Below are positions 1 through 64,000 of a stretch of DNA of 64,000 nucleotides, in pieces (the first letter of the stretch is position 1; every line of letters begins with the position of its first letter). The translations under genes were made by a program, and so were the position numbers. The notes beneath the pieces were generated by a model. That model was not told the DNA's origin. It made no database searches and was given only the letters and a program-made list of their open reading frames with translations. Location: the NCBI GenBank assembly GCA_003116875.1, contig BCKT01000001.1:387763-451762 (forward strand), in the 5' to 3' direction. Source of the stretch: Takashimella koratensis (Eukaryota > Basidiomycota > Tremellomycetes > Trichosporonales > Tetragoniomycetaceae).

Positions 1-1157
1 AAGGGACAATTGGAAACGGTCGTTCTGAAACGCTGCTCACATCGATACACACTCGCCTCCCGATCCCTGTATGTATCCCCCCAAGTACACCTTTCCCGCC
101 TTTGCTCGCTCACTATGCATGTCGACTGAACGATTATTGTTCTCCCCTCGTGCTCATGCTCATACTGAACACCCCCCTTCCCATTCGCATTACCCACCCC
201 AGTCGGCCCCTGCGTTTCGCGTCCGCCATTGTTTGTATCACGTGATATATCCCCGCGATTCTTTTGCCCAAACTTTTCCCAGCCGCCGTCGACACTTTTG
301 ACCTGGATAAGATTTCTTTCAATCCTCTTCATCCTTCATCATTCAACATCCCGCCTCATCGTCTACTACCTCGCCTTCGTCACTTCTCTTCTCCCTCAGC
401 ATCGACATGCACAGGTGTCTCCTCTCTGTCTTCTGTCCTCTATCAAGTTTCCCCCTTCGTTGATTCCGTTCCTCACTCGTTGTCCCACCGTCTCCTCCCT
501 CTTTCACCCTTCCCAATCCCTCGCTCCTTGTCATCTGCACTGACCCATCTTTCTTTCCCATTCCTCCCGTCTATCCCCTCTCCGACCCTCTGACCCTACG
601 GGTCTCCGGTTCGACCCAGGCGCATTTGCCTAGAGCCCTCTGTCCCCTGCACCCGCAGAAATCCAGGACAGGGCCCTTACTAGTCGCACTGGCATATCAT
701 CGCTTTAGGTCTAGACAACCTGTGTTCGTTCTTTTCCACTTTTCCTCTTTCCCTTTATTGGGATAGGGGAAAGGTTGAGAGACGAGCCGGCGTTGCGTCG
801 TCCACCCTCGGTCCTGACGAATCACGTGTCGGACTGAGGACTATACGTCGCTGACACCCCTTGCCGAAACCTCTTTTCGGTTCTCCTGTTCGTTGGCTTG
901 GATTTGTATAGATGTCGAGTTGCGACCTGGTCGTGAGGACGCTTATGATGTATTCTATGCCCAGTGAACTAGACAAATCTTCACTTGAAGAGCGCTCTTC
1001 GATTTCCGACTTCTGCATTTACCCCACACACACGAAAGGTGATAGATCACCAACCCGCAAATGCTCAATACAATACATATGCTATCGTGAAGTAATGCAC
1101 TATCACCTCCGGATCTCACTTTGATCCTTTTCCCGTCAAGCGACTCGTCCTTTACGC
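1..1157. other. Intergenic, no gene called
   Basis: This stretch lies beyond the 3' end of the GT31 gene. It is CT-rich on the + strand between about 260 and 600. The open frames are short and low in complexity, and none joins through the usual short introns to a recognisable domain. It may hold UTR or promoter sequence of a gene to the left of the window. Two TCACGTG elements are annotated separately. Confidence 0.6.
238..245. promoter_or_regulatory. TCACGTGA palindrome (bHLH/Cbf1-type E-box)
   Basis: A perfect 8-bp palindrome TCACGTGA lies at 238-245, with a second TCACGTG at 822-828 in the same intergenic stretch. TCACGTG is the known core for Cbf1-type bHLH factors. No adjacent start codon is visible, so use in promotion is inference. 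Confidence 0.25.
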
Positions 1158-4100
1158 TCACACGCCTCCCTGTCCCCTCCCGGACCCAACTTCCAACCTC
1201 GGCCTACTCTCAAACAACCCCAACCCGCTTCCTACCCCCCACCCCGACCCAGCTCGCGCGCCATACCCCGCACCTCCTTGGGCCTGCTCGTCGGCACTGC
1301 CTAGGAGCGCTACCATGGTCTCGATAAACCACTCTGGCTTTTTGATATAATGCACAACCACTGTCCCTCCTCGTTCCCTCTGGTCACCTAAAAACCTCTC
1401 CGTTCGCCTTGCCGCCACACCACCATGCACCCCACTGAGCGTGTCGAGCTTGTTGGCTGAGCCCGAGCTGAGCGGGGAGCCCTCTACCAATGCTTCGACG
1501 CGATCAGAGACCGACCCTCTCCGCACACGCGGCGGAGGGACGTAGGTAGCGCCAAATTTGGAGACGGTAGAGTACGACCGAGCGGCATCTGCGCCACCTC
1601 GTCGAGCGAGTGTCGAGTGTCCGAGTCCCGTTTGGTTCTCTGTACGGATCTGCTCCACCTCGGAAGGGAACAAGAACCCATGGGAGTATCTACAAGTCGT
1701 TAGCTACATACCATACCACAGCCACCTCTACTTACACTGTGCCAGCCTTGGGGTGGTCATAGATCCAACACTGCTCGGCAGCCCACACGATCCGTTCACG
1801 TTCCGGGTGCATCCTCATCCACTTTGCGACTAGCTTGTCCTCTTTCCCACGCGTCATGGTGCGCAGTGCAGGCGAGGCGGCAATGTATTCCACGAGATCG
1901 AGGGAGAGGGCGTAGCATTCTCCAGCCATGAACTGGTTCTTAACGAGATCTAAAGACAAAGAGTTAGTTGGTTCGTGATGATCTCTGCAAAGGTTCAAGT
2001 CCACTTACATCCCCAGTAAGCCTTGGTCCGCGGGATGACTCGCAACTTCCTCTCCAGCTCGCCAAGCATGATAAAACTATCGTCATCCGCTTTGACCACG
2101 TAATCCGGCCTCCTCTCTCCTCTCCAAACCACCGGCGCAGGTCCCTCCCCCGACTGTGGCATATCATACGACCAGTCCGGGATCGTCGCGTTCTCTGCTG
2201 CCCAGGAGAAAAACGCATGGGTCTTCCCTGCGTTCATGTTCTCCGGCATATCGAGGATTAAAATATCATTAAACGCTGGGTGCGTCAGCATAATCAACGA
2301 GTAGGAAACTCACCCTCCATTTCAAGCTCGATTTCACGCTTGTACCTCCTACTTGGTCTACCCATCACAAACCGAACACTAACCCCTTCGGTACCTGGCC
2401 TTCTACTCCTCCAATGACTCGCATAACTCTGTCGAATCATCATCCTCCTCTCGACGCTCTTATCCGTCGTCATGACGCCTACAAACACTCCAACTGGTTC
2501 GACATTGTCCAGTTGCCTCCCTGTAAGATCGGTCTCGTACGGCGCTTCAGTGGCGGTTCCGTATGGCCATAACGCGTGATCGGCGGTCACAGGGAGGAGT
2601 GAGGCGCGTGGAGAGAACGGGAGGAAGGAGTTGAGTGGGAGAGGGCGGGATGAAGGGTGAGAGGTGTAACGAGGGGCATGAGAAAAAGTCGGGTCGTGAG
2701 GGATTGAAGGGTCGTACAGGGAGTAGAGCCGAGGGTGGTTGGAAAGGCAGTAGGAGCGCCAGGGGAGGGGTTGCTTGTCTGGGTCGAGGATGTGCTTGAT
2801 CATGAGGGTCATGAAGATTGCAAAGGTTCCAAAGAAGACGATGAATGTGGCCTAAGTCGAGTCAGTAACCAGTCATGTTTCCTACTCACAATGTTGACCG
2901 CTTTGGTAGGTACAAACGCCTGGATCCTTCCTAGCCACTTTGGAGCGGTTCTCACTCGAGTCCGCCTCTTCTCCTTGCGCTTCTGCATCGCCCTGAACGA
3001 TCGGCTCGGGGACTCGTCGGCTCTCAGCCTCAGCCTGAGCACGCCGAGACTCCCGACGCTCCGGAGCCAATTCCACCCGCTTGTGGATACGAGGTTGGGC
3101 CGAGACGAGGTCGAGGCGGGGCGAATAACCCGCGGAGCAAATGCACCGGGACGAGCGCTGTCATGACGCCACCACCATTCACGCTGATTTTGGACAGGCG
3201 AGCCGTCGTCGTCTTCTGCGCCGGAACGACTGCTCTCGGACCACGAGCGGCCCTGGGACCAGCCCATCCGGGAGCTGTTGGTGGACGTGGAAGTACGAGG
3301 GCTAGACCCGCTGCCGAGGGGAGGGGAACCGGCAGAAATTCGAGTCCCGAGGTAGTCGCCTGCAAGGTCGGCCGCGGAACCACGGGGCGAATGGAGCGGG
3401 GTGGGTCCGGCGGAGCCCGCGGGTGTGCCTGGTGCAGAGAGAGGGAGAAGGTGGTCTGGGTCCTGTGGGAGAGGTGCGAGTGTCGCGTAGCTTGAGTGTC
3501 GACTGGTGCTCGTGTGTGGCATCGCGTTCCAGCCCCAGTACTTGCTGCTTGTCCATTTAGCCTGCGCGTCGCTCATGTCGTCTCGCTCGTCGTCGCTCTT
3601 GGATGGCTTGGAACGAGCCGGCGGTGCGAGGGTCGATACCCACCCGAATGGTACGGAAGGGGCTGGTTGCTCATGTCTCATGGGTGCGTGTGTGGTTGGG
3701 TCACGCGAGCTCCGCTTCCGCCTCGGTGTAGACGATGACCCCTCGGTAGGAGTAAAAGAAGTTGATTGGCGCCGGCGGTGGACCGAGGGACTGGGACCAA
3801 GGATACTGGTCGATGGTGCGGTAGGTGTAGAAGGAGAGAGGCGTGCGGTGGAATGTCCGTAGATGTCCTCGTCCTCCTCGTCGGCGTAGGCGGGGAGGGA
3901 GGTTGTGATGCTGGTAGGTGAGACGGAGAGTGTGATAGGTGGGAAAGCAGAGAAACCCGCGTCGGTATTCACGCGGTCGAGAGAGGGCCGCCGTCGTCGT
4001 GACTTTAGAGAACCAGTGCGGGCAGGACCAGAGTGGGGGTTGGAGAGATCTGAGGGTGTGGGGAAGTGAGACGCAGTTGGTGTTGCCCTCGACGATGACG

Positions 4101-4257
4101 ACGAGGATGAGGAGGACGAGGCGTGAGAGGGTGGGGCGGTTGTTGACGCCGTGCGCAAATTTGGGAAAGGAGCTCTTGCTTGAGATCGCGATGAGCTAGA
4201 CTGCGAGGCGTGGGCGTGATGGACACCATCAAACCTCGGTTCGGACGGAGTCGACAT
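1158..4257 (-). CDS. GT31-family (beta-1,3-galactosyltransferase-like) glycosyltransferase, type II membrane protein
   Basis: Exons run 4257-2890, 2851-2314, 2275-2009, 1949-1736 and 1689-1158, giving 972 residues. Introns are 38, 38, 59 and 46 nt. Residues 1-456 are a Ser/Pro/Arg-rich, probably disordered cytosolic region, unusually long for the family. A single membrane anchor follows at about 457-475 (ATFIVFFGTFAIF). The catalytic domain carries the DxD-type metal and sugar-nucleotide motif YVVKADDDSF near residue 698. The GT31 signature YLVKNQFMAGECYALS at about 726-741 is created only by splicing the third intron. A Golgi transfer of a hexose to a glycan is expected from the family. Donor and acceptor cannot be told from sequence. 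The C-terminal 170 residues after YSHGFLF are poorly conserved and Gly-rich. Confidence 0.85.
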
Positions 4258-6000
4258 CGCGAGGGGTTTACCGCCGGGGCTGGGAGGCTGGGTAGGGATG
4301 GAGTTAGGGATGGGTGAGTGAAGGGGAGGAGAGGGAGATTAGGACGGTAGGTGCTGGCTGATGTTGATGTTGATGCTGGGTTCAATCGTGACGACGTTGA
4401 TTGACACGACCGGAATAGGATAGGTCCTTTGCGCAGCCAAAGGCGACGGTCCGGGCGAGGGATGGGGTAGGGAGCAGCTCCAGCCTACACTGCACACTAC
4501 GTCGACGAGTTTCACACGTCTCGAGGCGCAAGTGGTGGGTACGTCTCAAGGGCGCGTTGGGGAGTGATACATATAGATGCCAGCGTCGAGCTAGTCGACG
4601 AGACGACCAAGGAATGAAACGCCAATGCGAGCGAACCACCGAGTCCTTTGAGTCTACTCGCGATGCAAGGGGTCCATGAGGTCGTCAGAGGAGGCGAGTG
4701 GTGTCGAGAGCGCGCGACAATGGTGATGATAATGGAGTGATGTGAGAGATAGAGGTATAGGTGAAGATGTGAAGATGAGGAAGAGGAAGGATGAGATGGT
4801 GTCCGAGCTAGTGATAAGGGAAACGGGGGTCACTAGTCCTATGTAGCTTGATCGAGAAGGGTAGAGGATCAGCAAATGACCCGATGCTGTAATGCAACCC
4901 CCGGTCTCAACGAGCAGGGCAAGAGTCGGGTACGTCGTGGAGGCGAGCAAGCAGGCGAGAAGAGCGAGGAGGGTGTTGGTGTTGCTGTCATGCGACCACC
5001 ACCTCTGACCGTCAACTGCGTTCCAGGACTGCGGACCACATCGCCTCTTTTTTTTTTTTTCTTACTGCATGCCACTGTAAATTTGACCCTCTCCTCCTCT
5101 GCTATCTCGGGACGCTTACCGCTCTCATGCGTCACCCCCTTTTTCGCCTCCGGGGTCGCCACTGCCCCTCCTCTGCTCTCGCGCCTTGGCTTGGAGCGTT
5201 TCAGGATATGCTTAATCGGGAAGACGCTGGACTCGACCCACTTGTGTTTGCTTCCACCCTCTGCCTCTAACACTTGCGTCGACGAGTGCGACGAGTGCGA
5301 CACCCATGTGAATACATACTCTTGCAGAGGTCGCATCAACAGTCGTGCAGTCCTTGGTCCTCGGCTACCTACTCTGGGCGACTCGAACCCCACTGGAATG
5401 TGCTGGTCGCGTGGGGTTCTGAAAATAACCCCCAGCCAAAGGGTTTATCGCAGTCGTTGTGACTGTGCTTTAGGCGGTCTGCGGTGACTTTGACTACGCA
5501 ATCGAGGGGTTTCCCTGCGGTTCAATAGGTCCACATGGCGTCAGTGGCGGTAAAGCCGGGCGGTATATTCGGCGGAGTCTTCAAACAGGTTTTACTACGT
5601 GCCACAGCGGTATTTGCCATTGCGCGGCCCGGGGTTAAGAACGAAACTGCTGAACGAGATACATGTACACCAGAACAGTCACAACGACACAAAGCGATAG
5701 CGGATAACAGGAGGAGGTAGCGTATAAGAGGGGGAAGGGAGAACGGTAAAAGAAACACACCACAACGAAAGTCAACGATGCCAATCGGCTGGAACGGGAA
5801 ATCAAAGGCGATACTACAAAGAGCGAAACCGTTACAAATGCACCACGACCTGCCCCTTGACTCTTGCGTGTCCGTAGTCAGGCTAGCGACGGATGTCGGG
5901 GTAGGGCGGGGTGGAAGGAGACGAGATGAGAAGTACCGAGTCGAGGTGAAGTGAAAGTTTCTACGAGGCAAAAAGATGAAAAAGCCAGACCATATCGACC
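4258..6000. other. Long intergenic region between GT31 gene and MAF1
   Basis: This is 1.7 kb between the GT31 start codon and the MAF1 stop codon, both on the - strand, so it should hold the GT31 promoter and 5' UTR and the MAF1 3' UTR. Frames of 60-200 codons exist on both strands, but they are compositionally biased and match no family I know. A run of 13 T lies at 5048-5060. One copy of the 10-mer CCCGGGGTTA lies at 5628-5637. I see no RNA gene. Confidence 0.6.
5628..5637 (+). promoter_or_regulatory. CCCGGGGTTA 10-mer, copy 1 of 3
   Basis: This exact 10-mer recurs at 36664-36673 (+) and 51324-51333 (-), each time in one of the long intergenic regions. A regulatory role is inferred only from recurrence and placement. 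Confidence 0.25.
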
Positions 6001-7743
6001 TCACACCTTGACGCGCTTTCCCTTGTTCACCTCGTTTCCGATATTCACAGCCGACGCCGGACTGACCACTTTGCTCCCCGATGCTCCCGCCGCCCCCGCC
6101 GCGCCGACCGTATTGATACTGTCACTTCTCTCCTTCCTCACCCTAGACGCAGCCACCTCTTCACTCAACGCGCTCTTCCCTCCTCCCGCCGTCAATGTCG
6201 TCGGCGACACCATTGGTGCTCCCATCCCTCCCTTTGCAGCATTGATCAACACCCTCGCTGGGGTTTGTTTCGGCTTGAACCCTCCCGATTTCATCTTGGC
6301 CATCGCTGATGCCGGACTGAGCATACCGCTGTACGTTGACGGCGCAGACGCCGCGAGCCGGTCACTAGGTGCTGGTGTCTGTGGGCCCGGTGTGGAGAGG
6401 CCTCGGATTGGGATCGTCGATGCGGTGATGCTGAGGCCCGAAGAGGCTCCGCCTTGCTTGGCGAGCTTCTTGCGGTGCCCTGGGCGGTGGTTGGTGAAAT
6501 TTTGGTGTCGGTTGCCCTTGGGTCGAGCGGTGATCGCGGTGAGGCCCTGGAACCCCGCGGACGGAGGTGTGATGGAGGCCGAGACGGGAAGCGGGAGGCT
6601 GCGCTCGCTCGGGTTGCCCGGAGACTGGTGTGACGAGCGTTTGCGACACCACGTAGTGAGGAAGAGGACTCGCTTTTGGCGCCTGGAAGAGTTAGGAATA
6701 CACAACGATTGGATACTCACTTGCTGTAGAAAAAATAGTTGGCGCTCCATAGCAGCCCACCGACCTTGCGAACGCGCTGGTCTGGGTCGATTGGACCGAA
6801 ATGCGGGCTGCTACTCATCCGCAGATCGATTGGGTCCGCGGCGGTGCCCCGACCCTGAGGAGAAGGGACATCGTCGAGCTCCATACCTGCCTGACCCCAA
6901 CTGGCGAGCGGGATATCGTTGTCCACGTCCATCTCGTCGAGAGGCTCAAGCAGCTCGTCTTCGTCGTCTTCAATCTCTGTCGCCTCCTCGTCCTCCTCAG
7001 GGTCAATGTGGGGGTCATACTCGGGTTCAGGGAACCACGAGAAGACATCGCATTCTTCAATAGGGAAGACCTGGCTAAGGATCCGCCAGAGAGTCTGGTC
7101 ACCTGCCCCCGAGCCCATGGATGCAAACCCGCTCGGCAGGGAGGAAGGGCCTGTAGGCAAGCTTGGGGAGCTGGAACCGGGGAGGCACAGTCTGTCCAAT
7201 GGGATAATGATCAGCATAGAACATCAGGATCAGGGGATGGGAAACTTACGGGGTAAGATCAATCCCCGCGGTCCCTATCAGGGTGTTGGTGAGATAGACA
7301 AGGACCTGGGCGGCGGAGATCTCGCGCGTAAAGTGATCCGGTCGGAGAGCGCTGAAATCGTGATCCGGGAAAGCCGAGTTGAGTGTCGATACGAGAAGGA
7401 AATGAACTTTGCTGACGGGGATGAGACGAGGTCCGCGTATAGGTCCACTCACCGAGACTCTTTCACATCCAATCGGCCAAAGACGGACGATAGACCAGCT
7501 TCTTTCATCTCGGGTGAGAAGCTCATTCTATCGATTAGTGGTGACATGGTGCTTCACTCACTCGTCCATCTCCTCTTGACCGCTGACATATGCCTCCTCC
7601 ATCTCCTTGAACATCTTCTTCTCCTTGGCAATTTGTTTGTTCGAGTAGGCTTCGAAACGGACGTTGACTCGGGCTTCCGGGCTAGGGTTGGCGGAGAGCA
7701 GCTCGGACAGCTGGAGAAGGACGGGGTAGTCAAGGTACTTCAT
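6001..7743 (-). CDS. MAF1: MAF1, repressor of RNA polymerase III transcription
   Basis: Exons run 7743-7562, 7527-7453, 7411-7250, 7191-6721 and 6682-6001, giving 523 residues. Introns are 34, 41, 58 and 38 nt. The start MKYLDYPVLLQLSELL matches the start of the Maf1 family. The family boxes follow: DFSALRPDHF (about residue 105), LWRILSQVFPIEECDVFSW (about residue 190), and WSANYFFYSKRQKRVLFLT (about 288-306), which spans the last splice junction. An acidic insert (EEDEEATEIEDDEDE) lies between the last two. Known Maf1 proteins bind Pol III and repress tRNA and 5S synthesis under stress, under control of TORC1 and PKA phosphorylation. Residues after about 310 form a Gly/Ser/Pro-rich tail of over 200 residues. 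The upstream gene at 8378 is divergent. Confidence 0.93.
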
Positions 7744-8010
7744 CTTGAATGGAGATGAGCGTTGGTGTATCAGAGGAGTCGATGGGTTGAAGGAAGATGA
7801 GGAGTGGTGGAAGGTGGTGGTGGGTGTTCGAAGACAAAGCACAAAGGATGGGTCGATTGGTCGTTGTCCGAGGGGGAGGATTGTCGCAAACCGCAAGGAT
7901 GGAGATGATACTGCTTAGACGTGACGATTGGGTTGTTGAGAGGACGATTTGGGGTTGAGATAGTCACGAAAGGTCTATGTCGGCGAGGTGGTGCTACGAA
8001 CGTGCGGTAT

Positions 8011-8018
8011 TTGTTTAC
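8011..8018 (-). promoter_or_regulatory. Forkhead-like GTAAACAA site 1
   Basis: GTAAACAA on the - strand fits the forkhead core RYAAACA. An identical octamer in the opposite orientation sits 224 bp away. Both lie in the MAF1 divergent promoter. Factor binding is inferred from consensus only. Confidence 0.3.
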
Positions 8019-8242
8019 TAGATCCGCGTGGTCCAGACTTTGAGAATTGGATCGATCGCTGCGTCGAGGGGTATGGTAGTCGTCACTTAACAGTGCACCC
8101 AGCTGGGATTGTGAGGGATCATGGTGGACGGCGTGGTGGTGTATACGAAGAATGTGGATGGAGGTGTCGATAGAGATGGAGATGGGAGGGATGATGTCGA
8201 CGATAGCGGGAAGCAAAGGACCATACGGTAATGGCAATTCTT

Positions 8243-8250
8243 GTAAACAA
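8243..8250 (+). promoter_or_regulatory. Forkhead-like GTAAACAA site 2
   Basis: This is the second exact GTAAACAA octamer, on the + strand, 128 bp before the ATG at 8378. Confidence 0.3.
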
Positions 8251-8377
8251 ATCCCGGACCCTGGAATTAGGGATCTCTCCTCGGGATTAGGAACGAGGAA
8301 TTAGGATTCGAAGAGTGGGTAAGACTTGAACAAACATCTGAACAAACACATCCGACACCAACCTCACTTCAGTCAGC

Positions 8378-9137
8378 ATGGACGTGTCGATGGAGGACGA
8401 CAACGCCGTCGGTCTCGGCATTGGCCAAGTCTCTTTCGACTACCCTGATGACCCTTCTTCCTTCCTCCATTCCCGAGGAGGTCCCGTCCCCACTTTCTCT
8501 GACGAATCATTCATCGACCCCCAGACATCTCTTCCGGACCCGGACGACTCGGGGTTCTTCGCTCCGCAAGCCGAGGGGGACGGCGAAGAGGAAGAGGACG
8601 AGGAGTATCGGGAAGAAGAAGGAGAAGGAGACGAGGCAATGGCGGCAGATACGACGTATCCGGAATCAGAGAGCTCTTCGCATGCTTTTGACCCGACTTT
8701 GGATCCAGAAGCGTGGGCCCAGAGGCTCGACGAGTTGGCAGGGGTGTTGGAGGTCAATGAAGCAGAGGCAAGAGCAGTCAGATGGGGTCCTCATCGTGGT
8801 GAGTCGGTTCTATCCTAAATGTGTCATCTCTCTTTGTTGCCCCAACCGCAACAGTCAAATCCTCTCGACGTGATCCCGCGGCTATTTGTCTCGTCCCTTG
8901 AGCGTCTAGTTTCATCCCCACCCCACGCTGACAGATATAGCTACCGGCGCTCTCCCTCTCGCTTCGCTCCGTACACTCCTCAACCACCACCTCGACACCA
9001 CGAGCTGGCAATTCGACCCCGATACTCAACCCCATGCGGCCGACTTCTCTGCTCACCCGATTCGCGTCGTGGGCGAGACGTGGGTCGGGCGCGTCGCGGG
9101 TCCCGCGGCGCTCGCAGAGGTCGGAAGGGAGATGTAG
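8378..9137 (+). CDS. Small acidic protein, family not recognised
   Basis: Exons 8378-8798 and 8941-9137 give 205 residues. The 142-nt intron has a GTGAGT donor and a GCTGAC branch point next to the acceptor. Residues 1-100 are Asp/Glu-rich and look disordered (EEEEDEEYREEEGEGDE). Residues 110-140 look helical (WAQRLDELAGVLEVNEAEA). The second exon encodes an ordered-looking C-terminus with Trp (SWQFDPDTQ, ETWVGRVAGPAAL). I do not recognise the family. The frame is continuous only with this splice, and the ATG follows a typical leader, so a real gene is likely. It shares a promoter region with MAF1. Confidence 0.65.
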
Positions 9138-9650
9138 CGGCCTCACATATCGCTCAGGCTATATGGGGCCAAGGTGGAGGGGAAGTGAGATCACCGCGAC
9201 TGGTTGATCTCGATATGAGACATCAGTTGGGTGAGTGATCTCTCCCCAGTTCAGTGTCCTCATACCCAGTCTCATCCGAGACATTCTCAAAGTTTCCTGT
9301 ATACAACGAAATGAGGTCGTTGCTGATGCCTCCCAGCTCATGGTCTGACTCAAATAATCGTTCAGACCGTCACCATGTCATTTCGCCAACACTTTCCAGC
9401 CTCCCGTGTGTCACACCGAACCGAGTCGAGCCATTCCGCAGCCTTTGGTTTTGGCCTCGAAACCACTCAACGAGGATGCATTGCACAAACACTACGCTCG
9501 CTATTGTCGCGTCGTTCGCAATTCTGACATTCTTCGTCTTTACCAAACTTGCTCATTCTTACTCCTTTCTTTCACGCCGCCCGCTTTCTTTCCTTTCCTT
9601 CTTTCTCATCCCTCCGACCGCACCATTACTATACCCCCACGCGTCGCACC
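9138..9650. other. Intergenic between two + strand genes
   Basis: This 513-bp stretch is CT-rich near its right end, as expected for a fungal 5' leader. A hydrophobic stretch is readable at about 9478-9570, but it is out of frame with the next gene, and I found no intron that would join it on as a signal peptide. Confidence 0.5.
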
Positions 9651-11225
9651 ATGCCAACTCTCGCCTGGCGAGACTCGACGCCGCTACTGCTGAGCCCTCC
9701 GGGCCAGCCCGCAGCGGCAGGTACGACCAACTCGTCAACATCGACCTCCCAAACTCCGACTTCTACAGCTACCCAGACTCAACAGACTTCCGCCTCGACC
9801 TCGTCCACACCTACCACTACGTCGACAGATAGCAGCTCGACGACTTTTACTACTTCTTCGCCAACGGACAGCTCGACGTCTACCTCCTCCGCGCCGAGCT
9901 CGGCGTCAAGTACGAGCTCAAGTATTGATTCCGATCCCAATTCGATCACCAACACAAGCGCCAGTGCCAGCGCCAGTGCCAGCGCCAGTGCCAGCGCCAA
10001 CCCCACAGTCGGCGGATCCAACACCAACCTTACCATCATCATCCCCGTTGTATCTGCGGTCGGTCTCGCTCTACTCATTTGGACGCTCTTGATCGTGCGG
10101 AAAAACTACCTCGCCCGGCGCCGGGATCGAGACAGGGATCGCGACCGAACGACCTCTCGCGCTGCGTGGAACCCGATCATTGATGACGACAAGGACGATC
10201 CCTGGGCTTCTTCAGGCTACGACGACGCATTTGCCGCTCATCTCGGCGAGCGCGAAGGCTACGGGGAATCTCAGTGGAGGTCGGTCGGTGGAGTCGATTA
10301 CGTGCGAGCAGAAACAACAACGACAACGATCAAACTCGTACAGCAGTCCGAGTACCCCGAAGGTATCAATTACGATCTCGAGGGAACCGCTGAGGGCCGA
10401 AGCGTGTTCGGTACGATCCGAGATAAAATCTTGTCTAGTCTTAGTCTAGGTCGGTCCGCTGGTCTGGAGCGGAACAAGTCCCCGAATAAACGATTGTCTC
10501 GTGCACCACTGCCTCCGCCAGAGGAACCGGATTGGATCCGACCCCGTGCGGCGTCGCCAACACAGATTCTTTCACCGCCTTTACAGCCGCACTTGTTCTT
10601 CCAGCCACCGCAGGGATTGCCAATACCCACGCAACCAATGGGACAGAGGACGGGACCGGTACCTTGTACAGGCGACGATAGCGAGAGCGAGTACTCTGGT
10701 ACCGAGCTGAGTCCTGTGTCGCTTGCGGACCCCGTGCCCGTCCCATTACAGTCTCAGCCTAGAGGTGGGGGGAACAAGTACACTGCTCTCCCTCCTCGTA
10801 CGCCTCGATCTCAACGATCCAAGGGCACCCCGACGACCCCGACTAGCCTTAAACGATCTATCGCTGTACACGACCTGACTGACTCGACTCCGCCGCCGTC
10901 CCCTTCTCGACGAGCACGTACAACCCCGCGCGCCTCTCCTAACCCCGCTGTAGACCCGATCGGTAGGTCGGTGCGCGTCGATAGGAGAGAAGAGAAAGCG
11001 AGGGATAGAGTTGAGGATATATTACGTGCGAGTTGGAGCGATAGAGCGAACCAAACGCCAATAACGAGTCCATTGCCAGAGGTCTTAGGGAGGGAAGGAG
11101 CGAGTGCAGAAGGGGAGCAAGGAGACCAGGTTCCGGGGTATCATAGCCCTGGTGTGGAGGAGGCCGATCGGCTTGGAAGTGGGATCGATGCGAGGCTTGC
11201 GCTTCTCCGCAAGCTTGAGCAGTAA
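9651..11225 (+). CDS. Ser/Thr-rich single-pass membrane protein
   Basis: One exon encodes 524 residues. Residues 25-120 are almost wholly Ser, Thr and small residues, like a heavily O-glycosylated ectodomain. An (SA)n stretch coded by a 12-bp tandem repeat is included. One membrane segment lies at about 126-150 (LTIIIPVVSAVGLALLIW), followed by a stop-transfer cluster (RKNYLARRRDRDRDRDR). The 350-residue cytosolic tail is rich in Pro, Ser and Arg with many SP and TP sites. The layout resembles fungal wall sensors (Mid2/Wsc type) or mucins, but no Cys-rich WSC domain is present and no N-terminal signal peptide is evident from this ATG. The ATG could be misplaced if an upstream exon exists. Function is unknown. 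Confidence 0.65.
   Translation: MPTLAWRDSTPLLLSPPGQPAAAGTTNSSTSTSQTPTSTATQTQQTSASTSSTPTTTSTDSSSTTFTTSSPTDSSTSTSSAPSSASSTSSSIDSDPNSITNTSASASASASASASANPTVGGSNTNLTIIIPVVSAVGLALLIWTLLIVRKNYLARRRDRDRDRDRTTSRAAWNPIIDDDKDDPWASSGYDDAFAAHLGEREGYGESQWRSVGGVDYVRAETTTTTIKLVQQSEYPEGINYDLEGTAEGRSVFGTIRDKILSSLSLGRSAGLERNKSPNKRLSRAPLPPPEEPDWIRPRAASPTQILSPPLQPHLFFQPPQGLPIPTQPMGQRTGPVPCTGDDSESEYSGTELSPVSLADPVPVPLQSQPRGGGNKYTALPPRTPRSQRSKGTPTTPTSLKRSIAVHDLTDSTPPPSPSRRARTTPRASPNPAVDPIGRSVRVDRREEKARDRVEDILRASWSDRANQTPITSPLPEVLGREGASAEGEQGDQVPGYHSPGVEEADRLGSGIDARLALLRKLEQ
9957..9999 (+). repeat. 12-bp tandem repeat AGCGCCAGTGCC, about 3.5 copies
   Basis: Direct copies within the coding sequence of the Ser/Thr-rich membrane protein encode alternating Ser-Ala. 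Copy number could vary between strains by slippage. Confidence 0.85.
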
Positions 11226-11543
11226 ATGCGGTTGGTCGTGGGGTTGCGGTAAAGGAGATGGGGGAGGAGTGGGGGAAAGACCTATTGTGAAAGCAGTGTC
11301 AATCCTTTTGGTCTATAGGTGTTTGGCTAGTACCGTAGAGCAGTGCATGCGAGGACGTGGCCAACTAAGGGCCAGATAGAAATAGGGTAATACAGAGATC
11401 GATAACGCATGTATATGTCATGATGACCTAGCCCAGGATTTACAGTCGCAAATCGTGATACGCGGGGGAGGATGTCGCCATCAGGTAGCGCCGGTGAAGA
11501 GACGTGGTGAGAGGTGGGCAGAGCTTTGTGGGAGAGAGGTAGA
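11226..11543. other. Convergent 3' region between the Ser/Thr-rich protein gene and TIM23
   Basis: This is 318 bp between two facing stop codons. Only 3' UTR sequence is expected, and I see no RNA gene or other structure. Confidence 0.55.
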
Positions 11544-12619
11544 TTAAACCATGGTCTTGAAGAAAGACCAAGCACCCGCAGCGCCAGTGGCCAAAGTCGC
11601 ACCGACAATCGCGGGTCTCAGACCAGCTGAGGGGGTGTTAGCGAGTGAAAGATTGCCGCCTGGGCTGAGCATGGCAGGGCGTTATACGAAGAGAGGAACG
11701 TGGGAGTGAAATGGATATCGCGCCAGCCAGTATAGAGTAGAGGAAACCAGAGGAATAGAATGAACCAAACTCACCGGTCGACTTGTAGAGACCACCCGCG
11801 ATAGCGCCCGCGCCAAGGCTGTTGAAAATGTCGTGTTTCCCGCGAACGGCGTCAAGGGACGACGAAGAGAGGTTGTAAAAGATAGCTACGGATTGTTAGC
11901 GTCGATTCGAGAGAGTGAGCGAGCGGGAAGGGAAAGAAACGTTGCCTCTCGACACCAGGTGTGACACAAAAGACATCACAAGACTCACCGAGAACACCCA
12001 AAGAGTTGGCGATAAATGTGCCTCGTCGAGAACAGCCGTTGAGGATCGAGTTTATCCGAAGTCGCATCGACGGGTTGGTACCGAGCGGCCGAACCATGCC
12101 TTCTCTGATCCCCCACGCGCCTCCGAGCGCCAGACCTGGGCAAGTCAGCGATGAACATTTAGGTATAAACGCAACAGGCCAAAAACCAGTCTCGAAGATG
12201 ATGCCTCCAAGAATGGCTTTTCCATCACAACTCCACTTACCGGAGAGATACGTTGTCCCCGTTCCGACACAGAGATCGTCCGTCCATCCACGACTAGGCA
12301 AAACCGACTGTGCACCCTGGACATCCGACAACTTGTCCTCGTCAAGCTGGAGGAAATCAAGCTTGTCCCCGAGCCCAGCGAGCGGGTGGAGTTTTGCCGG
12401 GTCGAAAGCGGTGGAGAAAGTGTCGAGGGCGGTCGGTGCCGGTGCTGCTGGGGCGGGTACGGATGGGGAAGGGGTGGAGGAAGAGCCGGCGGCGGCAGGG
12501 TCGGCAGCGGCAGGTTGAACAGCGGAAGAGAAACGGGTAGAGTTGAAGAGATCGGCAGAGGCAGAGGCGTCAGGCTGGTCAGGCTTAGCAGTGCCGAAGA
12601 GGCCGGAGAAGAATGACAT
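11544..12619 (-). CDS. TIM23: TIM23, channel subunit of the mitochondrial presequence translocase
   Basis: Exons run 12619-12241, 12135-11989, 11885-11775 and 11626-11544, giving 239 residues. Introns are 105, 103 and 148 nt, long for this window. The first 125 residues are a hydrophilic intermembrane-space domain with a Pro/Ala-rich linker (SVPAPAAPAPTAL). The Tim17/22/23 domain follows with GTTYLSGLALGGAWGIREGM, INSILNGCSRRGTFIANSLG, FNSLGAGAIAGGLYKSTAG and a final hydrophobic segment ending AWSFFKTMV. These segments come from separate exons and join in frame. The family forms the inner-membrane channel that imports presequence proteins with Tim17 and Tim44. MTR4 starts divergently 220 bp away. 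Confidence 0.93.
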
Positions 12620-12839
12620 GGTAGGGGAGGTTGGGAGGTGGGTAATGGGAGAGGTGGTGGTGGACGGATGATGCGAGTGAAGATTGTAGAACTTTTTTCC
12701 CGCTGCCGTTTTTCTTTTCTCCCTGCCGAGGGACGCCATCTAGCCAAGCCCGGTCTCACTTACTCTTGTGCGTCCCCTACTCTACTTGATCCTCCACCGT
12801 ATTTTTTCACGTCTCCTCCATTCTCAAACGACCATCACC

Positions 12840-15800
12840 ATGTCAAGCAGTCAAGCGGGGCCGTCTCGCCCGACCAAAGCAGGCAACAAGCGACAAGCCG
12901 CGGGGGTCAATGGGTCTGAACCAGTCTCGAAGACTGCCCGGATCGATGATGACGCCGACAACGATGCAGACGACCCGATGGCGGCGCTTGAAGCTTCAGC
13001 CGATAACACGCAAGATATCGTCCAACCTATCGCTGGCGGTTCAACCCACGCCGACGACTTTGAGACCAAAGCCGAGCGTGAAGTGGAAGCTAGCAAAGGG
13101 CTGGGCGATTCTGTCGAGGAAGGCAAGATGAAACTCGTCCATCAAGTCAGACATCAAGTCTCTATCCCACCCAACTACCCGTACATCCCGATCGCACAAC
13201 ACAAGCGACTCGACCCGCCCGCCAGGACATACAAGTTCCAACTCGACCCATTCCAGCACGTCGCGACCTCGTGTATCGAGCGAAACGAATCCGTCCTCGT
13301 CTCGGCACATACCTCTGCCGGAAAGACGGTCGTTGCGGAGTTTGCCATCGCAACGTGTTTGAAAGAAGGGAAGCGGGTGGTGTACACAAGTCCAATCAAG
13401 GTGGGTCAGACCTTGATCAAGCTGACAAGTAGGCACTGTCAAACCAGAAATATCGAGAGTTTTTGGAAACCTTCTCCGACGTCGGTCTCATGACGGGTGA
13501 CGTGACCATCAACCCGACGGCGTCCTGTCTGGTCATGACTACAGAGGTGGGTAAATCTTACGCCACGCTGATGCCAGATTCTCCGATCGATGCTGTACCG
13601 CGGGTCCGAGGTCATGCGTGAAGTCGCGTGGGTCATCTTTGACGAGGTCCACTATATGCGCGACTCGGAACGTGGTGTCGTCTGGGAAGAGACCATCATC
13701 CTGCTCCCTCACAAAGTCCGCTACGTCTTTCTCTCCGCCACCATCCCGAATTCCATGGAGTTTGCCGAGTGGATCTGCCAAACCCACGAGCAGCCATGTC
13801 ACGTCGTGTATACCGACTTTCGACCAACACCGCTCCAGCATTACCTGTTCCCAGCGGGGTCAGAAGGGATCTACCTCGTTGTCGATGAACGAAGTAATTT
13901 CCGAGAGGACAACTTTCAAAAGGCGATGGCAGCGCTCGCGCAGGGCCAAGGAGAAGACTCGGCGGATCCGAACGGTGGGAAGGGCCGCAAGGGGAAGACC
14001 AAGAAGGGCGGGGCGATGAAAGGTGGGTCAGGAGGGTGACAAAGCTGACATCAGGTGTATCTGACATCTACAAGATTGTTCAACTCATCATGAAGCGAAA
14101 CCTCAATCCAGTCATCATCTTTGCCTTTTCGAAACGAGAGTGCGAATCTCTCGCTATGCAAATGGCCAAGCTCGATTTCAATACCGAGGACGAAGCGGCG
14201 ACAGTTCAGCAAGTTTTTGAAAATGCGATCGGAGCGCTGTCAGAGGATGATCGCAAATTGCCTCAGATCGAACATCTATTGCCTCTGCTCAAGCGCGGTA
14301 TTGGAATCCATCACGGAGGTTTACTTCCTATCTTGAAAGAAGTGATCGAGATCTTGTTCCAAGAGGGCCTGATCAAAGCTCTGTTTGCGACGGAGACTTT
14401 CTCGATTGGTTTGAATATGCCAGCAAAGACGGTCGTCTTCACCTCGGTTCGAAAGTATGACGGCAAGGATTTTAGAAACTTGTCAGGAGGAGTGAGTGAG
14501 CCGAGAAAGCAAAGCTGACAGTCAGGAGTATATCCAGATGTCGGGACGTGCCGGTCGACGAGGGTTGGACGCGCGCGGTATCGTCATCATGATGTGTGAT
14601 GAGAAGATTGAGCCCGACGCAGCGAAGAGCATGGTCAAGGGCCAAGCGGATCGACTCGACTCGGCTTTCCATCTCGGATACAATATGATCATCAACCTCA
14701 TGCGAGTGGAAGGGATCAGCCCAGAGTACATGCTCGAGCGATGTTTCTATCAGTTCCAAAATTCACTGAGCGTCCCTGTTCTCGAGTCTCGTGAGTCGCT
14801 GTCAAGGCTTGGCTGATCCCAGAACTCAAAATCGCCGAACAGGAGCGTGACGCGATTGTGATTGAGAAAGAGGACGAGATTGCAGAGTACTATGACCTTC
14901 GCGATCAATTGCGATTGCTAGAGACGGATTTCAAGTCGGTCATCACCCACCCGACTTATATCCTCCCGTTCCTCCAGGCCGGGCGGATGGTGGAGATCAA
15001 AGATGGTGATCGCGATTTCGGTTGGGCAGTGGTTGTCGCCTATAACAAGATTGTCAATCCAAAGGTGAGCCATGATTTGATTCCAGCTAATGACGTAGGG
15101 TCGACCCCCTGTGGTGACCGAGTCTGACCCACCACAAAAACAATACGTCGTTGACGTTCTCGTCCGCGTCGCTTCGGGGACATCGATCCCTCGTGACCGA
15201 GGAACTGCGGGGATCCAGCCTCCGACCGATGGCGATCAGGGTGAAGTCGCGATCATTGGCGTCTTGCTCTCTACCGTCCAATCGATCAGCCATATCCGCG
15301 TCCACCTGCCCAAGGATCTCCGAGCGCAGGCCGACAAGAACACGGCGTTCAGAGCGGTCGCAGAGGTCAAGAAACGGTTCCCCAAGGGTCTCACCCTGCT
15401 CGACCCGGTTCAGAACATGGGAATCAAGGATGACTCTTTTATGAAACTCGTCAAGGTGGGTTCAAGCGTTGTCAACGCTGATTGTAGAAAATCTCCATTC
15501 TCGAGAAAAAGATCCAGTCGTTGCCAATTACAAGCTCGTCGGAATTGCCCGAACGGTTTGACGAGTACGACCGCAAGATCAAGGCGACTGCTGCTGTTCG
15601 CGAGTTGAAGAAGAAGATTTCCTCGGTCCACGATGTGCTCCAGCTCGAGGAACTCAAGGGTCGAAAGCGTGTTCTCCGCCGATTGGGATTCACGACCGCT
15701 GACGATGTTGTGGAGATGAAAGGTCGAGTCGCATGCGAGATCAGCACAGGCGACGAACTTCTCCTAACTGAAATGATGTTTGGAGGTCTCTTCAACCCAC

Positions 15801-16364
15801 TCTCACCTGAACAATGCGCGGCTTTGCTCAGCTGTTTCGTGTTCCAGGAGAAATCAGAGGCAAAAGTTAGGATTAAAGAGGACCTCGCGGCACCGTTGAG
15901 GGTGATGCAGGAGACAGCTCGGAGGATTGCAAAAGTATCCAACGAGTCGAAGATTGCGTTGGTGGAGGACGAGTATGTCCAGAGCTTCAAGGTGGAGATG
16001 ATGGAGGCCGTGCTACAGTGGTGTCGCGGTGCCAAGTTTGCCGATATCTGCAAGGTGAGTAGGGGTAAAGGTGGTGCCCCAAAGTGTTGAGCTGACGGCT
16101 TGCAATAGCTCACCGACGTGTTTGAGGGTTCGATCATTCGGTGCTTCCGACGACTGCAAGAATTGCTTCGACAGATGGGTCAGGCCGCACATGCTATTGG
16201 CAATACCGAGCTAGAGGAGAAGTTTTCAAAAGCGCTCGAATTGCTGGAACGGCCTAACACGGTTGTCTTCAATCCATCGTAAGTTTACAGGCCTGGCGGT
16301 TTGTCTACTGTGTTTTCTGCTTCTGCATATCGATTGAGCTGACAAGGACAGGCTGTACCTTTGA
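12840..16364 (+). CDS. MTR4: MTR4 (DOB1), Ski2-like RNA helicase of the nuclear exosome and TRAMP
   Basis: Ten exons encode 1056 residues: 12840-13400, 13433-13546, 13578-14022, 14055-14491, 14526-14790, 14823-15064, 15099-15455, 15488-16054, 16109-16278 and 16352-16364. The first seven introns are 31-34 nt. The helicase core shows Walker A AHTSAGKT (about 157-164), the DEVH box FDEVHYMRD (about 246-254), motif III LSATIPN and motif [12 protein letters not shown] (about 523-532). The arch (KOW) region follows at roughly 600-830. The last exon supplies only SLYL, the conserved end of Mtr4, through a phase-2 junction. The protein unwinds RNA and hands it to the nuclear exosome. Ski2 itself is less likely because of the [14 protein letters not shown] context and the SLYL terminus. 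Confidence 0.95.
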
Positions 16365-16818
16365 GAAGGGACTGTACGAGTCGAGTAGAGACGGGGAAAC
16401 CAGGCCTTGTACTTGGTATATATCTATGCAGCGCAATGGGACCAACACGTGATCTGGCTGGGACATGCTGTGACCGATGATGCAGGCACAGGGGAAGGGG
16501 AACAGGCCAAAGGATGTCAGTCAGGGGAAATTAGGGCGCAGGGCTAGGGCAAGGGGTCCGTGTGTGTGTGTGTGAGGCCTGTGTGTGTGGCGAATTTGAC
16601 TTCGACAGTTACCGTCTCCTTTCTCTTCCCCTCTGTCTCGGCATCTTTCCCTCTCTATCTCGTATCTCACTCAGATCCCATCAGTCTCCCCTCTGCCCAC
16701 ACCACCGTGCAGCCGCCTTGCTTACCCGTATTCACCGCCATGGCTCGGGGCATGACTGATGACGCCTCATCACGCACGCCTCACTCTTTCCCTTTCTCTT
16801 CCTCCTCTTCACTCGCCA
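16365..16818. other. Intergenic between MTR4 and the CSC1-like gene
   Basis: The left part is MTR4 3' UTR. A short TG repeat at 16559-16573 is followed by a strongly CT-rich leader up to the next start codon. An ACACGTGAT element lies near 16445. I see no RNA gene. Confidence 0.55.
16559..16573 (+). repeat. TG dinucleotide repeat
   Basis: About seven TG units lie in the intergenic leader upstream of the CSC1-like gene. Confidence 0.7.
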
Positions 16819-19800
16819 ATGCCCATGGCACCACTCGCGGGTCCGGACTCTGACTCCGACCCCACCTCTTATGCTTCTCCAACCCCTCGGGCCAACCTCG
16901 AGCCGCGCCATTTCTTTACATGCGGCGGCCTCACTCTCTCCTGGGAACGTAAGTACTCCCTGTACCCGTGCTCCTCCCCGCCCGGAGTATAGCGATCAAA
17001 GCGCTGACTTTTGCGCCAAACCACCACGCCACCGCAGAGACATGGTACACTGAGCCATTCTATACCACCGCCGAGAGCTCTTACGATAGCGTCGCCTCGA
17101 CGGGACCGGTCAACCCGCCTTCCTCCATCTACGATACCATCCCGGCGTGCTCGTATATTCTCAGCGAGGAGCGAGCGACGAGTACCTCTGCTCATGTCAC
17201 TATTACATCCACAACATCTCATTCATCATCAACCTCCGCCGTGTCACGATCACTGTCTACCGCGGCAGTGACACCTACCTCGGCGACAGTGGTTCCCGCA
17301 ATCGCTACGGGGGCCAGCATCAACACCTGCGCCGGTGACGTCGACTGGCAATCATGGGCCGCAGTATCCAGCGCATTCTTGGCAATCGTCCTCGGCGGCT
17401 TGGTCTGGCTTCTATGGCTCACGCTCCGCTCCAAACTCCTTCCATTCTACTCTCCCCGAACATGGTTTGTCAGACACGAGTAAGTCTCCACGCGACCACC
17501 GCGCTGACCCTCAGCCTACGCCCTTCGGCAACACCCAACCTGCTCGCTTTCTTTCTCCCCTTTCTACACCTCCCTTCCCTCCGCACCGCCCCTGCGTCCG
17601 ACGGTCAGGTTTTCCTTCACCTCCAATGGTCTTTCCTCAAACTTGCCTCGATCTCCTCCCTCCTCGTCCTTTCCGCCGGCTTGCCTATTATCATCGCTGG
17701 TGTCCCTTGCTTATCCTCCACCGCACCGCCTAACCCATTGGGCGGTCGGCTGGGTTCATTTACCGACCTCACGTTGATGCGGCTTCTGGACGCACTAGAC
17801 CCAAGCCCCGACTCGTCTGCCACTCAAGCACACCTCCGAGTCCTCCGTGCGCTCCCATCGACCATCGCTCCAGCCATCTCCAACGCGCGCACGCGGCTCA
17901 TCCTCCTCCTCGTCTTGGCCGCTGTCGTTTCAGTCGGAGGGAGTCTGTTTGTCATTGCTCGGGTCTATCGCAAGCTCGCACTACATCAGAGGGAGTACGA
18001 GAAGGCGTGTGGAGGGCAAGAGATGGTGGTTTTTGCGGTCAAGGATAACCCCGCCTGGGCGGGGTTGAGTGAGGTGGCGGTGCAACGGTCGATCTTGAAG
18101 AACGACGTGGTGTTAAATGGCGTCTTTGCTGTTCCGTGAGTACCAATCGTCTCAAGGCCTTCAGCTGATGACCCACAGAGAAATGACAAACCTATGCGCT
18201 CTAGTAGCGCAGCGGTCGACTATCCTTGACCAGCTCGAGACGGCAGAAACGCGATTCATAAACCTGGGGACGAAAGCACCTGTCCGACCTCCTCCACCCA
18301 CTGTACGTCGGAACGGCTGAAACATTACTGACCCTGATCCGTCTACAGACTCGACCACCGGAGAACAAGAATAACCGACTTTCACGTCAGAGCCGACTGA
18401 CTTCAATCTCATCCACATCGACAGGACCCATCGCTGTCATACCAGCCGGTCACGGGGCCGGTGGGTCAGCATTTGTCGAGCTCGACCGTGCTTCCTTGCA
18501 CCCCGACCCCTTTCGTGTTGGTCGGATCGCTCATGTCGGCTCCTCGCCTGAGGTACACGGCACGCCCAGCCCAGCGATAATCGAGACGTCTCCTCCGACT
18601 CCGGAGACATCCCCGCGACCGGACGGGAACGCGCCAACACTCGAGATCCAAAGGTTGCGAGGGGAGATGATGGAGTTGAATTCAGAGGTGAGAGAGCGTC
18701 AGGAAGCGACGTTTGTGGATATGGCAAGTGGGAAAGGCGTGATTGGGTGGATAGTGGTCGGGAGGGGAGTAGGGAGAGTAGGGAAGGGCAGGATCGTGGA
18801 GGGAAATACGAAGGGGGATATTCTATGGGAGAATATTGGGCGCACGAGGGGAGAGACTGGGTTATGGGTTGGAACCGCGGTAACCACGTGTATCCTTATG
18901 ATTTTGTGTAAGTTATGGATCACTATAAGAGCTGACAAATAGCTGTACCGGTGTTAGGACTGTCCAACGCCTCGGCGCCTGGGTTCGCACATTACCTTCC
19001 CTTTTTACGGCCATTGGAAGATGGTAACGGATTCCCGGAGGGTTTGGCGGAAGGTATCGCGCCGGCACTGGGGCTAGCTGTGTTGGTTGGCGTTGGTGTG
19101 GGAGTGGCATTCGGTGAGTCTCTGCTCCGTGTCGTCGAAAGCGCGCTGACTCGCCCAGGGTTGGCGAAACGAGTCAGGCCGGTCTCGTACGTTCATCAAC
19201 GGGCGTTGCATTTCAAAGCCACCTTCTGGATCTTGGTGAGGTTGGAGATGAGACAGAGCTGACTTGATTTAGTTTGGTGTGACCGTCTTTTGGACGTTCA
19301 TCGGGGCGCTCGAGTACGCGGTCCAGGGGTTCACAATCCAAGTCCAAGAGACAAGAACACTCGGCGACGGCGTGTCATTCACCAGTGAGTTGTGTCAAGC
19401 ATCAGAAAGCTTCAACTAAGAAACCCAGCTTGGATAGTGTTCATCTTACTGCTCAACTTTGCGATCATTGTACCTGGTTTGACACTGCTTCAACCCAGCC
19501 GTCTTATCTCGTGGTTCCGCCAACGACGGCGGGTTCTCACCCCTCGTCAGCGGTTTCGCCGTAAGTCCCGGCTATCCTTCACACCTGACCCTCAGTCAAC
19601 GTCCCACCAATGTTCGACCCCACCGTGGCGTGCGCTACCAGCCTCGTGGCCGTGATTTACGCCTTCACCTTGCTTCTCATCTTCCCTCTTCTCTCAATCC
19701 CCATCTTCGTTTTGGTATACCTCTCCCTGGTCGCCAACCACCAGCTGGTCAACTACGTCTTTTGCGCAACACGCGGCGGGCCAGACGGTGGAGAGCTGGC

Positions 19801-20518
19801 AATATGGGCTGTGAAGAGAGTCGCGTGGGCTCTCTGTCTTCAACCGTTGGTTTACGGTCTTGTCATTCTCTCGCGAGACGAATGGGCAGTAGGCGGAGCC
19901 AGTGTCGGTGTAGCCGTCGTCACCCTCGCTTTGGCCGTCGGTATCACGTCATACCGAGCACGTAGGGACGACAACGCCGAGGAGCCATCGGGCAAATCGA
20001 GAGAAGCAACAGGCGACTCGTCACAGCCGTTACTAGAGGACGAAGCGAGACAAGCCCATCTCGCCCAACAACGATCTCGACTCGAATCCAACCAGAGTAT
20101 CCTTGCGCTCATTCACTCGGTCTTACCCAGTGTGAGCCGGTTAGACCAGTCGATCTCGATCCCGTTTGAGACGGATCTTATCGACGATTTGGTCTCGCCG
20201 CATCGTGCGGCGTTTGCGACCCCACAAGGTAGGGGTGACGACGAGGGCGGGGATATGGGCAAGGAGAGACCAAGGGAGGATAGAGAAGAAGGGCGGGGCG
20301 AGACAAGCGGCAAGCCATTACGATCCGCCGTGCATGATGAAGCGAAAGACACGAGAGGCTTGGTTTACCCGCCTCAACTACTGGCTCCCATTCCTGAGGT
20401 GTGGTTACCCAACGATCGAGCAGGCGTCGGGCGAGATGAGGTCGAGTCTCTGGCCAGGGACGGAATACACGCGATGGTTGATCCGGTGGACTCGATGCGG
20501 GATGGACGGGGTAGATAA
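16819..20518 (+). CDS. CSC1/OSCA1-like (RSN1 7TM domain) membrane channel protein with Ser/Thr-rich N-terminus
   Basis: Ten exons encode 1096 residues: 16819-16948, 17038-17479, 17515-18135, 18179-18302, 18349-18907, 18943-19113, 19159-19235, 19273-19384, 19429-19560 and 19596-20518. Residues 20-150 are a Ser/Thr-rich ectodomain with Cys. Membrane segments follow at about 155-177, 215-240 and 335-360, then a cytosolic stretch (RSILKNDVVLNGVFAVP) with a long Pro/Ser insert. A cluster of at least six further segments matches the calcium-permeable channel domain, including FGVTVFWTFIGALEY, PPMFDPTVACATSLVAV and VYLSLVANHQLVNYV. Known members are osmo- or mechanosensitive cation channels at the plasma membrane. 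This copy is divergent and channel activity is inferred. The start could also be the in-frame ATG at 16825 or one upstream. Confidence 0.7.
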
Positions 20519-20791
20519 CGTGATAGGTGAACAGGTGTCGCTGTGAAGAGGGAGGTCGAATATTGGTATGGGTGTGAGGAAAAGTGGCGATCAGAGCGAT
20601 CAGTAATGCGACAGTGGTAAGAGTAAGGAAGGCCACCAGTCGGTGATAGATAAATACACGGTCTTGAATTTGGTCAGTGTTGGTAACCATCCATCCATCA
20701 TAACCCCTATAATGCATCCGTCTGCCACTACGTCCAACACTGAAGGACCGTTTGACTACATCTCGAGTGCGCCAAGATACGTTATCGCGGC
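20519..20791. other. Convergent 3' region between CSC1-like and GET2-like genes
   Basis: This is 273 bp of 3' UTR-like sequence with no gene seen. Confidence 0.5.
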
Positions 20792-22092
20792 CTACTTGAC
20801 CCACTCGGCAGCGACGACGACCATTCCGATTGCGAAGACGAGCAAACACCCATCTTTGTATACCTGGGTTAAGAACGCGAGGTACCGCGTTCCAGTGAGC
20901 AACACGCGGCCCAGCGTCGGAGGAAGCAACGGAAGGACGTTGGCGAGTAACTCTGGAGGGCGAGGAGGAGAGCGAAGGAGCGTGAATCGAGTGGTTTGTA
21001 GGATCAGCTCGAAGGTGATGAATGTCCAAAATACGGGCTGTAAAGGATAGGTCAGATTTTGAACAGAAACGCTAGAGTAGACGAACAAACAAAGGGAGAG
21101 AAGGGATTCTCAACCATGATATACTCACCAATGCCTGGACACCACCGATATCGGCCTTGACGACACCCCAAGCACCCCTTCTACCCGCCAAGCTCCCCCA
21201 CCTATCCGCGCCACCAAGCCCCAATCCCAGTCCTGACCGTGCAGCACCCAACGCTGGCTCCCACCACCCGACCACGAAAGCGACGAGCGCCAGGACCGCT
21301 ACGGCGTGGACAAAGGGGAAGAACCGCTCGGTCTTGGTTTTCGTCGGTGCACCGAAGGGTCCGCCACCCATCCCACCGAGTCCGCCTAGACCGCCGAGCC
21401 CACCGAGGTCACCAAGGTTTGGAGGAAGGCCGGGGAAGCCGGGTACGCCAAAGGGATTAGAACCACCACCGGGCGTTTGGGTCCCAGGTAAACCCGCGGG
21501 ATCGTCGAGGTCTCCAAGAAGATTTTGTCCGGGACCACCACCGCCCATCCCGCCCAGTCCACCACCCCCGCCAAGCATGGACAAGAGCGCATTCATATCT
21601 GGCGGAGAACCACCGCCGCCCGGACCCGCACCGCCAAACATCGACATCATCGCCTCCATCTGTTCCGCGAGGCGCTGTTGTTCAGGCGAGAAAGAAGGGT
21701 TGGAAGTAGTCGTGCTGGGAGCAGGAGCGCGAGCTCGAGGAGTCGGGTCGGAAGGGGTCGAAGAGGGTTGGCGGGTGAAAGTAGTGGGTTGAGGTGAAGG
21801 GGCCGGTTGAGACGCCGATGAAGTCGCTGGAAGGGATCAGTCCTATATTCAAATCACCCAGGTCTAGTCAAAGATTTTGCAGAGACTGGATGGTCTAGAT
21901 ATCCCAGTTCCACCACGATACCCCAAACTCACCATCCTTACTCGCACTCTCCTTCTCCTTGTCACCATACAACGCGTCCGCCTCGTCCCCGCGTGCTGTC
22001 TGGGCAAGTTTCTGCAGGCCCGTGTTCCCTCGCGCGAGGATCTTGGCCTTTCGTGCTGCTGCGCGCTTCGCTGCGACCGATGGCTCTGCCAT
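20792..22092 (-). CDS. GET2: GET2-like subunit of the tail-anchored protein receptor at the ER
   Basis: Exons 22092-21933, 21826-21129 and 21037-20792 encode 367 residues. The N-terminus has the basic motif AAKRAAARKAKILARG, like the Arg/Lys-rich helix with which Get2 captures the Get3 ATPase. A long Gly-rich linker fills residues 110-215 (GGGGGLGGMGGGGPG and GGLGGLGGLGGMGGG). Three membrane segments close the protein: FFPFVHAVAVLALVAFVV (about 222-242), VFWTFITFELIL (about 288-305) and a hydrophobic C-terminus ending VVVAAEWVK. This order is that of Get2/CAML proteins, which with Get1 insert tail-anchored proteins into the ER. Get2 proteins are poorly conserved, so the call rests on architecture and the basic motif. 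The gene is divergent from DAHP synthase. Confidence 0.72.
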
Positions 22093-22323
22093 GATGGTGA
22101 TGGTGATGGTGGTGTAAAAGGAAAAGGAGCAATGGTCGGGACGTTGTCGTGGGTAACTTGTGAGGGGTCATGACGTGTAATTCCCCGCCTTGTCATTCTC
22201 TCCGTTATCAGTCGATCATTACCGCCGGCTCGAGTCGATTTTTTCGCCGTTTCCTGGTGACTCCACCTCCACGTTTCTCTCTTTCTTCAACTCGGACCTC
22301 GCCCATTGCACCCACCCACAACC

Positions 22324-23675
<1,352 letters not shown>

Positions 23676-23802
23676 GCAAGCGGTCAGAGATGAGTTTGGA
23701 TAAAAGCCGCGTGCGCGGTCATCCGCAATACGGTCACACCATTCATGTATAATATGCTCAGACTATGCACGATTGTGAAGACTTTGTGAGTCTAGTCAGA
23801 GG

Positions 23803-25705
23803 CTACCTGTCCATGACGCGAGTAGAGCGAATCGACATTGTCCTCTTGATCGACGGCTCAGGCTTACTGGCCTTGGGATCGGTCATCTCGACGCTTTCGC
23901 CAGTTGCCACCGTAGCGCCTTCGCCACCCGCCGGTTCCTCCTTCTTCGACTCGGGCAAGTTTGCATCCTACTGTCAGCGCTTTCCCATCTCTACTCACCT
24001 TTGCAGCTAGGCAGAAGAGGAAACACAACCCGATGAGCGGTGTGAAGACGATAAACGTCGCTCGAAGACCAAGGTAGTAGGCATACACGACATTGTCCTG
24101 TTGCGTTGCCGAGACGCCAGGGAGGGTCCGGCTGAACCCGTCAGATTTGATGATAGCCAGCGCAGAGGACGGGAGGTCGGAAGGGAGGTTGTTGGAGAAG
24201 ACAATGTTGATTACAGCCGTGGATACGGCGAGACCGATAGCGCCACCGGAAGTACGGAAGAGGTTCTAAAGTTAGATTGGACATCACATGGGCTCACTCG
24301 TGTGCCATTGAGAACAGCTCGGTCCGCTGGGTCGGTCACCGCCATTGCCAACACAAGTGCTACGGTCAGTCAAGTATGGATCGACCACTTACTAGTCTGC
24401 GAAGTAAGACCAAATCCAATCCCTTGCAAGAGCAAGGCGCCAATGATCAACCCCAGATTCTGTTTCGGACCCCAGGCGATCTGCATCCCTTGCCCCGCTG
24501 TCCAAATAAAGTAACCGACAATAATAAACGCTCTCGTCTTTCCCCATTTCCTAATCGCAAAGCCAATGACCATCATAACGACCACTTGGCTAACCACGAG
24601 CGGGAGAATAAGAACACCCGAGATGATTGCCCCGTGGCCTAGGACGTTTTGGAAGTAGAGTGCCGCCACGTAGAGGTTTGTGTAGAGTACGAAGCCGACG
24701 AAGAGCATGGTGACCATGACGAGTGAGACGGTGAGGTTTTTGAATAACCTTAGGGGCATGATAGGGAAGGTCGCAAAATGTTCAGCGACGACAAAGGCGA
24801 AAGTGACGAGTCCACCAACGATGAAGAGTGCGATGGAGACGGAGCCCGACCAAGGGAAGGAAGTACCACCTGCGCTGATGGAGACGAGGAGCATGACGAT
24901 CCCTGCCAGGCCGAGGAAACTGCCAACCCAGTCGATCTGGCCAAGCTTGGTCCTTGCTGATCCAGGTGTCGCTTTCAGAGGAAGGTACAGCTGAATCGCG
25001 ACCATAGCTGCTGCGGTGACGGGGCAGGTGATCCAGAACGCCCAACGCCAGCTGATGTTCTCAGATAGCGCGCCGCCAATCTCGGGCGCGATGCCGAGGC
25101 CCAAACCAATAGGAATTCCGAGAAAGGACAGGAAAAGGCCTCGTTCGCGCAAAGAGACGACATCAGAGACGACAATGTTGGCCATGGAGCTGAGAGCACC
25201 GCCCCCGAGACCAGCGACTGAAGAGTTAGCGAGAGGGTTAGAGTAGACCTACTCGCACGGCAGGTGTAAAGCCATACGCCGTTCTGAGCAAACCCAGAGA
25301 GCAAGTTCCCGATAAAAAAGAGTGCGAGAGAGACTTGGAGGACGCTCTTTCGGCCGTAGATATCGCTCAGCCTAGCTGCGATGATTTGCGGTACTGAATT
25401 GGCCACGAGGTAAGATGTGCCGACCTGCGCAAGTTAGCGAGAAGAAGATCGCGTGGCGGGGAGAGACTTGCCCAAGTAGTTGATGATCCCACACCCAGTT
25501 CGGCAGCGATCACGGGTGTAGCAGTGGAGACGCAGCTCGAGTCGAAAGTGATGATGAATGCGATGAGGGCGACAGCAGAGAGGACGATCTGGATAGTGAA
25601 TGGAGGTTAGAACGGAAGGTTGGTCATGGCGTGAGTGCCACTTACGACGAGTTGGAGCCGAGGGAGGACCACGGCCTGATCGTGCAGTCGAGCGGGGTTA
25701 GACAT
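23803..25705 (-). CDS. MFS transporter, DHA2 (14-TM drug:H+ antiporter) type
   Basis: Seven exons encode 555 residues: 25705-25646, 25588-25472, 25424-25253, 25217-24393, 24359-24298, 24265-23999 and 23967-23803. Hydrophobic segments number about 14. Motifs seen are SSTTWVGTSYLVANSVPQI, the loop 2-3 motif ARLSDIYGRK, CRAIAGLGGGALSS and GIPIGLGLGIAPEIGG, each typical of DHA2 exporters. The intron at 25425-25471 begins GC (GCAAGT), and using it gives the conserved TTWVGTSY. The last intron is only 31 nt. The C-terminal tail is polar and acidic. Drug, siderophore or metabolite export is possible; the substrate is unknown. The gene is convergent with DAHP synthase, only 127 bp between stops. Confidence 0.88.
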
Positions 25706-26302
25706 GTTGCCAAGGTCGGTATAGGAGCGGGGGGAAGGGCAAGAGAGGGTGGTAAGGGCGAGGGTTAGTTATACCATGTTTGGGTTGGACGAGGGCCAAA
25801 GGTGTAGAGGCCAAAGTTGAGAGGTCGCCGAGGTCGCCCGTGGGTTCAATAGCCGAGGCATTACTTCCCAGCGGCCACTGATTGCTAAGAGCACTACCCG
25901 AGGGTCATCGGGCTTGGTTTCCGAAGCAGGGTTCATATGCACCGCTTGGCATTTCCCTCACGATCGCACGTGCATGCATTGCTTTGACAGGATGACAGCT
26001 CATAGGGGCAGGTAAAGGGGATTCGGAAATGTCCCCGAGGGCAGGGGGTGTCCTCCCGTGCTCTCCTTGCTTCTTTGGGCAAAGGGATGGAAAAGTCTTC
26101 CGTCCCATGGACTGTGAGTCGTGAGATTTGCGGTCTGCTTCCTCCCATCTCGTCAAGACTGTCGAGGCAACAGAGACTGAGCAGAATCTTGTGGATTTTG
26201 GGGGACACTTTTTCTCAGCCGCTGTTACGCTGGACCCCCTTCTCATATAAACGTTCACACCCATCCCTCCACCCCTCTATCCACCCCATCACCATTCCCA
26301 CG
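25706..26302. other. Divergent promoter between the MFS transporter and the UPF0014 gene
   Basis: This is a 597-bp bidirectional promoter. A TATA-like box precedes the right-hand gene. No frame here is supported as coding. Confidence 0.5.
26246..26251 (+). promoter_or_regulatory. TATA-like box upstream of the UPF0014 gene
   Basis: TATAAA lies 52 bp before the ATG at 26303, in a G+C-rich setting where such a hexamer is uncommon. A short leader would follow. Confidence 0.35.
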
Positions 26303-27414
26303 ATGATATCCCCGCACCAGCCTACGTTATCATGGGCCAACGTCCTCATTGGTCTCCTCTTTGTCGTCTTCGACTCGCTCCTCTCCCTCGTCCTAGGTCT
26401 GGGAATCGGAGCGTCCCTCATGGTCGCTTCGATCCGGTGTATACTCCAGCTCTGGGTGATGAGTCTGGTCCTTGATAACGTCTTTGCGAGCGAGAACATT
26501 TGGGCGTCTTTTGGAATTGCCAGTGAGTCATGATATGACCAACTTGCACTACTGACCATCCAGTCTTGCTCAACTTTCTCGGGGCAATCGAGACAGTGTT
26601 CAACAAGTCCAAGCGACGCTTCACCAATATGGTGAGTTGACTCGTGCTCCTCGCTGACCAAAGTTCCCATGCATCTTGCTGTCCATGCTGAGCGGGACAA
26701 TCCCAATCTCCATCGTCGGTATGGAGTTTGCCATGCGCCAACGTCCCTTCTGGCAGCCAGACCAATACAGTGAGCACCCCGGTTCAACCCCACTGACCAG
26801 CCTAGTCCCTATCCTGGGTATGCTCCTGGGCAACGCCATTTCCGCTATTGGGGTGGGTATGAACACTGTCCAGAAAGAGTTTGCAGAGAACCGCGACAAG
26901 GTTGAGACTTACCTTGCAATGGGTGCGAGTCGGTTTGAAGCGTGCCGTCCCATCGGTGTCGAGGCGCTCAAACTCGCCCTCTTGCCGACGGTCAATCAGT
27001 TGAGCGTGATTGGACTCATCTCCATCCCGGGGATGATGACGGGTGCGATCGTTGGCGGGTCATCGGTTGAACAAGCTGCCAGGCTTCAAAGTAGGTCGTG
27101 AGATGAATTGAGCTGACGATAGTGATTATCATGTTTAGTGAGTATGTGCATAGGATAAGCTAACTAGAATAGTGATCTCGGCATCGTCTGCGCTCTGCGT
27201 GCTGATCGCACTCTTCTTCTCTCTCTCCATCCTCGTGGACAACCGACACCGGATTCGCCCGGACCGGCTGGACTCGCGCAAGCCGACCGTGTACCGGTGG
27301 AGGGACGAGCTGTTCTCCAAGCTGTGGCGCGGGGTGCTCCGTCTCCGATGCTGGGGCAGGAAAGACAAGGCTAGTAACGACGAGGATAGGCGTGGGCTCC
27401 TTGCGGAGGAGTAG
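26303..27414 (+). CDS. UPF0014 family membrane protein (FetB / plant ALS3-STAR2-like ABC permease component)
   Basis: Six exons encode 311 residues: 26303-26522, 26564-26631, 26664-26769, 26806-27090, 27123-27137 and 27173-27414. Exon 5 is a 15-nt microexon encoding part of MIIMFMIS. About seven membrane segments are present. Family blocks seen are SLMVASIRCILQLWVMSLVL, GMEFAMRQRP, LGMLLGNAISAIGVGMN, LAMGASRFEAC and IGLISIPGMMTGAIVGGSS. In bacteria FetB is the permease half of an iron exporter. In plants ALS3/STAR2 pairs with an ATPase for aluminium tolerance. No ATPase partner is encoded nearby. The role in this fungus is unknown; metal or metabolite transport is inferred. Confidence 0.85.
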
Positions 27415-27575
27415 GTAGAGAGTAAACAATAGAGGGTGAAACGAGAATAGTTTTTATACGCCGCTTATACGCTTAAGGCCGCCCCAAAGCTACGTAACCA
27501 AGCGATGCATCTTGTTTGCTCTTTTCACTTTCACATCCCATCGACACTGCTCAACACCCACTCCCGGTCAGATCC

Positions 27576-29583
27576 ATGCCAGACCACGTCCCATCCTCAC
27601 CCACGCCTACTGAACCACCCGCATCGACGAACCCATCCTCCACCCAGTCCAACCGGGACAACAGTCCCATCCCCAACCCCACCCCAGACCCGACAACCCT
27701 TGACCCCGCCGCGCCGCCCGCCCGGTCGCGGGACATGGCGAGTGCGCGTGTCCTCTTGCGTCAACTCGAAGATCTCCAAGAGTCCCTCAACTCGCGTCTC
27801 GAGCAGCTGAGCCGTGCCATCGCGAGGTTGCGATACCAGGCTTCTGAGCTGGAGAGGACTGTCGCCGACGGCGGGAGTGTAAGAATGCCCACCAATGATG
27901 AGAGTTCAACAACTGTGAGTAGACTATCCCTCTTGAAAATCAATCAACTGACTCAGCCCGTGAGACAGGCCGATCCTCCCGTGATCCAACCCGACGCTCC
28001 CACAGGCGAGCTCTCGCGACCCATCACCGCCGAGGAAATCGCGATCCTGCTCGACCGCGCCTCTCTCCCCCCATCCATCTCTTTGCCTCAACGCCTCGGT
28101 CTCGGCGCACAGGCCCGTCGCCGACTCGCCGCTGCGACTGCTGCTGGAGCCGCCGACGACATCAGCGACGGGGACATCACCGCTGGCCTTTCCCCGTCGG
28201 CGGAACGAGCGGCGATCCGGCGCGAACGAACCGCCGGTGGCCTTCGCTCGAGGATGCTCTCGTACGTCGCGCCCAGAACCGACGACCCTCCACCCCGACC
28301 TAGCGAGTTCCGCCTCCCCGCTGGATTCGACGAACTTTCGTCTACCCTCCGCGCGCGCAGCGTCAGCGTCGAGACAGAAGTCCCCGGTGACGCGGGAGAC
28401 TACTCAAGCATCCCCATGGCGCGCGCGGACTCGCCACCGACGGCCGAGAATTGCGCGTCGATGGCCGAGATTGCAGCGAGGTTTATACCCATCTATCATG
28501 TGCAAGTGGGTGCGGCATCGCAGAGGATGAGAAGGATGCCGACGAATCTCCGTGAGGCAGGCGAGGTGGTCCCTGTTGTCGTGAGGTCAGAGCGGGCGGT
28601 AGAGGTAGAGGTGGAAGATGATGGCGATGGTGACGGGTCAGCTGGTTCGACGACACCGGGTTTGCCAACTCGCGCCCCGACACCGCTGCTTCGAGTGTCG
28701 GACGCATTGTCACCTCTGACGGTTCAGCCGCCAGCTGATGTCCATCGAACCGGTGCAACTCGAGAGAGAGACTACCACTTGACCATGAGCGAGTTCGAGT
28801 CGAGAGACATCCATACCCAGGCGGAACACCTTCGTTCCTTGGCACAGCAGCTGGTTCGTGAAGGTCGAGAACTCGACCGTCGTCTTCGTCGTCAAGCAGC
28901 AATCTCCACGGACCCGCCTCCTGACTCGTCTGTCAATATCGGTCCGTTCCCACCACAAGAGAGGAGGTACGCGCCGACCGACATTGCCGCTGATATTCGG
29001 CGCGAGCTCGCTGCTCGTCGAGCCGCTGATGAAGCGCTCATCGCTGCCGCCAGGTCCCGGTCTCACCATCACGTCAATCTCGAATCCGCGAACACTGACG
29101 ACGCCGAAGGCGCCGAGGCTGCCGCTTGGGCGGTGGTCGAGGTTGGCCCGCCTATCCAACACAGGCAGCTCGCCCAGACCCAGCCGTTGATCAGGCGAAG
29201 TGAGATCGTTCGCGCAATGGAGAGATTGAGGGAACGGCCTCATGACGCTTTATTTGTCGCCGATGACACTGACTATACGGTCTGTGAGTAGGCGTAAAGG
29301 TGTGAGGGTCTCGCTGATTCAGATAGTGCCGACGCGCGCGCCGTGGGCTCGTGAGAGGACGGAGGAGAGGGCGGAAAGTGGCGCAACGTCGAGGTCGGCG
29401 AGGGTGGAGGCGGCAGCAGCAGCGGCCGCGGCTCAAGCTGCGAGAGATGAGGCAGCGGCCGCGACAGTGGAGACATCGACGACAGAGAGGAAAGACGCTA
29501 CCGAGGCCGAGTACGACCATACCTTTCCCCTCCGCACAACTCCGCTCCGACTTCGCCCATACCGCAGTATTCTCGACTTGTAG
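27576..29583 (+). CDS. Hypothetical protein with N-terminal coiled coil
   Basis: Exons 27576-27914, 27957-29283 and 29327-29583 encode 640 residues. I do not recognise the family. Residues 1-50 are Pro/Ser/Thr-rich. Residues 55-100 form a likely coiled coil (VLLRQLEDLQESLNSRLEQL). Two further Arg/Ala-rich helical stretches lie near 420-450 and 480-505. The C-terminal exon is very Ala/Glu/Arg-rich and ends RPYRSILDL. The first intron is 42 nt with no in-frame stop, so unspliced RNA would add 14 residues. The second intron is needed to reach the third exon. Composition suggests a scaffold-like disordered protein. Confidence 0.65.
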
Positions 29584-29914
29584 CGGGCTCACGCAAGACG
29601 CAGGCAAGACAAGAGCACGAAGCCAGGAGAACAAAATTGTACCATTTGAATGATGGAGTACCAGGTAACGACGATACGATCCGGTTTCCTATAGCCAGCA
29701 CGGTCTCAACAAAACACTCATGAACAATCCAGCGACCCCGGTCTCAGACTCCAGCAGATACCTCCATACGAATTCCCATACCCTGTATCATTTTCTACTT
29801 TTATCGAGTGTGTATAAACCCCCCAAAAGCTATGGTATCCCACGTAACACGAGATATGCCACTGTTTCATGTTCCTGCGCTTTGACCAACTGTCCCGGGG
29901 TTCCGGCGACAGAC

Positions 29915-30568
29915 CTAGTCCTCGGCCTGGATGATGCTGTACGCCGGAGCGTCGAGCTTCTCGTCACCCTTGAGGAAAGGGAGGCCGACGACGAAGAGGT
30001 ACTCGAGAGTCTCGCCGCCGCTCTTCTTGATCAGCTGGCCAGCGGCCCCAGCCGATCCGCCCGTCGCAATGAGGTCGCTAAAAGGAGTCAGCTGTGGTTC
30101 ATGGCTAAAGCTCTCAACACCCCCTCTGCAAGCAACCTACTCCACGACGATACACTTCTGGCCTGGGGTGATAGCGTCCGATTGCATCTCAAACTCATCA
30201 AACCCATACTCCTTCTCATACTTGACGACCTGAACCTGTCCTGGCAACTTGCCACCTTTGCGAACGGGGACAAACGCGGCTCCGAGTCTCTGTGCGAGCG
30301 TAGGCCCGAAAAGGAACCCACGGGCGTCGAGACCAACAACGACGTCAATCTTGGTGTTTGGGTGCGTGGTGAAGATGTGGTGCAGGAAGTGAGTGATGAG
30401 AGTCTCAAAAGCGACCGGGTTGCGAAGGATAGGGAAGATGTCGAGGAACGTGATTCCCTAGTGAGTGTTAGCGGGGTTGAGAAGGGGGAAGAACATTGAG
30501 GGGCGCACCTTTTTGGGAAAGTCCGAGTGGACACCGAGGAGACCGCGGATGTACTCGACGTCAGACAT
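29915..30568 (-). CDS. APT1: Adenine phosphoribosyltransferase
   Basis: Exons 30568-30509, 30457-30141 and 30077-29915 encode 179 residues, the usual length for APRT. The PRPP-binding loop CIVVDDLIATGGSAGAAG is assembled across the second junction. Other family blocks are GITFLDIFPILRNP, VVVGLDARGFLFGPTLA and FVPVRKGGKLPG. The enzyme converts adenine and PRPP to AMP in cytosolic purine salvage. The protein ends LDAPAYSIIQAED, typical of fungal members. It is divergent from the small membrane-protein gene at 30818. Confidence 0.95.
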
Positions 30569-30817
30569 GTTGGTGGTCGTTGGAGATGGGGCAGTGGATG
30601 TGGGTGAAAGAGAAAAGATAGCAAACGTGGATCCTAGATGGCCAAGGGTTGAAAAATCTCCTCGCTTATCAACGACAGTCGTGTGTAATCGAATTCCTAA
30701 TGAGAAAGGAGGGGAGATTACTAATTCTAATCTCGGTATCGATCTCGTTTTGTTTCAGGTGGTTTGAAACAATTTCACTCGATTTTCTTCTCCAACCTCA
30801 TCGTCACCAACTTCGAC

Positions 30818-31609
30818 ATGAGTCTGGCCCGTACGAGTCTCACTCGCTCGTTCCGACCCGTTCAAACGCGCCTCGTCTCGCTACACACTTCCCTCCGTCC
30901 CTTCTCCTCCGCTCCGAACCCTGCCTCAAACCTCACAACCCCTCCTCCCACCTCTCCTCGGGCGCGTGCCTACCTCCCCCGCCTGACCGCCTTATCCCAA
31001 CGTACAGGTGTACCCCTCCCTTCCCTGGTCCTCTCCTTTCTCGTCTTACACGAACTCACCGCTTTTCTTCCTCTTATACTCCTCTTCTTCCTCTTCCAAG
31101 CCGCCGGCGCGGGTGCCGGATTCGTCGGCTGGATCGCCTCCGCCACAGCGGAACCGTCAACTGATATCTCCAGAGGTGGACCGAGTGGCGCAGGGGTCGG
31201 TGGGGTAGAGTGGAAAGAATGGGTCAAAAGCTGGTACGATGAAGGCGCGAAACGGGCTGAAGGGTTTGGGAGGCGGTATGGCCTTTGGGGATTTGAGAAG
31301 GGTTCAAAGAAAGGAGAAGAGGTGGTTAGTGTGACGGAATTGGAGAAGAGTGCGAAAACGTCCAAGGCAGCGGCAGCGGTAGCTGATGCTGTCAGCGCAT
31401 ATGTTTTGGTCAAGGTGAGTTCTTTTCGCCGTCCATCGAACTCGTCCAAGGACACTGGCCCACATTGACATCTCCGTCCTCAACTTCAAACCCATCCTCA
31501 GGCTCTCTTCCCCGTTCGTATCGGTATCTCAATCGCTGCCGCCCCTGCATTTGCCCGATTCGCATTCCTCCCTGTTCAGCGACTAGCCAAGCGCCTTTTT
31601 CAATCTTAG
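30818..31609 (+). CDS. Small mitochondrial-type membrane protein (possibly FAM210/DUF1279-related)
   Basis: Exons 30818-31414 and 31502-31609 encode 234 residues; the intron is 87 nt. The first 45 residues are rich in Arg, Ser, Thr and Leu and poor in acidic residues, like a mitochondrial targeting sequence (MSLARTSLTRSFRPVQTRLV). A strongly hydrophobic stretch follows (LPSLVLSFLVLHELTAF, then FLPLILLFFLFQAAG). The second exon starts ALFPVRIGISIAAAPAFARF, a second apolar segment ending KRLFQS. The pattern is that of small inner-membrane proteins of the FAM210/DUF1279 kind, but I am not certain of the family. Confidence 0.6.
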
Positions 31610-31701
31610 CCGTGTCCTCTCCGTCTCCACTACCTCGACATCGCCTTCAAACCCGCACCTCCACTAGTGCATGCATGCATAGATGACCCTTTATGCCCAG
31701 G

Positions 31702-33521
31702 CTAGGTGGTGTTAGGGACAAGACGATACTGCCTCTCTCTCAGGTCGGCCTTGGACAGCGTCTGCGATTCCACCACATTTTCCTCCAACTCATCAGTAGG
31801 GCGAGGCACGACCAGCACCGTCACTTCTCCTGCTCCCACCGATTCAACACGCGATAGCACGATCCGGATCTCGGGACTGAACGTGACCATATCCAAAGCG
31901 AGCTCCTGCAACGTTCAGCTCTACCCGAAATACTCAGTATCACTCACCTTGTGCGCGAGAATAGAACCCGGTTGGATCGACTCGAGGTCGGAAACGAGTG
32001 GGAGAGAATCAAATGTCGCGTCGACCATGCTCCAGATATCCTCAGACTGATCCCCTTTGACTTGCTTCCCGTTCTCGACCTCGAGCCCGTTCTCAATGTG
32101 CCCGTTGTTTTCGTCCCCGTTCTCCCTGACCTCTTCCTCCTCTTGATACGCGACCCGCCCTTGCCTCCTTTGCCCACGCCGCGTGAACGGGTGCAATTTA
32201 CTCGTCACAAAAACGTTTGTTGGCAACTTCATCTCCGAGGGGGGCACGATCCTTCTTGAACTAGCCTCGGGCGCATTCGCGAATGGTCCATGTGCTGATT
32301 CTCCCGTCTCCGCTTCCACAATAGTCAATCCCTCGCCACCGTTGCTCTCGATATATGTTGTTTTGGTACCTCTGATCGATGCCATCTCACGAAGAAACCC
32401 TTTCTTCTTGTTCCGGTTCTCCATATTCCGAGGAACCGGTATCTCAGACGTGGTGAACGTGGTCGTTGTGATCGGTGCCGTGAGCTTGGATTCTCCGCCG
32501 TTGACTTTTCCATTCCCATTGATGTGTGTAGTATCGTCTGGTTCGGTCCCATTGCGCGCGAGAGTTGCGTTATCTGCCTCGCTGACTTGTTTCGACCCTG
32601 CTGCGAGCTTGCGCATTTGCCTGGCTCGGCGGCGCCGCGCATTCCGGTCCTGCGTCGCCGTCTTGCCTTGGCCTGGAGGCACGAGGTTGGTCGGCGTTCT
32701 GATATCTGTCAGCAGAGATCAAATGGGAGGTTAGTCAGGTGTCGACTTGCGATGGATTCAAGAGGACCGGGAATGAGGGCGGCTCAGCATTCGTCGCTAC
32801 AATGGGATCTGAATGTGCGCCTGAATCCGAGTCGGAGCTGGAATCTGAGGCGAGGCTGGAGGAGTCGGAACTAGAGTCGGAATCAGAACTGGAGACAGAG
32901 TCGGAATCCGAGTCGGTATCGCTGTCGCTGTCGGACGAGCTAGGCGCGATAGTTTGTGTCGGTTCTGCTGCTCTTGCTGCCGGTAGTTTTGGTGTTGGGG
33001 CTGCTGGTGTCGCAGCTGAGGGTGTGGCCATAGGTAGTGACACGGCAACCGGTTCAGAGGCTCGAGAGTGACCGTTGACCAACTTTGCCCGTTTGACAGA
33101 CTTTGGTTCGGTCGAAGAGGCCTTGCGTTTAACTTTCCCTGCCTTCTCTACCTTCCCTGTCACAGCAGCAGCCGCTGTACTACTCTCCGGTCGTAGTCGA
33201 ACTCTGCTCTCGTCAGCGGCCCCAGATAACCCTCAGCTACTACGAAGGATCAACGACTCACGTCACCACATCCTGGCTCTGAATCACGTCCAGCTCGCTA
33301 CCTGGCAATAACTCGAACCCGTCGATTTCCAAGACCAGCGCCTTTGCCGAAGTGGAGGTTGAGGTCGAGCCAGGGTTGAGCACGGCAGAGACGGAAGAGA
33401 GGGACCGAACGATATGAGAGCGCAAGTGGGCGACAGAAGAGATACTGTCCGGTAGAGGGAGGAGGTATTTGGATGAAGCGAAGGGAGGGAGGAGCTCCAA
33501 TTTGACCCGGCGCATGGTCAT
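31702..33521 (-). CDS. Coilin-like protein (Cajal body marker family)
   Basis: Exons 33521-33262, 33203-32751, 32698-31948 and 31905-31702 encode 555 residues. The N-terminus (RRVKLELLPPF, then LVLEIDGFELLP and SQDVVTVRL) follows the ubiquitin-like coilin N-domain pattern. A Ser/Asp block lies at about 165-210. It is followed by a basic patch (RNARRRRARQMRKL), as in coilin nuclear and nucleolar signals. The C-terminus has FDSLPLVSDLESIQPGSILA and AHKELALDMVTFSPEIR, matching the Tudor-like coilin C-domain. The second intron is GC-AG. Coilin organises Cajal bodies and snRNP maturation. It is absent from budding and fission yeast models, so a fungal copy is notable. The call rests on motif order at both ends. 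Confidence 0.65.
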
Positions 33522-33758
33522 GGTGATGAGTTGATGAAAAGAGGAAGAGGTTGGAGGTTGTTGAAACATGAAAAGTTCAAAAGTGGCACTCGGAATAGAG
33601 TTTGTGATGTGCACAGGAGCCAATCTGGGTGGCATATTGACCAATGCAGTTATCTACAGGACAAGAGAATAGAGTCTAAGCGATTATAGATCGAATCAAG
33701 GACACTACAGCCTGCAGTATTCCCAGCAACGCCAACCATTCAATCAAGAACCTAGAGC

Positions 33759-35640
33759 CTAGGGCAATCGGGCAATCTCGGTATACGTCGGTGGTGCGTC
33801 CTCATGGCCGAGCACCGACGGTTCCTCCCCCTTCACATCTTGTGTGACTTGCGCCCAGGGTCCACTGCCACCAGCTTGAGAGTTGGACCCGAAGGGTGAA
33901 TAGGGGTTCCGAGATTTGTCCTGGGATACCCCACTTGTGCTCGAGTTCGGACCCGAGTCTGTCGGCGAGATAGGACTAGTAATGATTCGTTCCACTGGGA
34001 TATCAGATACTGCTCTGATGGATACACTCACCAAAAGGTAACGTCCTCTTCTCTTGGCTGATTGACGGACCAGCCTCTTCATGGTGCTTCTCGTTCATGC
34101 TCTCCTCGTACCCCGATTTCCAGGGCATCTTCTCCCCGATCACGATAGGAGGAACCACTGATGCTGGTCGCATCGCGAACGTAGAAGCTGGGCGCGGGAG
34201 GGTACTGGGCCCCGCGAAGGAAACGGGTCGTTGGGTGATCGTGGGGCTAGCGAGAGGAGTAGGGAGGGGAGATACCACTGATGCAGGTCGGGAAGTGGGA
34301 GGGGGTGCAGATGACATGGGTCGAGTAGACGCAGCGAATGAGGCGGGACGAGTCATAGGAGATCCAACAAAGGATGCTGGGCGAGGTAATGAACCCACAG
34401 TTGAAGCTGGTCGGATTTGAGGTTCCGGCATCTGCATCTGCGCAGGGACGATATAAGTCGACGCTGGTCGGGCGGGGTACCGAGGTCTTACCGGACCCTC
34501 GGCGATCAGGTCCAGTCTTCCGGTCGGTGTGGGCTTTTGTCGACGTCGGTTTCGTCGACGACAGACGCAGAAGAGTAAGAGGAGGATGACAGCGACAATG
34601 ACGCCTCCTGCCACTCCGCCTGCTACAGCGCCGACGTTGAGGAAGGATTTCAGTGAGGTGGGAGTGGTGGTTGTGTCAGAGGTGGTGCTGGTGATGTTGT
34701 TGGTGACGATAACGGTAGCGACCCCTGGAGCTGGGGCTTGGACGGCTGAGACTGATAGCGAGGTAGAGACGCGAGTGAGAGCGGGAGCTGTCGCGAGCGA
34801 GGAGAAAGAGGAGGGGTCCGGGAGGGGTGTGGAGGAGGCGGGAGTGGAGAGGGTTACAGTGCTGGAGACTTGGGCGGAGGAAGGAGGGGAGGGTGACAGG
34901 GTTGAGACTGGTGAAACGGTGGAGATGGTGGTAGAGGAAGGAGTGGTGAAAGAGGATGAAGAGGAAGAAGCAGAGGTTGACGTTGAGACAGGGGTAGATG
35001 AAGAGGGTTTGTAGCCCTGGCTCTCAGCGTAGGAGAGGTAAGAGTTGTACAAGTTGGTATCCGCCTGCCAACCGTTCTGCAAGCTGAAGCTGTCAGCAAA
35101 AAATCCAAGCACGCGAGATGTGAAGCTCACCAAGAAGCGTAGTAGTCTGTACCGAAATCAGCGTCGTATATGTACTCTGGGTGACTTACCGAGGAGGTAC
35201 TCGCCAGCTTGAACCGAGATGCCATTCACGGTTGCTGAACCACCAGCGCTCCCAACGGAGCATTGAACGCACTGTGGGTCAGTCCCAGCCTATCGTGTCT
35301 AGAAGCTCACTGTTCCATATTGGCTGAGATACTGGCAATCGCCTGTTTGTCGTCAGCATCATCACTCGAACGATCTACATGGCGAGAAGAGGGCCCAAAC
35401 TCACAGTTGAAGCGGTCAGCGCCGCTGGTTTTAGAGTTGCAAGCCACGAGGATGGTTGTGTTGCACACCGAGGTGCACGACTGAGGTGAGTCAGTAGGGG
35501 TCCTGCGTTGGGTGTGGGGGTAGAAGGGAACGCACATTCGCAGTCTGGAGGAAGTACGAGGTGGCTCGTTTGTCGAGAACAGTGCTGGCCAGGGAGGGAC
35601 CAAGGGCACTAACACCGAGTAGAAGGGTTGGAACCAACAT
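33759..35640 (-). CDS. Cys-rich, Ser/Thr-rich single-pass cell-surface protein with RPAS-repeat tail
   Basis: Seven exons encode 532 residues: 35640-35536, 35480-35405, 35342-35311, 35271-35190, 35146-35131, 35083-34032 and 33994-33759. A signal peptide is likely (MLVPTLLLGVSALGPSLAS). The next 85 residues carry eight cysteines (SCTSVC, VAC, NCDC, QCVQC, ASC), then a long Ser/Thr/Pro stalk. One membrane span (AVAGGVAGGVIVAVILLLLF, about 255-275) is followed by CRRRNRRR. The cytosolic tail repeats RPAS-type units nine times and ends with APPTY, a WW-domain (Rsp5-type) ligand. Exon 5 is 16 nt. The acceptor before exon 6 was chosen because the next AG gives a stop and this one supplies the eighth Cys. 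The function is probably sensor-like but unknown. Confidence 0.7.
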
Positions 35641-36400
35641 TGTCAATGTCAAGGGCTAGAGGTGTTACTGGTTGTTTTCGTTCAGCTCAGAGATGAGAAA
35701 AGGAGGGAAAGATGAATCGAGTGGACACAACAAGAGCCATAAACATAGGGGGAGGGGGGCTTTGTTCCATGCCGGGTGCAGGGATACCACTTGCAGCGCC
35801 TCTGTGCAGGAGCAGCGCTGAAAAAAAAGGAGGATCGCCACGCTGCACGATACTTTTCAGGTTCGTGCACGATCCCGCGAATCATTCGGCATAAACAAAT
35901 AAGGTCCAGCCAGAGTCAGGAAGTAAGTAGGTGACATAAGAGAACAGTAAGAATTGTGCTTGTAAGGAACGAATGGGTATGCCATGTAGAAGGAGACGAG
36001 GTACGCCAGGGGGAGAGATCGCCAATCGCGGGAACCGAATAAAACAACAACAGACCTGGAATTTTGAACAATCCCTGGACACTCCTTCCGCCGCCTTGGG
36101 TAGGGAAGTAAATGCCGGCACCAGGGAAGCAAGAGCGGCGAAGAATTCAGAGGTCCAAGGGGTTCAACACCAGACGCTTTGTCCTGTGTAGGCATAATGT
36201 GCGCCACGGTAGGAGGTGGGTATAAAACTATTGCCAATTTACGTTCTCTTTTCGTCCAACCGCCAACGGGTTCTACTAATGAAGAAAGGTTACAGACACC
36301 CCCTGCTTTCGATTTTTACCATACAACCCCGCACGTCTCGAGCAAAGCCATGACCCAGATGTCAATCTAAAGTCGAGTCGCGAAAGGCTTACTTGATAGC

Positions 36401-36413
36401 TCACGTGACCAAT
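36401..36413 (+). promoter_or_regulatory. Composite TCACGTGA plus CCAAT element
   Basis: A palindromic TCACGTGA at 36401-36408 runs directly into CCAAT (TCACGTGACCAAT). Cbf1-type and CCAAT-binding (HAP) factors have these cores in fungi. Cooperation at this site is inference. Confidence 0.3.
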
Positions 36414-36663
36414 CCAAACTGCGAGGTGCACAGACCATCAGCGGTGGAGGCAAACCTACCTCGAATACTATGGAGCAAGAGCAAAGGACCGAGGGACAAG
36501 GGCGAGGAGGCGAGGAGGAGAGAAGAGGCAGCATGCAAGGTGGAGCAAAGGAGCCAGATCATGACTCTTGGATAGGTGAGGAGAGGAAGAGGGAGGAGCA
36601 AAGGCAATGTGGAGGACAAAGAAGGGTGAAAGGGTAGTAGCGCCAGCCGCTTTGATCGCGCGC

Positions 36664-36673
36664 CCCGGGGTTA
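36664..36673 (+). promoter_or_regulatory. CCCGGGGTTA 10-mer, copy 2 of 3
   Basis: Exact match to the 10-mers at 5628 and 51324, about 560 bp before the CRIB gene start. Confidence 0.25.
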
Positions 36674-37228
36674 TTCGATTGACCCGTGCTGCCTCCTTGC
36701 CTCTCGGCGGCTCGGGCTCAAGTCGCGGGTACGTGGTTGTGGCTGTGAGACTCTGTGCGGGTGCTAGTGAGCTGTGCTGCAAAGGAGAGGGGCAGGCAAG
36801 GATGGGGGTAAGGGGGAAGGAAGACTTGGAGCCCGAAGGCAGGGTGAACGAGGTAAGCATTTTGCCATTGTTGGTCGTCAACCTGCTCAACCCCTTGGAT
36901 CGCCCATCTCCCCTCCCATCTCCCATCTCCCGTCTCCACCTTGTCCTTGTCCATCCCATTCACAAACCCCTGCGTACCTATCTCTGTACCTAATCTTTCC
37001 ACGTCTGAAACCGTCCCACCTACCAATCCATCGCGTACGAAATCTTGATCACATCAGTCGATTCATCACACGCGTCGAGAGGAGGACAATACGGCGCCCG
37101 GCGATTCATCACCGTTGACGATAGCCATACCTGCCCACGGTCACAGTCCACGCCATCATCCATCAGACATTCTCAACGTCTCTTACCACTGTCTACAACC
37201 TCTTCGTATATCAACGTCCCGAATCAAG

Positions 37229-39432
37229 ATGGACAAAGGCCTCCCGCCGCTGCCTCTGCGGCCACGGAAAAAGGTGCCCAACTTGTCGAGAATGGACGAG
37301 GACGAAGAGGACACACGGTGGGTCCATACCTACCTCGGAAGATTGCTAACTTGTAGAGTACGCGAGGAACCCCCTCCAACACCGCCATTCAGCAACCTGT
37401 CCTCTCCTATCGGCTCGCATCGCCACCGCGACCTCGACCGGTCAATCCTCCCCCAGCCTTACGCCGTACCCTACCTGAACAACTCGTCATCTACCGTCCT
37501 CCCTCACTCTCCGTCCAAGTCTGTCCACCCTTCGACCCCATCAACACTGACTCCCCACTCCTCGACCGTCGCTTACCCGTCCACCCTTGCTGGGTCCACC
37601 AGCGACCGTCCCAAGCGCAGGGGCCTTTGGGCTCTCCGGCACTCTCCCAGCACTGAATCCGTTCACACCGTCTCCTCTGAACGACCTACCGCTCCTCGAC
37701 TACGTATGAGCAAAGGACCCGGGTCTACCTCTGCCTCGGGCACCTCCCTCCTTGCATTGGGCAAGGGCCTATCGCGAATGGGCAGCGTGATGAGGAAGAA
37801 CTCGGCACCATCGGCATTCTCACCGACCGACAAGGAGCAAGAGCAAAAATTTTACCCGCCTTTAGCACCGCAAGTCGAAGCGGACGAAGGCGATGCGGGG
37901 GTCAGTCGACCATTCAATGTCGAGGTGAGTGGTTCCAAAAACGAGCTGACAGGTAGCATGACCTGCACGTTTCCCCCGATTTGGAAGGGATGCCGCCGGC
38001 GTGGTTGGGGATGCTCAAGGCCCAGGGACTCAGCGAGTCAGATCTGCTGCTCATTGCCTCGGCGAGGAGGAGACAACAAGCGACTGTGATGATCCCCCTG
38101 GGTCTCGATACTACGCCTACAAAGGCAACGAGGAACCGGATCCCACCACCTCTCGAAATCCCACGGAGTGGACACCCGTTCACCCTCGCTGAACCCGTCA
38201 GCCCGTTCACACAGCCGTCGACCCTCCCGACGCTCGGAGAGACAGCGATCACCACCAGCCCTGCAAGTGCACAGCCCAGTCCAGCCCAGCCACACACCCC
38301 GACCACAGCGGGGCAGGACTCTATTTCCCCGATATCACCACAGGAGGCTCGGAGACTATCGGACCAGCTGCGCGGGTTCCGCGAGATCAGGTTCAGTGAT
38401 GGGGCGACATGGGCCGCCGACCTCCTAGGCGCATGGGACGAGGAAGAGCCAGATTGCGAACGACTTGAAAGAATCGTACCGGCCAAAGAGACGGAAACGA
38501 CTCCTTCCCGACCAATGACACCGCCACGCGATCCAGCGACCAGCGCCGTCTCTCCAGACTTTCGACCAAACTTTCCCCGGTCTCCACCTCCGCCGCCCAA
38601 GTCACGTACCGCCCCGAGTACGCCACAACACTTGCAAGTGGAAGAACCCTCGCTCGAGAGGAAATCGTCCGACTCGTTTGGGGTTCACTACTCCCCGCCC
38701 TCGGTTCAGGTCGCACAGCAGAGAGATCGCTCAGATTCTATCGAGGAGATGGACACTCCCGTTCCGAATCGAATCTACCACGACGATGACGAAGACGACG
38801 ACGCAAGTGACCATTCGTCGTTCCAGGGGGAACACGATGCGGCGGTTGACGAAATCCTCGATCGTGATATTGCCATGCGACATAGCCTCTCCTCCTCTTT
38901 CTCTTCCGACAAACGCCCATCTGTCCCGGGGACCCTCTCACCCCCGTTCGAACCGACTTGTCTCTCCTCTTATCCTCCTCCTTTCCTCCCTCCTCGTCGG
39001 TCGGACCCACGTATATCCCTCCCTGCTTCGGCTGCGGGGTCGCACGCTTCCTCCGTCTTCCCTTCCCGCTCCTCATCCCCGTTCGGGACGTACGACACCT
39101 CCCCGCCGCCTTTACCCACCGGGTGGACTTTCCCCGACCGCGACTCGGGATCAATCAGCAGTGGGGGCGCACTTGTGACTCCATCTCCACCCCTCGCGAC
39201 TCTGGGACTAGGAGACGACCCGGACCCCCGTGCGTCCACACTCAGCGTGCTCAGTAGTGAGAGCTCGCTACATAGTGGGAGTATGCACCACCACGAGGTC
39301 GAAGCGACGGTGCTCAAGGCGTACACGCGGGTCCTGAGGAACGTCAAGGAAGAAGCGGACGGGACGGACGATGCGCTGGATGCGTTGCACCTCGCAGCGG
39401 AGAAAGTGGCGCTCACTCAAAGGGATGGTTAG
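37229..39432 (+). CDS. CRIB (p21-Rho-binding) domain protein without a kinase domain
   Basis: Exons 37229-37317, 37357-37924 and 37957-39432 encode 710 residues. The CRIB motif is assembled across the second junction: VSRPFNVEHDLHVSPDLEG (about 212-230), followed by MPPAWLGMLKAQGLSESDLL. This is the Cdc42/Rac-binding box seen at the N-terminus of PAK kinases. The other 450 residues are Pro/Ser-rich and disordered, with an acidic DDDEDDDASD block and a helical C-terminus (VLKAYTRVLRNVKEEADG). No kinase motif is present before the stop. The likely role is a Cdc42 or Rac effector in polarity, inferred from the motif. The first intron is 39 nt and stop-free. Confidence 0.78.
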
Positions 39433-39815
39433 TCGACTGGTTCGGCTAAGGTATGTGTTGGGGGCTAAGGTATGTGTTGGGGGGTGACACTAGGGCACCT
39501 GAGGATGTGAGGACAAGAGACCTCCCTCTTCCTCATCATCCTTCATCAGCACGCCCCAGCACCCCGAGACAACCACCACCCAACGCAAAGGACCACAGAG
39601 CCACTCATCGCCCCAGAAGTTTGAACTAGACTCTGTACTCTTATTCTTGTCCTCATGATCTACGACCTCACGACAACTGTGTAACCCCATTCCATCTGTC
39701 ATATGCAACAGGCATGTCTGTAATATATACATGGATTAGGGAATCAATGACTCTGCGATCTCTGCTTGCTCTGCCCTGCCTGATGGCTCTTTACCTCTTC
39801 TCGCCTTGCCCTACA
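39433..39815. other. Convergent 3' region between the CRIB gene and DCN1
   Basis: This is 383 bp of 3' UTR-like sequence between two stop codons. It contains a 19-bp tandem duplication directly after the CRIB stop, and no gene. Confidence 0.5.
39445..39482 (+). repeat. 19-bp perfect tandem duplication
   Basis: Two adjacent identical 19-bp units (GCTAAGGTATGTGTTGGGG) lie 13 bp after the CRIB gene stop codon. Each copy contains GTATGT, a donor-like hexamer. Confidence 0.85.
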
Positions 39816-41188
39816 TCACTGGCCAATCTTCTTCCTGGCGTAAGCGACGAAATCGTCAATCGTCGACGGCCATGCGGCTGTACTCAGTGTTAGTCCAATA
39901 CCTTCATCAAGTTGAATACCACCTGGGCGGCATCTCATGACATTGCCCAATTCTACTCACCTTCCTCGTCGTACTCCTTGTAGTCGGTATCGATACTGCG
40001 GATGAAATCCACAAACAAGCTCCAAGTATCTTTACTAACTGCTTTCCCCCGCTCCTTTTGAAACTCGAGCCACATGTCGAGGTCGCGCTGGGCGAACGCG
40101 GGCGGCTGAGAGGTGGAGGTGGACGAAGGGCCTTCGCCTGCGGGGATACGAGAGAGTGCGCTCGGGCGAGCTTTGAGTGCCGGAGTGATGAAGAGATTCC
40201 ACATATCGATGGCTATTAATGTCAGCGAGGTGGTGGAAAGAAAGGACAACTCACCAGTGTCAAGGACGAGCGAACGCGCGCCTGGGTTCTTGACGAGATC
40301 GAAAGTGTGCATGTAAACTTTCTTGAAGTAAGCCGGATCAGAGTTGAGTTGCTTCCGCAACGCAGGGAGCCGGGCCTTCATCCCAGCCAGCGAATCGATA
40401 CTGAGTATGTCAGCGGGTTTAAGACTTGTATGACGTCCAAGATTATACTGTAAAAAGCACTCACCCTCCAGGCATAGCCATCCACCCAGCGACCCAAGGC
40501 TCCTTCTCCCACTCTCCAGTCGCCTTGGACCCCAGATCAGCTGCGAGACAGAACAAAACCGAGTCCTGATTGATTAGCAAACTTCTCCGATGAGCGGGTT
40601 CCAACTCACTGAAGATGGATCCACGTCAAGGGCCTGGCAGAGTTCCATTGTCCCGTCAATCGTGATGATCTGCCTCGAATCGGAGGTGTCTGCATGTGTA
40701 AGCGATGAGCAGGTAAGTTGAAGGAGGCGTCGCAAGGAAGGATGAGAACGAGTTTCAACTCAAAGGCCTACCTTTGAATTTCTCCCACACATCACCTAGC
40801 TTCTTCTCTCGCTCCCTGTCCTTGGATCCAGCTGAAGACGAGACGGATCCGGCCCCATCGTTGAAGTAAGCGTCGACAGCCTGTGTCGTCAGCCAGAGCC
40901 CAGGGATGATGGGCTAAGGGAGGGGAGAGAGGAGACCACGTACCAGCGCGAGGTTGTTTTTGAACTTCTTCAAGAATTTGGCCGCGTCGCTTTGACTGTG
41001 ATTGGGGGTAAGGAGAGAGTCAGCTCGAGTGATGGTCAATGCGGAGGAGAAGGTCGAGAACTTGCCTCGCGCCAGTGACGTCTTTGAATTCGGACAAGAG
41101 CTGCTTCTCGCTGCTCTTTGTTAACGGGCGTGACTGGGCAGGGTGGGTTAGCTATGGCCTGTGTTGAAAGGCGTGAGTTGCTTACCAT
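39816..41188 (-). CDS. DCN1: DCN1, cullin neddylation E3 (DCUN1-type)
   Basis: Nine exons encode 290 residues: 41188-41186, 41133-41066, 40995-40944, 40880-40772, 40689-40610, 40565-40465, 40400-40255, 40212-39961 and 39877-39816. The first coding exon is only the ATG. The N-terminus resembles a UBA-like domain ([31 protein letters not shown]). The potentiating-neddylation domain follows with [63 protein letters not shown] and the end [19 protein letters not shown]. Dcn1 recruits Ubc12 and promotes Nedd8 transfer to cullins. The second intron starts GC (GCAAGT). The gene is divergent from CDC10, with a GGT-rich tract before its ATG. Confidence 0.92.
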
Positions 41189-41214
41189 GGTGGTGGTGGT
41201 GGTTGTGGTGGCGG
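41189..41214 (+). repeat. GGT-rich trinucleotide tract next to the DCN1 start
   Basis: Four or five GGT units with interruptions lie immediately upstream of the DCN1 ATG. On the gene's own strand it reads as CCACC repeats, which also give a good start-codon context. Confidence 0.6.
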
Positions 41215-41455
41215 TTGAGAAAGAGAGGAGATGATGATGCAGTGGACGGTGATGGGCGGGGGCCGGAGCAGAGTAACAGGCACCACCTGTCTGTGTGATG
41301 TTTAGTCACCCCCGGTGATAAGCGTGACGTGTCCTTATCTGTGCCCCCCCCTGTACGCGCACGAGCCTCGCGACTGAATGGATGAATCCGACCACGGCCA
41401 GGAATGAACCCCTCCTGCCTTCACAACATCCACAACCACCACCCACCCCACTACC

Positions 41456-42933
41456 ATGGCATCCACCGCTCCCGCTCTCACGCCCGAGGACGTCGCGCCG
41501 TCCTCTTACGTCGGATTCGACTGTGAGTCTTACAACTCCATACCCATTCCGTTGGTCGCATCGATGATCCCTTGCTGCGTTGGCTGACTTTCACAGCAAT
41601 CACCGGTCAGATCGAAGCCAAGTTGCTTAAACGCGGGTTTCAATTCAACGTCATGGTCGTTGGTGAGTTGTCCCCAAGGTCTCCTCTCAACATGCTCATT
41701 CTTCCGCCCAAGCCACGTTTTATACACTCATTGCTAGTACTGACCCAACCCAGGTCAATCCGGTCTTGGCAAGTCGACCCTCGTCAACACCCTCTTCGCG
41801 TCCCATCTCGTCGACTCCAAGGGCAGGACAGAGCACGATATCGCCCCACGCTCGACTACCGAGATTCACTCCAAATCGCAGGGTGAGTGGTGGTGTATCA
41901 GCTGCTTTGGGGGGGGGGGCGACTATTTCGTGACCTTCTTCAACTGTGGCTTCTGATTCGATTCCATACAACTCTGCCCTCATCCAGACCCCTCTCCCAA
42001 GTCCGCTGCTAATACCCGCAGTCATCGTGGAGAACGGGGTCAGGCTCAAGCTCAACATCATCGACACCCCCGGCTACGGCGACTTGATCAACAACGAGGG
42101 CTGCTGGGACCCGATTGTCAAATACGTGAGCTCGGTAGTTTCCCTCGTCGCCAATCTTGATTGTGGACCTACGCGACTGACCCCGTGCAGATCAAAGACC
42201 AACACTCGGCGTACCTCCGTAAAGAACTCACTGCCATGCGCGAGCGATTCATCCCAGACACCCGAATCCACTGCTGTGTCTTCTTCATCAGTCCCACTGG
42301 CCACTCTCTCAAACCCGTATGTCAACGGGTGTATCCCGACTAACGACCAGATCGACATTGTCGTCTTGAAGAAACTAGCAGAGATTGTGAATGTCGTTCC
42401 GGTCATTGCAAAATCGGACTCTTTGACACTCGAGGAGCGTGCGGCGTTCAAGGAGAGGGTGAGTATCTTCTGAGGTCCACGTTGACCCCAGATCATGGCC
42501 GAGTTGCAACACAACCAGATCCGCTTGTACCCTTTCGACAGCGACGAGCTCGACCAGGGTGAGCTGCAAACCAACGACCGTATCCGAGTGAGTTTATACT
42601 CTTGACGTAGCTGACCCCAGACCATGCTCCCTTTCGCCATTGTCGGCTCCGAATCTACCGTCGTGATTGACGGCAAACCCGTTAGGGGCCGTAAGAACCG
42701 TTGGGGGGTGATCAATGTCGAAGATGAGAAACACTGCGAGTTCAACTACCTCCGCAATTTCCTCACCAGGTACGTTGGTCTCAGCCTTGGAGATGGTGGG
42801 TGCTAACTTGACTAGGTCTCACTTGCAAGACTTGATCGAGACGACGGCTCATATCCACTACGAGACGTTCCGATCCAAGCAGTTGCTCGCGCTGAAAGAG
42901 TCCTCGGCTAAGCAGCAGCAAGGTGGAGCGTAG
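41456..42933 (+). CDS. CDC10: Septin, CDC10 group
   Basis: Nine exons encode 320 residues: 41456-41522, 41597-41662, 41754-41882, 42022-42125, 42191-42316, 42351-42458, 42492-42587, 42621-42769 and 42816-42933. The polybasic and P-loop region reads LLKRGFQFNVMVVGQSGLGK with GQSGLGKST at 45-53. DTPGYGDLINNE follows at about 102 and the G4 motif AKSD at 184-187. The septin unique element includes RKNRWGVINVEDEKHCEF and NFLTRSHLQDLIE. A short N-terminus (about 20 residues before YVGFDSIT) and the lack of a C-terminal coiled coil fit the Cdc10 group and exclude Cdc3, Cdc11 and Cdc12. Septins polymerise at the bud neck. A run of about 11 G lies in the third intron. Confidence 0.94.
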
Positions 42934-43268
42934 ATCTCTACCTAGTTGACTCCTCTTACGAAATTTCAGACACGCTTCCATGTTGAAACGTCACGAAACG
43001 ATTCTTGCCTCGTCCTTGGTCCCCTTGTCTTTTGTTCCTCCCCCAGTATCCATTTATCAGACTCTGTTCTCCGGTCACCCCATCGTCAGATTCTCCAAAC
43101 CTTTGTCACCATATGCCTAGCTCTCCACGATGCAATGTTTTACGATCTGACCAATGGGACCGTATTACTGACTTGGAAGATCCGCCACGTGGCTGTGTTC
43201 TGCGATCTTTGACGAATTCACCATTTCCAGATTGTCACCTTTGACCCACTTTCCAATGTCCTCATGAC
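42934..43268. other. Intergenic between CDC10 and HEM4
   Basis: This is 335 bp between tandem + strand genes. It should hold the CDC10 3' UTR and HEM4 promoter. No gene or strong element is seen. Confidence 0.5.
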
Positions 43269-44224
43269 ATGCTCACCCATGTTGTGCTTTTCCGCACCCC
43301 TTCCTCTTCGGACACCTACGAGACCGTCATCTCCAATCTTTCCAGCTCGGTTCGGACCTACCTACCAGTCTCGATCCCCGTGCTCGCGGAGACGATCGAC
43401 GTCGATGCGCTTGGCCCTGTTGTCCAGGGCGGAGCAGGGCGATGGGGCGGAGTGATCATGACTTCTCGACGCGCGGCAGAGGCTTGGGTCCAAGCTGTCA
43501 AATTGGTGCAGTCCGCTTCTCTCATCTCCATTCAAGCATCTGGTGAGTCGAGGACTAGAATCGGACTGCTAGATCGTGAATACTGATAAATGTAGAGTAT
43601 GTCGATTGGAGTGAAACATCACTGTTCTCACCAGGCGAAGCAACTCGATCCGTCCTCTCTTCCTTGCCTTTTTCCTACGTCCCTTCCCAGACTCACGCAC
43701 CGGCATCCTCCGCCTCCTCGCTGGCCCCACTCATCCTCGCACATCCTTCCACGCGGCCATACCTCTTCCTCACGGGCGACAAGACCCTACGAGACTTGCC
43801 TGATACCCTTTCTTCCGCCGGTCGCGAGGTCGTGGAACTAAAGGTATACGCTACGAGACCTAGGGAGGACTTGGAGAAAGCGGTGCAAGGTATCTCAAGG
43901 GCCATAGGACTGGAGAAGGGTGTTGAGGATAATGAGGAAAGTGAGGGAAGAGCGGAACGGGAAGGAGGGAGTAGGTCCCGGAGCGCAGATACGGTATGGA
44001 TGGTGTTCTTCTCCCCATCGTCGGCCCAGGCAGTGGTAGGTACCACCCTAGGTGGACTTATAGGCGGTGAAGATGGGAGAGTGCGAGTGGCGGCGATAGG
44101 AGAGACGACGGCGACGTGGTTACGGATGAACAAAGTTCGAGTGGACGCTACTGCCCAAACACCTTCAGCCGAAGGAGTCGGCGCTGCGATCCAGGCCGCA
44201 GATAGTCAGGGGCGTGGGTTGTAA
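43269..44224 (+). CDS. HEM4: Uroporphyrinogen-III synthase
   Basis: Exons 43269-43542 and 43596-44224 encode 300 residues; the intron is 53 nt. The two-lobed HemD fold is suggested by GGVIMTSRRAAEAW in lobe 1, VVELKVYATRPR near the crossover and VWMVFFSPSSAQAV with VRVAAIGETTATWL in lobe 2. The ISEN-type and AIGxxT motifs are the conserved parts of this variable family. The enzyme cyclises hydroxymethylbilane with inversion of ring D to make uroporphyrinogen III for heme. A charged insert (EDNEESEGRAEREGG) sits in lobe 2. The start MLTHVVLFRTP begins the first strand directly. Confidence 0.85.
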
Positions 44225-44477
44225 CCAGTCACATAGTCACAGAGCAGGTTGAGATCAATACACATAGGTTCAATGCATAGGTACAACGAAACATGCAGCA
44301 TGTATAGGCTGGGCTATATCACAAGAAGGAAAAGCCACGATGAGAAGGGAGCGTCGTTATCTGTGAGGTACATTGTCGTATAGGTACATGTAGCCGTAGA
44401 CCATCTGGGAGTGATCTAAATCCTAGGGAGCCGTCATGGTGTCGTCCATCGTAAGTCGGGTCGAAACGTGGTTGGAC

Positions 44478-47468
44478 CTAATCCTGGAGAAGGGCCGGCG
44501 CCAAAGCCTTGCCACGGATCTACAGCTATCAGTTCACACCCTTTTAAAACCTGACTCACCAAGCATTGCTTGAACCACTGAACATTACACCTCTTCTCCA
44601 AACCCGTCTTCACCATCCCCCCAATCGACCCTTTCCCTTTCTCTCTATCATCGTACAAGACATAATCGTGATTCCCAACGTCGGTGGGGACTTGGTAACT
44701 CGTCATGACTGTCGCTCCTAGTCCCTTCAAGCAAAACGGAGCGATCACCTGTGCAATATATCAGCATCGTTACTGACTCATCTTCGGTCACAAAGGTTGA
44801 CTCACTTGGATCTCGCTCGTCTTCTCCGAGGCAGGGCGTAGGAAGAGTACCGATTTCCCCTCGAATGGTCGCCTGACCGCACGAGCAGCGAGGACATCCC
44901 AATCTGCCTCTCCCCATTTCGGATCTACCAACTGCGACACAGCCTGGCCTAACGACGACGCCTCAATCCCGACGAGGTACGCCCTCCAGTCCACGTTCTG
45001 CAATTATTAGCAGCGACTCCTCCGCAGCCACTCACCTCTACGGCCGCATCCTCGACATACTGCGCCGCTAGAATCGGGATCCCCATCGCGAGCGCTACCA
45101 TCACTTTTGCCGTCATCGTCACCACCCCTCCAACCAGTAGAAACACCGGCGGACCCGATTTAAACCGCGGAACAGAGTTCGATTCAAACAAAGCGTCCCA
45201 CCGCGTTTCAACTGTACTACCCTGGCGCGTGATCGCTTGCTTGACTTTTTCGCCAAACGTGCCCGAGGTGAGAAAGACTTTCCCACTGAGCGAAGTGAGG
45301 ATCGTCGGAGTAACAGAATGAGGGTCGAGGAAACTTAGCATGGAATCAACCACTCGCCGGTCGTTAAAGTACGAATCGACGAATTTCTTCGATACGCAGA
45401 GGTCCTTGGTAGCCAGCTGCGATCTGACCCCGCGTCGGTCGACGACAGATACCGGTCCCTCACCTGCCCAATCTGCAGCGACGGTGTATCCCGATGCCCG
45501 AGTCGTCTCGACCTGTTCTCCCTTGCGAAGGCGGAGGAGTCTGCACCTGTCGATCCCTTGCACTTTGAACATGCCATCATCAAAGTCGATTCGGTACGTG
45601 CGTCCAGATCGCCGGGTGATGCTTCCAACACAGTAAGCGTCGATCTGTGCCCAAAGTGAAAACACTCGAAGAGAGGTGGGATCGGGCGGTGGGGACGCTG
45701 CTTTATAGCTAGACGCAACCGCGCTAGATACCGAGGTCCGCTTTGATCGCTTTCTTCGGTTCCTTGCGCGAGACGTGTGATCCTCTGGGTCTTCCGGCTC
45801 AGGACTGCTGAGTCGGCTAGAAGCAATAGATACGGGCCGCGGGGCCTTGGCTTTGGCCTTTGGGTTTGGCCGGAACGTTTCGTCATCTGGGTCCTCGGGT
45901 GCGGGGCTGCTATCCGAGGAGTGGGAGAGGTCCTCGCTTGTGATCCGACGACGATTGCGTTTACCGAGGACCCCGTAGATGACTTGGCTGTCGGGTGAGG
46001 GGGAGCGGTGTGCAGCAGGAGCGGGAAGAAAGGAGGGTGACTGGGCGGGTGAAGACTGAGCATGATTGACAGGAGGGAGCTGAGAGGGATCTTCCAGATG
46101 AGCCGAGGGGCCAGGAGCGACACCAGAGTCACGAATGGACTCTGAAAGCAATGGCGATTGAGGCACTCTTGAAGGACCGGGTACGCCATCTCTTCCGCCA
46201 TCCACAAAGGTCGATTCGAATAGAACCGGCGCCGACCTCGTCGCAAGAGGTGCGTTCGCCGCATCCACCCCCCTGTCGCGCCTCTGCAACATACGGTGCG
46301 GCGGGAGCACAGGCTTTGCTATTGGTTGCGGCCGGACCGGGGGTTTGGGGATGGATTCAATCATCTGTGTAGGGACGAATAACGCGTGCTCGTCTGAGTT
46401 TTGAGTAGATGGGAAAGGGTCAAACCGCGCGTCCGAGGAGAAGAGGTCGGATGGGGGCCGGGGGTGGTCGGATGGAGAGGGACGAGCGAGGTTGGCGAAG
46501 CGTTCGGGAGGGGAGGAAATGTATGTTGGTTCCGGAATAGACTGGGACGGGGATTGGGGTTGGGTTTCCGAAGGAGGTGGATCGGAGTGGGTGGGCGGGT
46601 TGGAATGGTTGAGGAAAGTCGGTTCGCCCCAAAATGCACCTTGGGAGGCGGGAGGAGAAGAAGGAGGGAATTCGGACCGTTTTTGAGTCTGTTGCGTCGC
46701 CCAAGCGATCTCACTTCGGGTCAAACTCGTGACGGTCTCTTGGGGGAGAGACTCGTCAACACCCAGAGATTGCGCCGCGCTGGCTCGGAATAAAGCGTCG
46801 AGCCGTTTGATAGGGGGTAGGGGAGGTTCCATCCCCCTAGTGAGACTGTCACTCCCGGATGACTGGGTCTCGTTGTTGGTTACGGGCTCGGGGTCGGGTT
46901 TGGCCAAGGAGAACGCCGCGCGGGAGGGAGAGAAATGAGTGGCGTGTCGGGAAGGGGAGATGAGAGGGCGGCTAGCCAGGAGTGGAAAGGGAGGAGGCTT
47001 GTGACTTGATAAAGGTCGGAGAGGGCTGTCCCGTTTGGATTCGGGATGGGGTGGAGTATGGCTGCCTCCAGAGTCCGGAGGGGTCGGGAAGGAGCTCTCC
47101 CCACTTTGGTTGATGGGTTCGGCGTCGACGTCCATTTCGTCGTTGCTCTCGATAGGAGAGATGGATGACGACGGAGACCTTGACTGGTCCCTCTCGGAGG
47201 TCACTTGTGTCCCATCGCTAACGCCGCCCAGCTCGTCTGGGGTGTCACCGTCCCGATGGTCAATAGTGTCACCAAGGGGTTTCTCCGGGCTAAGCGTCCA
47301 TTTGATGGGACTTCCCGGGTCGGAAAAGGCGAGTGGTTCGGGGTGAGCTGGGAGATAAGGAGGAGCAGCAGAGGTGAGAGGAAAGTGTGAGTTGGAAGTC
47401 GAGGTGGAAGGAGCGAGGACGGGCCGCGCAGAGACCGGCGGCTGCTGGGTCTCGTCCTCGAGAGACAT
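44478..47468 (-). CDS. Rad9/Crb2/53BP1-type DNA damage checkpoint adaptor (Tudor plus tandem BRCT)
   Basis: Exons 47468-45036, 44997-44806, 44748-44560 and 44519-44478 encode 951 residues. Residues 1-590 are Ser/Pro-rich and disordered, with many SP, TP, SQ and TQ sites that suit CDK and ATM/ATR-type kinases. A Tudor region at about 600-695 reads VFSLWAQIDAYCVGSITRR and RTYRIDFDDGMFKV, as in Crb2 and 53BP1 binding methylated H4K20. BRCT 1 begins LSGKVFLTSGTFGE (about 728). BRCT 2 follows and ends with the typical Trp block NVQWFKQCLIRGKAL. Such proteins link damaged chromatin to checkpoint kinases. The last exon adds only 13 residues. It is the only DNA damage response gene in the window. Confidence 0.85.
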
Positions 47469-47878
47469 GCCTGGAGGCTGGGGTGGTTAGCGGTAGGTAC
47501 GGGGTAAGGGAGTCACGGGGACGAAGCTGTAAGATGAGAGAGTGGGATGGGGAGAGAGGAGATAACAAGGCGAGGGGGAGATGCCTTACCATGGAGATGA
47601 GGGATGGTAAGTATAGTGGACATGTTCACCAAAGGAAGAGGCAATCTCATAGTCTCCGCCAGGAACAGGTGTGCCACCGAGTAATAAATGCAGCGTGGAT
47701 CAAGCGGATACTTGCTAAATGGCACATGCACCACGTGGACGACCCTGAAATACTACTCAGTCGTAAACCAAACACAACAAGTCTTCGTTCATCCAACAAC
47801 CATTTACTGACCCCATCCCCCCCCCCATTCCCCCCACCCCTCCCTTCCCTCTTACCTCTCCTCCACCGCCAGCGTGAA
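47469..47878. other. Divergent promoter between the checkpoint adaptor and the HD-domain gene
   Basis: This is a 410-bp shared upstream region. The right side is C-rich and leads into the start at 47879. A CCACGTGG palindrome lies near 47731. No gene is seen. Confidence 0.5.
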
Positions 47879-48956
47879 ATGCCCATCAGAGTCGAATCGG
47901 TCATGGAAACACCCGCTGTCGCTGCCCAAGTCGCCAAGCTCGAGTCCAAGGGCGCAGGTGGGAGGGTCCTCGATGAGACTTACAAGTGAGTCGGGCACGG
48001 GGTTTCGACGGCTGGGATAGATGGGGGCAAAGAACTGATGGAGACTAGGTCGACAGGGAATGAGGCGCTCGATACACTTGCTTTCCTCCACATGCTCGAA
48101 CAACTCAAAGTGAGTCATCTGTGATGAGCCAACCCTCAGCTGACCCGATACCAGGTGCAGAAGCGGTCAGGATGGATCCGAGAAGGCGTGAGTTGAGCCA
48201 GCTCAATTCGATTCCAATGCTAATCCTTGACAGGTCCGTCAACCCGAAAGGTGTGACCCTTTCCCCATCTCTCAAACACTAACCTCTCTAGCATCTCCGA
48301 CCACATGTGCCGTATGGCTCTCATGGCCATGATGATCCCCACTTCCACATCTCGACCTCTTGATATCCCTCGCTGCGTCATGATGGCGCTCGTTCACGAC
48401 CTCGCCGAGGCCCATGTGGGCGATATCACCCCTGTCGAAGGTGTCCCTGCTCACGTCAAGCACGAGTTGGAGGAGAAGGCGATGGATTCGTTTTTGGATG
48501 AAATGTTGGGTGGGGAAGGGAATCGACAGGCCAGAGAGAGGTTTAGGGCGTTGTGGGATGTGAGTAACTGACGAGAACTCGAAAGAGATTGCTGACCCTA
48601 GTAGGAATACGAGGCACGCGAAACACCAGAGTCCAAGCTCGTCAAGGACCTCGACAGGCTCGAGCTCGCTCTCCAAGCGGTCGAGTATGAGCGATGTGAG
48701 TTGTTTGATTTTGACCAAACTAACATTTAGCTCAAAACATCAAGTCACTTCACCCCTTTTTTATCGGCTCGATCCGTAAGTACTCTTCACCCAACCCTTG
48801 CTGATACCATCAGCACACCTGGAACACCCGAGCGTACGTCAATGGGCGGAGACGCTCATGGTCGAGCGCCACGAACTATGGTCGTCCCGTGGCCAAGGCG
48901 AGGAAGAGACTGAGGGTCTCGCAGGTGCCCAAGTCGGTTCCAAGCATGTAGCATAA
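47879..48956 (+). CDS. HD-domain 5'-deoxynucleotidase (HDDC2/YfbR type)
   Basis: Eight exons encode 254 residues: 47879-47985, 48049-48109, 48155-48187, 48234-48250, 48292-48559, 48605-48695, 48731-48775 and 48814-48956. Exon 4 is 17 nt. The family block KRSGWIREGVRQPESISDHM is built from three exons. Metal ligands of the HD fold are visible: His77 in SDHM, His108-Asp109 in LVHDLAEAHVGDI, and the Asp in LVKDLDRLELALQA. Known members remove phosphate from deoxynucleoside monophosphates. A second HD gene is not present nearby. The start was chosen at the first ATG after the C-rich leader and gives the usual short N-terminus. Confidence 0.9.
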
Positions 48957-49060
48957 TCAGACTGTTTGCATCAGGTTGAATGGATCATGTCGCTGTCTCT
49001 CTTGATTCCTACAATTATTTACACAAGAGTTCCTTTGTATATACATGGGATGGCACGGGC

Positions 49061-50401
49061 TTAGAAATACAGTCGTTGCGCGGCTTGAGGGGAGGTCTCG
49101 ACAGGGCAGTAAGGGCATTTGACAGATCGACGGCTGTGGTTAGCGCTGAGATCAAATACTAACTTACCCTCCCTTGAGGAGACGGTTGAAGCTCTCCTCG
49201 GCAATGACGTGGCCGCAGGTGAGCATCTTGGGTGGGTTCGTCTCGGTCGCTTGTTCTTTTGATACAGGGCAGACAAACACCGAGTGGTACCTACGTGCCG
49301 AAGGGAGCGCGACTTCCATCTGGATACGTTAGTAGAGCCTATGACCAAACTCACCGGCAACTCCTGCCATGTTCGAACATTGCCTACGTGCTCGCCCATC
49401 ACCCTCCTCGCCTTCTCAATCACATTCAGCGCCTGTCCCCTTGACCCTAGATCAACGGCCACCGCCAACGGATCCTCCTTGGGTAATCCGTGCCGCCGAC
49501 AAAACTCGTCCCTAAACATAGAGGTGAGTGGTGCGTTTGCATTTTCGTATGGCGACACGACCTCGTCCGTTTCCATCTCGTCAAGCTCGGCGTCGATCTT
49601 GATGTCGGTCTTGTACAGGCAGGAAGTGACGAGTTGAAGGACGGGCTGGGTCGAGACGTAGCTGAACAAGTGAGAGCGAGCGTATACGATAGCCTCGGAA
49701 GGTGAGAGAGATAGGAAGACGGCACGGTGGAGATGGTAGGGGAGAGAGGAAGGGTGTGGTGGGGCTGAAAGGAACGCTTCGTTCTCTTCGCACCATCTGG
49801 GGTTAGAAAGAACAAGCTAACAGCTCACCGGATAGCAGGAGTCAAGTCACCAGCGTCAATTTGGCTGATAATCTCGTAAAGCTCTTCGCTTAGTTCTCGC
49901 TTGCTGTCGTCGTAGACAAGGCCAGTTTCCTGCTGTCAGCTGAGAACGGGTAGACGCTCACCTCTTGTAACGCCTCGACTGCCTCCCAGAGCCCGCGTCG
50001 ACCGAGAGACGCGAGAACCGCACGGTCAAGCGCGGACGATGCGGAAGGTTGCGAGAAGAGTGGTGGGTCATCAAAATCGGAGCTGAGGCTGGACAAGTTT
50101 GGAGGGAATGCCTAAAAGTTAGTATGGGGTGAAAGCTCTCACCCACCTTGTCGACAGACTTTCCCAACGATCCTAGGGACGCATACCACGCCTTCAACCC
50201 CTTCTCCACTTCCTTTTTGGCCCTGGCGACGTTCTTGCTCAGCTCGAGGACGACCTGTTTGGGGTCGGACCCGGCGTCGAGGCGTTGACGGGCGACGGAG
50301 AAGTGGTGGTCGAGAAGGCCCTGGAGAGGGCCGGATGAAGATGTGGACGCGTTAGAGGCGAGGTCCTCGAGCGCTGCGAGGGAGTCGGCGACGTCGGACA
50401 T
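49061..50401 (-). CDS. RMD5: RMD5 (GID2), RING-like subunit of the GID/CTLH ubiquitin ligase
   Basis: Exons 50401-50147, 50111-49962, 49929-49829, 49796-49355, 49319-49168 and 49133-49061 encode 390 residues. The middle holds the LisH/CTLH region (RELSEELYEIISQIDAGDLT, then AIRWCEENEAFL, then IVYARSHLFSYV). The C-terminus is the Rmd5 RING-like domain: MEVALPSARRYHSVFVCPVS, KEQATETNPPKMLTCGHVIA and SVKCPYCPVETSPQ. The domain lacks some canonical RING cysteines, as is normal for Rmd5. With Fyv10 it forms the catalytic pair of the GID ligase, known in yeast for degrading gluconeogenic enzymes. Introns are 32-35 nt. Confidence 0.93.
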
Positions 50402-50432
50402 GGTGGGTGGGGTGGGGTGGGGTGGGGTGGAT
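50402..50432 (+). repeat. GGGGT tandem tract abutting the RMD5 start codon
   Basis: About five consecutive GGGGT units on the + strand directly touch the RMD5 ATG (which lies on the - strand). The RMD5 leader therefore reads as CCCCA repeats. The + strand has G-quadruplex potential. Confidence 0.75.
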
Positions 50433-50603
50433 GGAGAGGAGGAACGAGCAAGGATCGTATCGGTCGATAGCACGCTAGCCGGTGGCTCCGGGAAATGGGG
50501 AAATGACGTGTCTCCTAATTCCTTACGCCACCATTATCACTTTTGAACATTTTAACCTTGCTCACAACACTTTATCACCCATCCACCATCCACCTCCTAC
50601 ACC

Positions 50604-51040
50604 ATGTCGCAGCAACAGAACCCATACACCTCTTCTCGGCCAGACGAGAGCCACATCCCGCCTCGCCAGGCGCCCAAGGGCAACGAGAATGTCGAGTACA
50701 TCTGCGGTAGTGAGTTCCGCTCGGGTTGTGCGATTCGTTGGTCAGCACGAGACGTGGGTTGCTTTAGCTGACAATGGTAAGACTGCGGGACAAAGTCGGT
50801 GATGAAGGGTCAAGAGATTATTCGATGCCGAGAATGCGGGCACAGGGTCATGTACAAGCCCCGAACGTCAAGAAGTGAGTGTTGTTCTCTCATATATTGT
50901 TTAGACTTTTCGTGGAAACCTTTGCTGACGTTTACAGTTGTAAGTTGGCACAGTGGGCACGATTAATGGGCACAATGTCGAGTCGAACGCTCTGGTGATT
51001 CTCTGCTGACACCTTTTAGGTCCAATTCGAGGCGCGATGA
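50604..51040 (+). CDS. RPB12: RPB12 (RPC10/RPABC4), zinc-ribbon subunit shared by RNA polymerases I, II and III
   Basis: Exons 50604-50709, 50782-50874, 50938-50939 and 51020-51040 encode 73 residues. Exon 3 is two nucleotides, TT. The zinc ribbon is CX2C-X13-CX2C: Cys34, Cys37, Cys51, Cys54 (YICGNCGTK and IIRCRECGHRVMYKPRTSR). The conserved end IVQFEAR is read only when the TT microexon is included. Both flanking introns have consensus donors (GTGAGT, GTAAGT), GCTGAC branch points and pyrimidine-AG acceptors. Skipping the microexon would replace the last residues with an unrelated tail. The protein is a structural subunit of all three nuclear polymerases. Confidence 0.9.
50938..50939 (+). 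other. 2-nt microexon (TT) of RPB12
   Basis: TTTACAG precedes and GTAAGT follows the dinucleotide TT. It converts the phase-1 end of exon 2 (A) into ATT (Ile) and puts GTC CAA TTC in frame, giving the family's VQFEAR end. Confidence 0.8.
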
Positions 51041-52227
51041 TGAAGATGAACCCATGTTAGGTAGCCGGGGTACCCGGTCTGTATATTGATTGATTTGGGC
51101 AGCATCGACTATTCCCACTGTTCTCGCATGTACCATCATCTCTGAGACTTTTATCCATACGTTGGGTTGTTTTCGTTTGAGCAATGGGATTAGGCAAAAT
51201 CCTAGAGTATGTGTAAATAGGCTCGGGCGTGGTTTGTGACTGGGTGTGAGCCTTCCTTCCCCAGGCCGGAGGGTGGGTAGGTAGGTGCACGACGCCACCG
51301 CACAGAGCCACACCCCGGAATGCTAACCCCGGGTAACCCAGCCCAAGACAGCTTCTAGTTGCCACCCTTCTGATGAGCCCCCTTGGGGAAGGGGAGAGAG
51401 GATGCCTTTACGCTGTATGTAGAGACTGAAAGGAGCTGTGGCTGCCGTTCGCGGAAGGAGTGGAGGCGGACAAGGAGAGAAGGCTCCATGTTGGGTCAAG
51501 TGGACAAAGCTACTGCGTGTATACCTGATGCATCTTCGACCACGGGCCGGGGGTTCACAGACGAGTAGCCACTGACTCTTGCCCACCGACCCAGGACAGA
51601 AGCGACGAGTGCCTCAGTTATCCCGCCGGGGCTGTGACCCAACGCCGTGCATTAACCTCCGTCGCTGTGCCGTGTTATTTTCCATCACCCTGGCTGCAAT
51701 CTCGCGTGATTACCCACCCACTCACTATTTATTCTCCCCTCGACTCTCTCCCCATTCTTCTTTCTCACTCTCACTCACGACTACTCTCGACCACATCGAC
51801 CCCTTCCCCGTCCTACCCGTGACACCGGCATCTCTCCACTTGTCTATCATTTCCCACTCCTGAGCCAAACTCCCTCCCAACCCTTCCATCATTCCTTTCT
51901 TTTCTTTTCTCCCGCGACAGATAGACAGACACACACACATAAACTCCATTTCACCACTGTACACTCTCTCATCCCCTCTGTAAACTCTTTGATCCACCCA
52001 TTCCCTTTCCCCATCCATCCACCTCCCGATCCCATCCACCCCAACCCTCCCCATATTCCCACCCGCTGAATTCCGCTCTCCCCTTCCCACACCTCGCCCT
52101 TCTCCTACCCACGCGGGATTGCCGTTGAAAAAATCCATTTACCCATCCGGGCGACGCGTCTGTCTGAGAAAATCCGATATAAACCACTTTGACGTTAAAA
52201 ACACCACACAACCCACCACCACTCAAC
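51041..52227. other. Long intergenic region before the SET-domain gene
   Basis: This is 1.2 kb. The left part is RPB12 3' UTR. From about 51650 the + strand is very CT-rich, ending in a C-rich leader before the ATG at 52228. A short CA repeat lies near 51930. One CCCGGGGTTA copy (- strand) lies at 51324-51333. No gene or RNA is recognised. Confidence 0.55.
51324..51333 (-). promoter_or_regulatory. CCCGGGGTTA 10-mer, copy 3 of 3
   Basis: Reverse-complement match (TAACCCCGGG on the + strand) to the 10-mers at 5628 and 36664. Confidence 0.25.
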
Positions 52228-55200
52228 ATGCCGGACAACAAACCTAAGCGCCGATTCTTCTTTAAATCCAGCCTCCCCTTCCTACCCATTGTCACACCTT
52301 CCGCTGCACCTAAAGCATCTAGCCATGCTGTACTCGCCGCTCTCGAGCCCGTATCCAAACCAAAGGAACCCGTAAGCTCGACCACCTCCCTCTCCACGTC
52401 GTCTACAAAGGCCACCACTACTTCCGATGGTCTACGACGTACCCACCGCGAGACGAAACGACCCGAAGCCAGGCAACCCGTGACTCACAAGGTCAAGGTG
52501 CCCAAGGTGAAAGGTCGGATCGGCCGTCCACCAGGTCGCCCACCAGGTCGCCCACCAGGTCGCCCACCAGGTCCAGCCAAGCGCCTCGGTCGACCTCCAA
52601 AGATCCTCACTGTCACCAAAAACACCACCAAACCTGTTCCTGCTCCGATCCAGCGCCCGCCCAGCCCGCCCGACGTCGACCCGGCCAAGAAGAAGCAATT
52701 CATGACCGCGGGTCTCTACTGCCAGGATGCCGAGCCCCCCGAGTCCCGAACCCTCGTCAGCCAAGTCGTCGCATCAAGCAGCAACAGCAGCAGCAGCACC
52801 TCCCCTGCATTCCCCCCGCTCCCGCTCGATCACGGCTACAGAGTTTTCTTTGAACAGGAGAATGACTTCAAGCTGCCCTACAATATTGTCTGGGAGAGTC
52901 AGAGCGGTGCTTTGGATGGGAAGAAGCGTCCGCCTCATTTCCAAAAGCTTCGTTGCAGTGAGTTCAACGTATATTCCGTGCTGACGACAGACGTCTTCCC
53001 AGAGAGGAATAAGCAGGTCGGGGACAGAGCAATTTGCCGATGCGACCCATCTTCGCGCTGTGGGGACAACTGCATCAACAGAATCATGAGCTACCTATGT
53101 GGGAAAGAATGCCCTTGTGGTGATCTGTGTGAAAACCGAAGCTTGACAAAGAGGAAGCCGAAGATCACCAAGGTTCTCTGGGTAAGTCATGGTTTAGTCA
53201 AGCTGACAATAGACCGGGAACCGCGGATTTGGCCTCTTCGCCGGCGAAGATATCAAAGAAGGCGATTTTGTTATCGATTATAGGGGAGAGGTTATCGATG
53301 TTGAGTAAGTGCACGTTTGACAAGGCTAATTTCAGTACGTTTATCGATCGCATTCACAACGAGTACAAGGGGGATCGCAATTATTACGCGCTTGCCTATG
53401 ACAGGGATGAGGTTGTGGACTCGGTGAGTGACTATGTGACTTGTCTAATGCCAGGGTCTCCGTGGGAACGACGCGAGATTTATCAACCATGGATGCCAGC
53501 CGAATCTCGAAGTGCGCAAGCTTCAGACACTCGGCGATGGGTTTGAAGAATTTGAGATCGGCATGTGGGCTCTGAGGGATATCAAGGCGGGCGAGGAGGT
53601 AGGTCATGTTAAGATCACGCTAATCGATAGCTCTACTACGACTACAACTTTGAGAATTTCGACCTTGGGGACGACTCGCGAACGAAATGCATGTGCGCTG
53701 CGCCCAACTGTATCGGTTTCCTCGGTCGTAAAGCAGGCGAGAAGAGCGCCAAGGAGATCGCGGCGGAACTCGAGGCGACGGCCAAGGCGAATCTCGAAGC
53801 GAAACGCGACTCATTGCTCAAGTCTCGTGCGACCAAGGCGACCAAGGCGAAAATGCTCAACAAGGGGTATCAGAAGGTCGCGGCATCAGGGAAGAGGGTG
53901 ATATCGGATAGTTTGATCGAGGTGAAGAGGATGGCGTTGGTCAAGGCGCGAGCGGCCAAGGCGGCGAAAGCAGCGGCAGCCGGGAAGCCCGTGCCCGTGG
54001 CGAAGGCCAAGGTGGGCAAGGCTGCACAAGTTCGACCTCCGGCGCCTGCGATCGACTCGGCCATCACCGACGAGCAAGCCAAGGTTCTCGAGATTAAGCG
54101 CGCGTCTTTGATCAAGGCAAGGGCGGCCAAGGCTGCCAAGGCGCAGCTCCTGACCCACGGGTCCAAGACCAAGGCCGCGGCGAAAATCAAGGCGACGCCG
54201 GCTAACCCGCACAAGGCTCAGCTGCTCGAACTTCGACGCGCCGCATTGGTCAAGGCGAGAGCGGTAAAGGCGGCTAAAGTGGCCAAAGTCATCAAGGGCA
54301 CAGCCGCGGGGACAGTTGGTACCGTCGCCGGGACGATGAGCGCAATCGCTGGGAACGCAATGTCGGCAGTGGTCAACGCGGTCAAGTCGCTTCGACCTGT
54401 GGCGCCGGTCCCCACTGCCCCTCCTAAACCTAAGAAGAAGAAACGATCGAGCGTCTCACACATCACCGACCCTGAGGAGCGCGCCCAACGGATTCGCGAG
54501 ATCAAGGCCCAGTCGTTGAAGAATGCTCGAGCGGCGAAAGCCGCGCTGTTCGCTGAGAGGCAGGCGTCGGGTGTACCCGCCGAGCCCACTCACTCCCGTA
54601 TCATCCTCAAGTTACCCGCTGCGCACCCTGGTGGCCAGCCGATCGTCCAGTACAAGACCATCTCAAAGAATGGTCGCCCTATCGGTCGTCCGCCCAAGCC
54701 CAAGGTCGTCGTCAATCCGCCCCTCCCTGCTGACCCGACCGAGCGCCTCGAGGCGATCCACGAGATCAAGCGGGTGTCACTTGAGAAAGCCCGGGCGGTC
54801 AAAGCTGCTAAAGCGGCGTTGGCACGCGCGTCATCGGTCGTCTTCAATCCGCCCAAGGAACGCGCTAGCGCCGACTTGCTCGAGATGAAGCGCGAGTCGT
54901 TGAAAAAGGCTCGAGCAGTGCGGTCGGCGAAAGCGGCGCTCGCACGTGCCTCCCAGCGAGTCGCGCAGGAGCAGGAGAAGAGGAACGATGGGAAACCCAA
55001 AGCGATCAAGGGGGCGCATAATCGATTGTTGGCAAAGTTTGGGCTGCCAATGAAACGTGGTCGACCGTCGAATGCGGACAAGGCGAGGGTCGCGGCGGCG
55101 ATCATGGCCGAGCAGGAGAGGGAGAAGGGTGAGGGGGCGGCGGCGGCGGCGGCGGGGCCGGGGGTGGATGTGGAGATGGAGGTCGTGGGGAAGGAGGAAC

Positions 55201-55367
55201 CAGTGGTCAAGGCTACTCCACCGAAGAAGGAGGCGATCAAGAAGAGGAACGGAGCGCCAATGGGTTGGGCTTTCGTCACGGATGAACCTAAGCAAGCGGA
55301 GGAGCCAGGACCGTCAAGTCGAGGCGCGAGGCTCGCTGCGAGGCGGTCATTGTCGGTCATGCCGTAG
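52228..55367 (+). CDS. ASH1/NSD-like SET-domain histone methyltransferase with AT-hooks and C-terminal helix repeats
   Basis: Exons 52228-52957, 52991-53181, 53213-53304, 53336-53423, 53455-53598 and 53631-55367 encode 993 residues. Overlapping AT-hook-like GRPP units lie at about 97-115. The AWS Cys cluster follows (CRCDPSSRCGDNCINRIM, CPCGDLCENRSL). The SET core runs from TGNRGFGLFAGEDIKEGDFV to RFINHGCQPNLEVRK and YYDYNF, and the post-SET cysteines are KCMCAAPNCIGFLG (about 434-447). AWS-SET-postSET order fits the ASH1/NSD/SET2 group (H3K36 methylation). No WW or SRI domain is seen, which argues against Set2. The usual NHSC box is NHGC here. Residues 466-857 hold seven copies of a Lys/Ala-rich unit. 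All five introns are 31-33 nt. Confidence 0.87.
52525..52573 (+). repeat. 12-bp tandem repeat coding GRPP units
   Basis: About four copies of GGTCGCCCACCA (first copy diverged) encode consecutive Gly-Arg-Pro-Pro, the AT-hook core, in the SET protein N-terminus. Confidence 0.85.
53781..54955 (+). repeat. Seven diverged copies of a Lys/Ala-rich coding repeat
   Basis: Copies start near 53781, 53911, 54076, 54215, 54490, 54754 and 54874. The shared pattern is acidic residue, K/R-R-x-SL, x-KARA-x-KAAKA. Examples are LEIKRASLIKARAAKAAKA and LLEMKRESLKKARAVRSAKA. Spacing varies from about 120 to 275 bp. Confidence 0.8.
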
Positions 55368-56285
55368 TAGCTGGAACAGGGGTTTGGTGTTGATTGACGC
55401 CGAGGTTGGTCGAAGACATTGGTTGGTGTTGTATTGGGTGGTCGATGCCGCAAGACGCCGCAAGAGCAGCGTGCCTCTATTGTTCATGCTCTTACAGTAT
55501 TGTGTATATCCCTTGATTTTGACAAAGGCCATATACCATGAGAATACGCGGTACATACGTACGGAAGAGTAGTTGAGTTTTCGTTTATTTTCGATTGTAT
55601 GCACCAATTGTAAATCTCAGCAGTGCGTGGTACATCCTGTGGGGAGGTTGATCGGCTCTGTTCTCAATGTCGTTGAACTGAGACTCGCTGCACGCTAGCG
55701 AACCCCTCTGCTCTGCCCGCCCCCTAGCAAGGTGAGTAACAAGGGAGACATGTAGGGGAAATATTGGTCCACTTCAGCTCTGACACGTGGAGGATCTCCA
55801 TGCATACAGTCATACCAGTCTCTTGTCCTCACTCTCACCCCAGTCGCAAGCTGTGCCCCCACAGTCCCTGTCTTTAGAATGAGTATCGACCTATGCTTCG
55901 CGACTTGTAGCGAGCGTGTCAGCGGCTGATGGAAGAGGCGGACGCCTTGGACGCCACTGGGCGGAGGAAAGCAGGTTTTCCTCGGATGATTACGAGTATC
56001 GACTGGTGCCTCTGTCTCCCCTTTCGTTTGAGGGGGTAGGGAGTAGGTGGGGGAGAGAGAGAGGAGGAGGAGGAGGAGGAGAGGGGAGCAGGAGGGGGGG
56101 CAGAGTCGAAGTCGGGATGAATTGAGAATCCAGTGCTTAATTGCCCTTTCAGGACTTTGTCACAAAATCAACTCACAGACATCCATTCCGCCCCAACACC
56201 AACAACACCATCCCACGTTATCACCTCTTCTTTTTCATCCCACCCTCCATCCAACCCCCCATCCATCCTCCATCCACCACCCGCC
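55368..56285. other. Intergenic before the Sec7-PH gene
   Basis: This 918-bp stretch starts with 3' UTR of the SET gene. A CACGTG lies at 55784-55789. A GAG-rich tract lies at 56053-56083, then a C/T-rich leader up to 56286. No gene is seen. Confidence 0.5.
56053..56083 (+). repeat. GA/GAG purine-rich tract
   Basis: A run of GA then GAG units lies in the upstream region of the Sec7-PH gene. Confidence 0.7.
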
Positions 56286-59200
56286 ATGTCCAAGCGCGGC
56301 ATCCACCCGCCTGCCCGCGTCCCTTCGCCAACCGGATTCCCAGGGCCCAACCCACGCCCGTCCATCTCCTCCTCAGTTCGCTCCGGCCGCTCCGGTGGTG
56401 CTGGTGGCCGCAAAACCATTGAAGACTTTGAGTCTGCGCTCCGAAACCCCAACGAAGTCATCTACCTCTCGAGCTCGCCTGTCATCCAAGATGGACCTCA
56501 CGCTGTATCTCCACAGACTCTAGACGACGACGGGGGTGATGGGTACGATGAGATGAGCTTTGACGAGGAGATGCGGAGAGATAGAAGCAAGGGACATGAG
56601 AATGGTCACAGCGCGCATACTCATGGCCATGGGCATCTGGGAACCCCTGGTAGAGGTCCAGCGACAACAATCGTACCGCCCACACCGTCGTCGGTCGCAT
56701 CCACACGTTCAGGCCGCAGGGGGTCGATCATCAGTACCGACTCGGGCGGGAAATCAGCCAGCCAATCGACTCGCATCGCATCGATGAAGATGAATCAGAG
56801 CTTGGGTTTGGATGGTGAGTGTCTTTCATGACCAAAGCTCTATCATCGTGCTAACCTTACTAGCCGAGCTGTCCGCGGCCGACGCTGCCAACGCGCCTTC
56901 CAAACGACGTTCCATCTTCCGCTCCCCCGGGACCGCGTCCTCACCCGACCTGGCCACCCTCGTCCGTCGCGCCAAGGAGAAGAACGTCAAGGCCTCAGTT
57001 CCGCCCAATATCACGCCAATCCCTGCTGTCCCCAAAGCCCATTCACGCCCATCTACGTCATCACGGCCTCAAACGGCGCAGCCGGTCGCTAGCCCACCGT
57101 CAGGTCGTTTGGTAAAATCTGAATCGGTGCCAAAGGATATCGTCGCGCCCGTCCCCCCTGTCCCATCACCAGTAAAGGTGCCCGTTGTAAAGCAAGTTCC
57201 CCAGGCTCCCCAACCTGCTCCTCCTCAACAACCTCTTTCTCAACTACCTTCTCCAACAAGAGCCCCTCCTCCTCCGCCTCAACCTGTACTGCCTCCGGCG
57301 CCACCTCAGGCACTCCCTCCTGCTCAATCTCAAGCTCCATCACCTTCAGTCCAAGCAGCACCGATTCAACCACCGCCTCCACCGACTCAACTCCCGCCGA
57401 TACAGGCCCCCCAACCGGCCCAAGCCCCACCAATCCCCCCTCAATCCCCCTCTCGACCGACCACGTCGCGCGCGGCTCAAGCATCCACCCCATCACTCAT
57501 CTCCCACGGATACCCTGAGAGCAACGCTAGCCCCAAGACCATGTCACCCAGGCGAGAAAAGGCCGTCGCCCGTGGTATCGACGCCGAGTGGGATATGGCC
57601 GAGAAAGATTCCAAGGTGAGTTTCCATCCCAACCCTGCTGACACTAGAACAAGAGCACAAAGTCGAAAGGCATGTTTGGGAGGTTATTCGGAACGACGAA
57701 AGAAGTGAGTCACATCTTAACTTTGCTAACAACAGACGAGCCCTCCCAAGTCGAGTCCACAAAAGTCTCGACCACCAATCCCGCCGATGCCGCCGCTCCC
57801 CGCGGGACACTCCAAGCTCGCACCAGCCGCCAACATATCCGACGTCTTTGGCCGTGTCGACTCGTCTACGAGCTACCAACCGACCATCCCGCGAAGCGCA
57901 TCCGTCGCGACATCGTTCTCTGTTGATAAGCCCATCGAAGAGCGCCGTTCGTCACATATTCGTCAACCGGCAGACTCTGCGTCAATCGAGGAGCACAAGC
58001 GCGAGCGCGAGCCGTCGTTCTCAGAGGATGTCGCGGGTATACTCGATCGGATAGGTAATGTCGAGCCTGCCAAGGAGTTGGGACTCCCCGCGGACAGCTT
58101 GCGAGTGGAGGAGAAGCGACCTTCGGTGGGTGAAGTCGTGGGGCTGTCCTCCGCGATCCCGCCTATCCCAGAAAACTCGGTTCTCGCGGTGGATACCGAC
58201 TCGCCCAAGATGGATGCGTCGCCCAAGGTTGGTCAGAGCCCGGCTTCGCGACCTTCACCGACGATGCGGTCGCCCCATTCCGATGTCGACGGGTTGATGC
58301 CTGCGTCCGTACCTCTATCCCGCACGTCGAGCTCAGCTTCGGCGCATAGGACGGAGCGAACGATCACACCAGTGGACGATACTCGGTCGGTCAGGCTCGT
58401 GTCGAGCCCTCGCCCGACGAGCGTGTACTCGAACAGGACGCTTAACCTCACGTCGGAAGGCCTGGCTCGGTCACATTTCGCCAGCACGGTTGCTTGGGGC
58501 AAGCAATCTCCCCGTGCGTCCCTGGGTACCGAAGACGCGTCCCCAGTTCAAGAGACCGAGGACGACGAGGAGAAGGGCAGGCAGCTGGCGTGCGAGTTTT
58601 TGGAAAACGACTCGACTCATGTTCCGTCAGACAAGGTCGCCGAGTTCTTGGGTGGACCGTAAGTCTGTATCCTAATAAGCTGACCTCAGGCGCCGAATCA
58701 ACGCCATTGCGCTCAAATACTACATGCAGTATTTTGACATGCGCTCGCAAAAGCTGGACCAAGCGTTTAGGTGGGTTCGGAGAAGAAAGAGCTGACCAGG
58801 CAGGGACCTATGTGCCAAGCTCCACCTCAAGGCGGAATCGCAAGAAATTGATCGAATCATCGAGGCGTTTAGCGCACGATTTTTCGAGTGCAACCCGACG
58901 ACAGTGTATGGGACCCCCGGTGTTGTTCATACGGTCACCGGGGCGATGCTCATGCTGAACACGGATCTGCATATTGCCGATTTATCAAAACACATGTCTC
59001 GCGCCGACTTTGTCCGTAACGCGATGCGTGCGATTCAAGAGAGTATGCCGGATCGTGCGTCTACCCCGGATTTGATTCGTGACGATGGAAGCAGCTCAAG
59101 GCTGGATTCGACTATTGCGAGAAAGGTCTCTCGAACCGACACGCAGCGGAGCGCTTCCGGGCCCGTCGCAATTGACGATCTCAAGTCTGGCACTAGCTCG

Positions 59201-61007
59201 ACCACCTCGTTTAGCTACACTCGGACCTGGGAACTCGAAGCGGAGAATGTTCTCAAGGAGATTTACGCCAACGTCAGGTCGGACAGAATCCTCTTGCCGA
59301 TCGGACCAACTCCCCCTGCGAGCGAGCACGCGTCCACGACGTCGCTCTCCCGCCCCTCGACTATGCGCAGCCCGTCTGGCCGCAGCGACCGGCTCAACCC
59401 GTTGAAACGAACGAGTATCCGCGGGAACAGCCCCTACGGCGCCATGTTCTCGCAGTCGGACGGCCGGCTCAGCCCGACTCCTTCGTTTGCAAACTCTATC
59501 GGCGAGGTAGGCCATGTCGAGACTCCGCTGACAATAGCAATATCAGGCCATGGCGCCTTCGCTCGGGTTCGCGTCAAACCTGTCGCAAGCGGTAATCCGC
59601 GAGACAGAGGACGAAACGCACAGCCAGAGCTCACAGGTCAGCGCGAGCACGCTCGAGGATATGAACGACGACGAGTTGGCGCTTCTTGGTGCGCCGTGGG
59701 CCAAAGAGGGCCTGCTTGATCGCAAGTTACAACCAACCGAGCCGGGACGAAGCAAGCTACAGAAGAAAGACTGGAAGCAGTACTTTGTGGTCATTGGCAA
59801 GGGCGAGCTGCACATGTTTGTCTTTGGTGAAGGATCATCTAGCATGGGCGGGTCTGTCGGTGGCGGTAATTGGCTGGTAAGTGAGTGACATGACTGAGCT
59901 GATCATAGAACAACGCCCGGGCAACTGGCGAGTTTAGCCTGATGCACGCAACGGCCATGTCGCTGCCTCGATCGGGATACAGCTCGAGTCGGCCTTATTG
60001 CTTCACCGTGACGTTGCCCAACGGCGATATCAACATTTTCGCCGCGGGTACCGAAGATCTCGTGGTCGAGTGGGTCGCTGCCTGTAACTATTGGGCTGCG
60101 CGAACCTCGAGGCAGCCATTGCAAGGTGGTGTCTCGAACATGGAGTACGGGTGGACGCGCGCGCTCGAGCATCGCGACGAGGACGACCGAGCGAGTGTAC
60201 GATCCGCACGAAGCAGTCTTAGTCGGCTCGGAGGCACGTACGGGAGACGAGCACTCGCAGCGTCACCAGCGGACAAGATGCATATCAACGAGTGGAAACC
60301 TCCCCCTCACGCGACGATGCCGAGCCCGCTCGACGAGGAGACACAGCTCGAGACGTTGCAGGCGTATGTGAGGTCGTTGAAGGAGGAGTTGGCGCAGCAC
60401 AAGTTGGTCGAGGAGCCGATGCAAAGATTGGTGAGTGAGCGAGGGCGTAGCCCGAGCTGGTACGATGGAGAGGGACTGGAGATGGTGAGCAGCGATGTGG
60501 CGCGGGAGACTTGGTATGCCATTGCGAGAACAGAGCCTGAGCAGGCTCAGCCAGTTGGGTCCACCCTGCGAGGGCCCCAAGAGGCGTACGTGGGAGGGTG
60601 GAACAGGAGCGAGGCTCGTAGGCGAAGACCGGGCTTGGCTGTCACCCCGAATAAAGCGGTGATATGCTTTTTTTAGCCAAGGCTGACCCATGCAGTACAC
60701 ACCCGGGAGCAAGAACGCGGCCAAGGCGCGCGACAACTGGCTCGCCAAATCAAAGTACATTCATTCCGAAATTTTCAAATACGAGACGTACGTAGAGTCC
60801 CTTCGGTCGGCAATTGGGCTTCGTGTGAAGAAACAAGGGGAGAAAAAACTGGAACGGTCCCTGGCTCGGTCAATGGGGAGTCTACAGGTAGACGAGGAGG
60901 ATGAGGACGAGCGGATATATGTAGCGGACGAGGTGGAGGTTGACCCGACGATCGTGGACGATGGGCGGTCAACGCCAGGCCCGCCGGCGCCCCAGGGGGT
61001 ATTTTAG
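56286..61007 (+). CDS. Sec7-PH guanine nucleotide exchange factor for Arf (EFA6/Yel1-like)
   Basis: Nine exons encode about 1405 residues: 56286-56814, 56864-57615, 57648-57704, 57736-58658, 58690-58770, 58804-59506, 59538-59876, 59909-60430 and 60696-61007. The first 720 residues are Pro/Ser-rich. The Sec7 domain (about 720-865) reads ACEFLENDSTHVPSDKVAEF, LDQAFRDLCAKLHLKAESQE with the catalytic Glu at about 792, and VVHTVTGAMLMLNTDLH. A PH domain follows (about 1069-1195; KKDWKQYFVVIGKGELHMFV to VVEWVAACNYWAAR), then a coiled coil and a basic C-terminus. This order matches EFA6/Psd and yeast Yel1, which activate Arf at the plasma membrane. Exon 7 could begin at 59547 instead (three residues fewer). 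The 265-nt intron before the last exon is long for this gene. Confidence 0.88.
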
Positions 61008-61337
61008 GTTTCTGCTTCTTTGGGTAGTAGACTGGGCACGAGCCAATGATATTGTGTACAATTCACTTTCGGCCGATGCGTAGAAGGGTTTTGTTTGGTC
61101 GGAAGAGGTCCGGTGGAACCGGTCACAGCGCGGCGTCCAGAGACTCCAGTTTAGGCGAATTTCAGCCCGAGTCGGTGTCGGGGGAGGAAAACAGAATAGA
61201 AAAAAAAGTTTGAGAGACCACCTGACAGACTAAGGCATTTAAAGTGATCACGGGGGGCGGGGGTGACCGAGGTGTCTTTCCCCCTCGCGACCTTATAATC
61301 GCTCACTTCTGTACTTACTCTCACCTGCGCACCAAAC
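61008..61337. other. Intergenic before the Dal5-type permease gene
   Basis: This is 330 bp between tandem + strand genes, with an A/T-richer 3' UTR part and a G-run near 61253. No gene is seen. Confidence 0.5.
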
Positions 61338-63423
61338 ATGGCTGAGAAATCGACAAATTCATCTGACCACGACCAAGAGATGCCCGTGGGCGTCCCGGAC
61401 CACAAGGCGGACGTCGCTGCCCAGATCGCGGCGATGAGCCCCGAGGAGCTCGCCGCGGCTGACAAGAAGCTGCTCCGCAAGTTGGACAAGTACTTGATCC
61501 CCTGGATGACGTGAGTGATGTTTGGCTGTGGGTCCGGGTTGTCGGTCTGGGTTGTGGTTACTCGCGGGGTTGAGTCGCAGGATGTGTAGTGGTTGTTGTG
61601 GTGTTTGCTACGGTGGTGCTGGTGGTGTTGAACCCGCTCTTGGTTGTGTTGTCGCCCCCCGCTGCACTCGTTTGTCACCGTGTCTCCTTTGGCAAGCGCT
61701 AGTGGGTGAAATTAGTTCTCGTGGCACTCGCTCTCTACCTCGCTACCCACCTCGCCCCATATGATCCCTACAGTGCGCGCCAGTCCGGTGTCCCGACTGA
61801 GTATCCATGTGCTACCACATGGCGCTACCTACCACGCGGCGCCAGTGATCGCCCAGCAACCGGCGCTACATCAAAGGATGGGGCGTCAAACATGATATTT
61901 CCCGTGACAGTGGCTAACCTTCGCAGCCTCCTTTACCTCATGTCCTTTCTCGACCGTGTCAATATTGGTACCGCCAAGCTCGTTGGCCTCACCACCGACC
62001 TCAACCTCACCTCGCTCCAGTACTCTAACGCATCGATGAGTAAGTCTCTTACCGTCTCCCACTAACGCCAGTCTTCTTCGTCTCATACGTCGCATTTGAG
62101 ATCCCGTCCAACCTCGTCCTCCGCAAGCTCCGCCCCTCCCGATGGATCCCAGCTACCATGGTCGTTTGGTCGATCTTCCAGATTTTCATGGGTCTCGTCA
62201 CCAACTACTCGCAGCTGCTCGCTCTCCGTTTCTGCCTCGGTCTCGCCGAGTCCGGTCTCTTCCCCGGTCTCAACTTTTACCTCACCGGCTGGTACCGCCG
62301 TGAGGAGCTTGCCAAGCGCGCGTCCTTCTTCTTCGTCGGTGCCGTCCTTGCCGGTGCTTTCGGTGGTATCTTTGGTTACGCCTGGGGCCAGATGAACGGC
62401 GTTGGTGGCAAGCACGGTTGGACTTGGATCTTCGTCATGGAGGGTATCCTTACCCTCATCGTCGCCGTCGCCTCATTCTGGATGATTCACGACTGGCCTG
62501 ACAAGGCTCGTTTCCTCACCCCGCTCGAGCGTGAGCTCGTTTTCCTTCGTCTCAAGCAGGAGCAAGGTCTCGCCAGCGAGGGCAAGTTTTCTTGGGCCAC
62601 CGCCGCCAAGGGATTCAAGGACTACAAAACGTACCTGTTCATGCTTTGCTACATGGGTGCTGCCGTCCCCTTGTACTCTCAATCGTAAGTTTTGTGACTC
62701 TTGCCTTGAATCCGCTAACATCTCCGCAGCCTCTTCACCCCTACCATTGTCGCTTCCCTCGGCAAGTGGACCACCGCACAGTCCCTCCTCCTCTCCACCC
62801 CTCCTTACGTCCTCGCTTTCATCACCACCATGACCACCGCCATCCTCTCTGACAAGTTCCGTCGTCGTGCGCCGTTCAACGTGTTTTGGGCGACTCTTGC
62901 CTCGATTGGCTACATCATCCTTATGACTCTTGATATTACCCACGTTGGCGCCTTGTACTTTGCCGTCTTCTTCACCACCATGTCGGTCGCCCCGCTCATC
63001 GGTACCACCATTGCTTGGACAGGCAACAACTTTGGCAACCACTGTGAGTTAATCTCTTTTAACTCTGCTAACCTCTTAGACAAAAAAGCTGTCGCCATGG
63101 GTCTCGTTTTCTCCGCTGGTAACTCGGGCGGTATCGTCTCTTCCGAGGCTTATCGTACCCAGGACAGCCCTCGATACGTCCGCGGACACGCCACGGCTTT
63201 GGCATTCTCTCTCCTCTGTCTCGTCACCTCCATCATCCTTTGGATCGCCATGGGTCGTGAGAACGCCAACAGGGAGAAGACTTACGGTCCCCCTCCGGGC
63301 CCCGAGGAGGTCCAGGAGTACGACGACCCAGCTTACCGCGCAAAGTGGGGGCTCGAGGGTTTGTCTCGTGAGGAGATTGTCGCTCTTGGCGATGACCACC
63401 CGGCGTTTAGGTTTATCCTCTAA
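61338..63423 (+). CDS. MFS permease of the anion:cation symporter (Dal5/Tna1-like) family
   Basis: Exons 61338-61510, 61927-62039, 62072-62684, 62730-63043 and 63080-63423 encode 518 residues. The N-terminal 50 residues are polar and the rest has about 12 membrane segments. Family signatures are LRKLDKYLIPWMT joined by splicing to LLYLMSFLDRVNIGTAKLVG, then FFVSYVAFEIPSNLVLRKL, RFCLGLAESGLFPGLNFYL and the WMIHDWPDKARFL loop. Known relatives take up allantoate, nicotinate, pantothenate or other carboxylates with protons. The substrate is not predictable here. The first intron, 416 nt, is the longest in the window and interrupts the first membrane segment. Codon use is strongly C/T-ending, suggesting high expression. 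Confidence 0.92.
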
Positions 63424-64000
63424 TAGGGTCGAGATGCATCCGTCGATTTCTACTTATAGGTCTGCCTCTGTCTGAGTTGAAAATGGACTGTGTCACGGTG
63501 AATACAAGACAGGTCAATGACAAGGACGTGAAGAGGCCCGCATCACTCTTCACGTCTTCAACACGATACTCACTAACAAAGACTTTGGAGGGGAGCTCAT
63601 AGCAGGAATAGTGCAAGCCGTGGTGAGGCGACAGCGTAAGTAGGCTGCGCCAAGCGCGACAAGTGACAAGGATCAGGCGCCACAGGCAGAAAGTTTTCTC
63701 ATGCCTGGCAAGTGCTTGTCAGGCGTCTGTGACACCCTTTGATATCCTTCAGGAAGACAATAAGCTCCCTAGGCTGTGAAAGAACGCAGGTTGCACTCAC
63801 AGCCACAATCCGAATTTTGACAAAAAACGATCGGACCCACCATTCAACAATCCACCTTACAACACAACAACATTGGAAATTGGACATGATTTGGGCTAAA
63901 TATGTCCCGGCAAGGCATCAGAGCACACTAAGATAGATGCAATCCAAAGGAATACCATGAATTTTTTACGTAAAGGCTCCAAGAAAGTCCAGCTGTTACG
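63424..64000. other. 3' region after the permease gene, no gene called
   Basis: This is 577 bp to the window edge. It holds the permease 3' UTR and a 22-bp near-perfect palindrome at 63703-63724. The sequence is A/T-richer towards the end and no coding signal is seen. Confidence 0.5.
63703..63724. repeat. 22-bp near-perfect inverted repeat
   Basis: Two 10-bp arms (GCCTGGCAAG and CTTGTCAGGC) with one mismatch flank a 2-nt centre. It could be a dimer binding site or hairpin; it lies 280 bp past the permease stop. Confidence 0.6.

What the first reader, a model, noticed from the sequence alone, without database searches (positions are those of the whole stretch)
50875..51019. 2-nt microexon restores the conserved C-terminus of RPB12
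The intron between RPB12 exons 2 and 4 contains TT flanked by a consensus acceptor (TTTACAG) and donor (GTAAGT). Each half-intron has its own GCTGAC branch point. Only inclusion of the two bases gives the family end IVQFEAR; skipping gives an unrelated tail. Exons this small are close to the lower limit imaginable for exon recognition, and this is an essential polymerase subunit.
Basis: partly seen in the sequence, partly recalled or inferred. Interest (0 to 1): 0.88.

Follow-up and report, generated by a model that had tools for sequence, protein, structure and literature searches.

The report
Two-base exon in polymerase gene RPB12
In this genome, likely that of a trichosporon-like yeast, the gene for RNA-polymerase subunit RPB12 is predicted to be pieced together through an exon only two bases long, and database protein models of related fungi often leave the family's sequence at exactly that spot.

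Summary
TT at 50938-50939 lies between introns of 63 and 80 nt, each with its own GTRAGT donor, GCTGAC branch site and YAG acceptor. With TT, RPB12 ends RIVQFEAR; without it, SPIRGAMMKMNPC. TT is the only one of 5 frame-restoring internal exons that gives the family's length. The two-intron arrangement appeared in 0 of 100,000 shuffles. The best new support is from relatives: 8 of 13 named Tremellomycete models break at exactly this junction, against 1 of 153 other listed proteins. Two broken tails fit, codon by codon, a skipped reading of VQFEAR-stop; others run into one or the other intron. A 2-nt exon is therefore probable in both Tremellales and Trichosporonales. One correction: keeping the first intron (63 nt, no stop) also ends in VQFEAR, with 21 extra residues, so 'only inclusion' is too strong; relatives argue against that rival. 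No transcript and no ortholog DNA was available. One-nucleotide exons are published for plants and Fusarium, so this is a striking new member of a known kind.

The parts
50604..50709 (+). RPB12 exon 1 (start codon to ...ICG + A)
   Evidence: translation; frame set by the zinc ribbon of PF03604
50710..50781 (+). intron 1, 72 nt, GTGAGT ... CTGAC ... AAG acceptor
   Evidence: the weak AAG acceptor is demanded by the zinc-ribbon frame; branch A 11 nt from the intron end
50782..50874 (+). exon 2 (zinc ribbon to ...KPRTSR + A)
50875..50937 (+). intron a, 63 nt, GTGAGT ... TTTACAG; a multiple of three without a stop in frame
50924..50929 (+). branch site GCTGAC of intron a
   Evidence: ruler
50938..50939 (+). 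2-nt exon TT, completes the isoleucine codon A|TT
50940..51019 (+). intron b, 80 nt, GTAAGT ... CTTTTAG
51005..51010 (+). branch site GCTGAC of intron b
   Evidence: ruler
51020..51040 (+). last coding exon, VQFEAR and stop TGA

Best explanation
The 145-nt stretch 50875-51019 of this RPB12 gene is most likely two ordinary introns of 63 and 80 nt around a constitutive 2-nt exon, TT, whose inclusion gives the conserved C-terminus RIVQFEAR. Shown: a complete set of signals for each intron, the frame result, the rarity of the arrangement, and the pattern of broken orthologous models. Inferred: the two introns are removed one after the other by intron definition, because the acceptor of a (CAG|TT) and the donor of b (TT|GTAAGT) lie two bases apart, too close for both to be occupied at once. 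Each intron has its own complete signals, so no exon recognition is needed and either order would work. The full U1 match GTAAGT (consensus recalled) would make up for the poor exonic context of donor b. Also inferred: the exon is inherited at least from the common ancestor of Trichosporonales and Tremellales, and arose because two introns occupy places two bases apart near the end of the gene.
For: Sequence and translation. Of 12 distinct solved RPB12 chains matched, 11 align to the last residue of the TT-included form. 146 of 174 listed relatives end RT.[RK]xV.[FY][ED]AR. Splice-site scores within the range of the genome's introns. TT is the only one of 5 frame-restoring internal exons of up to 70 nt giving the family length. 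0 of 100,000 shuffles with strict frame-restoring signals. In 264 kb, both strands, one chain of two complete introns separated by 1-8 nt was found, this one, against 0 in reversed DNA. The genome-wide gap-2 pattern occurs only here; of the 4 gap-1 and 5 gap-3 sites, one gap-3 site has an upstream donor and a downstream branch site plus acceptor. Orthologous models: 8 of 13 named Tremellomycetes break at this junction against 1 of 153 other listed proteins (read; Fisher 9e-10). The tails of K. mangroviensis (SPIRSSL) and Cryptococcus sp. DSM 104549 (SAIRGSL) fit codon by codon the shifted reading of VQFEAR-stop, i.e. models that skip the two bases; a random heptapeptide would fit with probability 1.4e-6. 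Cryptococcus sp. DSM 104548 reads through intron a to ...AV|VQFEAR, compatible by hand with an acceptor AG followed by TT. Naematelia and K. shivajii read RIV and then on, as into intron b. Precedent for 1-nt exons with transcripts: PMC4674806, PMC8831610, PMC12940212.
Against: No RNA of any kind was available. No ortholog DNA was available: relatives are protein models, so their gene structure is inferred from the shape of their errors. Five of 13 named Tremellomycete models are intact and could come from genes that lack one of the introns. The intron-a-retained form is open and in frame in this genome. The bare junction signal shows no excess: backward control 7 against 1 genome-wide, and in 264 kb with a loose donor 11 real against 13 reversed over gaps 0-12. 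Parts of some broken tails (P0001 after SE, the first part of P0013) are not explained.
Confidence: 0.92

Rival explanations
1. Intron a is not an intron: exon 2 runs on to 50939 and only intron b is removed, giving RPB12 with 21 extra residues (SECCSLIYCLDFSWKPLLTFT, then V in place of I) before VQFEAR.
For: The 63 nt are a multiple of three without an in-frame stop, and the product ends in VQFEAR. The Cryptococcus sp. DSM 104548 model has the same form (P0015).
Against: The stretch carries donor, branch site and acceptor at the 71st, 89th and 84th percentile of 70 putative introns. The P0015 insert shares only its ends with this one, which is what the splice sites spell (by eye). Among the 174 listed relatives only P0004 (4 extra residues) and P0015, both Tremellomycete models, end in VQFEAR with an insert at this place. 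All 8 unnamed tremellomycete-like frames (P0005, P0007, P0008, P0121-P0125) read into the same phase-1 donor as S-E or S-K and end without VQFEAR, after 2, 3, 43, 17, 17, 15, 17 and 27 residues counted from that S (whether each end is a stop codon or a contig edge was not checked).
Confidence: 0.05
2. The exon is skipped as the normal form, one 145-nt intron is removed, and the protein really ends SPIRGAMMKMNPC.
For: A gene finder would call it, and apparently did so in K. mangroviensis and Cryptococcus sp. DSM 104549. Longer introns exist here: 18 of 200-300 nt against 2 in the decoy, so length alone does not exclude 145 nt.
Against: It replaces the conserved end of a subunit with one copy above cut-off; the skipped tails of different species differ from one another after SxIR, as expected of out-of-frame sequence; 42 introns of 35-140 nt were found against 0 in the decoy, while the 140-160 nt bin is barely above it (4 against 2).
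Confidence: 0.02
3. The arrangement is a stwintron (nested twin intron) rather than an exon: an inner intron splits a splice signal of an outer one and no base is retained.
For: Two consecutive introns, stepwise removal, known from fungi (PMC9024468, abstract and outline).
Against: Both donors and both acceptors are complete without the other intron, and the frame needs the two bases in the mRNA.
Confidence: 0.01

Closest known systems
1-nt exon of APC11 (Arabidopsis, land plants): PMC4674806 (abstract and Discussion read), PMC8831610 (passages)
   Same: Constitutive exon far below any exon-definition size in a conserved gene; missed by annotation; removal of the flanking introns one after the other proposed.
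   Different: One base, plants, shown by cDNA and reads; here two bases, fungus, not shown by RNA.
1-nt exon of CYP621A in Fusarium: PMC12940212 (abstract, Introduction, Discussion read)
   Same: Fungal; found because phases could not otherwise be joined inside a conserved motif; shared by orthologs.
   Different: One base, a P450 of unknown function, confirmed by SRA reads; here a basidiomycete and a general polymerase subunit.
Exons of 2-5 bp in Arabidopsis, Drosophila and human (statement in the Introduction of PMC12940212; the paper it cites was not seen)
   Same: Same size class.
   Different: Details of those exons not seen by me.
Recursive splicing ratchet points (PMC8605326, start of abstract in the listing)
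   Same: Juxtaposed acceptor and donor, stepwise removal.
   Different: Described as lying within long introns; that no base is retained is recalled. Here two bases stay and the introns are 63 and 80 nt.
Stwintrons of Hypoxylaceae (PMC9024468, abstract and outline read)
   Same: Two consecutive splicing reactions at one place in fungal genes.
   Different: An inner intron splits the donor of the outer one and the whole intervening sequence is removed.

Membership tests
RPB12 / RPABC4 (PF03604) | Zn-ribbon match above the curated cut-off | tested here: met
   54.6 bits against cut-off 24, residues 32-63; the skipped and a-retained forms score 54.6 and 54.0, so this does not tell them apart
RPB12 / RPABC4 (PF03604) | C-terminus xVx[FY][ED]AR right after RTx[RK] | tested here: met
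   met at family length only by the TT-included form among those enumerated; 146 of 174 relatives have it
RPB12 / RPABC4 (PF03604) | single gene in this genome | tested here: met
   one match above cut-off in the genome, three below it at E 0.45-1.74
ultra-short (1-5 nt) exon | complete canonical introns on both sides | tested here: met
   donor, branch site and acceptor of each scored
ultra-short (1-5 nt) exon | reading frame and conserved motif require the bases | tested here: met
   with the a-retained form as the exception told above
ultra-short (1-5 nt) exon | conserved at the same place in orthologs | tested here: inconclusive
   tails of orthologous models are as skipping or retention would give; no ortholog DNA (searches gave no fungal locus)
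ultra-short (1-5 nt) exon | transcripts containing the bases | not testable with these tools
   no RNA data
stwintron | an inner intron interrupts a splice signal of an outer intron | tested here: not met
   both introns have uninterrupted signals and TT must be retained
recursive ratchet point | acceptor directly abutting donor, zero bases retained (recalled definition) | tested here: not met
   two bases lie between the sites and are needed in frame

The most novel reading that the evidence does not exclude
A 2-nt exon has been kept since the common ancestor of Tremellales and Trichosporonales in a subunit shared by RNA polymerases I, II and III, and its fragile two-step removal works as a splicing-fidelity gauge: when the spliceosome is limiting, skipping or retention yields RPB12 with a wrong tail and lowers all three polymerases at once.
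Probability: 0.07. Interest if true: 0.85.

Novelty: new member of a known kind. Interest (0 to 1): 0.6.

Why it matters
It would place a near-minimal exon in a subunit shared by all three RNA polymerases (names; essentiality recalled from yeast, not tested), in a genome with mostly short introns, which makes it a clean natural test of how two introns two bases apart are removed in order. It would also explain why RPB12 goes wrong in 8 of the 13 named Tremellomycete models seen here, Cryptococcus among them; those database C-termini are likely annotation errors.

Tried and rejected
Considered and rejected: a single intron with a shifted donor or acceptor (enumerated GT-AG, GC-AG and AT-AC pairs: four products end in VQFEAR, two lose part of the zinc ribbon or the linker, two keep all or all but one base of intron a); other internal exons (5 of frame-restoring length up to 70 nt, 4 end in VQFEAR, only TT at family length; the other three were not scored for signal strength); a second RPB12 copy (none above cut-off); stwintron and zero-base ratchet (definitions not met).

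Led nowhere: viral contigs and prokaryote genomes gave two viral loci and one bacterial locus, not used. Paper searches for Trichosporon with microexon and RPABC4 with microexon held no paper. Two Cryptococcus papers mention microexons only as a mapping option (passages); the '2-nt' in PMC5006051, PMC13149111 and PMC8042270 concerns other things (passages). The neighbour upstream had no Pfam match above cut-off. The frame test printed nothing for any site, RPB12 included, because it asks for 40 codons on either side; it is uninformative.

Weak points of my own numbers: the 174 relatives are those listed (best 120 each of 2209 and 1610 hits), each a 90% cluster, ranked by profiles that hold some broken tails, so 8 of 13 against 1 of 153 is not an unbiased sample. 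Sorting was by pattern plus eye, no row dropped. The first Fisher test used placeholder counts for the other proteins and is replaced by that. The intron set is ab initio.

Full report
What is there. The RPB12 gene reads 50604-50709, 50782-50874, 50938-50939, 51020-51040 on the + strand. The product with TT is 73 aa, matches the zinc ribbon PF03604 at 54.6 bits (cut-off 24), and 11 of the 12 solved RPB12 chains matched align to its C-terminal residue. It is the only copy above cut-off in the 25.1-Mb genome. Without TT the tail becomes SPIRGAMMKMNPC. The Pfam domain ends before this point, so the domain match does not tell the three forms apart (54.6, 54.6, 54.0 bits); the argument rests on the tail.

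The signals. From 264 kb of the same genome I drew 70 putative introns (17 in reversed DNA), whose consensus is GTRAGT, CTRAC preceded mostly by G, and YAG. Intron a (63 nt) scores at the 71st, 89th and 84th percentile for donor, branch site and acceptor; intron b (80 nt) at the 34th, 89th and 76th. The branch As sit 10 and 11 nt from the intron end, against a median of 12. Both lengths lie in the range 35-140 nt, where a stricter scan found 42 introns against 0 in the decoy; that scan also found 18 of 200-300 nt against 2, so longer introns exist too.

Chance. In the 264 kb, both strands, one chain of two complete introns separated by 1-8 nt was found, this one; reversed DNA has none. Over the whole genome GCTGAC-N2-16-YAG-NN-GTRAGT occurs once, here; with one base between the sites 4 times, with three bases 5 times. 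The backward control patterns occur 7, 7 and 8 times, and in 264 kb a loose form is found 11 times against 13 in reversed DNA: the bare junction signal is at background. What stands out is where it lies: of the ten sites, only RPB12 and one gap-3 site (L038) have a donor upstream and a branch site with acceptor downstream. Dinucleotide shuffles of the interval gave 0 of 100,000 frame-restoring arrangements with strict signals and 23 with loose ones.

Alternatives inside the interval. Of AG|x|GT internal exons of a frame-restoring length up to 70 nt, 5 were possible and 4 end in VQFEAR, but only TT gives the family length. Among single introns one matters: with intron a retained and b removed, the product is ...RTSR-SECCSLIYCLDFSWKPLLTFTV-VQFEAR, 94 aa. 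By its own refutation rule (a donor elsewhere giving the same C-terminus) it is formally a rival. That 63 nt are of length 3n and open by chance is roughly one in eight (my estimate), so it is no strong evidence for coding.

Relatives. Three protein searches listed 174 relatives (read). 146 of 174 end RT.[RK]xV.[FY][ED]AR. Of the 28 that do not, 16 are among the 21 Tremellomycete or tremellomycete-like proteins and 12 among the other 153. Of those 12, one (Rhizopogon, P0173) is broken at this junction; the others have added residues after EAR, a substitution within the end, or are cut short. Named Tremellomycetes (six genera looked up; Cryptococcus and Tremella recalled): broken are Cutaneotrichosporon oleaginosum, Kwoniella shivajii, K. 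dejecticola, K. mangroviensis, Naematelia encephala, Cryptococcus neoformans, Cryptococcus sp. DSM 104549 and DSM 104548 (8 of 13); intact are K. heveanensis, Saitozyma sp., Tremella mesenterica, Papiliotrema laurentii and Mrakia frigida (the last with S in place of I). Fisher's exact test of 8/13 against 1/153 gives 9e-10, with the sampling caveat told under Tried and rejected.

The errors have shapes that a missed 2-nt exon predicts. Skipping: K. mangroviensis SPIRSSL and DSM 104549 SAIRGSL fit codon by codon the shifted reading of a DNA that encodes VQFEAR-stop; 896 heptapeptides do, which a random one meets with probability 1.4e-6. C. neoformans P0013 contains CNSRLD, a reading of the same end in the third frame (1.9e-5 per hexapeptide, so about one in a thousand for a tail of its length); the first part of its tail is not explained. 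Reading into intron a: S-[EK] after the arginine or lysine (A|GT GAG or A|GT AAG) in C. oleaginosum, DSM 104548 and all 8 unnamed metagenomic frames. Reading on after the exon: RIV-S in K. shivajii, RIV-R in Naematelia and K. dejecticola; these three could also come from genes without intron a. In the 8 unnamed frames the read-through of a does not reach VQFEAR, which speaks against the retained form as ancestral. All this is inferred from protein models; no ortholog DNA could be fetched.

How it works. The acceptor of a and the donor of b are two bases apart, so the factors bound at each would exclude one another (general knowledge of footprints, not tested). Each intron is complete and short, so intron definition with one removed after the other is the likely path, as proposed for APC11 (PMC4674806, Discussion). 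The order cannot be told from sequence.

What is known. One-nucleotide exons with transcript support: APC11 (PMC4674806), VPS55 (PMC8831610, passages) and CYP621A in Fusarium (PMC12940212), whose authors call theirs the first for a fungal gene and mention 2-5 bp exons in Arabidopsis, Drosophila and human. PMC9142197 (passages) lists a smallest exon of 5 bp in a Sirobasidium bglA gene. My searches for 1- and 2-nt exons under twelve phrasings (of the two papers that matched a 2-base phrase, on HLA-F and on a disease database, neither was opened), for small-exon phrases (20 of 58 listed), and for microexon with Cryptococcus (10 papers, three opened), Trichosporon and RPABC4 showed no paper on this exon. 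The library holds open-licence papers only, so this does not prove that it is unpublished.

Verdict. A well-supported prediction: a constitutive 2-nt exon in RPB12, very probably shared by Tremellales and Trichosporonales. New member of a known kind; the interest lies in the gene, the repeated mis-annotation across the class and the ease of a decisive test.

Noticed in passing
50710-50781: Intron 1 of RPB12 must end in AAG (ATGGTAAG|A) to keep the zinc-ribbon frame; this acceptor scores below all 70 training acceptors, while its branch site TAGCTGACA is at the 97th percentile, 11 nt from the end.
   Followed up: partly
L038 (G000:C17:232056-232888): The only other site of the gap 1-3 scans with an upstream donor and a downstream branch site plus acceptor (3 bases between the sites). 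Whether it lies in a gene was not settled.
   Followed up: partly
protein P0173 (Rhizopogon salebrosus): A non-Tremellomycete model breaks right after RTKR as SVGPV, which hints that an intron at the same phase-1 place is older than the class.
   Followed up: no
protein P0170 (Mrakia frigida): RTKR-S-VQFEAR: serine at the codon that the 2-nt exon completes; either a real substitution or a two-base model error.
   Followed up: no
50149-50401, - strand: A divergent reading frame starting with ATG at 50401, about 200 bases from the RPB12 start; no Pfam match above cut-off.
   Followed up: partly
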